This document shows positions 1 to 40,072 of a DNA stretch of 40,072 bases, piece by piece. A program made the position numbers and the translations under genes. Source of the stretch: an uncultured Bacteroidales bacterium (GTDB taxonomy: Bacteria > Bacteroidota > Bacteroidia > Bacteroidales > Muribaculaceae); assembly GCA_946011725.1 (NCBI GenBank), contig CAMGBT010000014.1, forward strand, positions 1 to 40,072, given 5' to 3'. How positions within the stretch are numbered: the stretch's first letter is position 1; every line of letters begins with the position of its first letter. The notes beneath the pieces were generated by a model. It was not told the origin of the DNA. It did not search any database and worked only from the letters and a program-made list of their open reading frames with translations.

Positions 1-119
1 TCCGCTGCGTGCCAACGTGGTGTTATCTAAAGAGGAACGCGCTCCGCGCGTAGGCTTGCCAACCTCACCCCCCGGCTCTCACGGCTTAACCCCCCGCTCG
101 GCTTGCGGGGTGGGGCATT

Positions 120-2801
120 TTAGTCGAAGAGGCGTTGTTGGCCGGTGATTTCGTCGCGGAGTTGGTCGTCGCTCAGGTCGGTTGGTTGGGGTTCTTCGGT
201 GGGTTGGTCGGGGGCTTCCTCTTGCGGGGCTTCTTCCACCGGTTTGGGGTCTAACTCTTCCACGGCGGTGATGGGGAAGGTGGTGAGGCGTTTGCCTTTG
301 GCTTTGAACGACTTAAGGCCGATGAATTCTTCGGCGTCGACGATGAGCGGCTCGCGGAAGTCTTCGGCGAAGGTCACGCGGAACATGGCGCCGCGGTTGT
401 CGCTGAGCGCAATCAGTGTAGACTTTTCATTATCAGTGAGATAGCGCTGCGGTCGGGGCGACGGTTCAAATTTGAACCGTTTGATATATGGGTAGCCTTG
501 GTCGGCATCGTTGAGCACGGCGGTCCACTCTTTGGCGGGGTCGAAGCGCTCGATGCGGAGGATGTTGTCGTCGTAGTGGTTGGTTTGGGCGAAGGAGGTG
601 GTGTAGAATTGGCCGTCGGTGGTGATTACCAACACGAGGTCCTCGCCGGCGAACTCGCCGAGGAATTGTCCGTGGCCCTCGTAGTTGAGGCGCAAGACGT
701 CGGGGTCGAACCACACCTGCAGCCCACCCAAGGTGGAAGCGCCGCGGCCCTTGAGGGTGAAGCGGTAGACCTCGTTGCGGGTGACCAAATTGCCATTGGC
801 GGTGCGGCTCTTGATGGCTAAGTTGGCGAAATCCACGTCAATTTGCAACTTTTTCAGGCCGCGTTTGGGTTTGAGTATGACTTTTACCACTTCGGCCTCG
901 CCGTTGGGGTTGGCCGAGAACCACGACACCTTCGAACCCGGCAGGCCCTGGGTGAGATTGTACTCGCGGTCGCGGGTGACGGTGTTGACGAAGAAGCGCT
1001 TCATCATGTAGGCGCCGTCCTTGCCATTGCGGTAGATGACGTTGTAGATGGTGCGGCGGTCGTTGCGCTTGAACACGTCGATGTGGATGATTCCCTTGCC
1101 CACGAACATTTTCTCCTGGACTTTGACCACCTTGTAGCGGCCATCCTTGTAGAAGATGATGATGTCGTCGATGTTAGAGCAGGGGCACACCAGTTCGTCC
1201 TTCTTGAGGCCGGTGCCGATGAAGCCCTCCTCGCGGTTGATGTACAGCTTCTCGGTGGCCTCGGCCACGGTGGTGGCTTCGATGGAGTCGAAACCGCGGA
1301 TGACGGTGCGGCGGGGGTAGTGATCGCCATACTTGGCTTTGAGGGTTTCGTACCAGCGGATGGTGAAGTCCACGATGTGGTCGAGGTGCTCGAGCGTTTG
1401 GGCGATTCGCTGTCCGAGGGAGGAGATGAGGCGGTCGGCCTCGTCGGCATTGAAGCGCAGGATGCGCTTCATTTTGATTTCGAGCAGGCGCAGCACGTCG
1501 TCGTCGGTGATTTGGCGGAAGAAGGCACCGGCAAAGGGTGCCAGACGTGTATGTATGTGAGCCACAGCGGCTTCGGTGGTGGGCGCTTGCTCGTATTCCT
1601 TGTCTTTATAGATACGTTGCTCGATGAAAATCTTCTCCAGCGAGGCGAAGAGCAACTGCTCGCGCAATTCGCCCAACTCGATTTCCAGCTCGCTGCGGAG
1701 GATGTGGACGGTGCGGTCGGTGGAGTGACGGAGCACGTCGCTCACGCCGAGGAATTCGGGCTTGTCGCCGCGAATCACGCAGCAGTTGGGCGAGATGCTC
1801 ACTTCGCAGTCGGTGAAAGCGTAGAGGGCGTCGATGGCCTTGTCGGAGGAAGTGCCCGGGAGCAGGTACACCATTATGCGGGCGGTGCTGGCGGTGTTAT
1901 TGTCCACGCGGCGGATCTTGATCTTGCCTTTTTCGAACGCCTTGAGGATGGAGTCGATCACGGCGCCGGTGGTGCGGCCGAAGGGGATTTCGGTGATGGC
2001 CAGCGTGCGGTTGTCGACCTTCTCAATTTTGGCGCGGACCTTGAGCGTGCCGCCGCGGCGGCCGTCGTTGTAACGGCTGACGTCGATGTAGCCGCCGGTG
2101 ACGAAGTCGGGCAGCAGTTTGAAATCCTCGCCGCGCAGGTAAGCCACGGCGGCGTCGCACAGTTCGTTGAAATTGTGCGGCAGAATCTTCGACGACAGGC
2201 CCACGGCGATGCCCTCGGCCCCTTGGGCTAAGAGCAGGGGGAACTTCGACGGCAGGGTCACCGGCTCCTTCTTGCGGCCATCGTAGCTGACGGTCCACTC
2301 GGTCACCTTGGGGCTGTAGAGCGTGTCGAGGGCGAACTGCGACAGGCGCGCTTCGATGTAACGGCCGGCGGCGGCCGAAGCGCCGGTGAGGATGTTGCCC
2401 CAGTTGCCCTGCGTTTCCACCAGCAGGTCCTTCTGACCCAGCTGCACCAGCGCGTCGTTGATGGATGCGTCGCCATGGGGGTGGTACTGCATGGTGTTGC
2501 CCACGATGTTGGCCACCTTGTTGAATCGGCCATCGTCTAACGTCTTCATTGAGTGGAGAATACGGCGTTGCACCGGCTTGAGGCCGTCGTCGATGTTAGG
2601 CACCGCGCGTTCCAAAATCACGTAGGAGGCGTAGTCCAAAAACCACGTCTGGAACATTCCCCGCAGGTGGTGCTTCACCACGTCTTTGGGGTCGCAATAA
2701 GGCTTTGGGCCGGAGGTATGTTGCAGGGTGGCAGCCGGTTGGTCGGCTTCACCCTCGTCGGCAGGGTCGTTGGGATCGTATGTGGGGTTTTCGTCACTCA
2801 T
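120..2801 (-). CDS. parC: Type IIA topoisomerase A subunit (ParC/GyrA family)
   Basis: This is the DNA-cleaving subunit of a type IIA topoisomerase (topoisomerase IV or gyrase), which relieves supercoils or unlinks daughter chromosomes together with a GyrB/ParE ATPase subunit not in this window. The 893-residue protein has the winged-helix cleavage domain near residues 60-160, with DGLKPVQRR at 72-80, YHPHGD at 106-111 and the catalytic tyrosine at Y148 in GRYIEARL. A tower and coiled-coil region follows, then a C-terminal beta-pinwheel region from about 530 and an acidic, proline-rich tail. I see no good GyrA-box, which favours ParC over GyrA, but the paralogue assignment is inference. The residue aligned with the quinolone-determining serine of E. 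coli GyrA is A112, while the acidic partner is kept as D116. It is read from its own promoter. Confidence 0.9.
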   Translation of the reverse strand: MSDENPTYDPNDPADEGEADQPAATLQHTSGPKPYCDPKDVVKHHLRGMFQTWFLDYASYVILERAVPNIDDGLKPVQRRILHSMKTLDDGRFNKVANIVGNTMQYHPHGDASINDALVQLGQKDLLVETQGNWGNILTGASAAAGRYIEARLSQFALDTLYSPKVTEWTVSYDGRKKEPVTLPSKFPLLLAQGAEGIAVGLSSKILPHNFNELCDAAVAYLRGEDFKLLPDFVTGGYIDVSRYNDGRRGGTLKVRAKIEKVDNRTLAITEIPFGRTTGAVIDSILKAFEKGKIKIRRVDNNTASTARIMVYLLPGTSSDKAIDALYAFTDCEVSISPNCCVIRGDKPEFLGVSDVLRHSTDRTVHILRSELEIELGELREQLLFASLEKIFIEQRIYKDKEYEQAPTTEAAVAHIHTRLAPFAGAFFRQITDDDVLRLLEIKMKRILRFNADEADRLISSLGQRIAQTLEHLDHIVDFTIRWYETLKAKYGDHYPRRTVIRGFDSIEATTVAEATEKLYINREEGFIGTGLKKDELVCPCSNIDDIIIFYKDGRYKVVKVQEKMFVGKGIIHIDVFKRNDRRTIYNVIYRNGKDGAYMMKRFFVNTVTRDREYNLTQGLPGSKVSWFSANPNGEAEVVKVILKPKRGLKKLQIDVDFANLAIKSRTANGNLVTRNEVYRFTLKGRGASTLGGLQVWFDPDVLRLNYEGHGQFLGEFAGEDLVLVITTDGQFYTTSFAQTNHYDDNILRIERFDPAKEWTAVLNDADQGYPYIKRFKFEPSPRPQRYLTDNEKSTLIALSDNRGAMFRVTFAEDFREPLIVDAEEFIGLKSFKAKGKRLTTFPITAVEELDPKPVEEAPQEEAPDQPTEEPQPTDLSDDQLRDEITGQQRLFD

Positions 2802-2826
2802 TGTAAGGCATTTTTTAAGGCGTATG

Positions 2827-2858
2827 CAAATTTAGCAAAAATTTGGCAAACGGCCAAA
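2827..2858 (-). promoter_or_regulatory. Promoter of the topoisomerase A gene
   Basis: On the minus strand TAAATTTG (2827-2834) matches the Bacteroidetes -7 box TAnnTTTG, and TTTG (2855-2858) lies 20 bases upstream as the -33 box. The start codon at 2801 is about 25 bases downstream of the -7 box. Confidence 0.6.
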
Positions 2859-2869
2859 AAAAATTGCTA

Positions 2870-3718
2870 TTAGTGCACAAACATCCTGAATATGTCGAAG
2901 AACAATTCTCCGAAGAAGTCATAGACACGATTGACCAAACCGGGGCATCCGAAGATGAGAAAGACGGTGACTATGGCCATCATGTTGTAAAGATTGCGGA
3001 AGACGTTCGAACTCTCGACGTTGACGAAATAAGATGCGATGTTGCGGATGATGTTGCCGCCGTCCAGTCCGGCCAAGGGCAGGACGTTGAGGCCGAAGAG
3101 CAGGAAGCTGACGAGGGCATATTGATATGAGATCGAGACGGCTGCATGGTCGCTCCCGTTATTGGCCAATATCACAGCCGCGGCCATGCCTACGATGGTG
3201 ATCAGCAAGTTGACCATCAGGCCGCCGGCGTTGATGAGCAACTGCTGCGTGGTGGAGCGGCGCTCCAATTCGTCCGGGTTAAAGGTGATGTAACCGCCCA
3301 AGGGGAGGAAGCCAAGGCAGTACTCCGTGTGGCGCCATCGGGGCAGGGTGTCGGGCGGTAACTGCTTCACCGTTACGGCTTTAAACAGAGTGCCGCGCGC
3401 CGGCACCAGCCAGCCCGTGGGCGAAATCAGGCCGTCGTCCACGTAGGGGCGAGTCAGTTGGAATGAGATGAGCGCCCACTCGCCCATGGCGTGCATCGAC
3501 ACCCCATTGTCGTAATCAACATCCACCTGACGCTTGCGCGAAATCAGCGCCACGCGCCCCGTGGCCGGGTTATATTTAATTAATGTGAAACCAAAATTGA
3601 AAAACAAGCTGGCACGGCGCACCGGCACACCAAATCGGCGCGCCCACAGATAGTGCCCCGCCTCGTGCAACACAATCAGCGGCGTCAGCACATAAATCAA
3701 AAATTCAAATTCAATCAT
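2870..3718 (-). CDS. M50-family membrane metalloprotease (site-2-protease-like)
   Basis: This is a 282-residue integral membrane zinc protease of the M50 family. LHEAGH holds the zinc-binding HExxH (H18, E19, H22) in the first hydrophobic segment, and NVLPLAGLDGG (N211, P214, D219) supplies the second half of the active site. The intermediate motif GFLPLGGYI (136-144) is also typical. Several hydrophobic segments lie at 3-17, 163-185 and 198-218. Family members cleave within or next to membranes, often to release anti-sigma factors, but no substrate is suggested by the neighbours here. There is no PDZ domain, so it is a short member of the family rather than RseP. Its gene is divergent from the downstream kinase gene and has its own promoter. 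Confidence 0.85.
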   Translation of the reverse strand: MIEFEFLIYVLTPLIVLHEAGHYLWARRFGVPVRRASLFFNFGFTLIKYNPATGRVALISRKRQVDVDYDNGVSMHAMGEWALISFQLTRPYVDDGLISPTGWLVPARGTLFKAVTVKQLPPDTLPRWRHTEYCLGFLPLGGYITFNPDELERRSTTQQLLINAGGLMVNLLITIVGMAAAVILANNGSDHAAVSISYQYALVSFLLFGLNVLPLAGLDGGNIIRNIASYFVNVESSNVFRNLYNMMAIVTVFLIFGCPGLVNRVYDFFGELFFDIFRMFVH

Positions 3719-3743
3719 AAAGCTACAAAACTAAACTTCTGCA

Positions 3744-3775
3744 CAAAATTACAACAAAAAATCAACAAATCCAAA
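3744..3775 (-). promoter_or_regulatory. Promoter of the M50 protease gene
   Basis: Minus-strand TAATTTTG (3744-3751) fits TAnnTTTG, and TTTG at 3772-3775 lies exactly 20 bases upstream. The start codon at 3718 is about 25 bases downstream of the box. Confidence 0.6.
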
Positions 3776-3840
3776 TCTTATCATTTGATTTACGCAAAAT
3801 ACTCTCCGGACGGTGCTTTTTGCTAAAAAATTGTAAAAGG

Positions 3841-3872
3841 TTTGCAAAAATCGCAAAATAGTTGTACTTTTG
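3841..3872 (+). promoter_or_regulatory. Promoter of the BadF-like kinase / ruvA / sprA operon
   Basis: TTTG (3841-3844), a 20-base gap and TACTTTTG (3865-3872) form a full Bacteroidetes promoter, about 28 bases ahead of the ATG at 3901. It is divergent from the M50 protease promoter, and the two -33 boxes are about 65 bases apart. Confidence 0.65.
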
Positions 3873-3900
3873 TGCTTTATTTTGCATTATAACACTTGAT

Positions 3901-4737
3901 ATGAAAGTAATTGCCGAAAGTAGCAGCACACGCACCGAGTGGGCTTTGGTGGATGGAAAGGAAATCGTGGAACACGCTTTCACCACGGGTATGAACCCCT
4001 TCTTCCTGTCGCGCCGCGAGATTTCCCACTGCATCCGCCTGGAGCTGCCCGAAGTGTTCTTCCGCCGCCGTTGGGACCACGTGTATTTCTACGGCGCGGG
4101 CTGCGCCAATACCGAGAAGAATAAGATTATGGAATCGTCGTTGGTGGCGCAGTTTCGCACGCCGGTCACCGTTGGCAGCGACCTTTTGGGCGCCGCTCGC
4201 GGGCTGTTGGTGCGCCGCTCCGGCTTGGCTTGCATCCTCGGCACCGGTTCCAATTCCTGTCTCTACAACGGCCAGGAAATCGTCAAGAACGTGCCGCCGC
4301 TGGGCTACATCCTCGGCGACGAAGGCTCCGGCGCTTACTTAGGCAAGGTGTTCATCGCCGACATCCTCAAGGACATCGCCCCCAACCAGCTTAAACGCGA
4401 ATTTTTCGAGCGCTATTCCATTAATATCAATATGATTATGGATGAAATCTACACCAACTCGCTCCCGTCGCGTTCGCTGGCCAAGTATTCCGCATTTCTG
4501 AGCGACCACATCGACGATGCCTACGTCTACCAGCTGGTCTACTCGGCCTTCATGCTTTTCTTCAACCGCAACATCGCGGCTTACGACTACCGCAACCAGC
4601 CCGTGTGCTTCGTGGGCGCCACCGCGGTGCGCTTCCGCTCCGTGCTCGACCATGCCGCCGCCGATTTCGGCGTGAAAATATCCAAAGTAGTACCCAACTC
4701 CATGCCCGGCTTGGTGGAATTCCATTCAGCCGACTAA
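3901..4737 (+). CDS. BadF/BadG/NagK-like ATPase, probable N-acetylglucosamine-type kinase
   Basis: This 278-residue ASKHA-fold protein resembles the short BadF/BcrA-type sugar kinases that phosphorylate amino sugars such as N-acetylglucosamine. The start at 3901 is chosen because it lies just after a promoter and places the phosphate-1 motif at the very N-terminus; an upstream in-frame ATG at 3862 would lie inside the promoter. Visible motifs are the phosphate-1 strand at 3-15, a catalytic-base candidate D94 in VGSDLLGAAR, the adenosine motif GTGSNS at 114-119, and GDEGSG at 139-144. In the phosphate-1 strand the usual acidic start D is E6 (AESSSTRTEW). The stop is 6 bases before ruvA, so both genes are probably co-transcribed. 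The substrate is unproven. Confidence 0.82.
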   Translation: MKVIAESSSTRTEWALVDGKEIVEHAFTTGMNPFFLSRREISHCIRLELPEVFFRRRWDHVYFYGAGCANTEKNKIMESSLVAQFRTPVTVGSDLLGAARGLLVRRSGLACILGTGSNSCLYNGQEIVKNVPPLGYILGDEGSGAYLGKVFIADILKDIAPNQLKREFFERYSININMIMDEIYTNSLPSRSLAKYSAFLSDHIDDAYVYQLVYSAFMLFFNRNIAAYDYRNQPVCFVGATAVRFRSVLDHAAADFGVKISKVVPNSMPGLVEFHSAD

Positions 4738-4743
4738 CTCGCT

Positions 4744-5328
4744 ATGATTGAAGCTATTAAAGGCACCATTGCCGCACTGAATCCCGCCGCCGTCACCCTC
4801 GACACCCCCGGCGGCGTGGCTTACTCGCTCAATATCACCCTCCCCACCTTCACCGCCCTGCAATCGCAGCACGAGGCGCGCTTGTTGGTGCACGAATCCA
4901 TCCGCGAAGACGCCTGGGTGCTCTTCGGATTCCTCACCGACCAAGAGCGCGAACTGTTCCGCGCGTTGGTGGGTGTGTCGGGCGTCGGCGCCGCCACCGC
5001 CCGCATGATTCTCTCCGCCATCCCCGCCGCCGACCTCGGTGCCGTAATCGCCAATAGCGATGTCCGACGCCTCAAATCCGTCAAAGGCGTCGGCGCCAAA
5101 ACCGCTGAAAGAATAATAGTTGACCTCCGCGATAAAATAAAAACCGACCCTGCTACGTTATTAGAACAAGCACCGGCCGCTACGGCCAATTACGATGAGG
5201 CGCTCGAAGCCTTGGTCATCCTCGGTTTCCCCCGCCCGGCATCGGTCAAAGCGCTGAAGAAAGTGTTCGACGACGACCCCGCCACCTCCATCGAAATGGC
5301 CGTAAAGCGTGCTATGTCAATGCTTTAA
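4744..5328 (+). CDS. ruvA: Holliday junction branch migration protein RuvA
   Basis: RuvA tetramers bind four-way DNA junctions and load the RuvB helicase during recombinational repair. The 194-residue product has the usual length. It shows an N-terminal OB-fold (about 1-62), two helix-hairpin-helix motifs (VGVSGVGAATA near 76-86 and VKGVGAKTA near 113-121), and a C-terminal three-helix domain (about 150-194, with EALVILGF) that contacts RuvB. It lies 6 bases after the kinase gene and 50 bases before sprA. The ruvA-sprA order is one I recall as common in Bacteroidetes; RuvB and RuvC are not in the window. Confidence 0.96.
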   Translation: MIEAIKGTIAALNPAAVTLDTPGGVAYSLNITLPTFTALQSQHEARLLVHESIREDAWVLFGFLTDQERELFRALVGVSGVGAATARMILSAIPAADLGAVIANSDVRRLKSVKGVGAKTAERIIVDLRDKIKTDPATLLEQAPAATANYDEALEALVILGFPRPASVKALKKVFDDDPATSIEMAVKRAMSML

Positions 5329-5378
5329 CCATTCCCGCCTGTGTTGCAATGCCGGACGGCTTAATTTTTGTGTAGTAG

Positions 5379-8300
5379 ATGGCGAAACATACAGCAAAGA
5401 CGCCTCTTAACATGGTGATGCTGCGGCTGCTGGCCGCGGCAGTCATCATCGTGTGTTTGGTCACCTCTTTGCTGCCCGCTTCCGGCCAATACTACACCCC
5501 CACCATCACCCCGCCGCCGCCCGCGGCCACACCGGCCGTGTCGGACTCCGCCGAGTACCCCAACGTGCGCCACACCGTTCCCGTTGATTATGAGGATCTT
5601 ATGGGTTCGACATCATCCGTGGACCTGCGCACACCCGAAAACATCACCACCGAAGCCGAGTACGACCCCGCCACCGGGTGCTACGTCATCCGAACCAAGA
5701 TGGGCAACTTCGACATCGCCTCGCCATTCCTCCTCACCGAAGCGCAATACAACAACTGGCAGCTTCGACAGTCGCTTCAACAATACTATCGCGAGCGCAA
5801 CCTCGCCCTGGTCACCGATAAAGAGAAGGCGGCATTCAACGTGCTCGACATGAACTTCGCCCTCGGCCCCTTGGAAAAAATCTTCGGCCCGGGCGGTGTG
5901 CAGCTCAAGACTCAAGGCTCCATCCAAATCAACATGGGCGTCAAGAGCAACTTCACCGACAACCCCTCGCTTTCGGTCAACTCTCGCCGCAAAACGTACT
6001 TCGACTTCGACCAGCGGATCCAAGCCACCATCAACGCCTCGGTGGGCGACCGCATGCGCTTCAATATGACCTACAACACCGACGCCACCTTCGACTTCGA
6101 CTCCAAAAACCTCCGCCTCAACTACGAAGGCAAGGAGGACGACATCGTGCAGTCGATCGAGGCCGGTAACGTATCCATGACCACCGGGTCGTCGCTCATC
6201 CAAGGTAGCGCCGCCCTGTTCGGTATCAAAACCAAGCTCCAATTCGGCCGCCTGACCATCACCTCGCTCATCTCGCAGCAAAATTCTGAAAGCCAAACCG
6301 TTAACTCAAAAGGCGGCGCGCAAACCACCAAGTTCACAGTCAACGCCGACCAATACGACCAAAACCGACACTACTTCCTATCGCACTTCTTCCGCGACAA
6401 CTACGACCAATTCGCCTCGAAGCTACCATATGTCTCCTCCGGTGTGTCGATCACGCGCATCGAGGTCTGGGTCACCAACAAAAGCGGCCGGTATGAGCAG
6501 GCGCGCAACCTCGTTGCCCTCCAAGACCTCGGCGAAAACCGTCGCATCTCCAACAGCTATTGGCAGCCGAACCTCGCCTTCGACAACCCCGCAAACTCAT
6601 CCAACAACGAGCTTTCAACCCTCAAAGAGCAATATCCCGATGCGCGCTATATAAATAATGTGACACAAGCCCTCGAACCGCTCTCCGCCTATGGCTTCGG
6701 CGGCGGCGCCGACTACGAAAAGGTGGAAAGCGCGCGCTTGCTCTCCTCGAGCGAGTACACCCTCAACTCCACCCTCGGCTACATCTCCCTCAAGTCAGCG
6801 CTTAATGCCGACGAAGTGCTGGCCGTGGCTTTCGAATACACGTACCACGGCCAAGTGTACCAAGTGGGCGAGTTCTCCTCCGACGTGGCCCAAACCGACC
6901 AGTCGCTCTACGTGAAGATGCTCAAGAGCACCACCGTCAACACCGCCGAACCCATGTGGGACTTGATGATGAAAAACGTCTACTCTCTCGGCGCTTACCA
7001 AGTGCAAAGATCCAACTTCAAGCTGAATATCAAGTACTTAAGCGACACCACCGGCACGGAAATCTACTATCTGCCCACCCCCAACCTCAACACCAAGTCG
7101 CTGCTGCAGGTGATGAACCTCGACCGCATCGATTCCAATAACGAGTCCAACCCCGATGGTATCTTCGACTACATCGAGGGCTACACCATCATTCCGGCTC
7201 AGGGCAAGGTCATCTTCCCGGTAGTGGAGCCATTCGGTGAGCACTTGCGACGCCAAATCGGCAACGATATCGAAGCGCAACGCTTTGTGTATCAAGAACT
7301 TTACGACTCCACGCTGGTTGTAGCCCGCCAATTTGCCGACAAGAATAAGTTCATCCTCGCCGGCGAATACCAAGCCTCCAACGGCGCACAAATCCGCCTC
7401 AACGCCATGAACGTGCCCCGCGGGTCGGTAATCGTAACCGCCGGCGGTGTCACCTTGGTGGAGAACTCCGACTACACCGTCGACTACGCCATGGGCATAG
7501 TCACCATCACCAACCAATCCATCATCGACTCCGGCCAGAGCGTCAGCGTTCGCCTCGAAAACCAGTCGCTATTCTCCATGCAGCGAAAAACGTTGGTAGG
7601 CTTCGACGTGCAGTACCAATTCAACCGCGACCTCAACATCGGCGCCACCTACATGCACTTCTCCGAAAAGGCGCTCACCGAAAAAGTGTCCATCGGCGAC
7701 GAAACCGTCAACAACTCCATCTTCGGTTTCAACCTGTCCTACAACAAGGAGTTCATGTGGCTCACCAACCTGCTCAACCTCATCCCCACGGTCAACGCCA
7801 CCCAGCCTTCGCGCATCAGCCTCACCGCCGAATACGCCCAATTAGTGCCCGCGTCGAATAAGTCCGGCTCCGCCCGCGGCTCATCCTACGTCGACGACTT
7901 CGAAAGCACCCAAACCGGCATCGACCTGCGCTCGCCCTACGCCTGGTACCTCGCCTCCACCCCTTACGACACCTCCGAAGACGCCCTCTTCCCCGAAGCC
8001 AACCTCTCCAACGACGTCCGCTACGGCTACAATCGCGCCCTGCTCAACTGGTACTTCATCGACCGAATGTTCACCTCGCGCAACTCCTCCCTCGCCCCGG
8101 GCTACATCAAGAGCGACCTCTCGCAACTCTCGCACCCCTACGTGCGCGAAGTCACCTCCTACGAAATCTTCCCCGGCCGCGAACTCTCCTACGGCGAATC
8201 TTCCACCGTCCAAACCCTCAACCTCTCCTTCTACCCCGAAGAGCGCGGCCCGTACAACCTCGACGCCGACCGCATCGACTCCGAAGGCCGCCTCCTATTC

Positions 8301-11300
8301 CCCGAACAGCGCTGGGGCGGCATCATGCGCAAGATGGACAATACCAACTTCGAGCAATCCAACATCGAGTACCTCGAATTTTGGATGATGAGCCCCTTCC
8401 TCGACCCCAACAACCCCGTCACCGAGGGCGGCGACCTCTACATCAACTTCGGCGAAATCTCCGAAGACATCCTCAAAGACGGATTCAAGAGCTACGAAAA
8501 CGGCGTGCCCGCCGACGGCTCCAACACCAACATGCAGGAGACCAATTGGGGCCGCGTCTCCACCCAAAACTCGCTCACATACTCCTTCGACAACTCCAAC
8601 GGCGCTCGCCTCCGCCAAGACGTGGGCCTCAACGGCCTGAGCACCGACGACGAATACAACCACCCCTCATACGCCGCTTTCGTGGAGCGTCTGCGCCAAG
8701 TCCTCTCTCCCGCAACCCTCGAACAGATGGAGCTCGACCCGTTCTCGCCCCTGAACGACCCCGCTTCGGATAACTACCACTTCTACCGCGGCTACGACTA
8801 CGATGAGCAACGCGTCAACATCCTCGACCGTTACAAACGCTACAACGGTCTGGAAGGCAACTCCCTCTCGCCCGACGACGTCAACGACCAACTCTACCAA
8901 ACCTCCCGCGCCACCCCCGACGTGGAAGACATCAACCAAGACAACACCCTCAACGAATACGAGCGTTACTTCCAATACCGCGTGTCGATTCGCCCCGAGG
9001 ACTTCGTCGTGGGCCGCAACTACATCACTAATAAGCAAGTGTCGGTGGTGCACGCGCGCAACGACTCCAACATCACCGTGGAGTGGTATCAGTTCAAAAT
9101 TCCTCTGAAGGACTACGAAAAAGTGGTGGGCAACATCAAGGACTTCTCCACCATCCGCTTTGCCCGCATGTTCCTCACCGGCTTCCGCACCCCGGTCCAC
9201 ATCCGATTCGCCACACTCGAATTGGTGCGCGGCGAATGGCGCCCATACGACTTCAACCTCAACTCCCGCGGCGACGTGCCGGCCGAAGGCTCGTTGGATG
9301 TGTCTGTGGTCAACATCGAAGAATACGCCGCCCGCGAGCCGGTCAACTACGTCCTGCCGCCCGGCGTCACCCGTATCACCGACCCCGGCCAGAGCCAAGT
9401 GGTGCAGCTCAACGAGCAGTCTATGTCGCTCAAAGTCACCGGTCTGCAAGCCGGCGATGCTCGCGGCGTGTACCGCAACACCCAGCAGGACCTTCGCAAC
9501 TACAAGCGCCTGCAAATGTGGGTGCACGCCGAGCAACTTATCGACGACGTTACTTCACTCCGCTCCGGCGACCTCAGCGTATTCATCCGCCTCGGCTCCG
9601 ATGTGAAAAATAACTACTACGAGTACGAAATTCCTCTGACCCTCACTCCCGAAGGCCACTACTCCGACAGCCCGTCCGACCGCGCTCGCGTGTGGCCCAT
9701 GGACAACTTCCTCGACCTCAACCTGCAAAATTTCGTCGACCTCAAGCTCCAACGCAACACCGCCAAGCGCAACGAAGAATCCGGCGTCGGCTTCCAAATC
9801 CGCTACTCCCAGCGCGACCCCGACAACGAGCGCAACACCATCACCGTAATGGGTAATCCCACCCTCTCCGACGTGCGCGTGCTCCTCATCGGCGTGCGCA
9901 ATAACTCCGCCACCGTCAAGGACGGCGTGGTATGGGTCAACGAACTCAAAGTCACCGACTTCAACCAAGACGGCGGCTGGGCCGGCAAGGCCAACGTCAC
10001 CCTCAACATGAGCGACATCGCCACCATCAACGCCGGCGCGCACGTTGAAACCGCCGGCTTCGGCGCCGTGGACCAAGGCCTCAACTCGCGCCGCATGGAC
10101 GACTACGAGCAGTACAACTTCGCCATTCAAGCCGACCTCGGACGCTTCCTCCCCGAAGCCGCCCACCTGCGTGCGCCCATCTACTACTCCATGTCGCGCG
10201 AAACAGTCACCCCGCGTTACAACCCGCTCGACCAAGACGTCCTCCTCGACGACGCTCTCGACGCTTGCGCCACCCAAGCCGAGCGCGACTCCATCGAATC
10301 CTACGCCATCGAGCGTACTACCCGCCGAAACTTCTCCGTCTCCGGCCTCAACTTCGGCGTCCGCAGCAAAAATCCCATGCCTTGGGACCCCGCCAACTTC
10401 ACCTTCAACTTCTCCTTCTCCAAGCAAACTCGCCAAGAGCCCAGCATCGAATACGAGTACACCAACGACTATCGCGGCTCGTTCCAATATTCCTACTCGC
10501 CGATGATACGCGGCCTCAAGCCCCTCGGCTGGCTCAAAACCAAGAATAAGAACCTCAAATTCTTCAAAGATTTGGAGATCCAATGGCTGCCCAACAGCAT
10601 CCAATTCCTCACCAACATGTCGCGTTACTACTTCGAGCAGCAAATGCGCTCGGAGAACGATGTCATGTTCCAACTGCCCGTGTCGGTGAGCAAAAACTTC
10701 CTGTGGGATCGCCAGCTCAACGTCACTTGGAACCTCACCAAGAACCTCCAATTCACCTTCGCCTCCAATACCTCCGCTCGCATCGAAGAGCCGATAGGTG
10801 CCGTCAACAAGCGCCTCTTTCCCGACCGCTACCGCGAATGGAAGGACACCGTTTGGCAGAGTATCCTCTCGCTCGGTACGCCTTGGAACTATAACCAAAG
10901 CTTCACCGCTCAATATAAGGCGCCATTCAGCAAGATTCCCGTGCTCGACTTCCTCACCGGTCAAGTATCGTACAACGGCACATACCGCTGGGACCGTGGC
11001 GCCACTATAGATGGCCAACAGCTCGGCAACACCATCGCCAACCAAGGCGCATGGAACTGGAGCGGACGCATCAACTTCGAATCGCTCTACAACAAGATCC
11101 CAATCTGCAAGGAGGTCACCAAGCGATTCGCCAATACCACCCAGCGCCCCGCTCAGCGCCAAGGCAACCAAGCACAGAACAACCGCCAGTCGGCCCAGCG
11201 CCGTCAGCGCAAGTTCGAACGCGCTTACCAGCTCCCCGCCGACTCCGCCCAGCTCATAATCAAGCACAACCTCCGCACCAAGAAAGTCAAAGTGGTCTGC

Positions 11301-12872
11301 ACCGAGCAGGACGGTTCCGCCGCTAAAATCGACTTCAAAGTCGTGGACGAAAACTCCATCGAAGTCCTCACCCACGGCGACCGTACCATCAAATTCGTCA
11401 TCACCGAAAACACCGAGCCGGAGAAGAAATCCATCTGGACCGACGTGGGCCAGTATGCTCTGCGATTCCTCATCTCGCCGCGCAATATCTCGCTCAAAAT
11501 TCGCGATACTCACACTTCGTCGCTGCCGCTGTTCATCCCCGAAATCGGCGACATCTTCGGCCAAACTTACAACTACGGACCCATGGCGCCCGGCCTCGGC
11601 TTCGCTTTCGGCTGTGCGGCCGTATCTTACCTCCTTACAGCCCGCGACCGCGGGTGGCTCATGACCGACGACGGCCAAACCTCGCCCGCCGTGTTCTCGC
11701 GCACCAAGGAAATCAATCTCGAGGCCAACTTCGAGTTCTTCAAAGGCTTCAAGGTCCAACTCACATGGAACCGCACCGATAACCGCACCTCGCAAATCCA
11801 GTTCATGTACGACGCCGCCCCCACCACCTACAGCGGCACATTCACCATGACCGCCTGCGCCATCGGCACCGCCCTCCGCGGCGCTTCCGCCGATGACGGT
11901 TACGCCTCCGACGCATTCTCCAACTTCTTGGCCTACATCCCGCAGGTGCGCGACCGCATTGAGCAGCAGTACATCGGCGCTTCATACCCCGATGCCGGAT
12001 TCATCTCCGGCACCGCTCAAGCCGGCCTGCCCTTTGACCCCGAAGTCGGTGCCGTCCAATCCACCTCGCCCGACGTGATGATTCCCGCATTCGTGGCCGC
12101 GTACACCGGCGCCAAGCCCGCCAAGCAGTGGCTCACTCCCTTCCCATCGTTCAGCGCTGTGCGCCCCAACTGGCGCGTCACCTACGACGGCTTCATCAAC
12201 CTCGGCAATATGCGCGAAATCTTCAAGACATTCACCGTCACCCACGCTTACCAGTGCACTTACTCCGTCGGCTCTTACTCCTCTTACCTCAACTGGGTCA
12301 GCCTCGACGGCGGCACTGACCGCGGCTTCACCCTCGACGAGCAAACTCAACGACCCGTGCCGTCTTCGCCCTTCAACATCTCCTCCGTCACCCTCACGGA
12401 GAAGTTCGCCCCGCTTATCGGCGTAAACTTCACGCTTAAAAACGAGCTCCAATTCTCCGCCGAATATCGCGACCAACGCACCCTCACCCTCAACACCGCC
12501 GCCGGCCAAATCGTTGAAGCCACCACTCGCGGCCTCAAATTCGGTATGGGCTACAAAATTGTCAACTTCAACACCGTGCTCAAGATGCGCGGCTCGCAAC
12601 GCGGCGTTTCCAACGACCTCACCCTCAACGCCGAAATCGGCATGCAAAATAACCAGTCGCTCATCCGCAAGATTGCCGAGAACTACTCGCAACCCACCTC
12701 CGGATCGAACACCTGGAACATCAATTTCACCGCATCATACGTTATGAGCAAGAACGTGACCCTCTCGGCTTACTTCGACCACCAAGTCAACAAGCCGGTA
12801 GTCACCACTTCCTCATACCCCACCACCAACTCTTCCTACGGCATCAGCCTCAACATCTCTCTGGCTCGCTAA
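5379..12872 (+). CDS. sprA: SprA/Sov, outer-membrane translocon protein of the type IX secretion system
   Basis: SprA forms the very large (36-strand) outer-membrane barrel through which type IX cargo leaves the cell. The 2497-residue protein has the family's giant size. A signal peptide covers about residues 1-36 (hydrophobic 14-33, predicted cleavage after ASG), followed by a proline-rich linker. Family-typical stretches are GNVSMTTGSSLIQG with FGIKT near 263-285, VGFDVQYQFNRDLNIGATYMHFSE near 739-762 and YVDDFESTQTGIDLRSPYAW near 836-855. Dense alternating aromatic and polar beta-strands run to the end. A Q/R-rich low-complexity insert sits near 1915-1950, ahead of a soluble-looking segment. 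The C-terminus ends in R rather than F. No other type IX gene is adjacent. It may be co-transcribed with ruvA; the 50-base gap holds only a degenerate -7-like sequence near 5362. Confidence 0.96.
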   Translation: MAKHTAKTPLNMVMLRLLAAAVIIVCLVTSLLPASGQYYTPTITPPPPAATPAVSDSAEYPNVRHTVPVDYEDLMGSTSSVDLRTPENITTEAEYDPATGCYVIRTKMGNFDIASPFLLTEAQYNNWQLRQSLQQYYRERNLALVTDKEKAAFNVLDMNFALGPLEKIFGPGGVQLKTQGSIQINMGVKSNFTDNPSLSVNSRRKTYFDFDQRIQATINASVGDRMRFNMTYNTDATFDFDSKNLRLNYEGKEDDIVQSIEAGNVSMTTGSSLIQGSAALFGIKTKLQFGRLTITSLISQQNSESQTVNSKGGAQTTKFTVNADQYDQNRHYFLSHFFRDNYDQFASKLPYVSSGVSITRIEVWVTNKSGRYEQARNLVALQDLGENRRISNSYWQPNLAFDNPANSSNNELSTLKEQYPDARYINNVTQALEPLSAYGFGGGADYEKVESARLLSSSEYTLNSTLGYISLKSALNADEVLAVAFEYTYHGQVYQVGEFSSDVAQTDQSLYVKMLKSTTVNTAEPMWDLMMKNVYSLGAYQVQRSNFKLNIKYLSDTTGTEIYYLPTPNLNTKSLLQVMNLDRIDSNNESNPDGIFDYIEGYTIIPAQGKVIFPVVEPFGEHLRRQIGNDIEAQRFVYQELYDSTLVVARQFADKNKFILAGEYQASNGAQIRLNAMNVPRGSVIVTAGGVTLVENSDYTVDYAMGIVTITNQSIIDSGQSVSVRLENQSLFSMQRKTLVGFDVQYQFNRDLNIGATYMHFSEKALTEKVSIGDETVNNSIFGFNLSYNKEFMWLTNLLNLIPTVNATQPSRISLTAEYAQLVPASNKSGSARGSSYVDDFESTQTGIDLRSPYAWYLASTPYDTSEDALFPEANLSNDVRYGYNRALLNWYFIDRMFTSRNSSLAPGYIKSDLSQLSHPYVREVTSYEIFPGRELSYGESSTVQTLNLSFYPEERGPYNLDADRIDSEGRLLFPEQRWGGIMRKMDNTNFEQSNIEYLEFWMMSPFLDPNNPVTEGGDLYINFGEISEDILKDGFKSYENGVPADGSNTNMQETNWGRVSTQNSLTYSFDNSNGARLRQDVGLNGLSTDDEYNHPSYAAFVERLRQVLSPATLEQMELDPFSPLNDPASDNYHFYRGYDYDEQRVNILDRYKRYNGLEGNSLSPDDVNDQLYQTSRATPDVEDINQDNTLNEYERYFQYRVSIRPEDFVVGRNYITNKQVSVVHARNDSNITVEWYQFKIPLKDYEKVVGNIKDFSTIRFARMFLTGFRTPVHIRFATLELVRGEWRPYDFNLNSRGDVPAEGSLDVSVVNIEEYAAREPVNYVLPPGVTRITDPGQSQVVQLNEQSMSLKVTGLQAGDARGVYRNTQQDLRNYKRLQMWVHAEQLIDDVTSLRSGDLSVFIRLGSDVKNNYYEYEIPLTLTPEGHYSDSPSDRARVWPMDNFLDLNLQNFVDLKLQRNTAKRNEESGVGFQIRYSQRDPDNERNTITVMGNPTLSDVRVLLIGVRNNSATVKDGVVWVNELKVTDFNQDGGWAGKANVTLNMSDIATINAGAHVETAGFGAVDQGLNSRRMDDYEQYNFAIQADLGRFLPEAAHLRAPIYYSMSRETVTPRYNPLDQDVLLDDALDACATQAERDSIESYAIERTTRRNFSVSGLNFGVRSKNPMPWDPANFTFNFSFSKQTRQEPSIEYEYTNDYRGSFQYSYSPMIRGLKPLGWLKTKNKNLKFFKDLEIQWLPNSIQFLTNMSRYYFEQQMRSENDVMFQLPVSVSKNFLWDRQLNVTWNLTKNLQFTFASNTSARIEEPIGAVNKRLFPDRYREWKDTVWQSILSLGTPWNYNQSFTAQYKAPFSKIPVLDFLTGQVSYNGTYRWDRGATIDGQQLGNTIANQGAWNWSGRINFESLYNKIPICKEVTKRFANTTQRPAQRQGNQAQNNRQSAQRRQRKFERAYQLPADSAQLIIKHNLRTKKVKVVCTEQDGSAAKIDFKVVDENSIEVLTHGDRTIKFVITENTEPEKKSIWTDVGQYALRFLISPRNISLKIRDTHTSSLPLFIPEIGDIFGQTYNYGPMAPGLGFAFGCAAVSYLLTARDRGWLMTDDGQTSPAVFSRTKEINLEANFEFFKGFKVQLTWNRTDNRTSQIQFMYDAAPTTYSGTFTMTACAIGTALRGASADDGYASDAFSNFLAYIPQVRDRIEQQYIGASYPDAGFISGTAQAGLPFDPEVGAVQSTSPDVMIPAFVAAYTGAKPAKQWLTPFPSFSAVRPNWRVTYDGFINLGNMREIFKTFTVTHAYQCTYSVGSYSSYLNWVSLDGGTDRGFTLDEQTQRPVPSSPFNISSVTLTEKFAPLIGVNFTLKNELQFSAEYRDQRTLTLNTAAGQIVEATTRGLKFGMGYKIVNFNTVLKMRGSQRGVSNDLTLNAEIGMQNNQSLIRKIAENYSQPTSGSNTWNINFTASYVMSKNVTLSAYFDHQVNKPVVTTSSYPTTNSSYGISLNISLAR

Positions 12873-12917
12873 GCCGCATCCCTGCCGACAATTAAACCTA
12901 ACACTATACCCTCGAAT

Positions 12918-15900
12918 ATGAAGAAAGTATTACTCTCACTCACCTTGGCTCTGCCGCTCTCCGCGGCCGCCATCACGCCCATGTGGATGCGCGACGTGGC
13001 CATCTCGCCCGACGGCAACACCATCGCTTTCTGCTACCGTGGCGACATCTACACCGTACCCGCCGCCGGCGGCACCGCCACCCGCCTCACCGCCACCGAC
13101 TGCTACGAGCAAACACCCGTGTGGAGTCCCGACTCGCGCAACATCGCCTACGCCTCCGACGAGCACGGTTCATTCGACGTATTCATTATCGACGCCCGCG
13201 GCGGCAAGGCTGAGCGTCTCACTTTCAACTCCGCCGCCGAAACTCCCGAGGCCTTCACCCCCGATGGCGCCAACGTGCTCTTCTCCGCCGCCATCCAAGA
13301 CCCCGTGACCTCCGTATCCTTCCCCACCGGACGCCTCACCGAGGTATACTCCGTGCCGGCCAAAGGCGGCGTTTCGCTCCAAGCATTCCCCATCCCCGCT
13401 CACTGCATCTCCTACCTGCCCGACGGCAAATCGTTCCTCTATCAAGACCAAAAGGGTATGGAGAATAACTTCCGCAAGCACCACACATCCTCGGTCACCC
13501 GCGACATCTGGCTCTACGATGCCAACACCGGCACCCATACTAACCTCACCAACTGCCCCGGCGAAAACCTCTCGCCCGTGGCTGCCGGCGACAAGTTCTA
13601 CTTCCTGAGCGAACGCACTCCCGGCTCAATCAACGTGTTCGAAGCGTCCATCGCCAACCCTGCCGATGCCCATGCCATCACCTCGTTCAAGAGTCACCCC
13701 GTGCGCTTCCTCACTCGCGCCAACAACGGCACCCTCGCCTTCGGTTATGACGGCGACATCTACACCCTCACCCCCGGCGGCAAGCCTGCCAAGGTGGCCA
13801 TCGACGTGGTGGACTACGCGCAAAACGAGGTGCGCAAACTCACCGTCACCTCCGGCGCTTCTGAAGGCGCTGTCAGCCCCGACGGCAAGAGCATCGCGTT
13901 CGTTTACCGCGGCGAAATCTTCGTGACCTCGGTGGAATACGACACCACCCGCCGCATCACTTCCACCGCCGCTGCCGACGAAGACCCCTGCTGGGCGCCC
14001 GACGGCAAGACCCTCTACTACACCTCGCAGCGCGATGGCCGTTACAACATCTACAAGGCCACAATGCCCCGCGAAGAGGATAAAGACTTCGTCTACGCCA
14101 CTCTCATCCGCGAAGAGCCCGTGTTCAAGGCCGACCAACACGAACGCGCCCTGCCGCAAGTGTCGCCCGACGGTAAGTACCTCGGCTTTGTCCTCGACCG
14201 CCAAATCATTGCCATCCTCGACCTTAAATCCGGCAAAGTGCGCAAGCTCACCGCGCCCGAGCTCAATCCCCAGCTCCATGGCTCCGTTTACTTCCAATGG
14301 TCGCCCGACAGCAAGCGCATGGCTCTCACCATCACCCCGCCCATGCACGAGCCTTACGACGACGTGGCCATCCTCGACATAGAATCCGGCCAAATCACCA
14401 ACGTAACTCAATCCGGTTACTTCGACTCCGCTCCCCGCTGGGTGCTCGGCGGCCGCGCCATCATCTTCGCCTCCGAACGCTTCGGCATGCGCAACCACGC
14501 TTCCTGGGGCTCGCTCTACGACGTGATGATTACCTTCCTCGACCCCGAAGCCTTCGACCGCTTCCAACTTTCCGAAGAAGAGCGCGACCTCGTGCCCACG
14601 CCCGAAAAGAAAGATGGCGAGGAAGAGCAGCCCATCAACGTGGACCTCACCAACCTCGAGCAACGCACCGTGCGCCTCACTCCCCAGAGCATCGACATCG
14701 TCGACGCCATGCTCACCGCCGACGGCTCCGTGCTCTACTACATTGCCGACGACCCCAACGGCCGTCACCTCTGGAAAATCGACTTCGACGAAGAGGAACA
14801 CCAGATGCTCGGCAAGGTCTCCAAAGGCACTTCCATCCAAACTTCAGCCGACGGCAAGAAGATGTTCGTGCTCGGCTCGACCATGCGCAAACTCGACCCC
14901 AAATCCGGCAAGCTCACCCCCATTTCTTACAGCGGCGAAATGACACTCGACCTCGCTGCCGAACGCGCTTTCGAATTTGAATACGTGGTTCGCGAAGAAG
15001 GTGCCCGCTTCTACCTCGCTTCCATGCACGGCGTCGACTGGCCCAAACTCACCGACCACTACCGCCAATTCCTCCCCCACATCTCCAATAACTACGACTT
15101 CTCCGAGATGCTCTCCGAACTGTTGGGCGAACTCAACGTGTCGCACACCGGTTCCGGTTACCGTGCACCCGGCTCGCGCCAAGACGACGAAACCGCCGTG
15201 CTCGGTTTGCTCTACGACCTCAACTACGCCGGCCAAGGCCTCCGCGTGGCTGAAGTCCTCGATAATTCGCCCTTCGACAACGCTTCAACCAAGGTAGCCG
15301 CCGGCACCATCGTCACCGCCATCAACGGCCAAGAAATCACCGCATCCGCCGACCCCTCTACCCTGCTGCTCGACCTCGTAGGCAAGCGCACCCTCATCGG
15401 TCTGCTCAACCCCGCCACCGGCGAACGTTGGGAAGAAGTCATCAAGCCCATCTCGCGCGGCGAGCAAAACGAACTCCTCTACAAGCGCTGGGTCCGCTCC
15501 CGCGAAGCCCTCGTTGACTCGCTCTCCGGTGGCCGCCTCGGCTATGTTCACATTCCCCAAATGGACGACGAAGCTTTCCGCACCGTCTACTCCGCACTCC
15601 TCGGCAAGTTCAACAACCGCGAAGCCGTGGTAATCGACATCCGCTGGAACGGCGGCGGCCGCCTCCACGAAGACATCGAAGTGCTCCTCTCCGGCCAACA
15701 ATACTTCGTGCAAGAAATCCGCGGTCACCAAACCTGCAACATGCCCTCGCGCCGTTGGAACAAGCCCTCCATCATGGTCATCAACGAAGCCTGCTACTCC
15801 AACGCCCACGGCACCCCCTGGGTCTACAAGCACTGCGGCATCGGCCAGCTCGTGGGCATGCCCGTCCCCGGCACCATGACCTCCGTCAACTGGGTCACCC

Positions 15901-16091
15901 TCCAAGACCGCTCCCTCTACTTTGGCATCCCCGTAATCGGCTACCACCTCCCCGACGGCTCCTTCCTCGAAAATCAGCAACTCGAACCCGACATCAAAGT
16001 CACCAACAACCCCGCTGAAGAAGCCCTCGGCCACGACGCCCAAATCGAAGCCGCCGTAGCCGCCCTCCTCCACCAGCTCGACCAAAAATAA
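12918..16091 (+). CDS. Exported tricorn-like S41 peptidase with PD40 propeller and PDZ domain
   Basis: This 1057-residue protein follows the tricorn protease plan: a short signal peptide (about 1-17), an N-terminal PD40/WD-like beta-propeller (SPDGN, SPDSR, TPDGA repeats up to about 310), a second propeller (about 315-680), a C1 domain, a PDZ-like segment (about 755-850) and a C-terminal S41 catalytic domain (about 865-1040). Tricorn proteases cut short peptides into smaller ones. The catalytic Ser-His pair is visible as S742-H743 in ELNVSHTG, and the nucleophile aligns with S961 in NEACYSNAHG. The residue after the nucleophile is Asn (N962), where I recall Asp in archaeal tricorn. The signal peptide suggests it acts in the periplasm. 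It lies 45 bases after sprA with no visible promoter, so it could share that transcript, and a strong terminator follows. Confidence 0.88.
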   Translation: MKKVLLSLTLALPLSAAAITPMWMRDVAISPDGNTIAFCYRGDIYTVPAAGGTATRLTATDCYEQTPVWSPDSRNIAYASDEHGSFDVFIIDARGGKAERLTFNSAAETPEAFTPDGANVLFSAAIQDPVTSVSFPTGRLTEVYSVPAKGGVSLQAFPIPAHCISYLPDGKSFLYQDQKGMENNFRKHHTSSVTRDIWLYDANTGTHTNLTNCPGENLSPVAAGDKFYFLSERTPGSINVFEASIANPADAHAITSFKSHPVRFLTRANNGTLAFGYDGDIYTLTPGGKPAKVAIDVVDYAQNEVRKLTVTSGASEGAVSPDGKSIAFVYRGEIFVTSVEYDTTRRITSTAAADEDPCWAPDGKTLYYTSQRDGRYNIYKATMPREEDKDFVYATLIREEPVFKADQHERALPQVSPDGKYLGFVLDRQIIAILDLKSGKVRKLTAPELNPQLHGSVYFQWSPDSKRMALTITPPMHEPYDDVAILDIESGQITNVTQSGYFDSAPRWVLGGRAIIFASERFGMRNHASWGSLYDVMITFLDPEAFDRFQLSEEERDLVPTPEKKDGEEEQPINVDLTNLEQRTVRLTPQSIDIVDAMLTADGSVLYYIADDPNGRHLWKIDFDEEEHQMLGKVSKGTSIQTSADGKKMFVLGSTMRKLDPKSGKLTPISYSGEMTLDLAAERAFEFEYVVREEGARFYLASMHGVDWPKLTDHYRQFLPHISNNYDFSEMLSELLGELNVSHTGSGYRAPGSRQDDETAVLGLLYDLNYAGQGLRVAEVLDNSPFDNASTKVAAGTIVTAINGQEITASADPSTLLLDLVGKRTLIGLLNPATGERWEEVIKPISRGEQNELLYKRWVRSREALVDSLSGGRLGYVHIPQMDDEAFRTVYSALLGKFNNREAVVIDIRWNGGGRLHEDIEVLLSGQQYFVQEIRGHQTCNMPSRRWNKPSIMVINEACYSNAHGTPWVYKHCGIGQLVGMPVPGTMTSVNWVTLQDRSLYFGIPVIGYHLPDGSFLENQQLEPDIKVTNNPAEEALGHDAQIEAAVAALLHQLDQK

Positions 16092-16115
16092 CCGGCTAAA
16101 ATAGCTAAAAAAAAG

Positions 16116-16150
16116 CCAAGGCGCCCGATGGCCGCCTTGGTTTTTTTTTC
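16116..16150 (+). terminator. Intrinsic terminator of the tricorn-like peptidase gene
   Basis: A perfect 8-bp stem (CCAAGGCG at 16116-16123 with CGCCTTGG at 16133-16140) and a 9-base loop are followed by nine T. An A-run lies upstream, so it could also work in reverse. Confidence 0.9.
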
Positions 16151-16204
16151 GCTCGGCTCTGAGCTTCAGCGAAGCCCCCACCTAAAAAATTTCGAAAAAA
16201 TTGC

Positions 16205-16233
16205 TTGCAATTCAAAAAAAATTGCTAACTTTG
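16205..16233 (+). promoter_or_regulatory. Promoter of the PD40 protein / amidase operon
   Basis: TTGC (16205-16208; another TTGC at 16201) and TAACTTTG (16226-16233) form a Bacteroidetes promoter. The start codon at 16327 is 93 bases further on, leaving an untranslated leader of about 85 bases that is A-rich and without obvious stable structure. Confidence 0.65.
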
Positions 16234-16326
16234 CGCATATCTATAAACAGCTCTTCACAATTACCGAAAGCAACTCACCCTTGAATCTATAAACCATCTA
16301 ACTAAATACCTTAAAATCAATCATTT

Positions 16327-17229
16327 ATGAAAAAGCTATTCACAGCTCTTTTGGCTGTAGCTTTTGCCTTGGTGGCTAATGCCCAATTGGTTGAACCGCT
16401 GTCGACCCAGCGCGTTCAGCTGCCCAATGGCGTTGCCTCCGAGCAAGCTACCCTCAGCCCCGACGGCTCATTTGCCGTTGTTGGCGTAATGGGCGGTTCC
16501 TCACTCACCCGTGTGGACATCGCCACCGGCGAATCTCATCTCATCACATCCAACGGCCTCGCATCCACTGTGATGATTTCCCCCGACGGTCAGAACATTG
16601 TGTTCAACTCCGTTTCCTACAACGACCAACACCTGCGCCTGACCGCCTTGCGCTCGGTCAACGTGGCCACCGGTCGCGAAATCGAGCTGGTGAAACCCTC
16701 GCGCCGCCTCAACTCCGGCTTCGCCCTGTCGAACGTGGGCGTTACCGCCATTGAAAACGGCAAAGCACGCGTGCGCGCTTTCGGTTCAGCCAAAGCTCAA
16801 TCCCTGCCCGTGGCTTCGATCAACTACGGCCACCTCGACATCACTGTCAACGGCAAAACTACCACCCTCGACCCGCAAGGTCGCGGATCATACCTGTGGC
16901 CTTCGGTTAGCCCCGACGGCACCAAGGTGGTGTACTGCCTCAGCGGTGCCGGCACTTTCGTGTGCAACATCGACGGCTCCAACGTGCGCTCTCTCGGCTA
17001 CCTCCACGCTGCCCGCTGGATGGGCAACGACATGGTGGTGGGCATGGCTGATTACGATAACGGCGAGCAAATTCTCCGCTCCACCATCATCGTATCCGAC
17101 CTCAACGGCACCCGTCAAGCCCTTACCAACGATAGCCAAATCGCTATCTTCCCCTCCGCTTCGGCCGATGGCAAGCACATCGCTTACTCCACCCTCGCCG
17201 GCGAACTCTTCATTATTAACCTTAAATAA
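16327..17229 (+). CDS. Exported PD40/TolB-like beta-propeller protein
   Basis: The 300-residue product begins with a clear signal peptide (MKKLFTALLAVAFALVANAQ, cleavage near residue 20). It contains at least four PD40-type blade motifs: LSPDGSFAVVG, ISPDGQNIVF, VSPDGTKVVYC and SADGKHIAYS. These resemble the C-terminal propeller of TolB and the propeller of the tricorn-like peptidase encoded upstream, but no enzymatic domain is attached. It probably acts as a periplasmic or surface binding module. Its stop is only 9 bases before the amidase gene, so the two proteins are probably made together and may work on the same peptidoglycan-related target; that is inference. The exact partner and ligand are unknown. 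Confidence 0.8.
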   Translation: MKKLFTALLAVAFALVANAQLVEPLSTQRVQLPNGVASEQATLSPDGSFAVVGVMGGSSLTRVDIATGESHLITSNGLASTVMISPDGQNIVFNSVSYNDQHLRLTALRSVNVATGREIELVKPSRRLNSGFALSNVGVTAIENGKARVRAFGSAKAQSLPVASINYGHLDITVNGKTTTLDPQGRGSYLWPSVSPDGTKVVYCLSGAGTFVCNIDGSNVRSLGYLHAARWMGNDMVVGMADYDNGEQILRSTIIVSDLNGTRQALTNDSQIAIFPSASADGKHIAYSTLAGELFIINLK

Positions 17230-17238
17230 TTCCGAGCC

Positions 17239-20200
17239 ATGAAAAAGATTTTCTTAGCCTTAATGGCTCTTGCCGCCTGCACCTTCGCCTACGCCAAAAC
17301 CGCCGACGAACTGCGCATCTATATCAACCCCGGCCACGGTTCGTGGACCGGCAACGACCGTCCCATGCCGCTTGTGAACCACGGCGAATGGGATCGTTAC
17401 AACACCGACACCTGCGGCTTCTTCGAATCCAACACCAACCTGCGCAAGGGCTTCGGTGTGTTGGAAATGCTGCGTGAATATGGGTTGAAATACGACCCGA
17501 CGCTCAACCAGGAAGGTGAGCGCTGGCAAATCGGTGCGGCTCGCGATTTGAGCAACAATATCGTGATGAGTCACGTGAAATGCGGACCGTTCCACGAGGA
17601 TAACGCTTCGGCCGGCGTGTTGGGCGATGCCGCTCCGGAGGACATCGCTTACTACAACCGCTCGCTGCTGGAAGTGGCTACCGAAGTTGAGTCGAACAAC
17701 TTCGATATGTTCATCTCCATTCACTCCAATGCGGCGGTGGAAGGCACCAACACCAACTACTGCGTGTTTATGCGTCGCGGCCACGACGACCAACGCGTGG
17801 TGGACGGCATCACCGCTGAATACCAAGCCACCTCAATAGCGATGGCCACCGCGTGCTGGCCTTACGCAGTGGCCAACGAGCACATGATGTGGACTTCGAA
17901 TAAGGACCCGAAATCGCCTCATATCCGCGGCGATATCGAGTTTATGGGCGGCACCGGTTCGACCAACAACCTCGGCTACTACGGCTACCTGAGCGTGCTC
18001 AAGCACAGTGTGCCGGGCTTCTTGGTTGAAGGCTACTTCCACACCTATCAACCCGACCGCCACCGCGCCATGAACTTCGATGCGTGCTACTTGGAAGGCA
18101 CCGCATACGCTCACGGCATCGCCGACTACTGGGGGCTGACCAAGGAATCCACCGGCGACATCCTCGGCGTGGTGCGCGATCTCCACGAGAAATTCACCGA
18201 CACATATTATAAACCCAACGTCACCACTCTCGACCGCTTCAAACCCCTCAACGGTGTCACCGCTATTTTGTGGAGCGGCGACACCGAAGTGGCTCGCTAC
18301 ACCACCGACGAGAACTACAACGGCGAATTCATCTTCCGTCATCTCCAACCGGGCGACTACACCATCACCTTCGAAGCTGAAGGCTACAAACCCATCGCAG
18401 AACCGGTGGCCGTCACTGTGAAAGCGGCCACCATCAGCTACCCCACCGCGCAGCTCGAAAGCGAGAGCTACATTCCGCCCAAGGACGTGTACTACGACTA
18501 TCCCGACGCGCTCCAACTCGGTTCGGTGCTGCCTTCGGACGACTATGTATTTGCTGAATCGCTCGCTCCCACCGCTGTTGACGCTCTGGCCGGCAAGACC
18601 ATCCGCCGCACCATCGTGCGCAACGACCGCGCTTACATCCTCGCCCTCGATGCCGACAACGCTCCCACCATCGTGGTGGTGAACGTGGCCGACGGCTCCG
18701 TGCTCGCTGAAGTATCCACCGCCGGTATGAAAGGCACCACTTACAACAACGACTATGCCGCCAAACTGCTCGACTGCTCCGACATCGCCCTCACTGCCGA
18801 TGGCGTGCTCGTGGCCACGCCTCTTTCCGCCGTTGACTTTAACAAGTCCAACCCGCTGAGCGTGTACAAGTGGGCTAACGACGAGAACGGTCTCCCCACC
18901 GGCGACCCCGAGCTGTGGTTCACCTGCGCTTGCTCGGGCAACTACAACAACTCCTACTCCGGCGAAACCATCTGCTACTCCGGCACCGCTGAAGAAGGTA
19001 CGCTCTACTATTCGAGCTACACCACCGCTGCAACCACCAATTTCCGTGTGTCGATTGCACCGGTGATGGAAGGCACTTGCAACACCTTCGCTTACTACAA
19101 ATTCAAACTCGCTCCGGGCTCCACGGCCACAGCCAACGCGCTCGGCGAAGGCTTCCGCCTGTACACCTCGCCCTTCCACGAAGGTGCATTCCTGCTGGTT
19201 GGCCCCGGTGAATCCTTCACCATCAACGAGTACATCGTCACCAACTCCTCCGCCGAGTACGAAGCCGATGCCAAACTCCCCGAAGGCCTCATCCCCAACG
19301 CCACCACCGGCCTGAACTTCTTCAAATACGCCGGCGCCACCTACATGGCTGTGCCTGAAGTAGGCGGTTACACCCTGCTCAACGTTACCAACGGCCTGGC
19401 CGCTGCATCGTTGGTTGACGCCACCACCGTGGCCTTCGGCGAAGAGCTGCCCGCATACGTAGCCGGCGAAACTCGCCCCATCTACGACAGCGAAATGGCT
19501 GTGACCGACGGTTTCATCAACCTCACCGCCGTCACCACCGATGGCAAAGTGGAAATGCAAACCACTAAGAGTGTGGACCAACCCGTCCACCGTGCCGTTT
19601 ACGCTTACGACTTGAACGTAGACGCCACCGAACAAGAGTACATCCTCTCGTTCAAGGTATCCGACAACGTGCTCGATGCCACCGTAACCCTCACCCCCGT
19701 GGCTAAGATTTCCGAAGAAGCCGTTCCCGCTGCCGAACTCGAAGCCGAACCCATCGTTATCCCCGTGGGCGCTGTTGAAGTCGGCATCACCGCTACCGTC
19801 ACCGTGGCTCGCCAAGACCTCGGCGAATACTCATACTCGTGGGCCGTTGAAGTAGAAGGTGCCACCGTGGCTCGTCCCGCTCTCGTCTACAAAGAAACCC
19901 AAGCCTTAAGCGGCACCAACTGCCGCGGCGGCGTTGTCCCCCTCACCGACCCCGAATATCCCACCTTCGGCTACACCGTTGTGGGCTACGGCTTCGGCCA
20001 AGGCTTCTCGCTGTTCGACCGCGACCTCACTCCCGTGGCTGAACGCGTCAGCGCCGGCGCTCCCTTCAACACCAAAAACCGCCACAGCGTATTCCGTGGC
20101 GGCCAACTCCGCGGCAAAGCCGTATTCTCCGACTGGAGCGATGCCGCTTCCGGCTACTGGATGAAAGACCCCGCTAACTTCAACGACGCTCCCGTCAACA

Positions 20201-21042
20201 TGCTTCAAGGCGAACGCAACTCCGCCGGCGGCTTCGTTTACGACGGCGTGGTAGTAGGCGGCGGCTCCACCTGCTGCTCATTCGCCGGCGAAGGCGAAAA
20301 CACCGTGATGTACACCTTCGCGGAAGACATCACCTCTATCGGTTCGAACGTATTGGTGCGCTACCGCATCGGCGACTCCGACCAAATCACCGCCCTGCCC
20401 GAAACCGACTTCGGCAAAACATTCACCGGCAGCAACTACCTGGCCAACACCTCCGTTGACGTATACGCCACCGAAGACGGCGCATTCGTTTCGCAATGCC
20501 GCGGCTCCGGCTCCAACGACAAGGGCGTTCCCTCGTTCCTGTACATCGACAATGATGGCAACATCAAGTACAACTCCGGCGCATCGCTCGAAAACACCGT
20601 ATCCTGCAACAGCGGTATCGCTCTGAATCGTGAACGCAACCTCTTCGCCGTGGCCGGTTACAACGAAAACGTGCGCGTGTTCGCAGTAGAATGGGCCGAC
20701 AACACTCCCACCCTTACCTATCTCTACAGCATCCCCGACAGCAACGGCCAAGCCGTAGGTCAAATCCGATTTGACTACGCCGGCAACCTCCACACCTTCA
20801 CCCAAAATGTAGGTTACCGCGTATACGCTCTGCCCGCGCTCAACCCCACCTGCACCACTCCCGCTCCGAAGGCTCAACTGCTCACTGCCGGCAACTCCGA
20901 CATCGAAGCTATCGACCTCGACACTCCCGATGCTGACGCCATCTACTACAACCTCCAAGGCATCCGCGTAGACGCCGCCAACCTCACCCCCGGCATCTAC
21001 CTGCAAGTGAAAGGCGCCACCGCCACCAAAGTCCGCTTCTAA
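17239..21042 (+). CDS. Large exported N-acetylmuramoyl-L-alanine amidase (amidase_3) with probable type IX sorting tail
   Basis: This 1267-residue protein has a signal peptide (about 1-19) and an N-terminal amidase_3 domain (about 24-300). Its four expected zinc and catalytic residues are visible: H33 (INPGHG), E63 (FFESNTNLRKG), H162 (ISIHSNAA) and E264 (FLVEGYFHT). Amidase_3 enzymes cut the bond between N-acetylmuramic acid and the stem peptide of peptidoglycan. A carboxypeptidase-regulatory-like beta-sandwich follows (about 335-410, with GEFIFRHLQPGDYTITFEAEGY). A long region of unknown beta-rich, propeller-like sequence comes next (about 420-1225). The end, YYNLQGIRV...LTPGIYLQVKG...KVRF, looks like a short C-terminal sorting domain for type IX secretion, which fits SprA encoded nearby. 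It lies 9 bases after the PD40 gene, and a terminator follows. Confidence 0.88.
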   Translation: MKKIFLALMALAACTFAYAKTADELRIYINPGHGSWTGNDRPMPLVNHGEWDRYNTDTCGFFESNTNLRKGFGVLEMLREYGLKYDPTLNQEGERWQIGAARDLSNNIVMSHVKCGPFHEDNASAGVLGDAAPEDIAYYNRSLLEVATEVESNNFDMFISIHSNAAVEGTNTNYCVFMRRGHDDQRVVDGITAEYQATSIAMATACWPYAVANEHMMWTSNKDPKSPHIRGDIEFMGGTGSTNNLGYYGYLSVLKHSVPGFLVEGYFHTYQPDRHRAMNFDACYLEGTAYAHGIADYWGLTKESTGDILGVVRDLHEKFTDTYYKPNVTTLDRFKPLNGVTAILWSGDTEVARYTTDENYNGEFIFRHLQPGDYTITFEAEGYKPIAEPVAVTVKAATISYPTAQLESESYIPPKDVYYDYPDALQLGSVLPSDDYVFAESLAPTAVDALAGKTIRRTIVRNDRAYILALDADNAPTIVVVNVADGSVLAEVSTAGMKGTTYNNDYAAKLLDCSDIALTADGVLVATPLSAVDFNKSNPLSVYKWANDENGLPTGDPELWFTCACSGNYNNSYSGETICYSGTAEEGTLYYSSYTTAATTNFRVSIAPVMEGTCNTFAYYKFKLAPGSTATANALGEGFRLYTSPFHEGAFLLVGPGESFTINEYIVTNSSAEYEADAKLPEGLIPNATTGLNFFKYAGATYMAVPEVGGYTLLNVTNGLAAASLVDATTVAFGEELPAYVAGETRPIYDSEMAVTDGFINLTAVTTDGKVEMQTTKSVDQPVHRAVYAYDLNVDATEQEYILSFKVSDNVLDATVTLTPVAKISEEAVPAAELEAEPIVIPVGAVEVGITATVTVARQDLGEYSYSWAVEVEGATVARPALVYKETQALSGTNCRGGVVPLTDPEYPTFGYTVVGYGFGQGFSLFDRDLTPVAERVSAGAPFNTKNRHSVFRGGQLRGKAVFSDWSDAASGYWMKDPANFNDAPVNMLQGERNSAGGFVYDGVVVGGGSTCCSFAGEGENTVMYTFAEDITSIGSNVLVRYRIGDSDQITALPETDFGKTFTGSNYLANTSVDVYATEDGAFVSQCRGSGSNDKGVPSFLYIDNDGNIKYNSGASLENTVSCNSGIALNRERNLFAVAGYNENVRVFAVEWADNTPTLTYLYSIPDSNGQAVGQIRFDYAGNLHTFTQNVGYRVYALPALNPTCTTPAPKAQLLTAGNSDIEAIDLDTPDADAIYYNLQGIRVDAANLTPGIYLQVKGATATKVRF

Positions 21043-21064
21043 CATCCCTTAATATCCCCAACCC

Positions 21065-21099
21065 AAGCGGCTCCGCCACCAAGCGGAGCCGCTTTTGTT
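21065..21099 (+). terminator. Terminator after the amidase gene
   Basis: A perfect 12-bp stem (AAGCGGCTCCGC at 21065-21076 with GCGGAGCCGCTT at 21083-21094) with a 6-base loop is followed by TTGTT. The T-run is short but the stem is very stable. Confidence 0.85.
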
Positions 21100-21252
21100 A
21101 CCACACTCGCCTCCCCGGCATGGTTTTACGAGTAAATGTAAAAATCGGTTGAAATGTTATAACATTGTGCCGGTATGCGCCTGATTATATGTATGTTGAC
21201 GAGCTCGCGGCACAGCCGGATGGCCACTACCGCTATCGGTCGGAATCAGTAG

Positions 21253-21272
21253 GGACGCGGCCTGCCGCGTCC
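21253..21272. repeat. REP-like palindrome
   Basis: GGACGCGG (21253-21260), loop CCTG, and CCGCGTCC (21265-21272) make a perfect 8-bp GC hairpin of the kind often scattered between Bacteroidales genes. There is no T-run, so it is unlikely to be an ordinary terminator. Confidence 0.6.
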
Positions 21273-21450
21273 GCTGAAAAAGTCCAAAAAAATGGAATTT
21301 TCGATTCTGTAACTACCTGATAATCAAGCCCTATTTTTTGAAAAATGCTAAAAATGGACGATACCCTTGCGCAGATGAGCTAATGTAACGCTTGCCGCAG
21401 AGATCCCCTCCGGGGAACGGCAATGTGGGCGCCCGCACCGTGGGTAGGAA

Positions 21451-21732
21451 CCGCTCCGCGGTACCAACCCACGGCTAACGAAAATAAAGCGCCTCTGGCG
21501 CATCAGAGCCGCTCCGCGGCAACACCTAACCTCGTGTTCACCCCACCACGCAAAATAACGAACACGAATCACACGAATTCCCACGAATCTTTTTTATGAT
21601 TCGTTAGATTCGAGAGATTCGTGTTCTGTTATGCGGTGGTGGTTTCCTAATCCGGAGGCTATACCGCGGAGCGGTTCGAATGCGCCGGAGGCGCTATATT
21701 TTCGTTAGCCCCCGGGTGCTACCGCGGAGCGG
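21451..21732. repeat. Nested inverted-repeat element (MITE-like)
   Basis: The outer arms at 21451-21519 and 21664-21732 are both 69 bases and are imperfect reverse complements. Each contains GGCTAACGAAAATA, then AGCGCCTC and GGCGCAT, and each begins and ends with the same 11-mer CCGCTCCGCGG (or its complement). Between them lies a second imperfect inverted repeat (21543-21589 with 21597-21642). It is built of short CGAAT units: ACACGAATC, CACGAATTC and CACGAATC, flanked by CCACCACG and CGGTGGTGG. Weaker outward similarity continues to about 21430 and 21750. There is no coding potential. It could be a miniature mobile element or a structured intergenic repeat; the family is not identified. Confidence 0.75.
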
Positions 21733-21788
21733 GTTGCTCCCGGGGGGCGCTTATATACATGATGCATTGGCTTTCAGTTGAATATGAG

Positions 21789-21815
21789 CAAAGGCTGCCT
21801 TTGGGGCAGCCTTTG
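21789..21815 (-). terminator. Terminator hairpin of malate dehydrogenase gene
   Basis: A perfect 11-bp stem (CAAAGGCTGCC with GGCAGCCTTTG) and a 5-base loop lie 25 bases after the mdh stop. The downstream T content on the minus strand is weak (CTCATATT), but the stem is strong, and it could stop transcription from both converging sides. Confidence 0.7.
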
Positions 21816-21839
21816 TTCATGGGGTATAGGGTAAGAGGA

Positions 21840-22769
21840 TTATGCGTTGAGTGCGGCGTTGGTTTTGTGCACGGCGGCGGCGCTGGCTGCGAATGCGGCC
21901 TTTTCTTCTTCGTTGAGGTCGAATTCCACGATTTTTTCGATACCGTCTTTGCCGAGGATGCAGGGAACGCCGATGCAGAGATCGGATTCGCCGTATTCAC
22001 CTTCGAGCAGAGCGGAGCAGGTGATGAGGCGTTTTTGGTCGTGGATAACGGCGGCGGCTACTTGGGCTGCAGCGGCGCCGGGAGCGTACCAAGCGGAGGT
22101 GCCGAGGAGTTTGGTGAGGGTTGCACCGCCTACCATGGTATCGGCAGCAACTTTGTCGAGGACTTCAGCGGGGAGGAGGGTGCTTACGGGCAGACCGCGG
22201 TAAGCGGCGAAGCGTTTGAGGGGAATCATGGTGGTGTCGCCGTGGCCGCCGATTACGATGCCTTCCACTTCGGTGGCGTTGCAGCCGAGGGCTTGGCTGA
22301 GGAAGTATTTGAAGCGGGCGCTATCGAGTGCACCGCCCATGCCGATGATGCGGTTTTTGGGCAGACCCATTTCTTTGTGGAGCAGGTAGGTCATGGTGTC
22401 CATGGGGTTGGAAACGCACACGATCACTGCGTTGGGAGAGTGTTTGAGCACGTTGTCGGCCACGGATTTCACGATGCCGGCGTTTACGCCGATGAGTTCT
22501 TCGCGGGTCATGCCGGGTTTGCGGGGGATACCGGAGGTGATTACCACCACGTCGGAGCCTTCAGTAGCGGCGTAGTCGTTGGTTACACCTTTGAGGCGGG
22601 TGCTCAGGCCGAGAATGCTGGCGGTTTGCATGATGTCCATGGCTTTGCCTTCGGACACACCTTCTTTAATGTCGAGGAGAACGACTTCGTCGGCAATTTG
22701 TTCTGTAACCAGAACGTTTGCGCAGGTGGCGCCTACGTTGCCGGCGCCGATGACTGTAACTTTTGACAT
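21840..22769 (-). CDS. mdh: NAD-dependent malate dehydrogenase
   Basis: Malate dehydrogenase interconverts malate and oxaloacetate with NAD, in the cytoplasmic branch of the TCA or reductive succinate pathway that Bacteroidales use in fermentation. The 309-residue protein belongs to the LDH-like MDH group. The Rossmann motif GAGNVG is at 8-13, with D33 ending the second beta-strand (NAD rather than NADP). The substrate arginines R83 and R89 are in IPRKPGMTR, with R152 in DSARF. The catalytic histidine is H176 in GGHGDT. R83, in the active-site loop, supports malate over lactate. The start at 22769 follows a promoter box about 60 bases upstream. It appears monocistronic with its own terminator. 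Confidence 0.95.
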   Translation of the reverse strand: MSKVTVIGAGNVGATCANVLVTEQIADEVVLLDIKEGVSEGKAMDIMQTASILGLSTRLKGVTNDYAATEGSDVVVITSGIPRKPGMTREELIGVNAGIVKSVADNVLKHSPNAVIVCVSNPMDTMTYLLHKEMGLPKNRIIGMGGALDSARFKYFLSQALGCNATEVEGIVIGGHGDTTMIPLKRFAAYRGLPVSTLLPAEVLDKVAADTMVGGATLTKLLGTSAWYAPGAAAAQVAAAVIHDQKRLITCSALLEGEYGESDLCIGVPCILGKDGIEKIVEFDLNEEEKAAFAASAAAVHKTNAALNA

Positions 22770-22827
22770 AGTTTTTGAGTATAAAAGAGTGTTATTGTAG
22801 TTTTACAATACTTATGTGTTAGCACTG

Positions 22828-22835
22828 CAAATTTA
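22828..22835 (-). promoter_or_regulatory. Probable -7 box of the mdh promoter
   Basis: Minus-strand TAAATTTG matches TAnnTTTG, 58 bases before the mdh ATG. I do not see a TTG at the expected -33 distance, so the promoter is only half supported. Confidence 0.45.
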
Positions 22836-22892
22836 AGGAAAAATTTCCATAATAGGAAATTTATTTGAATAATTTTGCGAAAAATTGCAGAA

Positions 22893-23810
22893 TTATTGTG
22901 GCGAGTCGGCTTCGGGCAGCGGTTGGGGCTTGGGTCGAGTGAACGATGGCAGGGCGTAGTAGATTGAGAATGAGCCGGTTATCGAGGATTCGCGTGTGCC
23001 GAAGCCGGGAATGTACCATGGTTCGCCGTAGTCGCAGCGGCTTTCGTGTAGTATGGAGTGGTAGCGGAGCTTCCAGCCGGCGGAAATGTTGCGCCAGAGT
23101 TTCACCCGCAATCCGATGCAGATTTCCATCCAGCCGGCGGTGGCGCTTTGGCTCGGGATGTCGAAGCCCTGCGTCTGCTGCCAGTAGGGGTACTCGCCGG
23201 TGATGCCGTCCACGCTCCATTTGAATGGGGCGAATCCGTAGCGCAGGCCCAGAGTGAAGGAGTAGTCGCTATTGCCATTGAACATGAAATTGTAGTCACA
23301 ACCGACTTTGGCATAAACAGTTAGCGGCGAGTGGTAGGTGAAGCCGTGACTGTCGTTGTAATGCTTGGCGGTGCCCAAGCCTACTTCCACCGTGGGGAAG
23401 AAGCGGTTGTAGATGCTGAAGTCGGCGGAGAAGTCGATCAGGCCGTAATGCTGGCCGAAAAGGCGCATCATCGGGTCCCAGATGTTGGCGCCCAGTGTGA
23501 TGGCGCCCCACTTGGGGTAATTGAGCACGCGCTTGCGGTTGTTGATGGCGGCGGAGTCGATCCACTCGGTGCCGGCCACGGAATCCACCCACAGGATGGT
23601 GCCGTCGTTGCGGGGGTAGCCGATGGCGTTGGCGCGGAAGGCGGCATTGATGCGGGCGGTGTCATTGCGCATCTCGTTGATGGGCTGTGTGGCCGAGGCG
23701 GCATTGTTCACCGGGTTGATATGGCGGTGCGGGCGGTCGGGCTGCTGTGCGCAAAGAGCCGCGGCCATCAGCAGCGGCAGCAACAGCGCTATGATACGTG
23801 TGCGAATCAT
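22893..23810 (-). CDS. DUF6048-like exported or outer-membrane protein
   Basis: This 305-residue protein has an N-terminal signal peptide (MIRTRIIALLLPLLMAAALCAQ, cleavage near residue 21) and a body rich in alternating aromatic and polar residues, such as GLIDFSADFSIYNRFFPTVEVGLG. That pattern suggests a small outer-membrane beta-barrel. I recognise it as like DUF6048, a Bacteroidetes family usually encoded next to a DUF6452 lipoprotein, as here; that recollection is from family knowledge, not a search. Its start codon overlaps the stop of the upstream lipoprotein gene (ATGA), so the two are translationally coupled. The function is unknown. The C-terminal 30 residues are proline-rich. Confidence 0.72.
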   Translation of the reverse strand: MIRTRIIALLLPLLMAAALCAQQPDRPHRHINPVNNAASATQPINEMRNDTARINAAFRANAIGYPRNDGTILWVDSVAGTEWIDSAAINNRKRVLNYPKWGAITLGANIWDPMMRLFGQHYGLIDFSADFSIYNRFFPTVEVGLGTAKHYNDSHGFTYHSPLTVYAKVGCDYNFMFNGNSDYSFTLGLRYGFAPFKWSVDGITGEYPYWQQTQGFDIPSQSATAGWMEICIGLRVKLWRNISAGWKLRYHSILHESRCDYGEPWYIPGFGTRESSITGSFSIYYALPSFTRPKPQPLPEADSPQ

Positions 23811-24313
23811 TGCTGCTCGCCCTCCTCGGCGGTGGTGCGGAAGTAGATGCGGATGCGCTCACGCTCCACGTTGGAAATCAGCGGGTCGATTACCGCCACC
23901 GAGTCGATTAGTCGTGAGGTCCACTCGGTGCGGTCGATGCGGTAGTAATACATGGCGCCGCACTCGTCGGAGGCGAAGTAGGGTAGGGCGGTGTAGTGGA
24001 AGGTGATGATGTCGCTCACTCCCACGAGCCCTTCTTGGCGGTAGTCGATGACCCAGCTCACCGCGGTGGCCGCCGGGGTGAACGGCAGGTACACCTGCGT
24101 GGCGCGCGTGCCGGCACCGAGCATCAGCGAGTCGTTGGGCGCGCCGGCGGCGTGGATGTCCACGTTGTCCAGCGCCACGATTTTGCCGGTGGCGCTGTCG
24201 TAGAATCCGGCTAAGGGAATGGCCGAACCGTTGTCCAAACAGCCCGACGATGAGCATGCCGCCATCGCTGCCATAAGTGCAGTTAATATGAGTAATATCA
24301 GTGGTTTACGCAT
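23807..24313 (-). CDS. DUF6452-like lipoprotein
   Basis: The 168-residue product carries a lipoprotein-type signal peptide ending in MAAC (lipidated cysteine probably C20). A second cysteine, C25, follows closely in SSSGCLDNG. The rest is a compact beta-rich domain with YRQEGLVGVSDIITFHYTALPYFASDECGAMYYYRI, which I recognise as like DUF6452, a Bacteroidetes family of unknown function. It overlaps the DUF6048 gene by 4 bases and lies 30 bases after the glycosyltransferase gene, so a four-gene operon is likely. The conserved pairing suggests that the lipoprotein and the predicted barrel act together in the envelope; this is inference. Confidence 0.72.
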   Translation of the reverse strand: MRKPLILLILTALMAAMAACSSSGCLDNGSAIPLAGFYDSATGKIVALDNVDIHAAGAPNDSLMLGAGTRATQVYLPFTPAATAVSWVIDYRQEGLVGVSDIITFHYTALPYFASDECGAMYYYRIDRTEWTSRLIDSVAVIDPLISNVERERIRIYFRTTAEEGEQQ

Positions 24314-24343
24314 TGAATTGTGTGCGTTTGCAAGTCGGTGTGG

Positions 24344-25303
24344 TTAATTGATGCGCAGCTCTTCGTCGATTTCGTAGTCGTTGCGGCGGGGCGAGTTGCG
24401 CGCCACCAATTCCCCCACGAAACCGGCCAGGAACAGTTGCGAGCCGAGCAACATCAGCGTCAATGCCAAGTAGAAGTAAGGCGAGTTGGTCACCAAGGTG
24501 TAGGGGTTGCCGTTATACATATTGTACAACTTGGTGAAGCCCACCACGGCCACGGCGATGAAGCCTAAGATGAACATCAGCGAGCCCCACAGCCCGAAGA
24601 AGTGCATGGGCTTGCCGCCGAATTTGCCGGTGAACCACAGCGTCATCAAGTCCAAATAGCCGTGGACGAAGCGGTCCAAGCCAAACTTGGTTTTGCCGTA
24701 CTTTCGCGCTTGGTGGTGCACCACCTTTTCGCCGATGCGGTTGAAGCCGGCCAACTTGGCCAAGTAGGGAATGTAGCGGTGCATGTCGCCGTACACTTCG
24801 ATGTGCTTCACCACTTTGAGGCGGTAGGCCTTCAGGCCGCAGTTGAAATCGTGCAGATTTTTGATGCCCGACACGCGGCGCGCAGTGGCGTTGAACAGCT
24901 TGGTTGGTATGGTTTTCGACAGCGGGTCGTAGCGCTTCTGCTTGTAGCCCGACACCAAGTCGTAGCCATCCTCCATGATCATCTTGTAGAGTGCCGGAAT
25001 TTCGTCGGGGCTGTCCTGCAAGTCGGCATCCATCGTAATCACCACATCGCCTTGGGCGCGCGCGAAGCCGGTGTTGAGTGCCGGCGACTTGCCGTAATTG
25101 CGGCGGAAGGCCACGCCTTTCACCGCCGGATTCGCGGCCGACAGCTTGCGAATCACCTCCCACGAATCGTCGGTCGAACCATCGTTCACAAAGATCACCT
25201 CGTAAGTGAACTTGTTCTCCGTCATCACGCGCTCAATCCACGCGCACAGCTCCGGAAGCGATTCCGCTTCATTATATAAAGGTACTACTACTGAAATGTC
25301 CAT
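24344..25303 (-). CDS. Family 2 glycosyltransferase, membrane-anchored (DPM1/GtrB-like)
   Basis: This enzyme probably moves a sugar from a nucleotide donor onto a polyprenyl phosphate on the cytoplasmic side of the inner membrane. The 319-residue protein has a GT-A domain (about 1-225), opening with SVVVPLYNEAESLPEL. DGSTDD is at 41-46 and the metal-binding MDADLQDSPDE at 91-101 (D92, D94). Two C-terminal membrane segments follow (about 234-258 and 276-298), as in GtrB and ArnC-type proteins. The donor sugar cannot be read from the sequence. It lies 23 bases after a DUF4199 gene, a pairing I recall as common in Bacteroidetes, and is followed by the DUF6452/DUF6048 pair. Confidence 0.88.
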   Translation of the reverse strand: MDISVVVPLYNEAESLPELCAWIERVMTENKFTYEVIFVNDGSTDDSWEVIRKLSAANPAVKGVAFRRNYGKSPALNTGFARAQGDVVITMDADLQDSPDEIPALYKMIMEDGYDLVSGYKQKRYDPLSKTIPTKLFNATARRVSGIKNLHDFNCGLKAYRLKVVKHIEVYGDMHRYIPYLAKLAGFNRIGEKVVHHQARKYGKTKFGLDRFVHGYLDLMTLWFTGKFGGKPMHFFGLWGSLMFILGFIAVAVVGFTKLYNMYNGNPYTLVTNSPYFYLALTLMLLGSQLFLAGFVGELVARNSPRRNDYEIDEELRIN

Positions 25304-25326
25304 CTATTATATATAATAATGTGTAA

Positions 25327-25860
25327 TTATTTCTTGAATTTGTGAAACGCTCGAGCGATTAATGCCAACACGGTGGTGAGCATTGCGCCGCTCACGGTGG
25401 TAAAGTACAGCATCTCGATGGCGGTGTCGTGGGCCGACGGTAGCTCATGATTATCAATCATCTGCTGCATCTGCTTCACCATTTCGTTGCTCTGTGCACC
25501 AGGTTGATCCTTGAGCACCTCAATAGTCATCTCGAACATGCGCTCATAATAGCCGGGCTGCCACCAGTGCAACGCCGCAAACACGTACAGAGCCAACAGC
25601 AAGCCGCCGAAGAAGAACATACACGTGCCATGCAACCACGTGCCGGAGAACGGCTCGTACTCACCATCCTCGTTCAAGCCTCGCTTGAGCAAAATGTAAG
25701 CCATCACCGGCACTGCCACTATCGCGGCCAGCGCCGGCATCGTCAACCACGGCACAAATGGGGTGGCGCCCACAAGCGTCACCGTCAGCATCAGCAACGG
25801 TCCGAGCTTCAAACCGTCATCCGCTCCGCGTTGATATACCGAGCGTTTATTCTCTTTCAT
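25327..25860 (-). CDS. DUF4199-family membrane protein
   Basis: The 177-residue product has about four hydrophobic segments (roughly 18-36, 39-57, 76-97 and 149-170). A soluble loop near 105-140 is rich in Q, M and E (NEMVKQMQQMIDNHELPS). This matches the layout of DUF4199, a Bacteroidetes membrane family often encoded beside a GT2 gene. The function is unknown; a role in the same lipid-linked glycan step as the downstream glycosyltransferase is only suggested by neighbourhood. It is the first gene of the minus-strand operon, and its promoter box lies unusually close to the start codon. Confidence 0.75.
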   Translation of the reverse strand: MKENKRSVYQRGADDGLKLGPLLMLTVTLVGATPFVPWLTMPALAAIVAVPVMAYILLKRGLNEDGEYEPFSGTWLHGTCMFFFGGLLLALYVFAALHWWQPGYYERMFEMTIEVLKDQPGAQSNEMVKQMQQMIDNHELPSAHDTAIEMLYFTTVSGAMLTTVLALIARAFHKFKK

Positions 25861-25864
25861 ACCG

Positions 25865-25872
25865 CAAATTTA
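25865..25872 (-). promoter_or_regulatory. Probable -7 box of the DUF4199 operon
   Basis: Minus-strand TAAATTTG fits TAnnTTTG but ends only 4 bases before the ATG at 25860, which would give an almost leaderless message. A degenerate TAATTTG lies just upstream (about 25873-25879) and could be the true box. Confidence 0.4.
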
Positions 25873-25932
25873 CAAATTATTTGTTACATTTCCATAAAAA
25901 ACATTCAAAATAATGATTTTTTGCGAAAAAAG

Positions 25933-25963
25933 TTGCATCTTTGACTTTTATTTTATACCTTTG
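25933..25963 (+). promoter_or_regulatory. Promoter of the NUDIX regulator gene
   Basis: TTG (25933-25935), a 20-base gap and TACCTTTG (25956-25963) lie 33 bases before the ATG at 25997. This is divergent from the DUF4199 operon, with about 90 bases between the two promoters. Confidence 0.65.
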
Positions 25964-25996
25964 CACCGAGATTGGACTGCTTAATAGTTTAATACG

Positions 25997-26701
25997 ATGA
26001 ATACTTCTAACGACAATTACACTTATCAGTATCCCCACCCCGCAGTCGCTACCGACTGTGTTATCTTTGGATACGACGGAAATCGCCTGCAAGTGCTCCT
26101 TGTAGAGCGTGGTATAGAACCGTTTAAAGGCTCGTGGGCTCTCCCCGGCGGATTCGTGCGCGAAAACGAAACTGCCGAAGATGGTGCTCGCCGTGAACTC
26201 TTCGAAGAGACCGGCGTTAGTCACGCTTACATCAAACAGCTCAAAGCCTATTCCGCCATCGAACGCGACCCCCGCGAACGCGTCATCTCAATCGCTTTCT
26301 TCGCCCTGGTAAAATCCTGCGAAGTCAAAGGCGGCGACGACGCATCGCAAGCTCGTTGGTTCAACATTGACGAGGTGCCCCAACTCGCTTTCGACCACCA
26401 AGCCATCCTCCAAGATGCCATCGAAGCTCTCCGTCGCGAAATCCATTTCGAACCCGTTGGCTTCGAGCTCCTGCCCGAGCGCTTCACCATCCGCGAGCTC
26501 CAAAACCTCTATGAACAAGTGCTCAAAGTCGAATTCGACCGCCGCAACTTCTTCAACAAGATCCGCCGCCTCGGCATCCTCAACCGCCTCAAAGAAACCA
26601 CCCGTCCCACTCCCAAAAAAGACGCCTACCTCTTTGAGTTCAACCAAAAAGCCTACAACGAATTCAAAGCCAAACACAACGGCTTCCGCATGGAATTCTA
26701 A
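25997..26701 (+). CDS. NUDIX-domain protein with C-terminal winged helix (NrtR/AraR-like regulator)
   Basis: This 234-residue protein joins a NUDIX domain (about 18-150) to a C-terminal winged-helix region (about 160-225, with FTIRELQNLYEQVL and KIRRLGILNRL). That is the layout of NrtR-type transcription factors and of the Bacteroides arabinose regulator AraR. The Nudix box is complete: GFVRENETAEDGARRELFEETGV from G52, with R66, E67, E70 and E71 all present. It might therefore keep hydrolase activity, whereas several regulators of this family have lost it. No NAD-salvage or sugar-use operon is adjacent, so the regulated pathway is not revealed. It is transcribed alone between its promoter and a strong hairpin. 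Confidence 0.85.
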   Translation: MNTSNDNYTYQYPHPAVATDCVIFGYDGNRLQVLLVERGIEPFKGSWALPGGFVRENETAEDGARRELFEETGVSHAYIKQLKAYSAIERDPRERVISIAFFALVKSCEVKGGDDASQARWFNIDEVPQLAFDHQAILQDAIEALRREIHFEPVGFELLPERFTIRELQNLYEQVLKVEFDRRNFFNKIRRLGILNRLKETTRPTPKKDAYLFEFNQKAYNEFKAKHNGFRMEF

Positions 26702-26720
26702 CCGCGGCATACCCCACCTT

Positions 26721-26760
26721 ACAGCAGCGCGCCCTCCCCACCGGAGGGCGCGCTGCTGTT
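26721..26760 (+). terminator. Strong hairpin after the NUDIX gene
   Basis: A perfect 17-bp stem (26721-26737 with 26743-26759) with loop CCACC is followed only by TTCAATCC. It lies 20 bases after the stop and probably ends transcription, although the T-run is very short. Confidence 0.7.
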
Positions 26761-26775
26761 CAATCCAGTCCAAAA

Positions 26776-26859
26776 TTGTCGGTTGCAACCGACAAAAAAT
26801 ACAAAATCTGTCGGTTGCAACCGACAAAAATCAAAAAAATCTGTCGGTTGCAACCGACA
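26776..26859. repeat. Three identical 18-base palindromes ahead of the ATPase gene
   Basis: TGTCGGTTGCAACCGACA is perfectly self-complementary and occurs at 26777-26794, 26809-26826 and 26842-26859. The starts are 32 and 33 bases apart, close to three helical turns, so all three would face the same side of DNA. The first copy extends to a 20-base palindrome. The spacers are A-rich. The third copy ends 4 bases before the -33 TTG of the ATPase promoter, which is the place expected for an operator or activator site. Confidence 0.9.
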
Positions 26860-26863
26860 AATA

Positions 26864-26894
26864 TTGCATATATCAAAAATTCTTATTACCTTTG
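26864..26894 (+). promoter_or_regulatory. Promoter of the AAA ATPase gene
   Basis: TTG (26864-26866), a 20-base gap and TACCTTTG (26887-26894) lie 23 bases before the ATG at 26918. The promoter directly follows the third palindrome. Confidence 0.7.
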
Positions 26895-26917
26895 CACAAA
26901 ATTCTAAACACTTGAAA

Positions 26918-28117
26918 ATGGAACAGTTATTCGAACGAAAAAACCAATTAGTGCGGCTCACTTCGCTGAATTTTGTGCGCGATATCATGAATGACATCAA
27001 CTGGAATGCCCAACTCATCTGCATACGAGGCGCTCGTGGCGTGGGAAAAACCACCCTTATGCTCCAGTATATCAAAAAAAATTACCCCGCCATGAGTCGG
27101 CAGGTGCTATTCGTTAGCCTTGACACATTGTATTTCACCACTAATTCTCTGCTCGACTTGGCTCGAGATTTTTACAACAATGGCGGCAAACATCTTTTCA
27201 TTGATGAAGTGCATAAATACCCCACCTGGAGCAAAGAAGTTAAAGAAATCTACGACCTCTATCCGGATATGCGCGTGGTTATTAGCGGCTCCTTATTACT
27301 TAATATATTGGGGGGCGATGCTGACTTGTCGCGCCGCTGCGTGCCTTACGATATGCAAGGCTTCTCTTTTCGCGAGTACCTCGCTTTCTATCACAAAATT
27401 TTACTTCCCAAGTGCAATCTGCACTCGCTTCTCTCCGCTCCCGAGGATATTTGCGCAGCTGTGTTGGACCGTTGCCATCCCCTACCGCTGTTTAAGGACT
27501 ACCTCAAATTCGGCTATTTCCCTTTCTATAGTAAAAATAAGGAAAACTACTACACCTTGGTGGAGCAAGTGCTCAGTTACGTAGTGGAAATGGAACTTCC
27601 GCAAATTTTCAATGTGGAAGTGGCTATGACCCGCAAAATCAAAGCACTCTTAGCGGTAATCAGCGCAAGTAAACCTTACGAAGTCGATGCATCAAAATTG
27701 AGCAGTGTGATTGGTGTGCACCGCACTACCGTTGTCAACTATTTATATATGCTTCAAAAAGCAAGCATCATCAATATGCTCTTCCAAGAAGCAAAGTCAA
27801 TCAAGAAACTTCAGAAGCCCGACAAAATTTACCTCGAAAACACTAATCTACTGTATGCAATTGCTCCCGAGTCAGTTGAAATTGGTACATTGCGTGAGAC
27901 ATTCTGTGTTAACCAACTTTCGTATGCCCATCAAGTGGAATACCGCAAGCAGAAGGGCGATTTCTTAGTCGATGGCAAGTTTACCATCGAGGTCGGCGGC
28001 CAAGCCAAAGGCTTCGAGCAAATTGCCGGTGTGGACAATTCATATATCTTTGCTGATGACATCGAGATGCCATACGGGCGCAAACTTCCCCTTTGGCTCG
28101 CCGGCTTCACCTACTAA
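26918..28117 (+). CDS. AAA_14 / DUF4143 family ATPase
   Basis: This 399-residue protein belongs to the archaeal/bacterial AAA_14 group with a C-terminal DUF4143-type region. The Walker A motif is GARGVGKTT (38-46, K44), Walker B is HLFIDEVHK (92-100, D96 and E97), and a sensor-like stretch VVISGSLL follows. A winged-helix-like segment lies near 265-300 (VDASKLSSVIGVHRTTVVNYL). The C-terminal nuclease-like fold shows EVGGQAKGFEQI. The cellular role of this widespread family is not settled. I chose the ATG at 26918; an in-frame ATG at 26783 would read through the palindromes and promoter. Its base composition is noticeably more AT-rich than that of its neighbours, and it sits alone between terminators, which suggests acquisition by transfer. 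Confidence 0.85.
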   Translation: MEQLFERKNQLVRLTSLNFVRDIMNDINWNAQLICIRGARGVGKTTLMLQYIKKNYPAMSRQVLFVSLDTLYFTTNSLLDLARDFYNNGGKHLFIDEVHKYPTWSKEVKEIYDLYPDMRVVISGSLLLNILGGDADLSRRCVPYDMQGFSFREYLAFYHKILLPKCNLHSLLSAPEDICAAVLDRCHPLPLFKDYLKFGYFPFYSKNKENYYTLVEQVLSYVVEMELPQIFNVEVAMTRKIKALLAVISASKPYEVDASKLSSVIGVHRTTVVNYLYMLQKASIINMLFQEAKSIKKLQKPDKIYLENTNLLYAIAPESVEIGTLRETFCVNQLSYAHQVEYRKQKGDFLVDGKFTIEVGGQAKGFEQIAGVDNSYIFADDIEMPYGRKLPLWLAGFTY

Positions 28118-28120
28118 TTT

Positions 28121-28140
28121 AGCCGGCTGAGATGCCGGCT
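28121..28140 (+). terminator. Weak hairpin after the ATPase gene
   Basis: AGCCGGC and GCCGGCT pair over 7 bp with loop TGAGAT, 4 bases after the stop. No T-run follows, so a terminator role is uncertain. Confidence 0.4.
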
Positions 28141-28276
28141 CCTGGGCTTTAGCGAAGTGTAACTTCCAACTGTGGAGCGGTTGTTCTCGTCCCCTTATTT
28201 CGTCGTGCGGATCTGTAGCCTCGAGGCCTCTTTGCCGCCACTTGGCGAAGCTGAGAACGTCACCGCGCAAATATTT

Positions 28277-28307
28277 TTGCATATATCGCGGAATTTCTGT
28301 AACTTTG
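28277..28307 (+). promoter_or_regulatory. Promoter of the PASTA protein / rluD operon
   Basis: TTG (28277-28279), a 20-base gap and TAACTTTG (28300-28307) lie 17 bases before the ATG at 28325. Confidence 0.7.
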
Positions 28308-28324
28308 CACATTATTTGAAAGTT

Positions 28325-28978
28325 ATGGCCAACAACTCTTCTTTCCTGCAAAAAATTGTCGACATCTATCGCCGATTCCCGGTGTGGTCAAACATAGTGC
28401 TCATTGCTCTGGCTACCATGATATTGGTGTGGATCTGTCTGATTTTCCTCGACGTGTGGACCCATCACGGCGACAATGCCACCGTGCCCGAAATCAAGCA
28501 CCAATCCTACGAGCAAGCGCGCCAAACCCTCGCCGCCAGCGGCCTCGCCATCGAGATTGCCGACTCCATCTACGACACCTCTATCGCCCCCGGCACAGTG
28601 GTCGAGTCATGGCCCAAAGCCGGCGCCGTGGTCAAAGCCGGTCGCAACGTCTACGTCACCGTCACCGCCTTCTCCCCCAAGGAGGTGACAATCACACGCC
28701 CCATTACCGGTGTGTCGGCTCGCCAAGCCGTTAGCTACCTCAACGCCATCGGCATCTCTAACGTCCGCATGGTCAACGTTCCATCCGAGTATCCCGACTT
28801 GGTTATCTCAGCCCATAGCGACAACCGACCCGTGGGCGTCGGCTCAATGTTGCCCGTTTCAGCCACCGTCACCCTCGAAGTAGGCGTTGCCTACGTGCAA
28901 GAAACTTCCGCCGATTCCATATCCTCCGAAGACGCTATTGAAGAGGAATTCACCTCCGGCTCATCTTATTTCGAATGA
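28325..28978 (+). CDS. Membrane-anchored PASTA-domain protein
   Basis: The 217-residue product has a short cytoplasmic N-terminus, one membrane segment (about 21-43, WSNIVLIALATMILVWICLIFL) and two PASTA domains outside: about 51-115 (VPEIKHQSYEQARQTLAASGL) and about 121-188. PASTA domains bind peptidoglycan fragments or beta-lactam-like structures and usually sit on Ser/Thr kinases or penicillin-binding proteins; here no kinase or transpeptidase domain is attached. The start at 28325 is chosen because it follows the promoter by 17 bases, and earlier in-frame codons would include that promoter. The stop overlaps the rluD start (ATGA), so synthesis of the two is coupled. I recall stand-alone PASTA proteins next to rluD in other Bacteroidetes. 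The exact role is unknown. Confidence 0.87.
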   Translation: MANNSSFLQKIVDIYRRFPVWSNIVLIALATMILVWICLIFLDVWTHHGDNATVPEIKHQSYEQARQTLAASGLAIEIADSIYDTSIAPGTVVESWPKAGAVVKAGRNVYVTVTAFSPKEVTITRPITGVSARQAVSYLNAIGISNVRMVNVPSEYPDLVISAHSDNRPVGVGSMLPVSATVTLEVGVAYVQETSADSISSEDAIEEEFTSGSSYFE

Positions 28979-30057
28979 CCTCCGACGAAATTTTCTGCGA
29001 CGACTTAGCGCCCGACACCGAAGAGCAACACCCCGTTGTGATCATCGACGGCGACGACGAGCGCCAACTCTACGAACACTTCCGCTTCGTGGCCGACCCC
29101 GGTCAGGCGCTGTTACGCGTGGACAAATTCCTCGTTGAACGCTTGCAAAAATCCTCGCGCAACCGCGTGCAGCAAGCCGCCGAAGCCGGGTGCATCCTCG
29201 TCAACGGCAAAGCCGTCAAAAGCAACTACCGCGTCAAGCCCCGCGACGTGGTGCAAGTGGTCATGGACCGCCCGCGCTACGACTTCGAAGTCGTGGCCGA
29301 AGACATTCCCCTCAACATCGTCTACGAAGACGACCACCTCTTGGTGGTCGACAAACCCGCCGGCATGGTGGTCCACCCCGGTCACGGTAACTACAACGGC
29401 ACCCTGGTCAACGCCCTCGCTTGGCACTTCCGCAACCTCCCCGACTACGACCCCTCCGACCCCCGCATGGGCCTGGTGCATCGCATCGACAAAGACACCT
29501 CCGGGCTACTCGTGGTGGCCAAAACGCCCGACGCAAAAACCGACCTCGGTCGTCAATTCTTCAACAAAACCACCCGCCGCCGTTACCTTGCCGTAGTGTG
29601 GGGCTGTCTCAACCCGCCCGACGGCCGCATCGAAGGCAACATCGGCCGATCCCTGCGCGACCGCCTGCAGATGGCCGTCTTCCCCGACGGCTCGCAAGGC
29701 AAACACGCCGTCACCCACTACCACACCCTCGAAAACCTTGCCCACGTGTCCGCCATAGAATGCGTGCTCGAAACCGGTCGCACCCACCAAATCCGCGTCC
29801 ACATGCGCCACATCGGCCATCCCCTGTTCAACGACGCCCGCTACGGCGGCGACCAAATCCTCCGCGGCGTCCCCTCCGCCACCTACAAAGCCTTCGTGCA
29901 AAACTGCTTCGAAATCTGCCCCCGCCAAGCCCTCCACGCCCGCACCCTCGGCTTCCGCCACCCCGCCACCGGACAAGAGATGGACTTCACCTCCCCCATC
30001 CCCGCCGATATCCAAGCCCTCATAGAGCGTTGGCGCTCCTACGCCTCCAGCCACTAA
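28975..30057 (+). CDS. rluD: Large-subunit rRNA pseudouridine synthase, RluD family
   Basis: RluA/RluD enzymes convert uridines of 23S rRNA to pseudouridine. The 360-residue protein has an N-terminal S4 RNA-binding domain (about 48-95, LRVDKFLVERLQKSSRNRVQQAAEAG and ILVNGKAVKSNYRV). The catalytic domain follows (about 112-350), with the active-site aspartate D172 in HRIDKDTSG. LETGRTHQIRVHMRHIGHPLFND is the typical distal motif. The RluD branch rather than RluA or RluC is inferred from the S4 domain and overall length. The first 45 residues are acidic and not part of the usual domains. It is coupled by a 4-base overlap to the PASTA gene. Confidence 0.93.
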   Translation: MTSDEIFCDDLAPDTEEQHPVVIIDGDDERQLYEHFRFVADPGQALLRVDKFLVERLQKSSRNRVQQAAEAGCILVNGKAVKSNYRVKPRDVVQVVMDRPRYDFEVVAEDIPLNIVYEDDHLLVVDKPAGMVVHPGHGNYNGTLVNALAWHFRNLPDYDPSDPRMGLVHRIDKDTSGLLVVAKTPDAKTDLGRQFFNKTTRRRYLAVVWGCLNPPDGRIEGNIGRSLRDRLQMAVFPDGSQGKHAVTHYHTLENLAHVSAIECVLETGRTHQIRVHMRHIGHPLFNDARYGGDQILRGVPSATYKAFVQNCFEICPRQALHARTLGFRHPATGQEMDFTSPIPADIQALIERWRSYASSH

Positions 30058-30073
30058 CCCGCCCGCCCGCCGC

Positions 30074-30124
30074 CTCGCCGAGCGCGGAGCCTTTTTGGAA
30101 TAGCTCCGAGCTCCTGCTCGGCCA
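30074..30124 (-). repeat. Dispersed intergenic repeat, copy A
   Basis: Read on the minus strand it runs GCCGAGCAGGAGCTCGGAGC, then TATTCCAAAAAGGCTCCGCG and CTCGGCGAGG. It shares this order and most bases with two other intergenic stretches near 32162 and 39917. It lies between rluD and the rpsA promoter, where its inverted GC blocks could also form a hairpin. Confidence 0.65.
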
Positions 30125-30175
30125 AGCAGCCGTGCCGTCCGCCCCCCGCTTTTTCAAAAAAACTTGCCCAAACTC

Positions 30176-30206
30176 TTGCAAATCAGCGAAAAATGTCGTA
30201 ACTTTG
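30176..30206 (+). promoter_or_regulatory. Promoter of rpsA
   Basis: TTG (30176-30178), a 20-base gap and TAACTTTG (30199-30206). The ATG at 30300 leaves a leader of roughly 85-90 bases, GC-rich at first and then AT-rich without a Shine-Dalgarno sequence. Confidence 0.7.
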
Positions 30207-30299
30207 CACCGCTTTGTGGACATTGCGCCCGCGAGCGTCCTTAGCCGGTGTGCGGCGGGACATCTATTTTATTCATTATTAATTACTTATTGCTATTTA

Positions 30300-32081
30300 A
30301 TGGCAGATCAATTTACTACCGCCATCGAAGACTTCGACTGGGAAGGCTACGAAAAAGGCGAAACCGCCGGTGAGAAATCTCGCGAAGAACTCACCCGCAC
30401 CTACGATGAGTCGCTGAACACTATCAAAGACAAAGACGTAATCGAAGGTACCATCATCGCTCTCAACAAACGCGAAGCTGTGGTTAACATCGGTTATAAG
30501 AGCGACGGCATCATCCCCATGAGCGAATTCCGCTACAACCCCGACATCAAAGTCGGCGACGTAGTTGAAGTCTTCATCGAAAACCAAGAAGACAAAAAGG
30601 GTCAGCTCATCCTCTCCCACAAGAAAGCCCGCGCTTCTCGCTCCTGGGAACGCATCAACGCTGCTCTTGCTAACGACGAAATCATCAAAGGCTTCATCAA
30701 ATGCCGCACCAAAGGTGGCATGATCGTGGACGTTTTCGGCCTCGAAGCATTCCTCCCCGGCTCCCAAATCGACGTGAAGCCCATCCGCGACTACGACGTT
30801 TACGTGGGCAAAACCATGGAATTCAAAGTCGTTAAAATCAACGAAGAATTCAAAAACGTTGTTATCTCTCACAAAGCTCTCATCGAAGCTGAGCTCGAAC
30901 AACAAAAACGCGAAATCATCTCCAAACTCGAAAAAGGTCAAGTGCTCGAAGGCACCGTTAAAAACATCACCTCCTACGGCGTATTCATCGACCTGGGCGG
31001 CGTTGACGGTCTCATCCACATCACCGACCTCTCCTGGGGCCGCGTTACAAAACCCTCCGAAGTTGTTCAACTCGACCAAAAACTCAACGTGGTTATCCTC
31101 GACTTCGACGACGAGAAAAAACGCATCGCCCTCGGCCTCAAACAGCTCCAACCCCATCCCTGGGATGCCCTCGATCCCAACCTCAAAGTTGGCGACCACG
31201 TTAAAGGCAAAGTTGTCGTTATGGCCGATTACGGCGCATTCCTCGAAATCGCTCCCGGCGTAGAAGGCCTCATCCACGTTTCCGAAATGTCCTGGAGCCA
31301 ACACCTCCGCACCGCCCAAGACTTCATGCAAGTCGGCGACGAAGTGGAAGCCGTTATCCTCACCCTCGACCGCGAAGAACGCAAGATGAGCCTCGGTATC
31401 AAACAACTCAAACCCGATCCCTGGGAAAATATCGAAGAAAAATACCCCGTTGGCTCCCGCCACACCGCTCGCGTGCGCAACTTCACTAACTTCTCCGGCT
31501 GCGTTGAACTCGACGAAGGCGTTGACGGCCTCATCCACATCTCCGACCTCTCTTGGACCAAGAAAATCAAACACCCCAGCGAATTCACCCAAGTCGGCAA
31601 CGACATCGAAGTCGAAGTTCTCGCTATCGACAAAGAAAACCGTCGCCTCAGCCTCGGTCACAAACAACTCGAAGAAAACCCCTGGGACGTATTCGAAACC
31701 ATCTTCACCGTTGGTAGCGTTCACGAAGGCACCATCGTCGAAATGCTCGACAAAGGCGCTGTCGTTGCTCTCCCCTACGGCGTAGAAGGCTTCGCCACCC
31801 CCAAGCACCTCGTTAAGGAAGACGGCACCACCGCCGCCGTGGACGAAAAACTCCCCTTCAAGGTTATCGAGTTCAACAAAGAAACCAAGCGCATCATCCT
31901 CTCTCACAGCCGCATCTTCGAAGACGAAGCTCGTGCAGAAGCTCGCACCGAACGCAAACCCAAACGTCAGCCCCGCAAAGCTGAAGCCGAAGCACCCGTA
32001 GCTGCTCCCGCCATCGAAAAAGCCACCCTCGGCGACCTCGAAGCCCTCGCAGCCCTCAAAGAAAAACTTTCCGGCAAATAA
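30300..32081 (+). CDS. rpsA: 30S ribosomal protein S1
   Basis: S1 binds mRNA at the small ribosomal subunit and helps unfold leaders, a role of special weight in Bacteroidetes where Shine-Dalgarno pairing is little used. The 593-residue protein has six S1 (OB-fold) repeats beginning near residues 49, 130, 217, 301, 387 and 476. The clearest are VDGLIHITDLSW, VEGLIHVSEMSW and VDGLIHISDLSW in repeats 3-5. The C-terminus has a basic stretch (RTERKPKRQPRK) and an alanine-rich acidic tail. The start at 30300 is chosen because it follows an AT-rich leader and opens with MADQFTTAIEDFDWEGYEKG; the reading frame is open a further 879 bases upstream, but that part overlaps rluD and the promoter. A terminator follows directly. 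Confidence 0.96.
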   Translation: MADQFTTAIEDFDWEGYEKGETAGEKSREELTRTYDESLNTIKDKDVIEGTIIALNKREAVVNIGYKSDGIIPMSEFRYNPDIKVGDVVEVFIENQEDKKGQLILSHKKARASRSWERINAALANDEIIKGFIKCRTKGGMIVDVFGLEAFLPGSQIDVKPIRDYDVYVGKTMEFKVVKINEEFKNVVISHKALIEAELEQQKREIISKLEKGQVLEGTVKNITSYGVFIDLGGVDGLIHITDLSWGRVTKPSEVVQLDQKLNVVILDFDDEKKRIALGLKQLQPHPWDALDPNLKVGDHVKGKVVVMADYGAFLEIAPGVEGLIHVSEMSWSQHLRTAQDFMQVGDEVEAVILTLDREERKMSLGIKQLKPDPWENIEEKYPVGSRHTARVRNFTNFSGCVELDEGVDGLIHISDLSWTKKIKHPSEFTQVGNDIEVEVLAIDKENRRLSLGHKQLEENPWDVFETIFTVGSVHEGTIVEMLDKGAVVALPYGVEGFATPKHLVKEDGTTAAVDEKLPFKVIEFNKETKRIILSHSRIFEDEARAEARTERKPKRQPRKAEAEAPVAAPAIEKATLGDLEALAALKEKLSGK

Positions 32082-32099
32082 TCCCTCCCACATACCGCC

Positions 32100-32132
32100 C
32101 AAAAAGGCCGACGCTCCGCGCCGGCCTTTTTT
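32100..32132 (+). terminator. Terminator of rpsA
   Basis: AAAAAGGCCG (32101-32110) pairs with CGGCCTTTTT (32122-32131). The interior is GC-rich and a T-run ends the structure, 19 bases after the rpsA stop. Confidence 0.88.
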
Positions 32133-32161
32133 AATTCCGGCGCAGCACCCTACAGCGCCGC

Positions 32162-32204
32162 CCGAGCAAGAGCTCGGAGCTGGTGCAAAAAGGCTCCGCG
32201 CGCC
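32162..32204 (+). repeat. Dispersed intergenic repeat, copy B
   Basis: CCGAGCAAGAGCTCGGAGCT is followed by GGTGCAAAAAGGCTCCGCGC. It matches copies A (30074-30124, minus) and C (39917-39957, plus) in base order, with a few changes. Confidence 0.65.
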
Positions 32205-32275
32205 CGCTGTGCCAGCCGCCGGGTATGGCAGCGGCAAGGCTCGGCGCAGCGAAGCGCCCGCCGCGGTGCGGTTCG

Positions 32276-32356
32276 GTGGCGAGGCGGAAGCCGAGCTGCG
32301 CGGAAGCGCCCGGCCACCAGCCTTGGGTTATGTGGCGAGGCGGAAGCCGAGCTGCG
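32276..32356 (+). repeat. 25-base direct repeat, two copies
   Basis: The stretches 32276-32300 and 32332-32356 are identical over 25 bases (beginning GTGGCGAGGCGG and ending AGCTGCG) and lie 56 bases apart. Both are in non-coding sequence. I do not see a third full copy nearby. Confidence 0.8.
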
Positions 32357-32478
32357 GCGCGCTCTCAGCTCTCCTCCGCCCCGGCCCCGCGCTCTTCCCT
32401 CTTGGCTGTTTTGCACTTTTTATTCGGGGTTTTAACATCTTTTATGTTATTTCGCTTTTTTCTACCGCCTTTTTGTCG

Positions 32479-32486
32479 TAACTTTG
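32479..32486 (+). promoter_or_regulatory. -7 box of the greA promoter
   Basis: TAACTTTG fits TAnnTTTG. The expected -33 site has only TTT, so the match is partial. It leaves a leader of about 110 bases before the greA ATG. Confidence 0.55.
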
Positions 32487-32520
32487 CAGTGCAAAATAGG
32501 TATTCGTTTTTTAGGGACTC

Positions 32521-32536
32521 AGCCGCTTCGGCGGTT
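32521..32536 (+). promoter_or_regulatory. UUCG-capped hairpin in the greA leader
   Basis: CCGC-TTCG-GCGG forms a 4-bp stem (6 bp with A-T and G-T flanks) with a stable UUCG-type tetraloop inside the presumed greA leader, followed by a TTT-containing stretch. It could be an attenuator or simply a structured leader. No function is shown. Confidence 0.35.
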
Positions 32537-32599
32537 TGGGTTTCTTCATTTTATTTTGCCCACTGTTATTTTGTTTAATCCTTTAACCGCTTTTTTATT

Positions 32600-33070
32600 A
32601 TGGCTATTACATACATGACCCGCGAAGGTTATAAGAAAAAAATGGAGGAGATCGCTTATCTCGAAAGCGTGAAACGCCCCGAAATCTCCCGCGCTATCGC
32701 TGAAGCTCGCGACAAGGGTGACCTCTCCGAAAACGCTGAATACGACGCTGCCAAGGAAGCTCAAGGCATGCTCGAAATGAAGATTGCCCAGCTCAAAGAC
32801 ATGGTGGCAAACGCCCGCATCATCGACGAGTCGAAGCTCAACTGCGACGAAGTGCAAATCCTCAACCGCGTGAAAATCAAGAACGTAGCCAACGGTATGG
32901 TGATGGAATACACCATCGTGGCCGACTCCGAAGCTAACCTCAAGGAGAAAAAAATCGCCACCTCCACCCCCATTGCTCAAGGCCTGATGGGCCACCGCGT
33001 GGGCGACGTGGTAGAAATCCGCGTACCCTCCGGCCTGATGAAATTCGAAATCGTTGAAATCGGCTTCTAA
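32600..33070 (+). CDS. greA: Transcription elongation factor GreA
   Basis: GreA enters the RNA polymerase secondary channel and stimulates cleavage of backtracked RNA. The 156-residue product has the normal length. An N-terminal antiparallel coiled coil covers about 1-75, whose tip carries the essential acidic residues D41 and E44 (KGDLSENAEYDAAKE). A C-terminal FKBP-like domain covers about 80-156 (SPI-like STPIAQGLMGHRVGDVVEI). It lies 11 bases before a HIT-family gene and is the first gene of a three-gene transcript with a long leader. Confidence 0.96.
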   Translation: MAITYMTREGYKKKMEEIAYLESVKRPEISRAIAEARDKGDLSENAEYDAAKEAQGMLEMKIAQLKDMVANARIIDESKLNCDEVQILNRVKIKNVANGMVMEYTIVADSEANLKEKKIATSTPIAQGLMGHRVGDVVEIRVPSGLMKFEIVEIGF

Positions 33071-33081
33071 TCCCTACAGCT

Positions 33082-33477
33082 ATGGCATCAATCTTTGCTC
33101 GCATTGCCGCCGGTGAAATTCCCTCGTACAAGGTGGCTGCCGACGACCGCTTTTTCGCATTCCTCGACATCAACCCCGTGGCCAAAGGTCACGTGTTAGT
33201 AATTCCCCGCGCTGAAGTCGACTACATCTTCGACCTCGACGACGACACCCTTGCCGGCCTCTATCTGTTCGCCAAACGCGTGGCCCGCGCGCTCAAAGCC
33301 GCCATCCCCTGCCGCAAAGTCGGCATGGCGGTGCTCGGTCTGGAAGTGCCCCACGCCCACATCCACTTGGTGCCCATGCAGAGCGAAGGCGACATGGACT
33401 TCCGTCGCGAAAAGCTCCAACTCACCGCCGAAGAAATGCAGGCAATCGCTTCATCCATCGCCGCTCACTTTGAATAA
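33082..33477 (+). CDS. HIT-family nucleotide-binding protein
   Basis: HIT proteins hydrolyse or transfer nucleotidyl groups, for example from adenosine phosphoramidate or dinucleoside polyphosphates. The 131-residue product has the short Hint-like form. IFARIAAGEIPSYKV is at the N-terminus, and VLVIPRAEVDYIFDL and the HIT triad HAHIHLVPM (H91, H93, H95, with H93 or H95 as nucleophile by family analogy) lie further on. Its usual partner DNA repair or metabolism gene is not evident. It lies 11 bases after greA, an arrangement I recall from other Bacteroidales, and 10 bases before the lipoprotein gene. Confidence 0.92.
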   Translation: MASIFARIAAGEIPSYKVAADDRFFAFLDINPVAKGHVLVIPRAEVDYIFDLDDDTLAGLYLFAKRVARALKAAIPCRKVGMAVLGLEVPHAHIHLVPMQSEGDMDFRREKLQLTAEEMQAIASSIAAHFE

Positions 33478-33487
33478 TTCCGCCAAA

Positions 33488-34588
33488 ATGAAACATACAT
33501 TCCTTGCCGCCATCGCCGCCGCTGCCCTGCTTGGCGGCGCATGCTCTCAGGCCCCCGCGGGCTGGAGCGTACAAGGCACTGTGGCCGACGTTGACTCCGC
33601 CAAAATCATCCTCGAAGGCTTCAACAACGGCCACTGGTACGTGATCGACTCCCTCGAAGTTGACCAAGACGGCTCCTTCGCCTACACCGCCGACGCCCCC
33701 GCCGCTTACCCCGACGTGATGCGCATCTCGCTCAACGGTCGCTCAATCTACTTCCCCGTGGATTCCGTTGACCGAGTGGAAGTTACCACCACCGCCGCCG
33801 ACTTCGGCCTGCGTTACACCCTGGCCGGCTCGCCCGACGCTGCGGCCATCCACTCGCTCGACAGCCTCATCAACGCCTCCATCGAGGCCGTTGGCGTAGA
33901 CTCCACCCTCCGTTGCGACGCCCTCAAGCAGCAGCTCTTCGCCACCGCCTTCGCCGACCAGCAGTCCGTGATGCCGCTCTACTACCTTATCAACCGTTCC
34001 GTGGGCCGCAAGCCGCTGTTCGACATCAATCATCGCGCCGATATGCGCCTCTATGGCGCAGTAGCTCAGCGCTTTAGCATTCTTTGCCCCGACGATCCCC
34101 GCACTGCCTACATGGTTCAGACCTACCAGCAGGCATTAGCCGCCCGTTCCGGTCTTACCGCTGAATACGAAGTGCCCACCGCCTCGCTGCCCGCCGACAT
34201 CGTCCGCTACGACATCAACGGCACCGAGCACTCCCTCGCGCAGGTAGCATCCAAAGGCAACGTTGTCCTGCTCAGCTTCACCTCCTACGACCTCGAAAGC
34301 TCGCCCTCCTACAACGCTCTCCTCAACACCATCTACGAGAAGTACCATGCCAACGGCTTGGAAATCTATCAGTTAGCGTTCGATGGCGACGAAAGCATGT
34401 GGAAACTCCGCGCCAAAAATCTCCCCTGGATAGCAGTGTGGAACACCACCACCGACGGCGACGCCGTGCTCCTTAGCTACAACGTAGGCGCCCTGCCCAT
34501 GACCTTCATCATCGACCGCAACGGCACCATTGCCGAACGCGTTGTAGACCCCACCACCTTAGAAAATATCGTTGCCAAATACCTCTAA
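33488..34588 (+). CDS. DUF4369 / thioredoxin-fold lipoprotein lacking the CxxC motif
   Basis: The 366-residue protein starts with a lipoprotein signal (LGGAC, lipidated C19), so it is probably anchored in the envelope. A DUF4369-like beta domain follows (about 26-105, WSVQGTVADVDSAKIILEGF). A helical linker and a thioredoxin/AhpC-TSA-like fold come next (about 240-366, NVVLLSFTSYD... and ALPMTFIIDRNGTIAERV). In the usual redox position the sequence is SYDLESSPSY, without cysteine, so it should not act as a disulfide exchanger by the normal mechanism. The cis-proline before TFIID is kept (LPMTF). The start at 33488 is chosen for the lipobox; the longer in-frame reading would overlap the HIT gene. 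Its role is unknown. Confidence 0.85.
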   Translation: MKHTFLAAIAAAALLGGACSQAPAGWSVQGTVADVDSAKIILEGFNNGHWYVIDSLEVDQDGSFAYTADAPAAYPDVMRISLNGRSIYFPVDSVDRVEVTTTAADFGLRYTLAGSPDAAAIHSLDSLINASIEAVGVDSTLRCDALKQQLFATAFADQQSVMPLYYLINRSVGRKPLFDINHRADMRLYGAVAQRFSILCPDDPRTAYMVQTYQQALAARSGLTAEYEVPTASLPADIVRYDINGTEHSLAQVASKGNVVLLSFTSYDLESSPSYNALLNTIYEKYHANGLEIYQLAFDGDESMWKLRAKNLPWIAVWNTTTDGDAVLLSYNVGALPMTFIIDRNGTIAERVVDPTTLENIVAKYL

Positions 34589-34613
34589 CCCAACCGGTTA
34601 ACGAAATAAGCAA

Positions 34614-34654
34614 GCCGCGGCACCATCCCTTAGGATCGGCGCCGCGGCCGTTTT
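34614..34654 (+). terminator. Terminator of the greA operon
   Basis: GCCGCGGC (34614-34621) pairs with GCCGCGGC (34641-34648; the sequence is self-complementary). An inner ATCC/GGAT pairing and CGTTTT follow. It lies 26 bases after the lipoprotein stop. Confidence 0.7.
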
Positions 34655-34704
34655 CATCCACGGGGAATGGCAGCTGCCGCAGTCCCCGTCGCTTTTTTGT
34701 CACA

Positions 34705-34723
34705 GCTCTGAGCTTCAGCGAAG
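34705..34723 (+). repeat. Short dispersed repeat, 19 bases
   Basis: GCTCTGAGCTTCAGCGAAG occurs here and, identically, at 16156-16174; a degenerate 12-base part (GCTTTAGCGAAG) is at 28146-28157. All three are intergenic, just downstream of gene ends. Confidence 0.7.
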
Positions 34724-34769
34724 GCCGCCGTCGCTTGTCCATCCCGGGGAGGGTGGGGCAGTAGCGCAC

Positions 34770-34796
34770 AAAAAAAGCGACCTCATTGAGATCGCT
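34770..34796 (-). terminator. Terminator of tRNA-Glu
   Basis: On the minus strand AGCGATCTC, loop AAT and GAGGTCGCT form a 9-bp stem (one T-G pair), directly followed by seven T. It begins 6 bases after the tRNA 3' end. Confidence 0.9.
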
Positions 34797-34801
34797 CTTC
34801 G

Positions 34802-34874
34802 TAGCGAATCAGGGAATCGAACCCTGGTCTCCACCGTGAGAGGGTGGCGTGCTAGGCCACTACACTAAATCGCC
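34802..34874 (-). tRNA. tRNA-Glu (anticodon CTC)
   Basis: The 73-base cloverleaf reads on the minus strand. The acceptor GGCGATT pairs with ATTCGCT, the D arm is GTG/CAC, the anticodon stem is CCACC/GGTGG with loop CTCTCAC (anticodon CTC, reading GAG), and the T arm is CAGGG/CCCTG with loop TTCGATT. The discriminator is A and CCA is not encoded. The acceptor stem has a T6-T67 mismatch and a G1-T72 wobble, so it is imperfect. A promoter and a terminator frame it as a single-gene unit. Confidence 0.9.
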
Positions 34875-34885
34875 ATTTGTGAGTG

Positions 34886-34917
34886 CAAAGTTAAGCAATT
34901 TTTCTTGTCCCACCAAA
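34886..34917 (-). promoter_or_regulatory. Promoter of tRNA-Glu
   Basis: On the minus strand TAACTTTG (34886-34893) and TTTG (34914-34917) are separated by 20 bases, just ahead of the tRNA 5' end. Confidence 0.7.
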
Positions 34918-35082
34918 TTTTTCGCCAAAAAAATTCAAAAAATCGCAAAAAACCTCCTCCGTCGCCTCGGGCTCGGCCTTTGACTCGGCCGGTTGTAGGC
35001 CGTAACGCTGCCGATTGCCGGATTTTTTGGCCGATTTTGCACTTTTTTGGCCAAAAGCCGTGGCTATACCAAATTATTTTGC

Positions 35083-35090
35083 TAAATTTG
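35083..35090 (+). promoter_or_regulatory. -7 box of the tsaB operon promoter
   Basis: TAAATTTG fits TAnnTTTG, 16 bases before the ATG at 35107, so the leader would be short. No TTG is visible at -33. Confidence 0.5.
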
Positions 35091-35106
35091 CCAAAATTAT
35101 CTAACA

Positions 35107-35802
35107 ATGGCTGTAATTCTTAATATAGATACTACCACTGCGGTGTGCTCGGCGGCGCTGACTGCCGAGGGTACCGTATTGGCCCACCAAGAAAATTTCG
35201 AAGGGCGGAATCATGCCGCGCTTCTGAGCGATTACGTGAAATATTGCCTCGACTTTGCTGCCGATAAGGAGTTGAAAGTGGAGGCAGTGGCCGTGAGTCT
35301 CGGCCCGGGTTCGTACACCGGCTTGCGCATCGGTTTGAGCGAGGCCAAAGGCTTGGCCTACTCGCTCGACTGCCCGCTCATCGGCGTGAAAACGCTCGAA
35401 CTGATGGCCACACGCGTGATGTTCTCCACCGACGACATCGACCCCGAGTCCATCTTCGTGCCCATGATCGACGCCCGCCGTATGGAGGTGTTCACCGCTG
35501 CTTACGACTTCGCTCTCAGCGAGTTACTCACTCCGCAACCGCTCATTTTGGACGAACACGCCTACGCCGACCTGTTGGCCACCGGCCGCCCGGTGCTCTT
35601 CTTCGGCGATGGCAGCGAAAAGGCGCGCGCCGTGATTACCGTGCCCAACGCTGTGTTCGTGCCCGATGTGGTGCCCTTGGCCGTGGACATGGTGGCGCTG
35701 GCCGAACGCGCTTACGCCCGCCGCGAGTTCATCGACGTGGCCTATTCCACGCCCCTCTATCTCAAAGATTTTCAAGCCACTAAGCCAAAATCGCTGATAT
35801 GA
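35107..35802 (+). CDS. tsaB: tRNA threonylcarbamoyladenosine synthesis protein TsaB
   Basis: TsaB binds TsaD and TsaE in the complex that adds the t6A modification at position 37 of ANN-reading tRNAs. The 231-residue ASKHA-fold protein starts with LNIDTTTAVCSAAL and carries SLGPGSYTGLRIGLSEAKGL near 60-79, the typical TsaB signature. Its length is normal. The last 4 bases overlap tsaC, an arrangement that joins two steps of the same pathway. TsaD and TsaE are not in the window. Confidence 0.92.
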   Translation: MAVILNIDTTTAVCSAALTAEGTVLAHQENFEGRNHAALLSDYVKYCLDFAADKELKVEAVAVSLGPGSYTGLRIGLSEAKGLAYSLDCPLIGVKTLELMATRVMFSTDDIDPESIFVPMIDARRMEVFTAAYDFALSELLTPQPLILDEHAYADLLATGRPVLFFGDGSEKARAVITVPNAVFVPDVVPLAVDMVALAERAYARREFIDVAYSTPLYLKDFQATKPKSLI

Positions 35803-36380
35803 ATACGCCCGAACAATATCGCGCCGACATCTCCGCTGCCGTGGCAGAATTGCGCCGCGGCGGGGTGATTCTCTACCCCACCGACACCATCTGGGGCATC
35901 GGTTGCGATGCACGCAACTCGAAAGCCGTGCGCCGCGTGTTCGAAATCAAGCACCGCGCCGAGGCCAAGGCGCTGATAACCTTGGTGCACTCGCTCGCGG
36001 CGCTCGACCGCATCGTCGACGAGGTGCCGGAAGTGGCTGAACAGCTGATAGATGTGGCCGTGGACCCCATCACCATCATCTACGACCGCGGCCGCAATGT
36101 GGCGTCCGAACTCTTGGCCGAAGACGGCAGCATCGGCGTGCGCCTCACCCGCGAACCGTTCTCTGCCGGCCTTTGTGCGGCCTTCGGCGGCCCGATTGTG
36201 TCCACCTCCGCCAATATCAGTGGCGCCGAACCGGCCCACTGCTTCGCCGACATCGCCCCGGAGATTCTCAACGCTGTGGACTATGTATGCACCTCGCGCC
36301 GCGACGAGCCGGCCGTGGCCAAACCCTCCTCCGTGATAAAAATTTCCTCCGGCGGATTGTTCAAAATCCTACGTAAGTGA
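35799..36380 (+). CDS. tsaC: L-threonylcarbamoyladenylate synthase (TsaC/YrdC family)
   Basis: This enzyme makes threonylcarbamoyl-AMP from threonine, bicarbonate and ATP, the precursor used by TsaB/TsaD for t6A. The 193-residue protein is of the short YrdC type, without the C-terminal Sua5 domain. YPTDTIWGIGCDARN lies near 27-41, and KHRAEAKALITLV and GPIVSTSANISG are further conserved stretches. It overlaps tsaB by 4 bases (ATGA), so translation is coupled. The sugar transferase gene begins 6 bases after its stop. Confidence 0.92.
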   Translation: MNTPEQYRADISAAVAELRRGGVILYPTDTIWGIGCDARNSKAVRRVFEIKHRAEAKALITLVHSLAALDRIVDEVPEVAEQLIDVAVDPITIIYDRGRNVASELLAEDGSIGVRLTREPFSAGLCAAFGGPIVSTSANISGAEPAHCFADIAPEILNAVDYVCTSRRDEPAVAKPSSVIKISSGGLFKILRK

Positions 36381-36386
36381 TTGATT

Positions 36387-37766
36387 ATGACCTTCGAAAG
36401 TAAGCAACGACTGCGCTTCGCCGCCTTTGACTATCTCGCCGCCAACATTGGCGTGATAGTGTTCAATGTGTTGCGCTTCTACTCCTTACCCGAAGGTTTC
36501 GACACGCGTCCGCTCGAACTGTGGTTGCTCCACGACCCGGCCATCCTCCTTGGCCAGTTGCTCTTCCCCCTAACACTGATGGGATTGCACTGGCTATCAG
36601 GCTTTTACAACTCCGTCGGTGCCAAATCACGTTTTGATTTGATAGCCACCGCCGCCACCTCCGGCCTCATCGCCACCCTGCTCATCTTCTTCGTGGCCCT
36701 CATCAACGACCGCATCCCCGAGCGCATGCAGAATTACGAACTGCTACTGCTGTTGTGGGGCCTGCTTACCGTGCCCACCATCGTCAGCCGCGAGCTGGTC
36801 AACCGCGTGGCCGTGTGCGCCATCCGCTCCGGCCGCTACTTTGTTCCCGCGGTGATAATCGGCACCGGCGCCGCCGCTCGCGCCTTGGCCGCCCGCATCA
36901 AGCGCAGCCGCCGCCACACCGAAGTGCGCATCCTCGACTTTGTCGACGCCACCCATCCCAAAGACATGGCGCAAGCCATCCTCAAACTGAGCCCTAAAAT
37001 GCTGATAGTCAGCGCGGATGCCGGAATCAAAGGCCCAAACTCCCAGTTGCTTGCTCCGCTGTTTGCCACCGGTATCGACATCTACATGCCGCTCAACATC
37101 TATCGCACCATCTCGCCCATGGCGCGCCTGCAAACCATTGTGGGTGAGCCGCTTATCAATATCAGCAACGCCAACTTGCCGCCGTCCACCGTCAACATCA
37201 AGCGCGCGGCCGACGTGTTCACCTCCATCCTCGCCCTGCTGGTGCTCTCGCCCCTGTTTGCCCTGCTGGCCATCCTCATAAAGCGCGACTCACGCGGCCC
37301 GGTGTTCTACCTCCAAGAACGCGTGGGCTTCCGCGGTAAAGCCTTCAAAATCATCAAGTTCCGCACCATGCGCATCGACGCCGAGCGCCACGGCCCCATG
37401 CTCTCGTCGCTCGACGACGAGCGAATTACCCCGCTGGGCCGCGTGTTGCGCAAGTACCGCCTCGACGAGTTGCCACAGTTCTGGAACGTGCTCCGCGGCG
37501 ACATGTCGGTGGTGGGTCCGCGTCCCGAGCGCCAATATTTCGCCACGCAAATTGCAGCCCGTGTGCCGCAATACAACCTCATATACCAAGTGCGCCCCGG
37601 CATCACATCCTGGGGCATGGTCAAGTTTGGATACGCTTCCAACGTGGACCAAATGATTGAACGTTTGCAATATGATTTACTTTACATAGAGAATATTTCC
37701 CTCGGTGTCGACCTCAAAATTCTTTTCTATACAGCCATAACCGTCATCACCGGCAAAGGTGTCTAA
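36387..37766 (+). CDS. Polyprenyl glycosylphosphotransferase (WcaJ-like)
   Basis: This 459-residue membrane enzyme probably moves a sugar-1-phosphate onto undecaprenyl phosphate, the first step of a capsule, exopolysaccharide or O-glycan unit. The N-terminal half has four predicted membrane segments (about 10-28, 44-68, 80-103 and 112-128) and a Rossmann-like middle domain. The C-terminal catalytic domain follows a fifth membrane segment (about 275-297). It shows KRAADVFTSILALL, FRTMRIDAERHG, LDELPQFWNVLRGDMSVVGPRPER and VRPGITSWGMVKFG. No glycosyltransferase or flippase cluster is adjacent. A TTG start at 36381 is possible; I prefer the ATG at 36387. Confidence 0.9.
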   Translation: MTFESKQRLRFAAFDYLAANIGVIVFNVLRFYSLPEGFDTRPLELWLLHDPAILLGQLLFPLTLMGLHWLSGFYNSVGAKSRFDLIATAATSGLIATLLIFFVALINDRIPERMQNYELLLLLWGLLTVPTIVSRELVNRVAVCAIRSGRYFVPAVIIGTGAAARALAARIKRSRRHTEVRILDFVDATHPKDMAQAILKLSPKMLIVSADAGIKGPNSQLLAPLFATGIDIYMPLNIYRTISPMARLQTIVGEPLINISNANLPPSTVNIKRAADVFTSILALLVLSPLFALLAILIKRDSRGPVFYLQERVGFRGKAFKIIKFRTMRIDAERHGPMLSSLDDERITPLGRVLRKYRLDELPQFWNVLRGDMSVVGPRPERQYFATQIAARVPQYNLIYQVRPGITSWGMVKFGYASNVDQMIERLQYDLLYIENISLGVDLKILFYTAITVITGKGV

Positions 37767-37778
37767 TCCAATAGTGCA

Positions 37779-39584
37779 ATGACTCAAAAATACATACATA
37801 AATCGCGCGCCTTCGAGTGGCTGCTTCGCTTCGTGAAATGGCGCGAACGCCATATCAGCGAAAACACCTTCCTGCTGTTCTTGGCGCTGCTGGTGGGCAT
37901 CTTCTGCGGCCTCGCCGCCCAGGTGCTCAAGTACCTTATCCACGCCATCTCCTCCACCCTCACCGCCCATGCCGACGCGCATTCAGCCAACTACCTCTAT
38001 ATCATCCTGCCCACCATCGGCGTGGTCATAGCCGCCCTGTTCGTGCGCTACGTGGTCAAGGACAATATCTCCCACGGCGTCACCCGCGTGCTTTGGGCCA
38101 TCTCCCAAAATAAATCGCGCCTGAAGCGCCACAACACCTACACCTCCCTGTTTGCCTCCGCCGTCACCATCGGCTTCGGCGGGTCGGTCGGTGCCGAAGG
38201 CCCCATCGTCCACACCGGCGCCGCCATCGGCTCCAACCTCGGCTCGCTCTTCCGCATGTCGCCCCGCGTGCTGATGATTTTGGTGGGCTGCGGCGCCGCC
38301 GCCGGCATCGCCGGCATCTTTAAAGCGCCAATTGCCGGCATGCTGTTCACCGTCGAAGTGCTCATGCTCGACCTTACCACCGTGTCAGTGATGCCCCTGC
38401 TGGTGGCATCAATCACCAGCGCCGTAATCGCCTACACCTACACCGGCTACACCTTCGAATTCTTCTTCGCACAAAACACTGACTTCGTCATAGCCAAAGT
38501 GCCCAGCGTTATCGCTCTCGGCGTGGCCTGCGGCCTGGTATCGCTCTACTTCACCCGCGTGATGAATATGATGGAAAACTTCTTCGGCCGCTTCAACCAT
38601 CCATGGATTCGCACTATCATCGGCTGCTGCATCCTCTCCGGATTGGTGTTCCTTTTCCCGCCCCTTTACGGCGAAGGCTACGAATCCATCATGGGCCTGC
38701 TGGCCGGCGACGCATCCTCCATCGTCAACGGCTCCATCTTCTCCGGCGACGGCAACCAAGCCTGGTTCATCGCCCTGTTCATCCTCATGATAATCCTCAC
38801 CAAAGCCTTCGCCACCTCCGCCACCAACGGCGCCGGCGGCGTGGGCGGCACATTCGCCCCCTCACTCTACGTGGGCTGCATGACCGGATTCCTTTTCGCA
38901 TACATCTGCAACTACTTCGGCCTCGGCATGGAACTGAGCACCCGCAACTTCGCCCTCATCGGCATGGCCGGCGTTATGGCCGCCGTCATGCACGCACCCC
39001 TGATGGCTATCTTCCTTACCGCCGAACTCACCGGCGGCTACGACCTCTTCCTACCCCTGCTCATCGTATCCACCATCGCCTACGGCACCATCAAACTCTT
39101 CGAACCCTACAGCATCTACACCACCCGCCTGGCCAAGCAAGGCAAACTCCTCACTCACCAAAAAGACCAAGCAGTGCTCACCCTGCTCAAGATGGACTCC
39201 GTAATCGAAACCGACTTCCTCAGCGTCCGCCCCGAAATGACACTCAAAGAAATGGTCGACAAAATCTCACAATCCAGTCGCAATATCTTCCCCGTGCTCA
39301 ACGCCGCCGGCGAACTCCTCGGCATCGTCTCCTTAGATGAAATCCGCAACATCATGTTCCGCCCCGACCTCTACCGCAAGATGAACGTGGCCTCCTTCAT
39401 GACCTCGCCCCCCGCCCGCATCCTCATCGGCGAACACATGGATTCCGTCATGAAAAAATTCGACTCCACCGGCGCCTGGAGCCTGCCCGTGGTCGACCCC
39501 CGCGGCCACTACTTCGGCTTCATTTCCAAAGGCCGCATCTTCAACTCCTACCGCCGCGTCCTCCGCCACTACTGCGACGACTAA
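37779..39584 (+). CDS. ClC-family chloride channel or transporter with CBS domains
   Basis: ClC proteins move chloride, fluoride or other anions, either as channels or in exchange for protons. The 601-residue protein has the ClC membrane domain (about 25-445), with GSVGAEGPIV (the gating glutamate in GxEGP), GIFKAPIAG and GAGGVGGTFAPSLYVG. Two CBS domains follow (about 455-515 and 530-595), which in this family bind adenine nucleotides. At the usual GSGIP anion-binding loop it reads ISHGVTRVL, so the first selectivity motif is changed. It lies 12 bases after the glycosylphosphotransferase gene and closes the operon. The ion carried is not decidable from sequence. Confidence 0.92.
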   Translation: MTQKYIHKSRAFEWLLRFVKWRERHISENTFLLFLALLVGIFCGLAAQVLKYLIHAISSTLTAHADAHSANYLYIILPTIGVVIAALFVRYVVKDNISHGVTRVLWAISQNKSRLKRHNTYTSLFASAVTIGFGGSVGAEGPIVHTGAAIGSNLGSLFRMSPRVLMILVGCGAAAGIAGIFKAPIAGMLFTVEVLMLDLTTVSVMPLLVASITSAVIAYTYTGYTFEFFFAQNTDFVIAKVPSVIALGVACGLVSLYFTRVMNMMENFFGRFNHPWIRTIIGCCILSGLVFLFPPLYGEGYESIMGLLAGDASSIVNGSIFSGDGNQAWFIALFILMIILTKAFATSATNGAGGVGGTFAPSLYVGCMTGFLFAYICNYFGLGMELSTRNFALIGMAGVMAAVMHAPLMAIFLTAELTGGYDLFLPLLIVSTIAYGTIKLFEPYSIYTTRLAKQGKLLTHQKDQAVLTLLKMDSVIETDFLSVRPEMTLKEMVDKISQSSRNIFPVLNAAGELLGIVSLDEIRNIMFRPDLYRKMNVASFMTSPPARILIGEHMDSVMKKFDSTGAWSLPVVDPRGHYFGFISKGRIFNSYRRVLRHYCDD

Positions 39585-39606
39585 CCCGCCCGCTCCCGCC
39601 GCCATC

Positions 39607-39650
39607 CGGAGGCCGTTCGGCTGCCGCCTCACCACGCCAACCGGCCTCCG
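39607..39650 (+). terminator. Possible terminator hairpin after the ClC gene
   Basis: CGGAGGCCG (39607-39615) pairs with CGGCCTCCG (39642-39650) with a 26-base GC-rich loop. A T-run is absent right after it (a TTTT follows at about 39670). The call is weak. Confidence 0.4.
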
Positions 39651-39724
39651 ACACCGCTTCCGAGGGCGGTTTTGGGGCAAAAAACAAGAAAAAATGCGAA
39701 AAGTTGCATTTTTTTTCGAAAAAA

Positions 39725-39756
39725 TTTGGTCAATTCAAAAATAATGCCTAACTTTG
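39725..39756 (+). promoter_or_regulatory. Promoter of tRNA-Phe
   Basis: TTTG (39725-39728), a 20-base gap and TAACTTTG (39749-39756) lie 16 bases before the tRNA 5' end. Confidence 0.7.
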
Positions 39757-39772
39757 CACTGCAAAACAAAAC

Positions 39773-39845
39773 GGTGCCATAGCTCAGATGGTAGAGCAAA
39801 GGACTGAAAATCCTTGTGTCCCCGGTTCGATTCCTGGTGGCACCA
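39773..39845 (+). tRNA. tRNA-Phe (anticodon GAA)
   Basis: The 73-base cloverleaf has acceptor GGTGCCA/TGGCACC, D arm GCTC/GAGC, anticodon stem AAGGA/TCCTT with loop CTGAAAA (anticodon GAA) and T arm CCCGG/CCTGG with loop TTCGATT. The discriminator is A and CCA is not encoded. The middle pair of the T stem is a C51-T63 mismatch. A promoter and a terminator frame it. Confidence 0.92.
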
Positions 39846-39849
39846 CCGC

Positions 39850-39895
39850 AAAAAGCCTCTAACAAGCTGATCCTCAGCAGTTAGAGGCTTTTAGC
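39850..39895 (+). terminator. Terminator of tRNA-Phe
   Basis: AAAAGCCTCTAAC (39851-39863) pairs with GTTAGAGGCTTTT (39880-39892). An inner GCTGA/TCAGC stem caps it, making a long double hairpin ending in T. Confidence 0.9.
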
Positions 39896-39916
39896 TTATA
39901 CCCGTGCCGCCGCCCT

Positions 39917-39957
39917 CGCCGAGCAAGAGCTCGGTGCATTTCCAAAAAGGCCGGCGC
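39917..39957 (+). repeat. Dispersed intergenic repeat, copy C
   Basis: GCCGAGCAAGAGCTCGGTGC is followed by ATTTCCAAAAAGGCCGGCGC, matching copies A and B. It lies between the tRNA-Phe terminator and the window end, in sequence with no supported gene. Confidence 0.65.
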
Positions 39958-40044
39958 AACGAAAGCGGCGGCGGGGTGGGGCGGTGGCTGCCGTGCGGAG
40001 CCACGGCTCTTTCATTTAAGCTTCGGAAATTGCAAATCGCGGCT

Positions 40045-40072
40045 AAACGAATAAAACGAATCAACGAATTCA
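40045..40072 (+). repeat. CGAAT-type repeat at the window edge (partial)
   Basis: AAACGAATAAAACGAATCAACGAATTCA repeats the ACGAAT unit three times, like the inner part of the inverted-repeat element at 21543-21642. It runs off the end of the window, so its full form is unknown. Confidence 0.45.

Follow-up and report, generated by a model that had tools for sequence, protein, structure and literature searches.

Three identical palindromes precede the gene for an AAA_14 ATPase in the DNA analysed here, a stretch of 40,072 nucleotides from an uncultured Bacteroidales bacterium (the window), and the question raised by this locus is what the palindromes are for and which protein reads them. From the comparison of the locus with its homologues we consider it probable that they are an array of operators through which the ATPase gene is controlled by its own product, which would most likely act on it as a repressor.

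The palindromes and the neighbouring ATPase gene

The sequence TGTCGGTTGCAACCGACA is a perfect 18-bp palindrome that occurs in three identical copies, at 26777-26794, 26809-26826 (32 bp downstream) and 26842-26859 (33 bp downstream), none of them assigned to a strand; the starts at 26777, 26809 and 26842 and the steps of 32 and 33 are exactly those given in the first-pass annotation. The copies span 83 bp and the spacers between them are not identical. Four bases separate the end of the third dyad from a TTG on the forward strand (26864-26866), which by the Bacteroidota promoter consensus we take to be the putative -33 element, and the -7 element, TACCTTTG (TAnnTTTG), follows at 26887-26894 on the same strand. 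None of 100 dinucleotide shuffles gave a match to the palindrome trio, even at 3 mismatches, and the trio holds the sole occurrences of the 14-bp palindrome core in the 2.53 Mb genome. A role of the window dyads as RNA hairpins is unlikely, given that they lie upstream of the promoter.

The gene on the other side of the array (25997-26701) encodes a NUDIX domain with an NrtR-type winged helix and is probably a metabolic regulator. A strong GC-rich hairpin, CAGCAGCGCGCCCTCC...GGAGGGCGCGCTGCTG (26721-26759), stands 3' of it and is likely the terminator that parts this gene from the operator array. The neighbourhood made up of the NUDIX/NrtR-type gene and a PASTA-like gene is unconserved across the genus.

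The ATPase gene (26918-28117, forward strand) encodes 399 amino acids and stands alone. Its GC content of 45.2%, against 53-63% in the neighbouring genes and 57.1% in the window, agrees with the earlier remark that the gene is richer in AT than its neighbours, just as the gap of four bases before the TTG had been read correctly. Of the AAA_14/DUF4143 label that the gene had received, the first part stands, with a clear match to AAA_14 (PF13173; E 1e-28, 100.2 bits against a cut-off of 27), and the second does not, the match to DUF4143 (PF13635) being weak (E 5e-5) and below the cut-off (23.5 against 28.1 bits). The PADLOC PDC-S01 model PDLC04787 matches residues 29-344 with an E of 1.4e-28. 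An intact Walker A motif, GARGVGKT, is evident from the sequence and the alignment at residues 38-45 (27029-27052, forward strand).

The AF2 model of the protein (pLDDT 90) presents, in order, an ATPase, a helical region, a winged helix-turn-helix and a C-terminal domain, names that are our reading of the predicted secondary structure. The winged helix-turn-helix covers residues 255-303 (27680-27826, forward strand), with helices at 258-265 and 269-281 and strands at 285-288 and 303-306; in the model, 269-281 would be the recognition helix and 285-303 the wing. Profile searches gave a weak HTH_11 match in this region, and an ORC4 stretch, profile positions 263-320, matches the winged helix. 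The best PDB fold match is an Orc1-DNA complex (2v1u), followed by clamp loaders and RuvB.

The C-terminal domain (27881-28114, forward strand) is nuclease-like by alignment and by weak Foldseek matches to nuclease folds, the top ones including Hjc, Eco15I, I-Bth0305I and EcoRV, all with E of at least 0.5. Its motif reads E..D348..E358-V-G-G..K364..Q368, where D348 and E358 are invariant among the aligned members and K364 is conserved nearby. In all aligned members a glycine takes the place of the ExK lysine (EVG), and the catalytic D...(D/E)xK of a PD-(D/E)XK nuclease is absent. Nuclease action should not be assumed, because the fold likeness is weak and this lysine is replaced.

Private dyads, a common pitch and a fixed register

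The first-pass annotation had proposed, as a check, to look for enrichment of the palindrome itself ahead of related ATPase genes. With the exact sequence this check fails, as the search for the exact paired palindrome returned one of 393 genomes of the order, the source genome; what does recur ahead of homologues is the architecture, the dyad being spelled differently from one gene or close clade to the next. Homologues were picked by protein, blind to their upstream DNA. The search of the genus gave 30 matches with at least 37% identity, 3 of them in the own genome, distributed over 12 of 49 genomes; public genomes yielded 80 loci, mostly from Bacteroidota, with single MAGs labelled Fibrobacter, Lentisphaeria and Treponemataceae, and the viral set yielded 4 contigs with a homologue.

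The usable upstream regions numbered 107 and came from Bacteroidota plus a few other MAGs. Their best self-match lag was 33 in 62 and 32 in 19, together 81 of the 107, whereas shuffles led us to expect about 7; roughly a quarter of the regions have no clear repeat at 32/33. What recurs at this pitch is a dyad 17-20 bp long, in most cases of the form TG(n)CA (for example TGCTTAnnnnnnTAAGCA, TTGCACnnnnnnnGTGCAA and TCCCTCATTGAGGGA), whose spelling is common to close relatives and different in distant ones, and thus private to a gene or close clade. This privacy extends to paralogues: the own genome contains about 17 AAA_14 genes, most of them preceded by their own, different repeats, and when the self-match score was computed over the 200 bp upstream of each gene, a strong 32/33 bp repeat preceded 9 of the 17 AAA_14 genes and 2 of the 183 other genes of that genome that served as controls.

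Several loci merit separate mention. Five homologues (L083, L091, L080, L099 and L084) have a step of 29 bp in place of 32-33. The homologues on IMG/VR viral contigs (L187-L190), at least some of which have promoter dyads, may lie on prophage or on misassigned host DNA. The own-genome paralogue C29 (L005; 8737-8749) has its dyad, CCCTCAATGAGGG, once more immediately 3' of the stop codon.

When dyads were scored by the half-site of each locus, 75 loci provided 113 spacings between neighbours; 33 bp was the value in 77 cases and 32 bp in 23. With 100/113 at one of these two values the spacing is not free to vary; free variation would, according to the first-pass annotation, have counted against a functional array. 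The -7 box TAnnTTTG lies within 60 bp of the ATG in 91 of 108 homologues, and dyad centres peak near -80, -48, -16 and +15 from its TA. The core promoter is covered by a dyad in 57 of the 75 loci. The dyads therefore stand at the gene's own promoter in a fixed register. The window gene is an exception, since its three dyads are centred at -101, -69 and -36, just upstream of -33, and the last one lies two turns, about 20 bp, further upstream than the -16 dyad that is usual in the family. Two near relatives of the window gene, L078 and L079, likewise have dyads upstream of -33 and are also without the -16 dyad. The window gene is a divergent member of the family.

Other AAA_14 subfamilies have the 32/33 pitch more rarely, with this lag in 13 of 53 EVK-type genes and in 7 of 18 other AAA_14 genes; the multi-copy array is absent from most EVK-type genes, and several genes of other subfamilies show a lag of 22-23 or a single inverted repeat. 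In the AAA_14-like genes L029, L210 and L314 the repeats follow each other every 22-23 bp, or roughly two turns of the helix rather than three. Three RRxGK-type genes of the own genome (L014, L015 and L017) have a long dyad upstream and a second long one close to the start codon, some 75-120 bp apart, possibly a looping arrangement. An EVK-type gene in a Treponemataceae-labelled MAG (L305) shows a lag of 33 with a score of 72, so that the array architecture probably extends past Bacteroidota.

Which protein reads the dyads

We called the half-sites from the DNA alone and then compared them with the protein columns, in statistics that partly control for relatedness. Mutual information was highest around residues 268-274 and 284-293. 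Partial distance correlation, from which whole-protein distance had been removed, peaked at the segment centred on residue 271, with a mean of 0.073 for the helix against -0.005 elsewhere, and 0/200 permutations reached the helix value. A signal at residue 1 in both scans was set aside, as we attribute it to differences in start position. The nearest-neighbour and pair analyses scanned all 10-residue segments of the protein, and the segment from 267 came first in both, predicting the half-site best among proteins less than 55% identical (2.70/5 against a median of 2.07) and giving the highest partial r among moderately similar pairs (0.29 against a median of -0.01, sd 0.09). Arg269 is associated with the G of the TG anchor (61/72 vs 5/17), also after thinning to less than 60% identity (35/44 vs 2/9, p = 0.0018). 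At residue 268 there are tendencies of Asn to occur with TT, Ser with C and Asp with GG, and these associations are modest after thinning (p 0.03-0.09). The spelling of the operator half-site tracks the recognition helix of the ATPase best, and residues 267-276 (27716-27745, forward strand) make up its predicted specificity segment. The initial functional view of the phased dyads as sites for a dimeric DNA-binding protein holds, with the ATPase as the best candidate reader; the suggestion that the nuclease-like domain recognises them is not supported, as the co-varying residues fall in the winged helix instead.

The ATPase could also read the array for another purpose, as a recognition site for DNA processing (element ends, a replication or partition site, or a nuclease target), with promoter control being secondary. 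The fold matches to Orc1-DNA, clamp loaders and RuvB would suit this, as would the ORC4 match of the winged helix, the dyad past the stop codon of C29, the AT-rich gene with patchy homologues in the genus (12/49 genomes) and the few viral contigs. We nevertheless hold it to be unlikely, because the array keeps a fixed register with the promoter, all window copies lie upstream with no flanking copy, no conserved partner or transposase is found, and the nuclease motif is without the ExK lysine. A mobile element with terminal repeats was rejected for the window gene, for which the three upstream copies are the only ones in the genome. The suggestion in the first-pass annotation that gene and palindromes may have moved together gains no support from the empty-site comparison within the genus, in which the neighbourhood is unconserved, the neighbours differ and no empty site was readable.

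Dyads upstream of a promoter are a signature of regulators in general, and binding of the ATPase to them is predicted from covariation, so that a separate host regulator might bind the palindromes and control the ATPase gene. We judge this to be quite improbable: the dyad differs per gene or clade, and each would then need its own dedicated regulator, yet the spelling follows the recognition helix of the ATPase and the site is confined in the genome to the window gene. In addition, no neighbour gene recurs in related loci, so the ATPase gene appears to act alone and there is no conserved neighbour able to supply a regulator. Recent tandem duplication, or chance, without any binding function is very improbable, for although three identical copies within 83 bp could come from duplication and the exact sequence is absent elsewhere, the spacers differ, the pitch recurs with unrelated sequences in 81/107 homologous promoters, and the family-wide pitch and register already contradict it, as does the covariation with the protein.

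In an operator array read by the ATPase itself, the reading that we prefer, a dimer of the protein would bind each 18-bp dyad, and with a separation of three helical turns, neighbouring dimers would sit on the same side of the double helix, in a position that their ATPase domains could bridge. Self-repression would be the basic action, because in most relatives the -33/-7 region, or else the start site, would lie beneath a bound dimer, and it might be relieved by a change of nucleotide state or by a trigger. We infer this oligomer bridging as well as the sign and trigger of control. The window gene, with its dyads just upstream of -33, may for that reason be self-activated in place of self-repressed. 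Private sequences would stop cross-regulation among paralogues in one cell. A more daring and rather doubtful extension is that AAA_14/PDC-S01 ATPases are self-addressed, DNA-anchored sensors, which would sit as a phased oligomer on their own promoter lattice with a private code until a phage-related trigger releases them, switching the gene on and freeing the ATPase/nuclease-like protein.

Relation to known systems

PDC-S01 is described as an ATPase joined to a PD-(D/E)XK-type domain and as fourth in frequency among the defences of all prokaryotes, in a core defensome where validation is pending for most PDCs (PMC12988326); in a survey of the rumen it came first in frequency among individual loci (PMC13356809). 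The window protein matches the PADLOC models of this abundant candidate defence gene, which is enriched in archaea; it differs from the published PD-(D/E)XK fusion in that its clade has EVGG in place of EVK. Few uncharacterised genes that are listed as candidates for defence are as common as ATPases of this type (PMC12988326, PMC13356809), and our comparison of sequences suggests that this abundant, uncharacterised family would switch its own genes. For each clade member there is now a prediction of its DNA partner and of the helix that reads it, together with an approximate code of recognition, with which its function becomes testable, and in the diverged pairs of protein and operator that the clade supplies the evolution of self-specific DNA recognition can be studied.

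Searches of the open-licence literature on PDC-S01, DUF4143, COG1373 and related subjects brought up no account of such arrays at promoters or of self-recognition. Autoregulators with tandem palindromic operators include the C proteins of restriction-modification systems, phage repressors and the antitoxins of toxin-antitoxin systems. The likeness is that protein and private operator evolve together, that the dyads lie at the gene's own promoter and that helical phasing suits cooperative binding; unlike them, the proposed reader here would be a lone ATPase of the AAA type that has its winged helix within the protein, and the pitch of 32-33 bp is constant across a phylum-wide family. With initiators of the Orc1/Cdc6 type the protein shares the order of an ATPase followed by a DNA-reading winged helix, as well as repeated DNA sites; however, the similarity to 2v1u is one of remote fold only (TM ~0.32, 11% identity), and the sites here are promoter-locked, with no origin role indicated. 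RptR, reported to be a repressor controlling restriction-modification defence (PMC12255303), resembles our case in the transcriptional control of a defence locus, but it is a protein apart from the system that it represses, and in our proposal the regulator is the ATPase. Autoregulation through tandem operators is a known kind of control; what appears to be new is that a stand-alone AAA_14 ATPase would use it, throughout a phylum, on a private lattice tied to the promoter.
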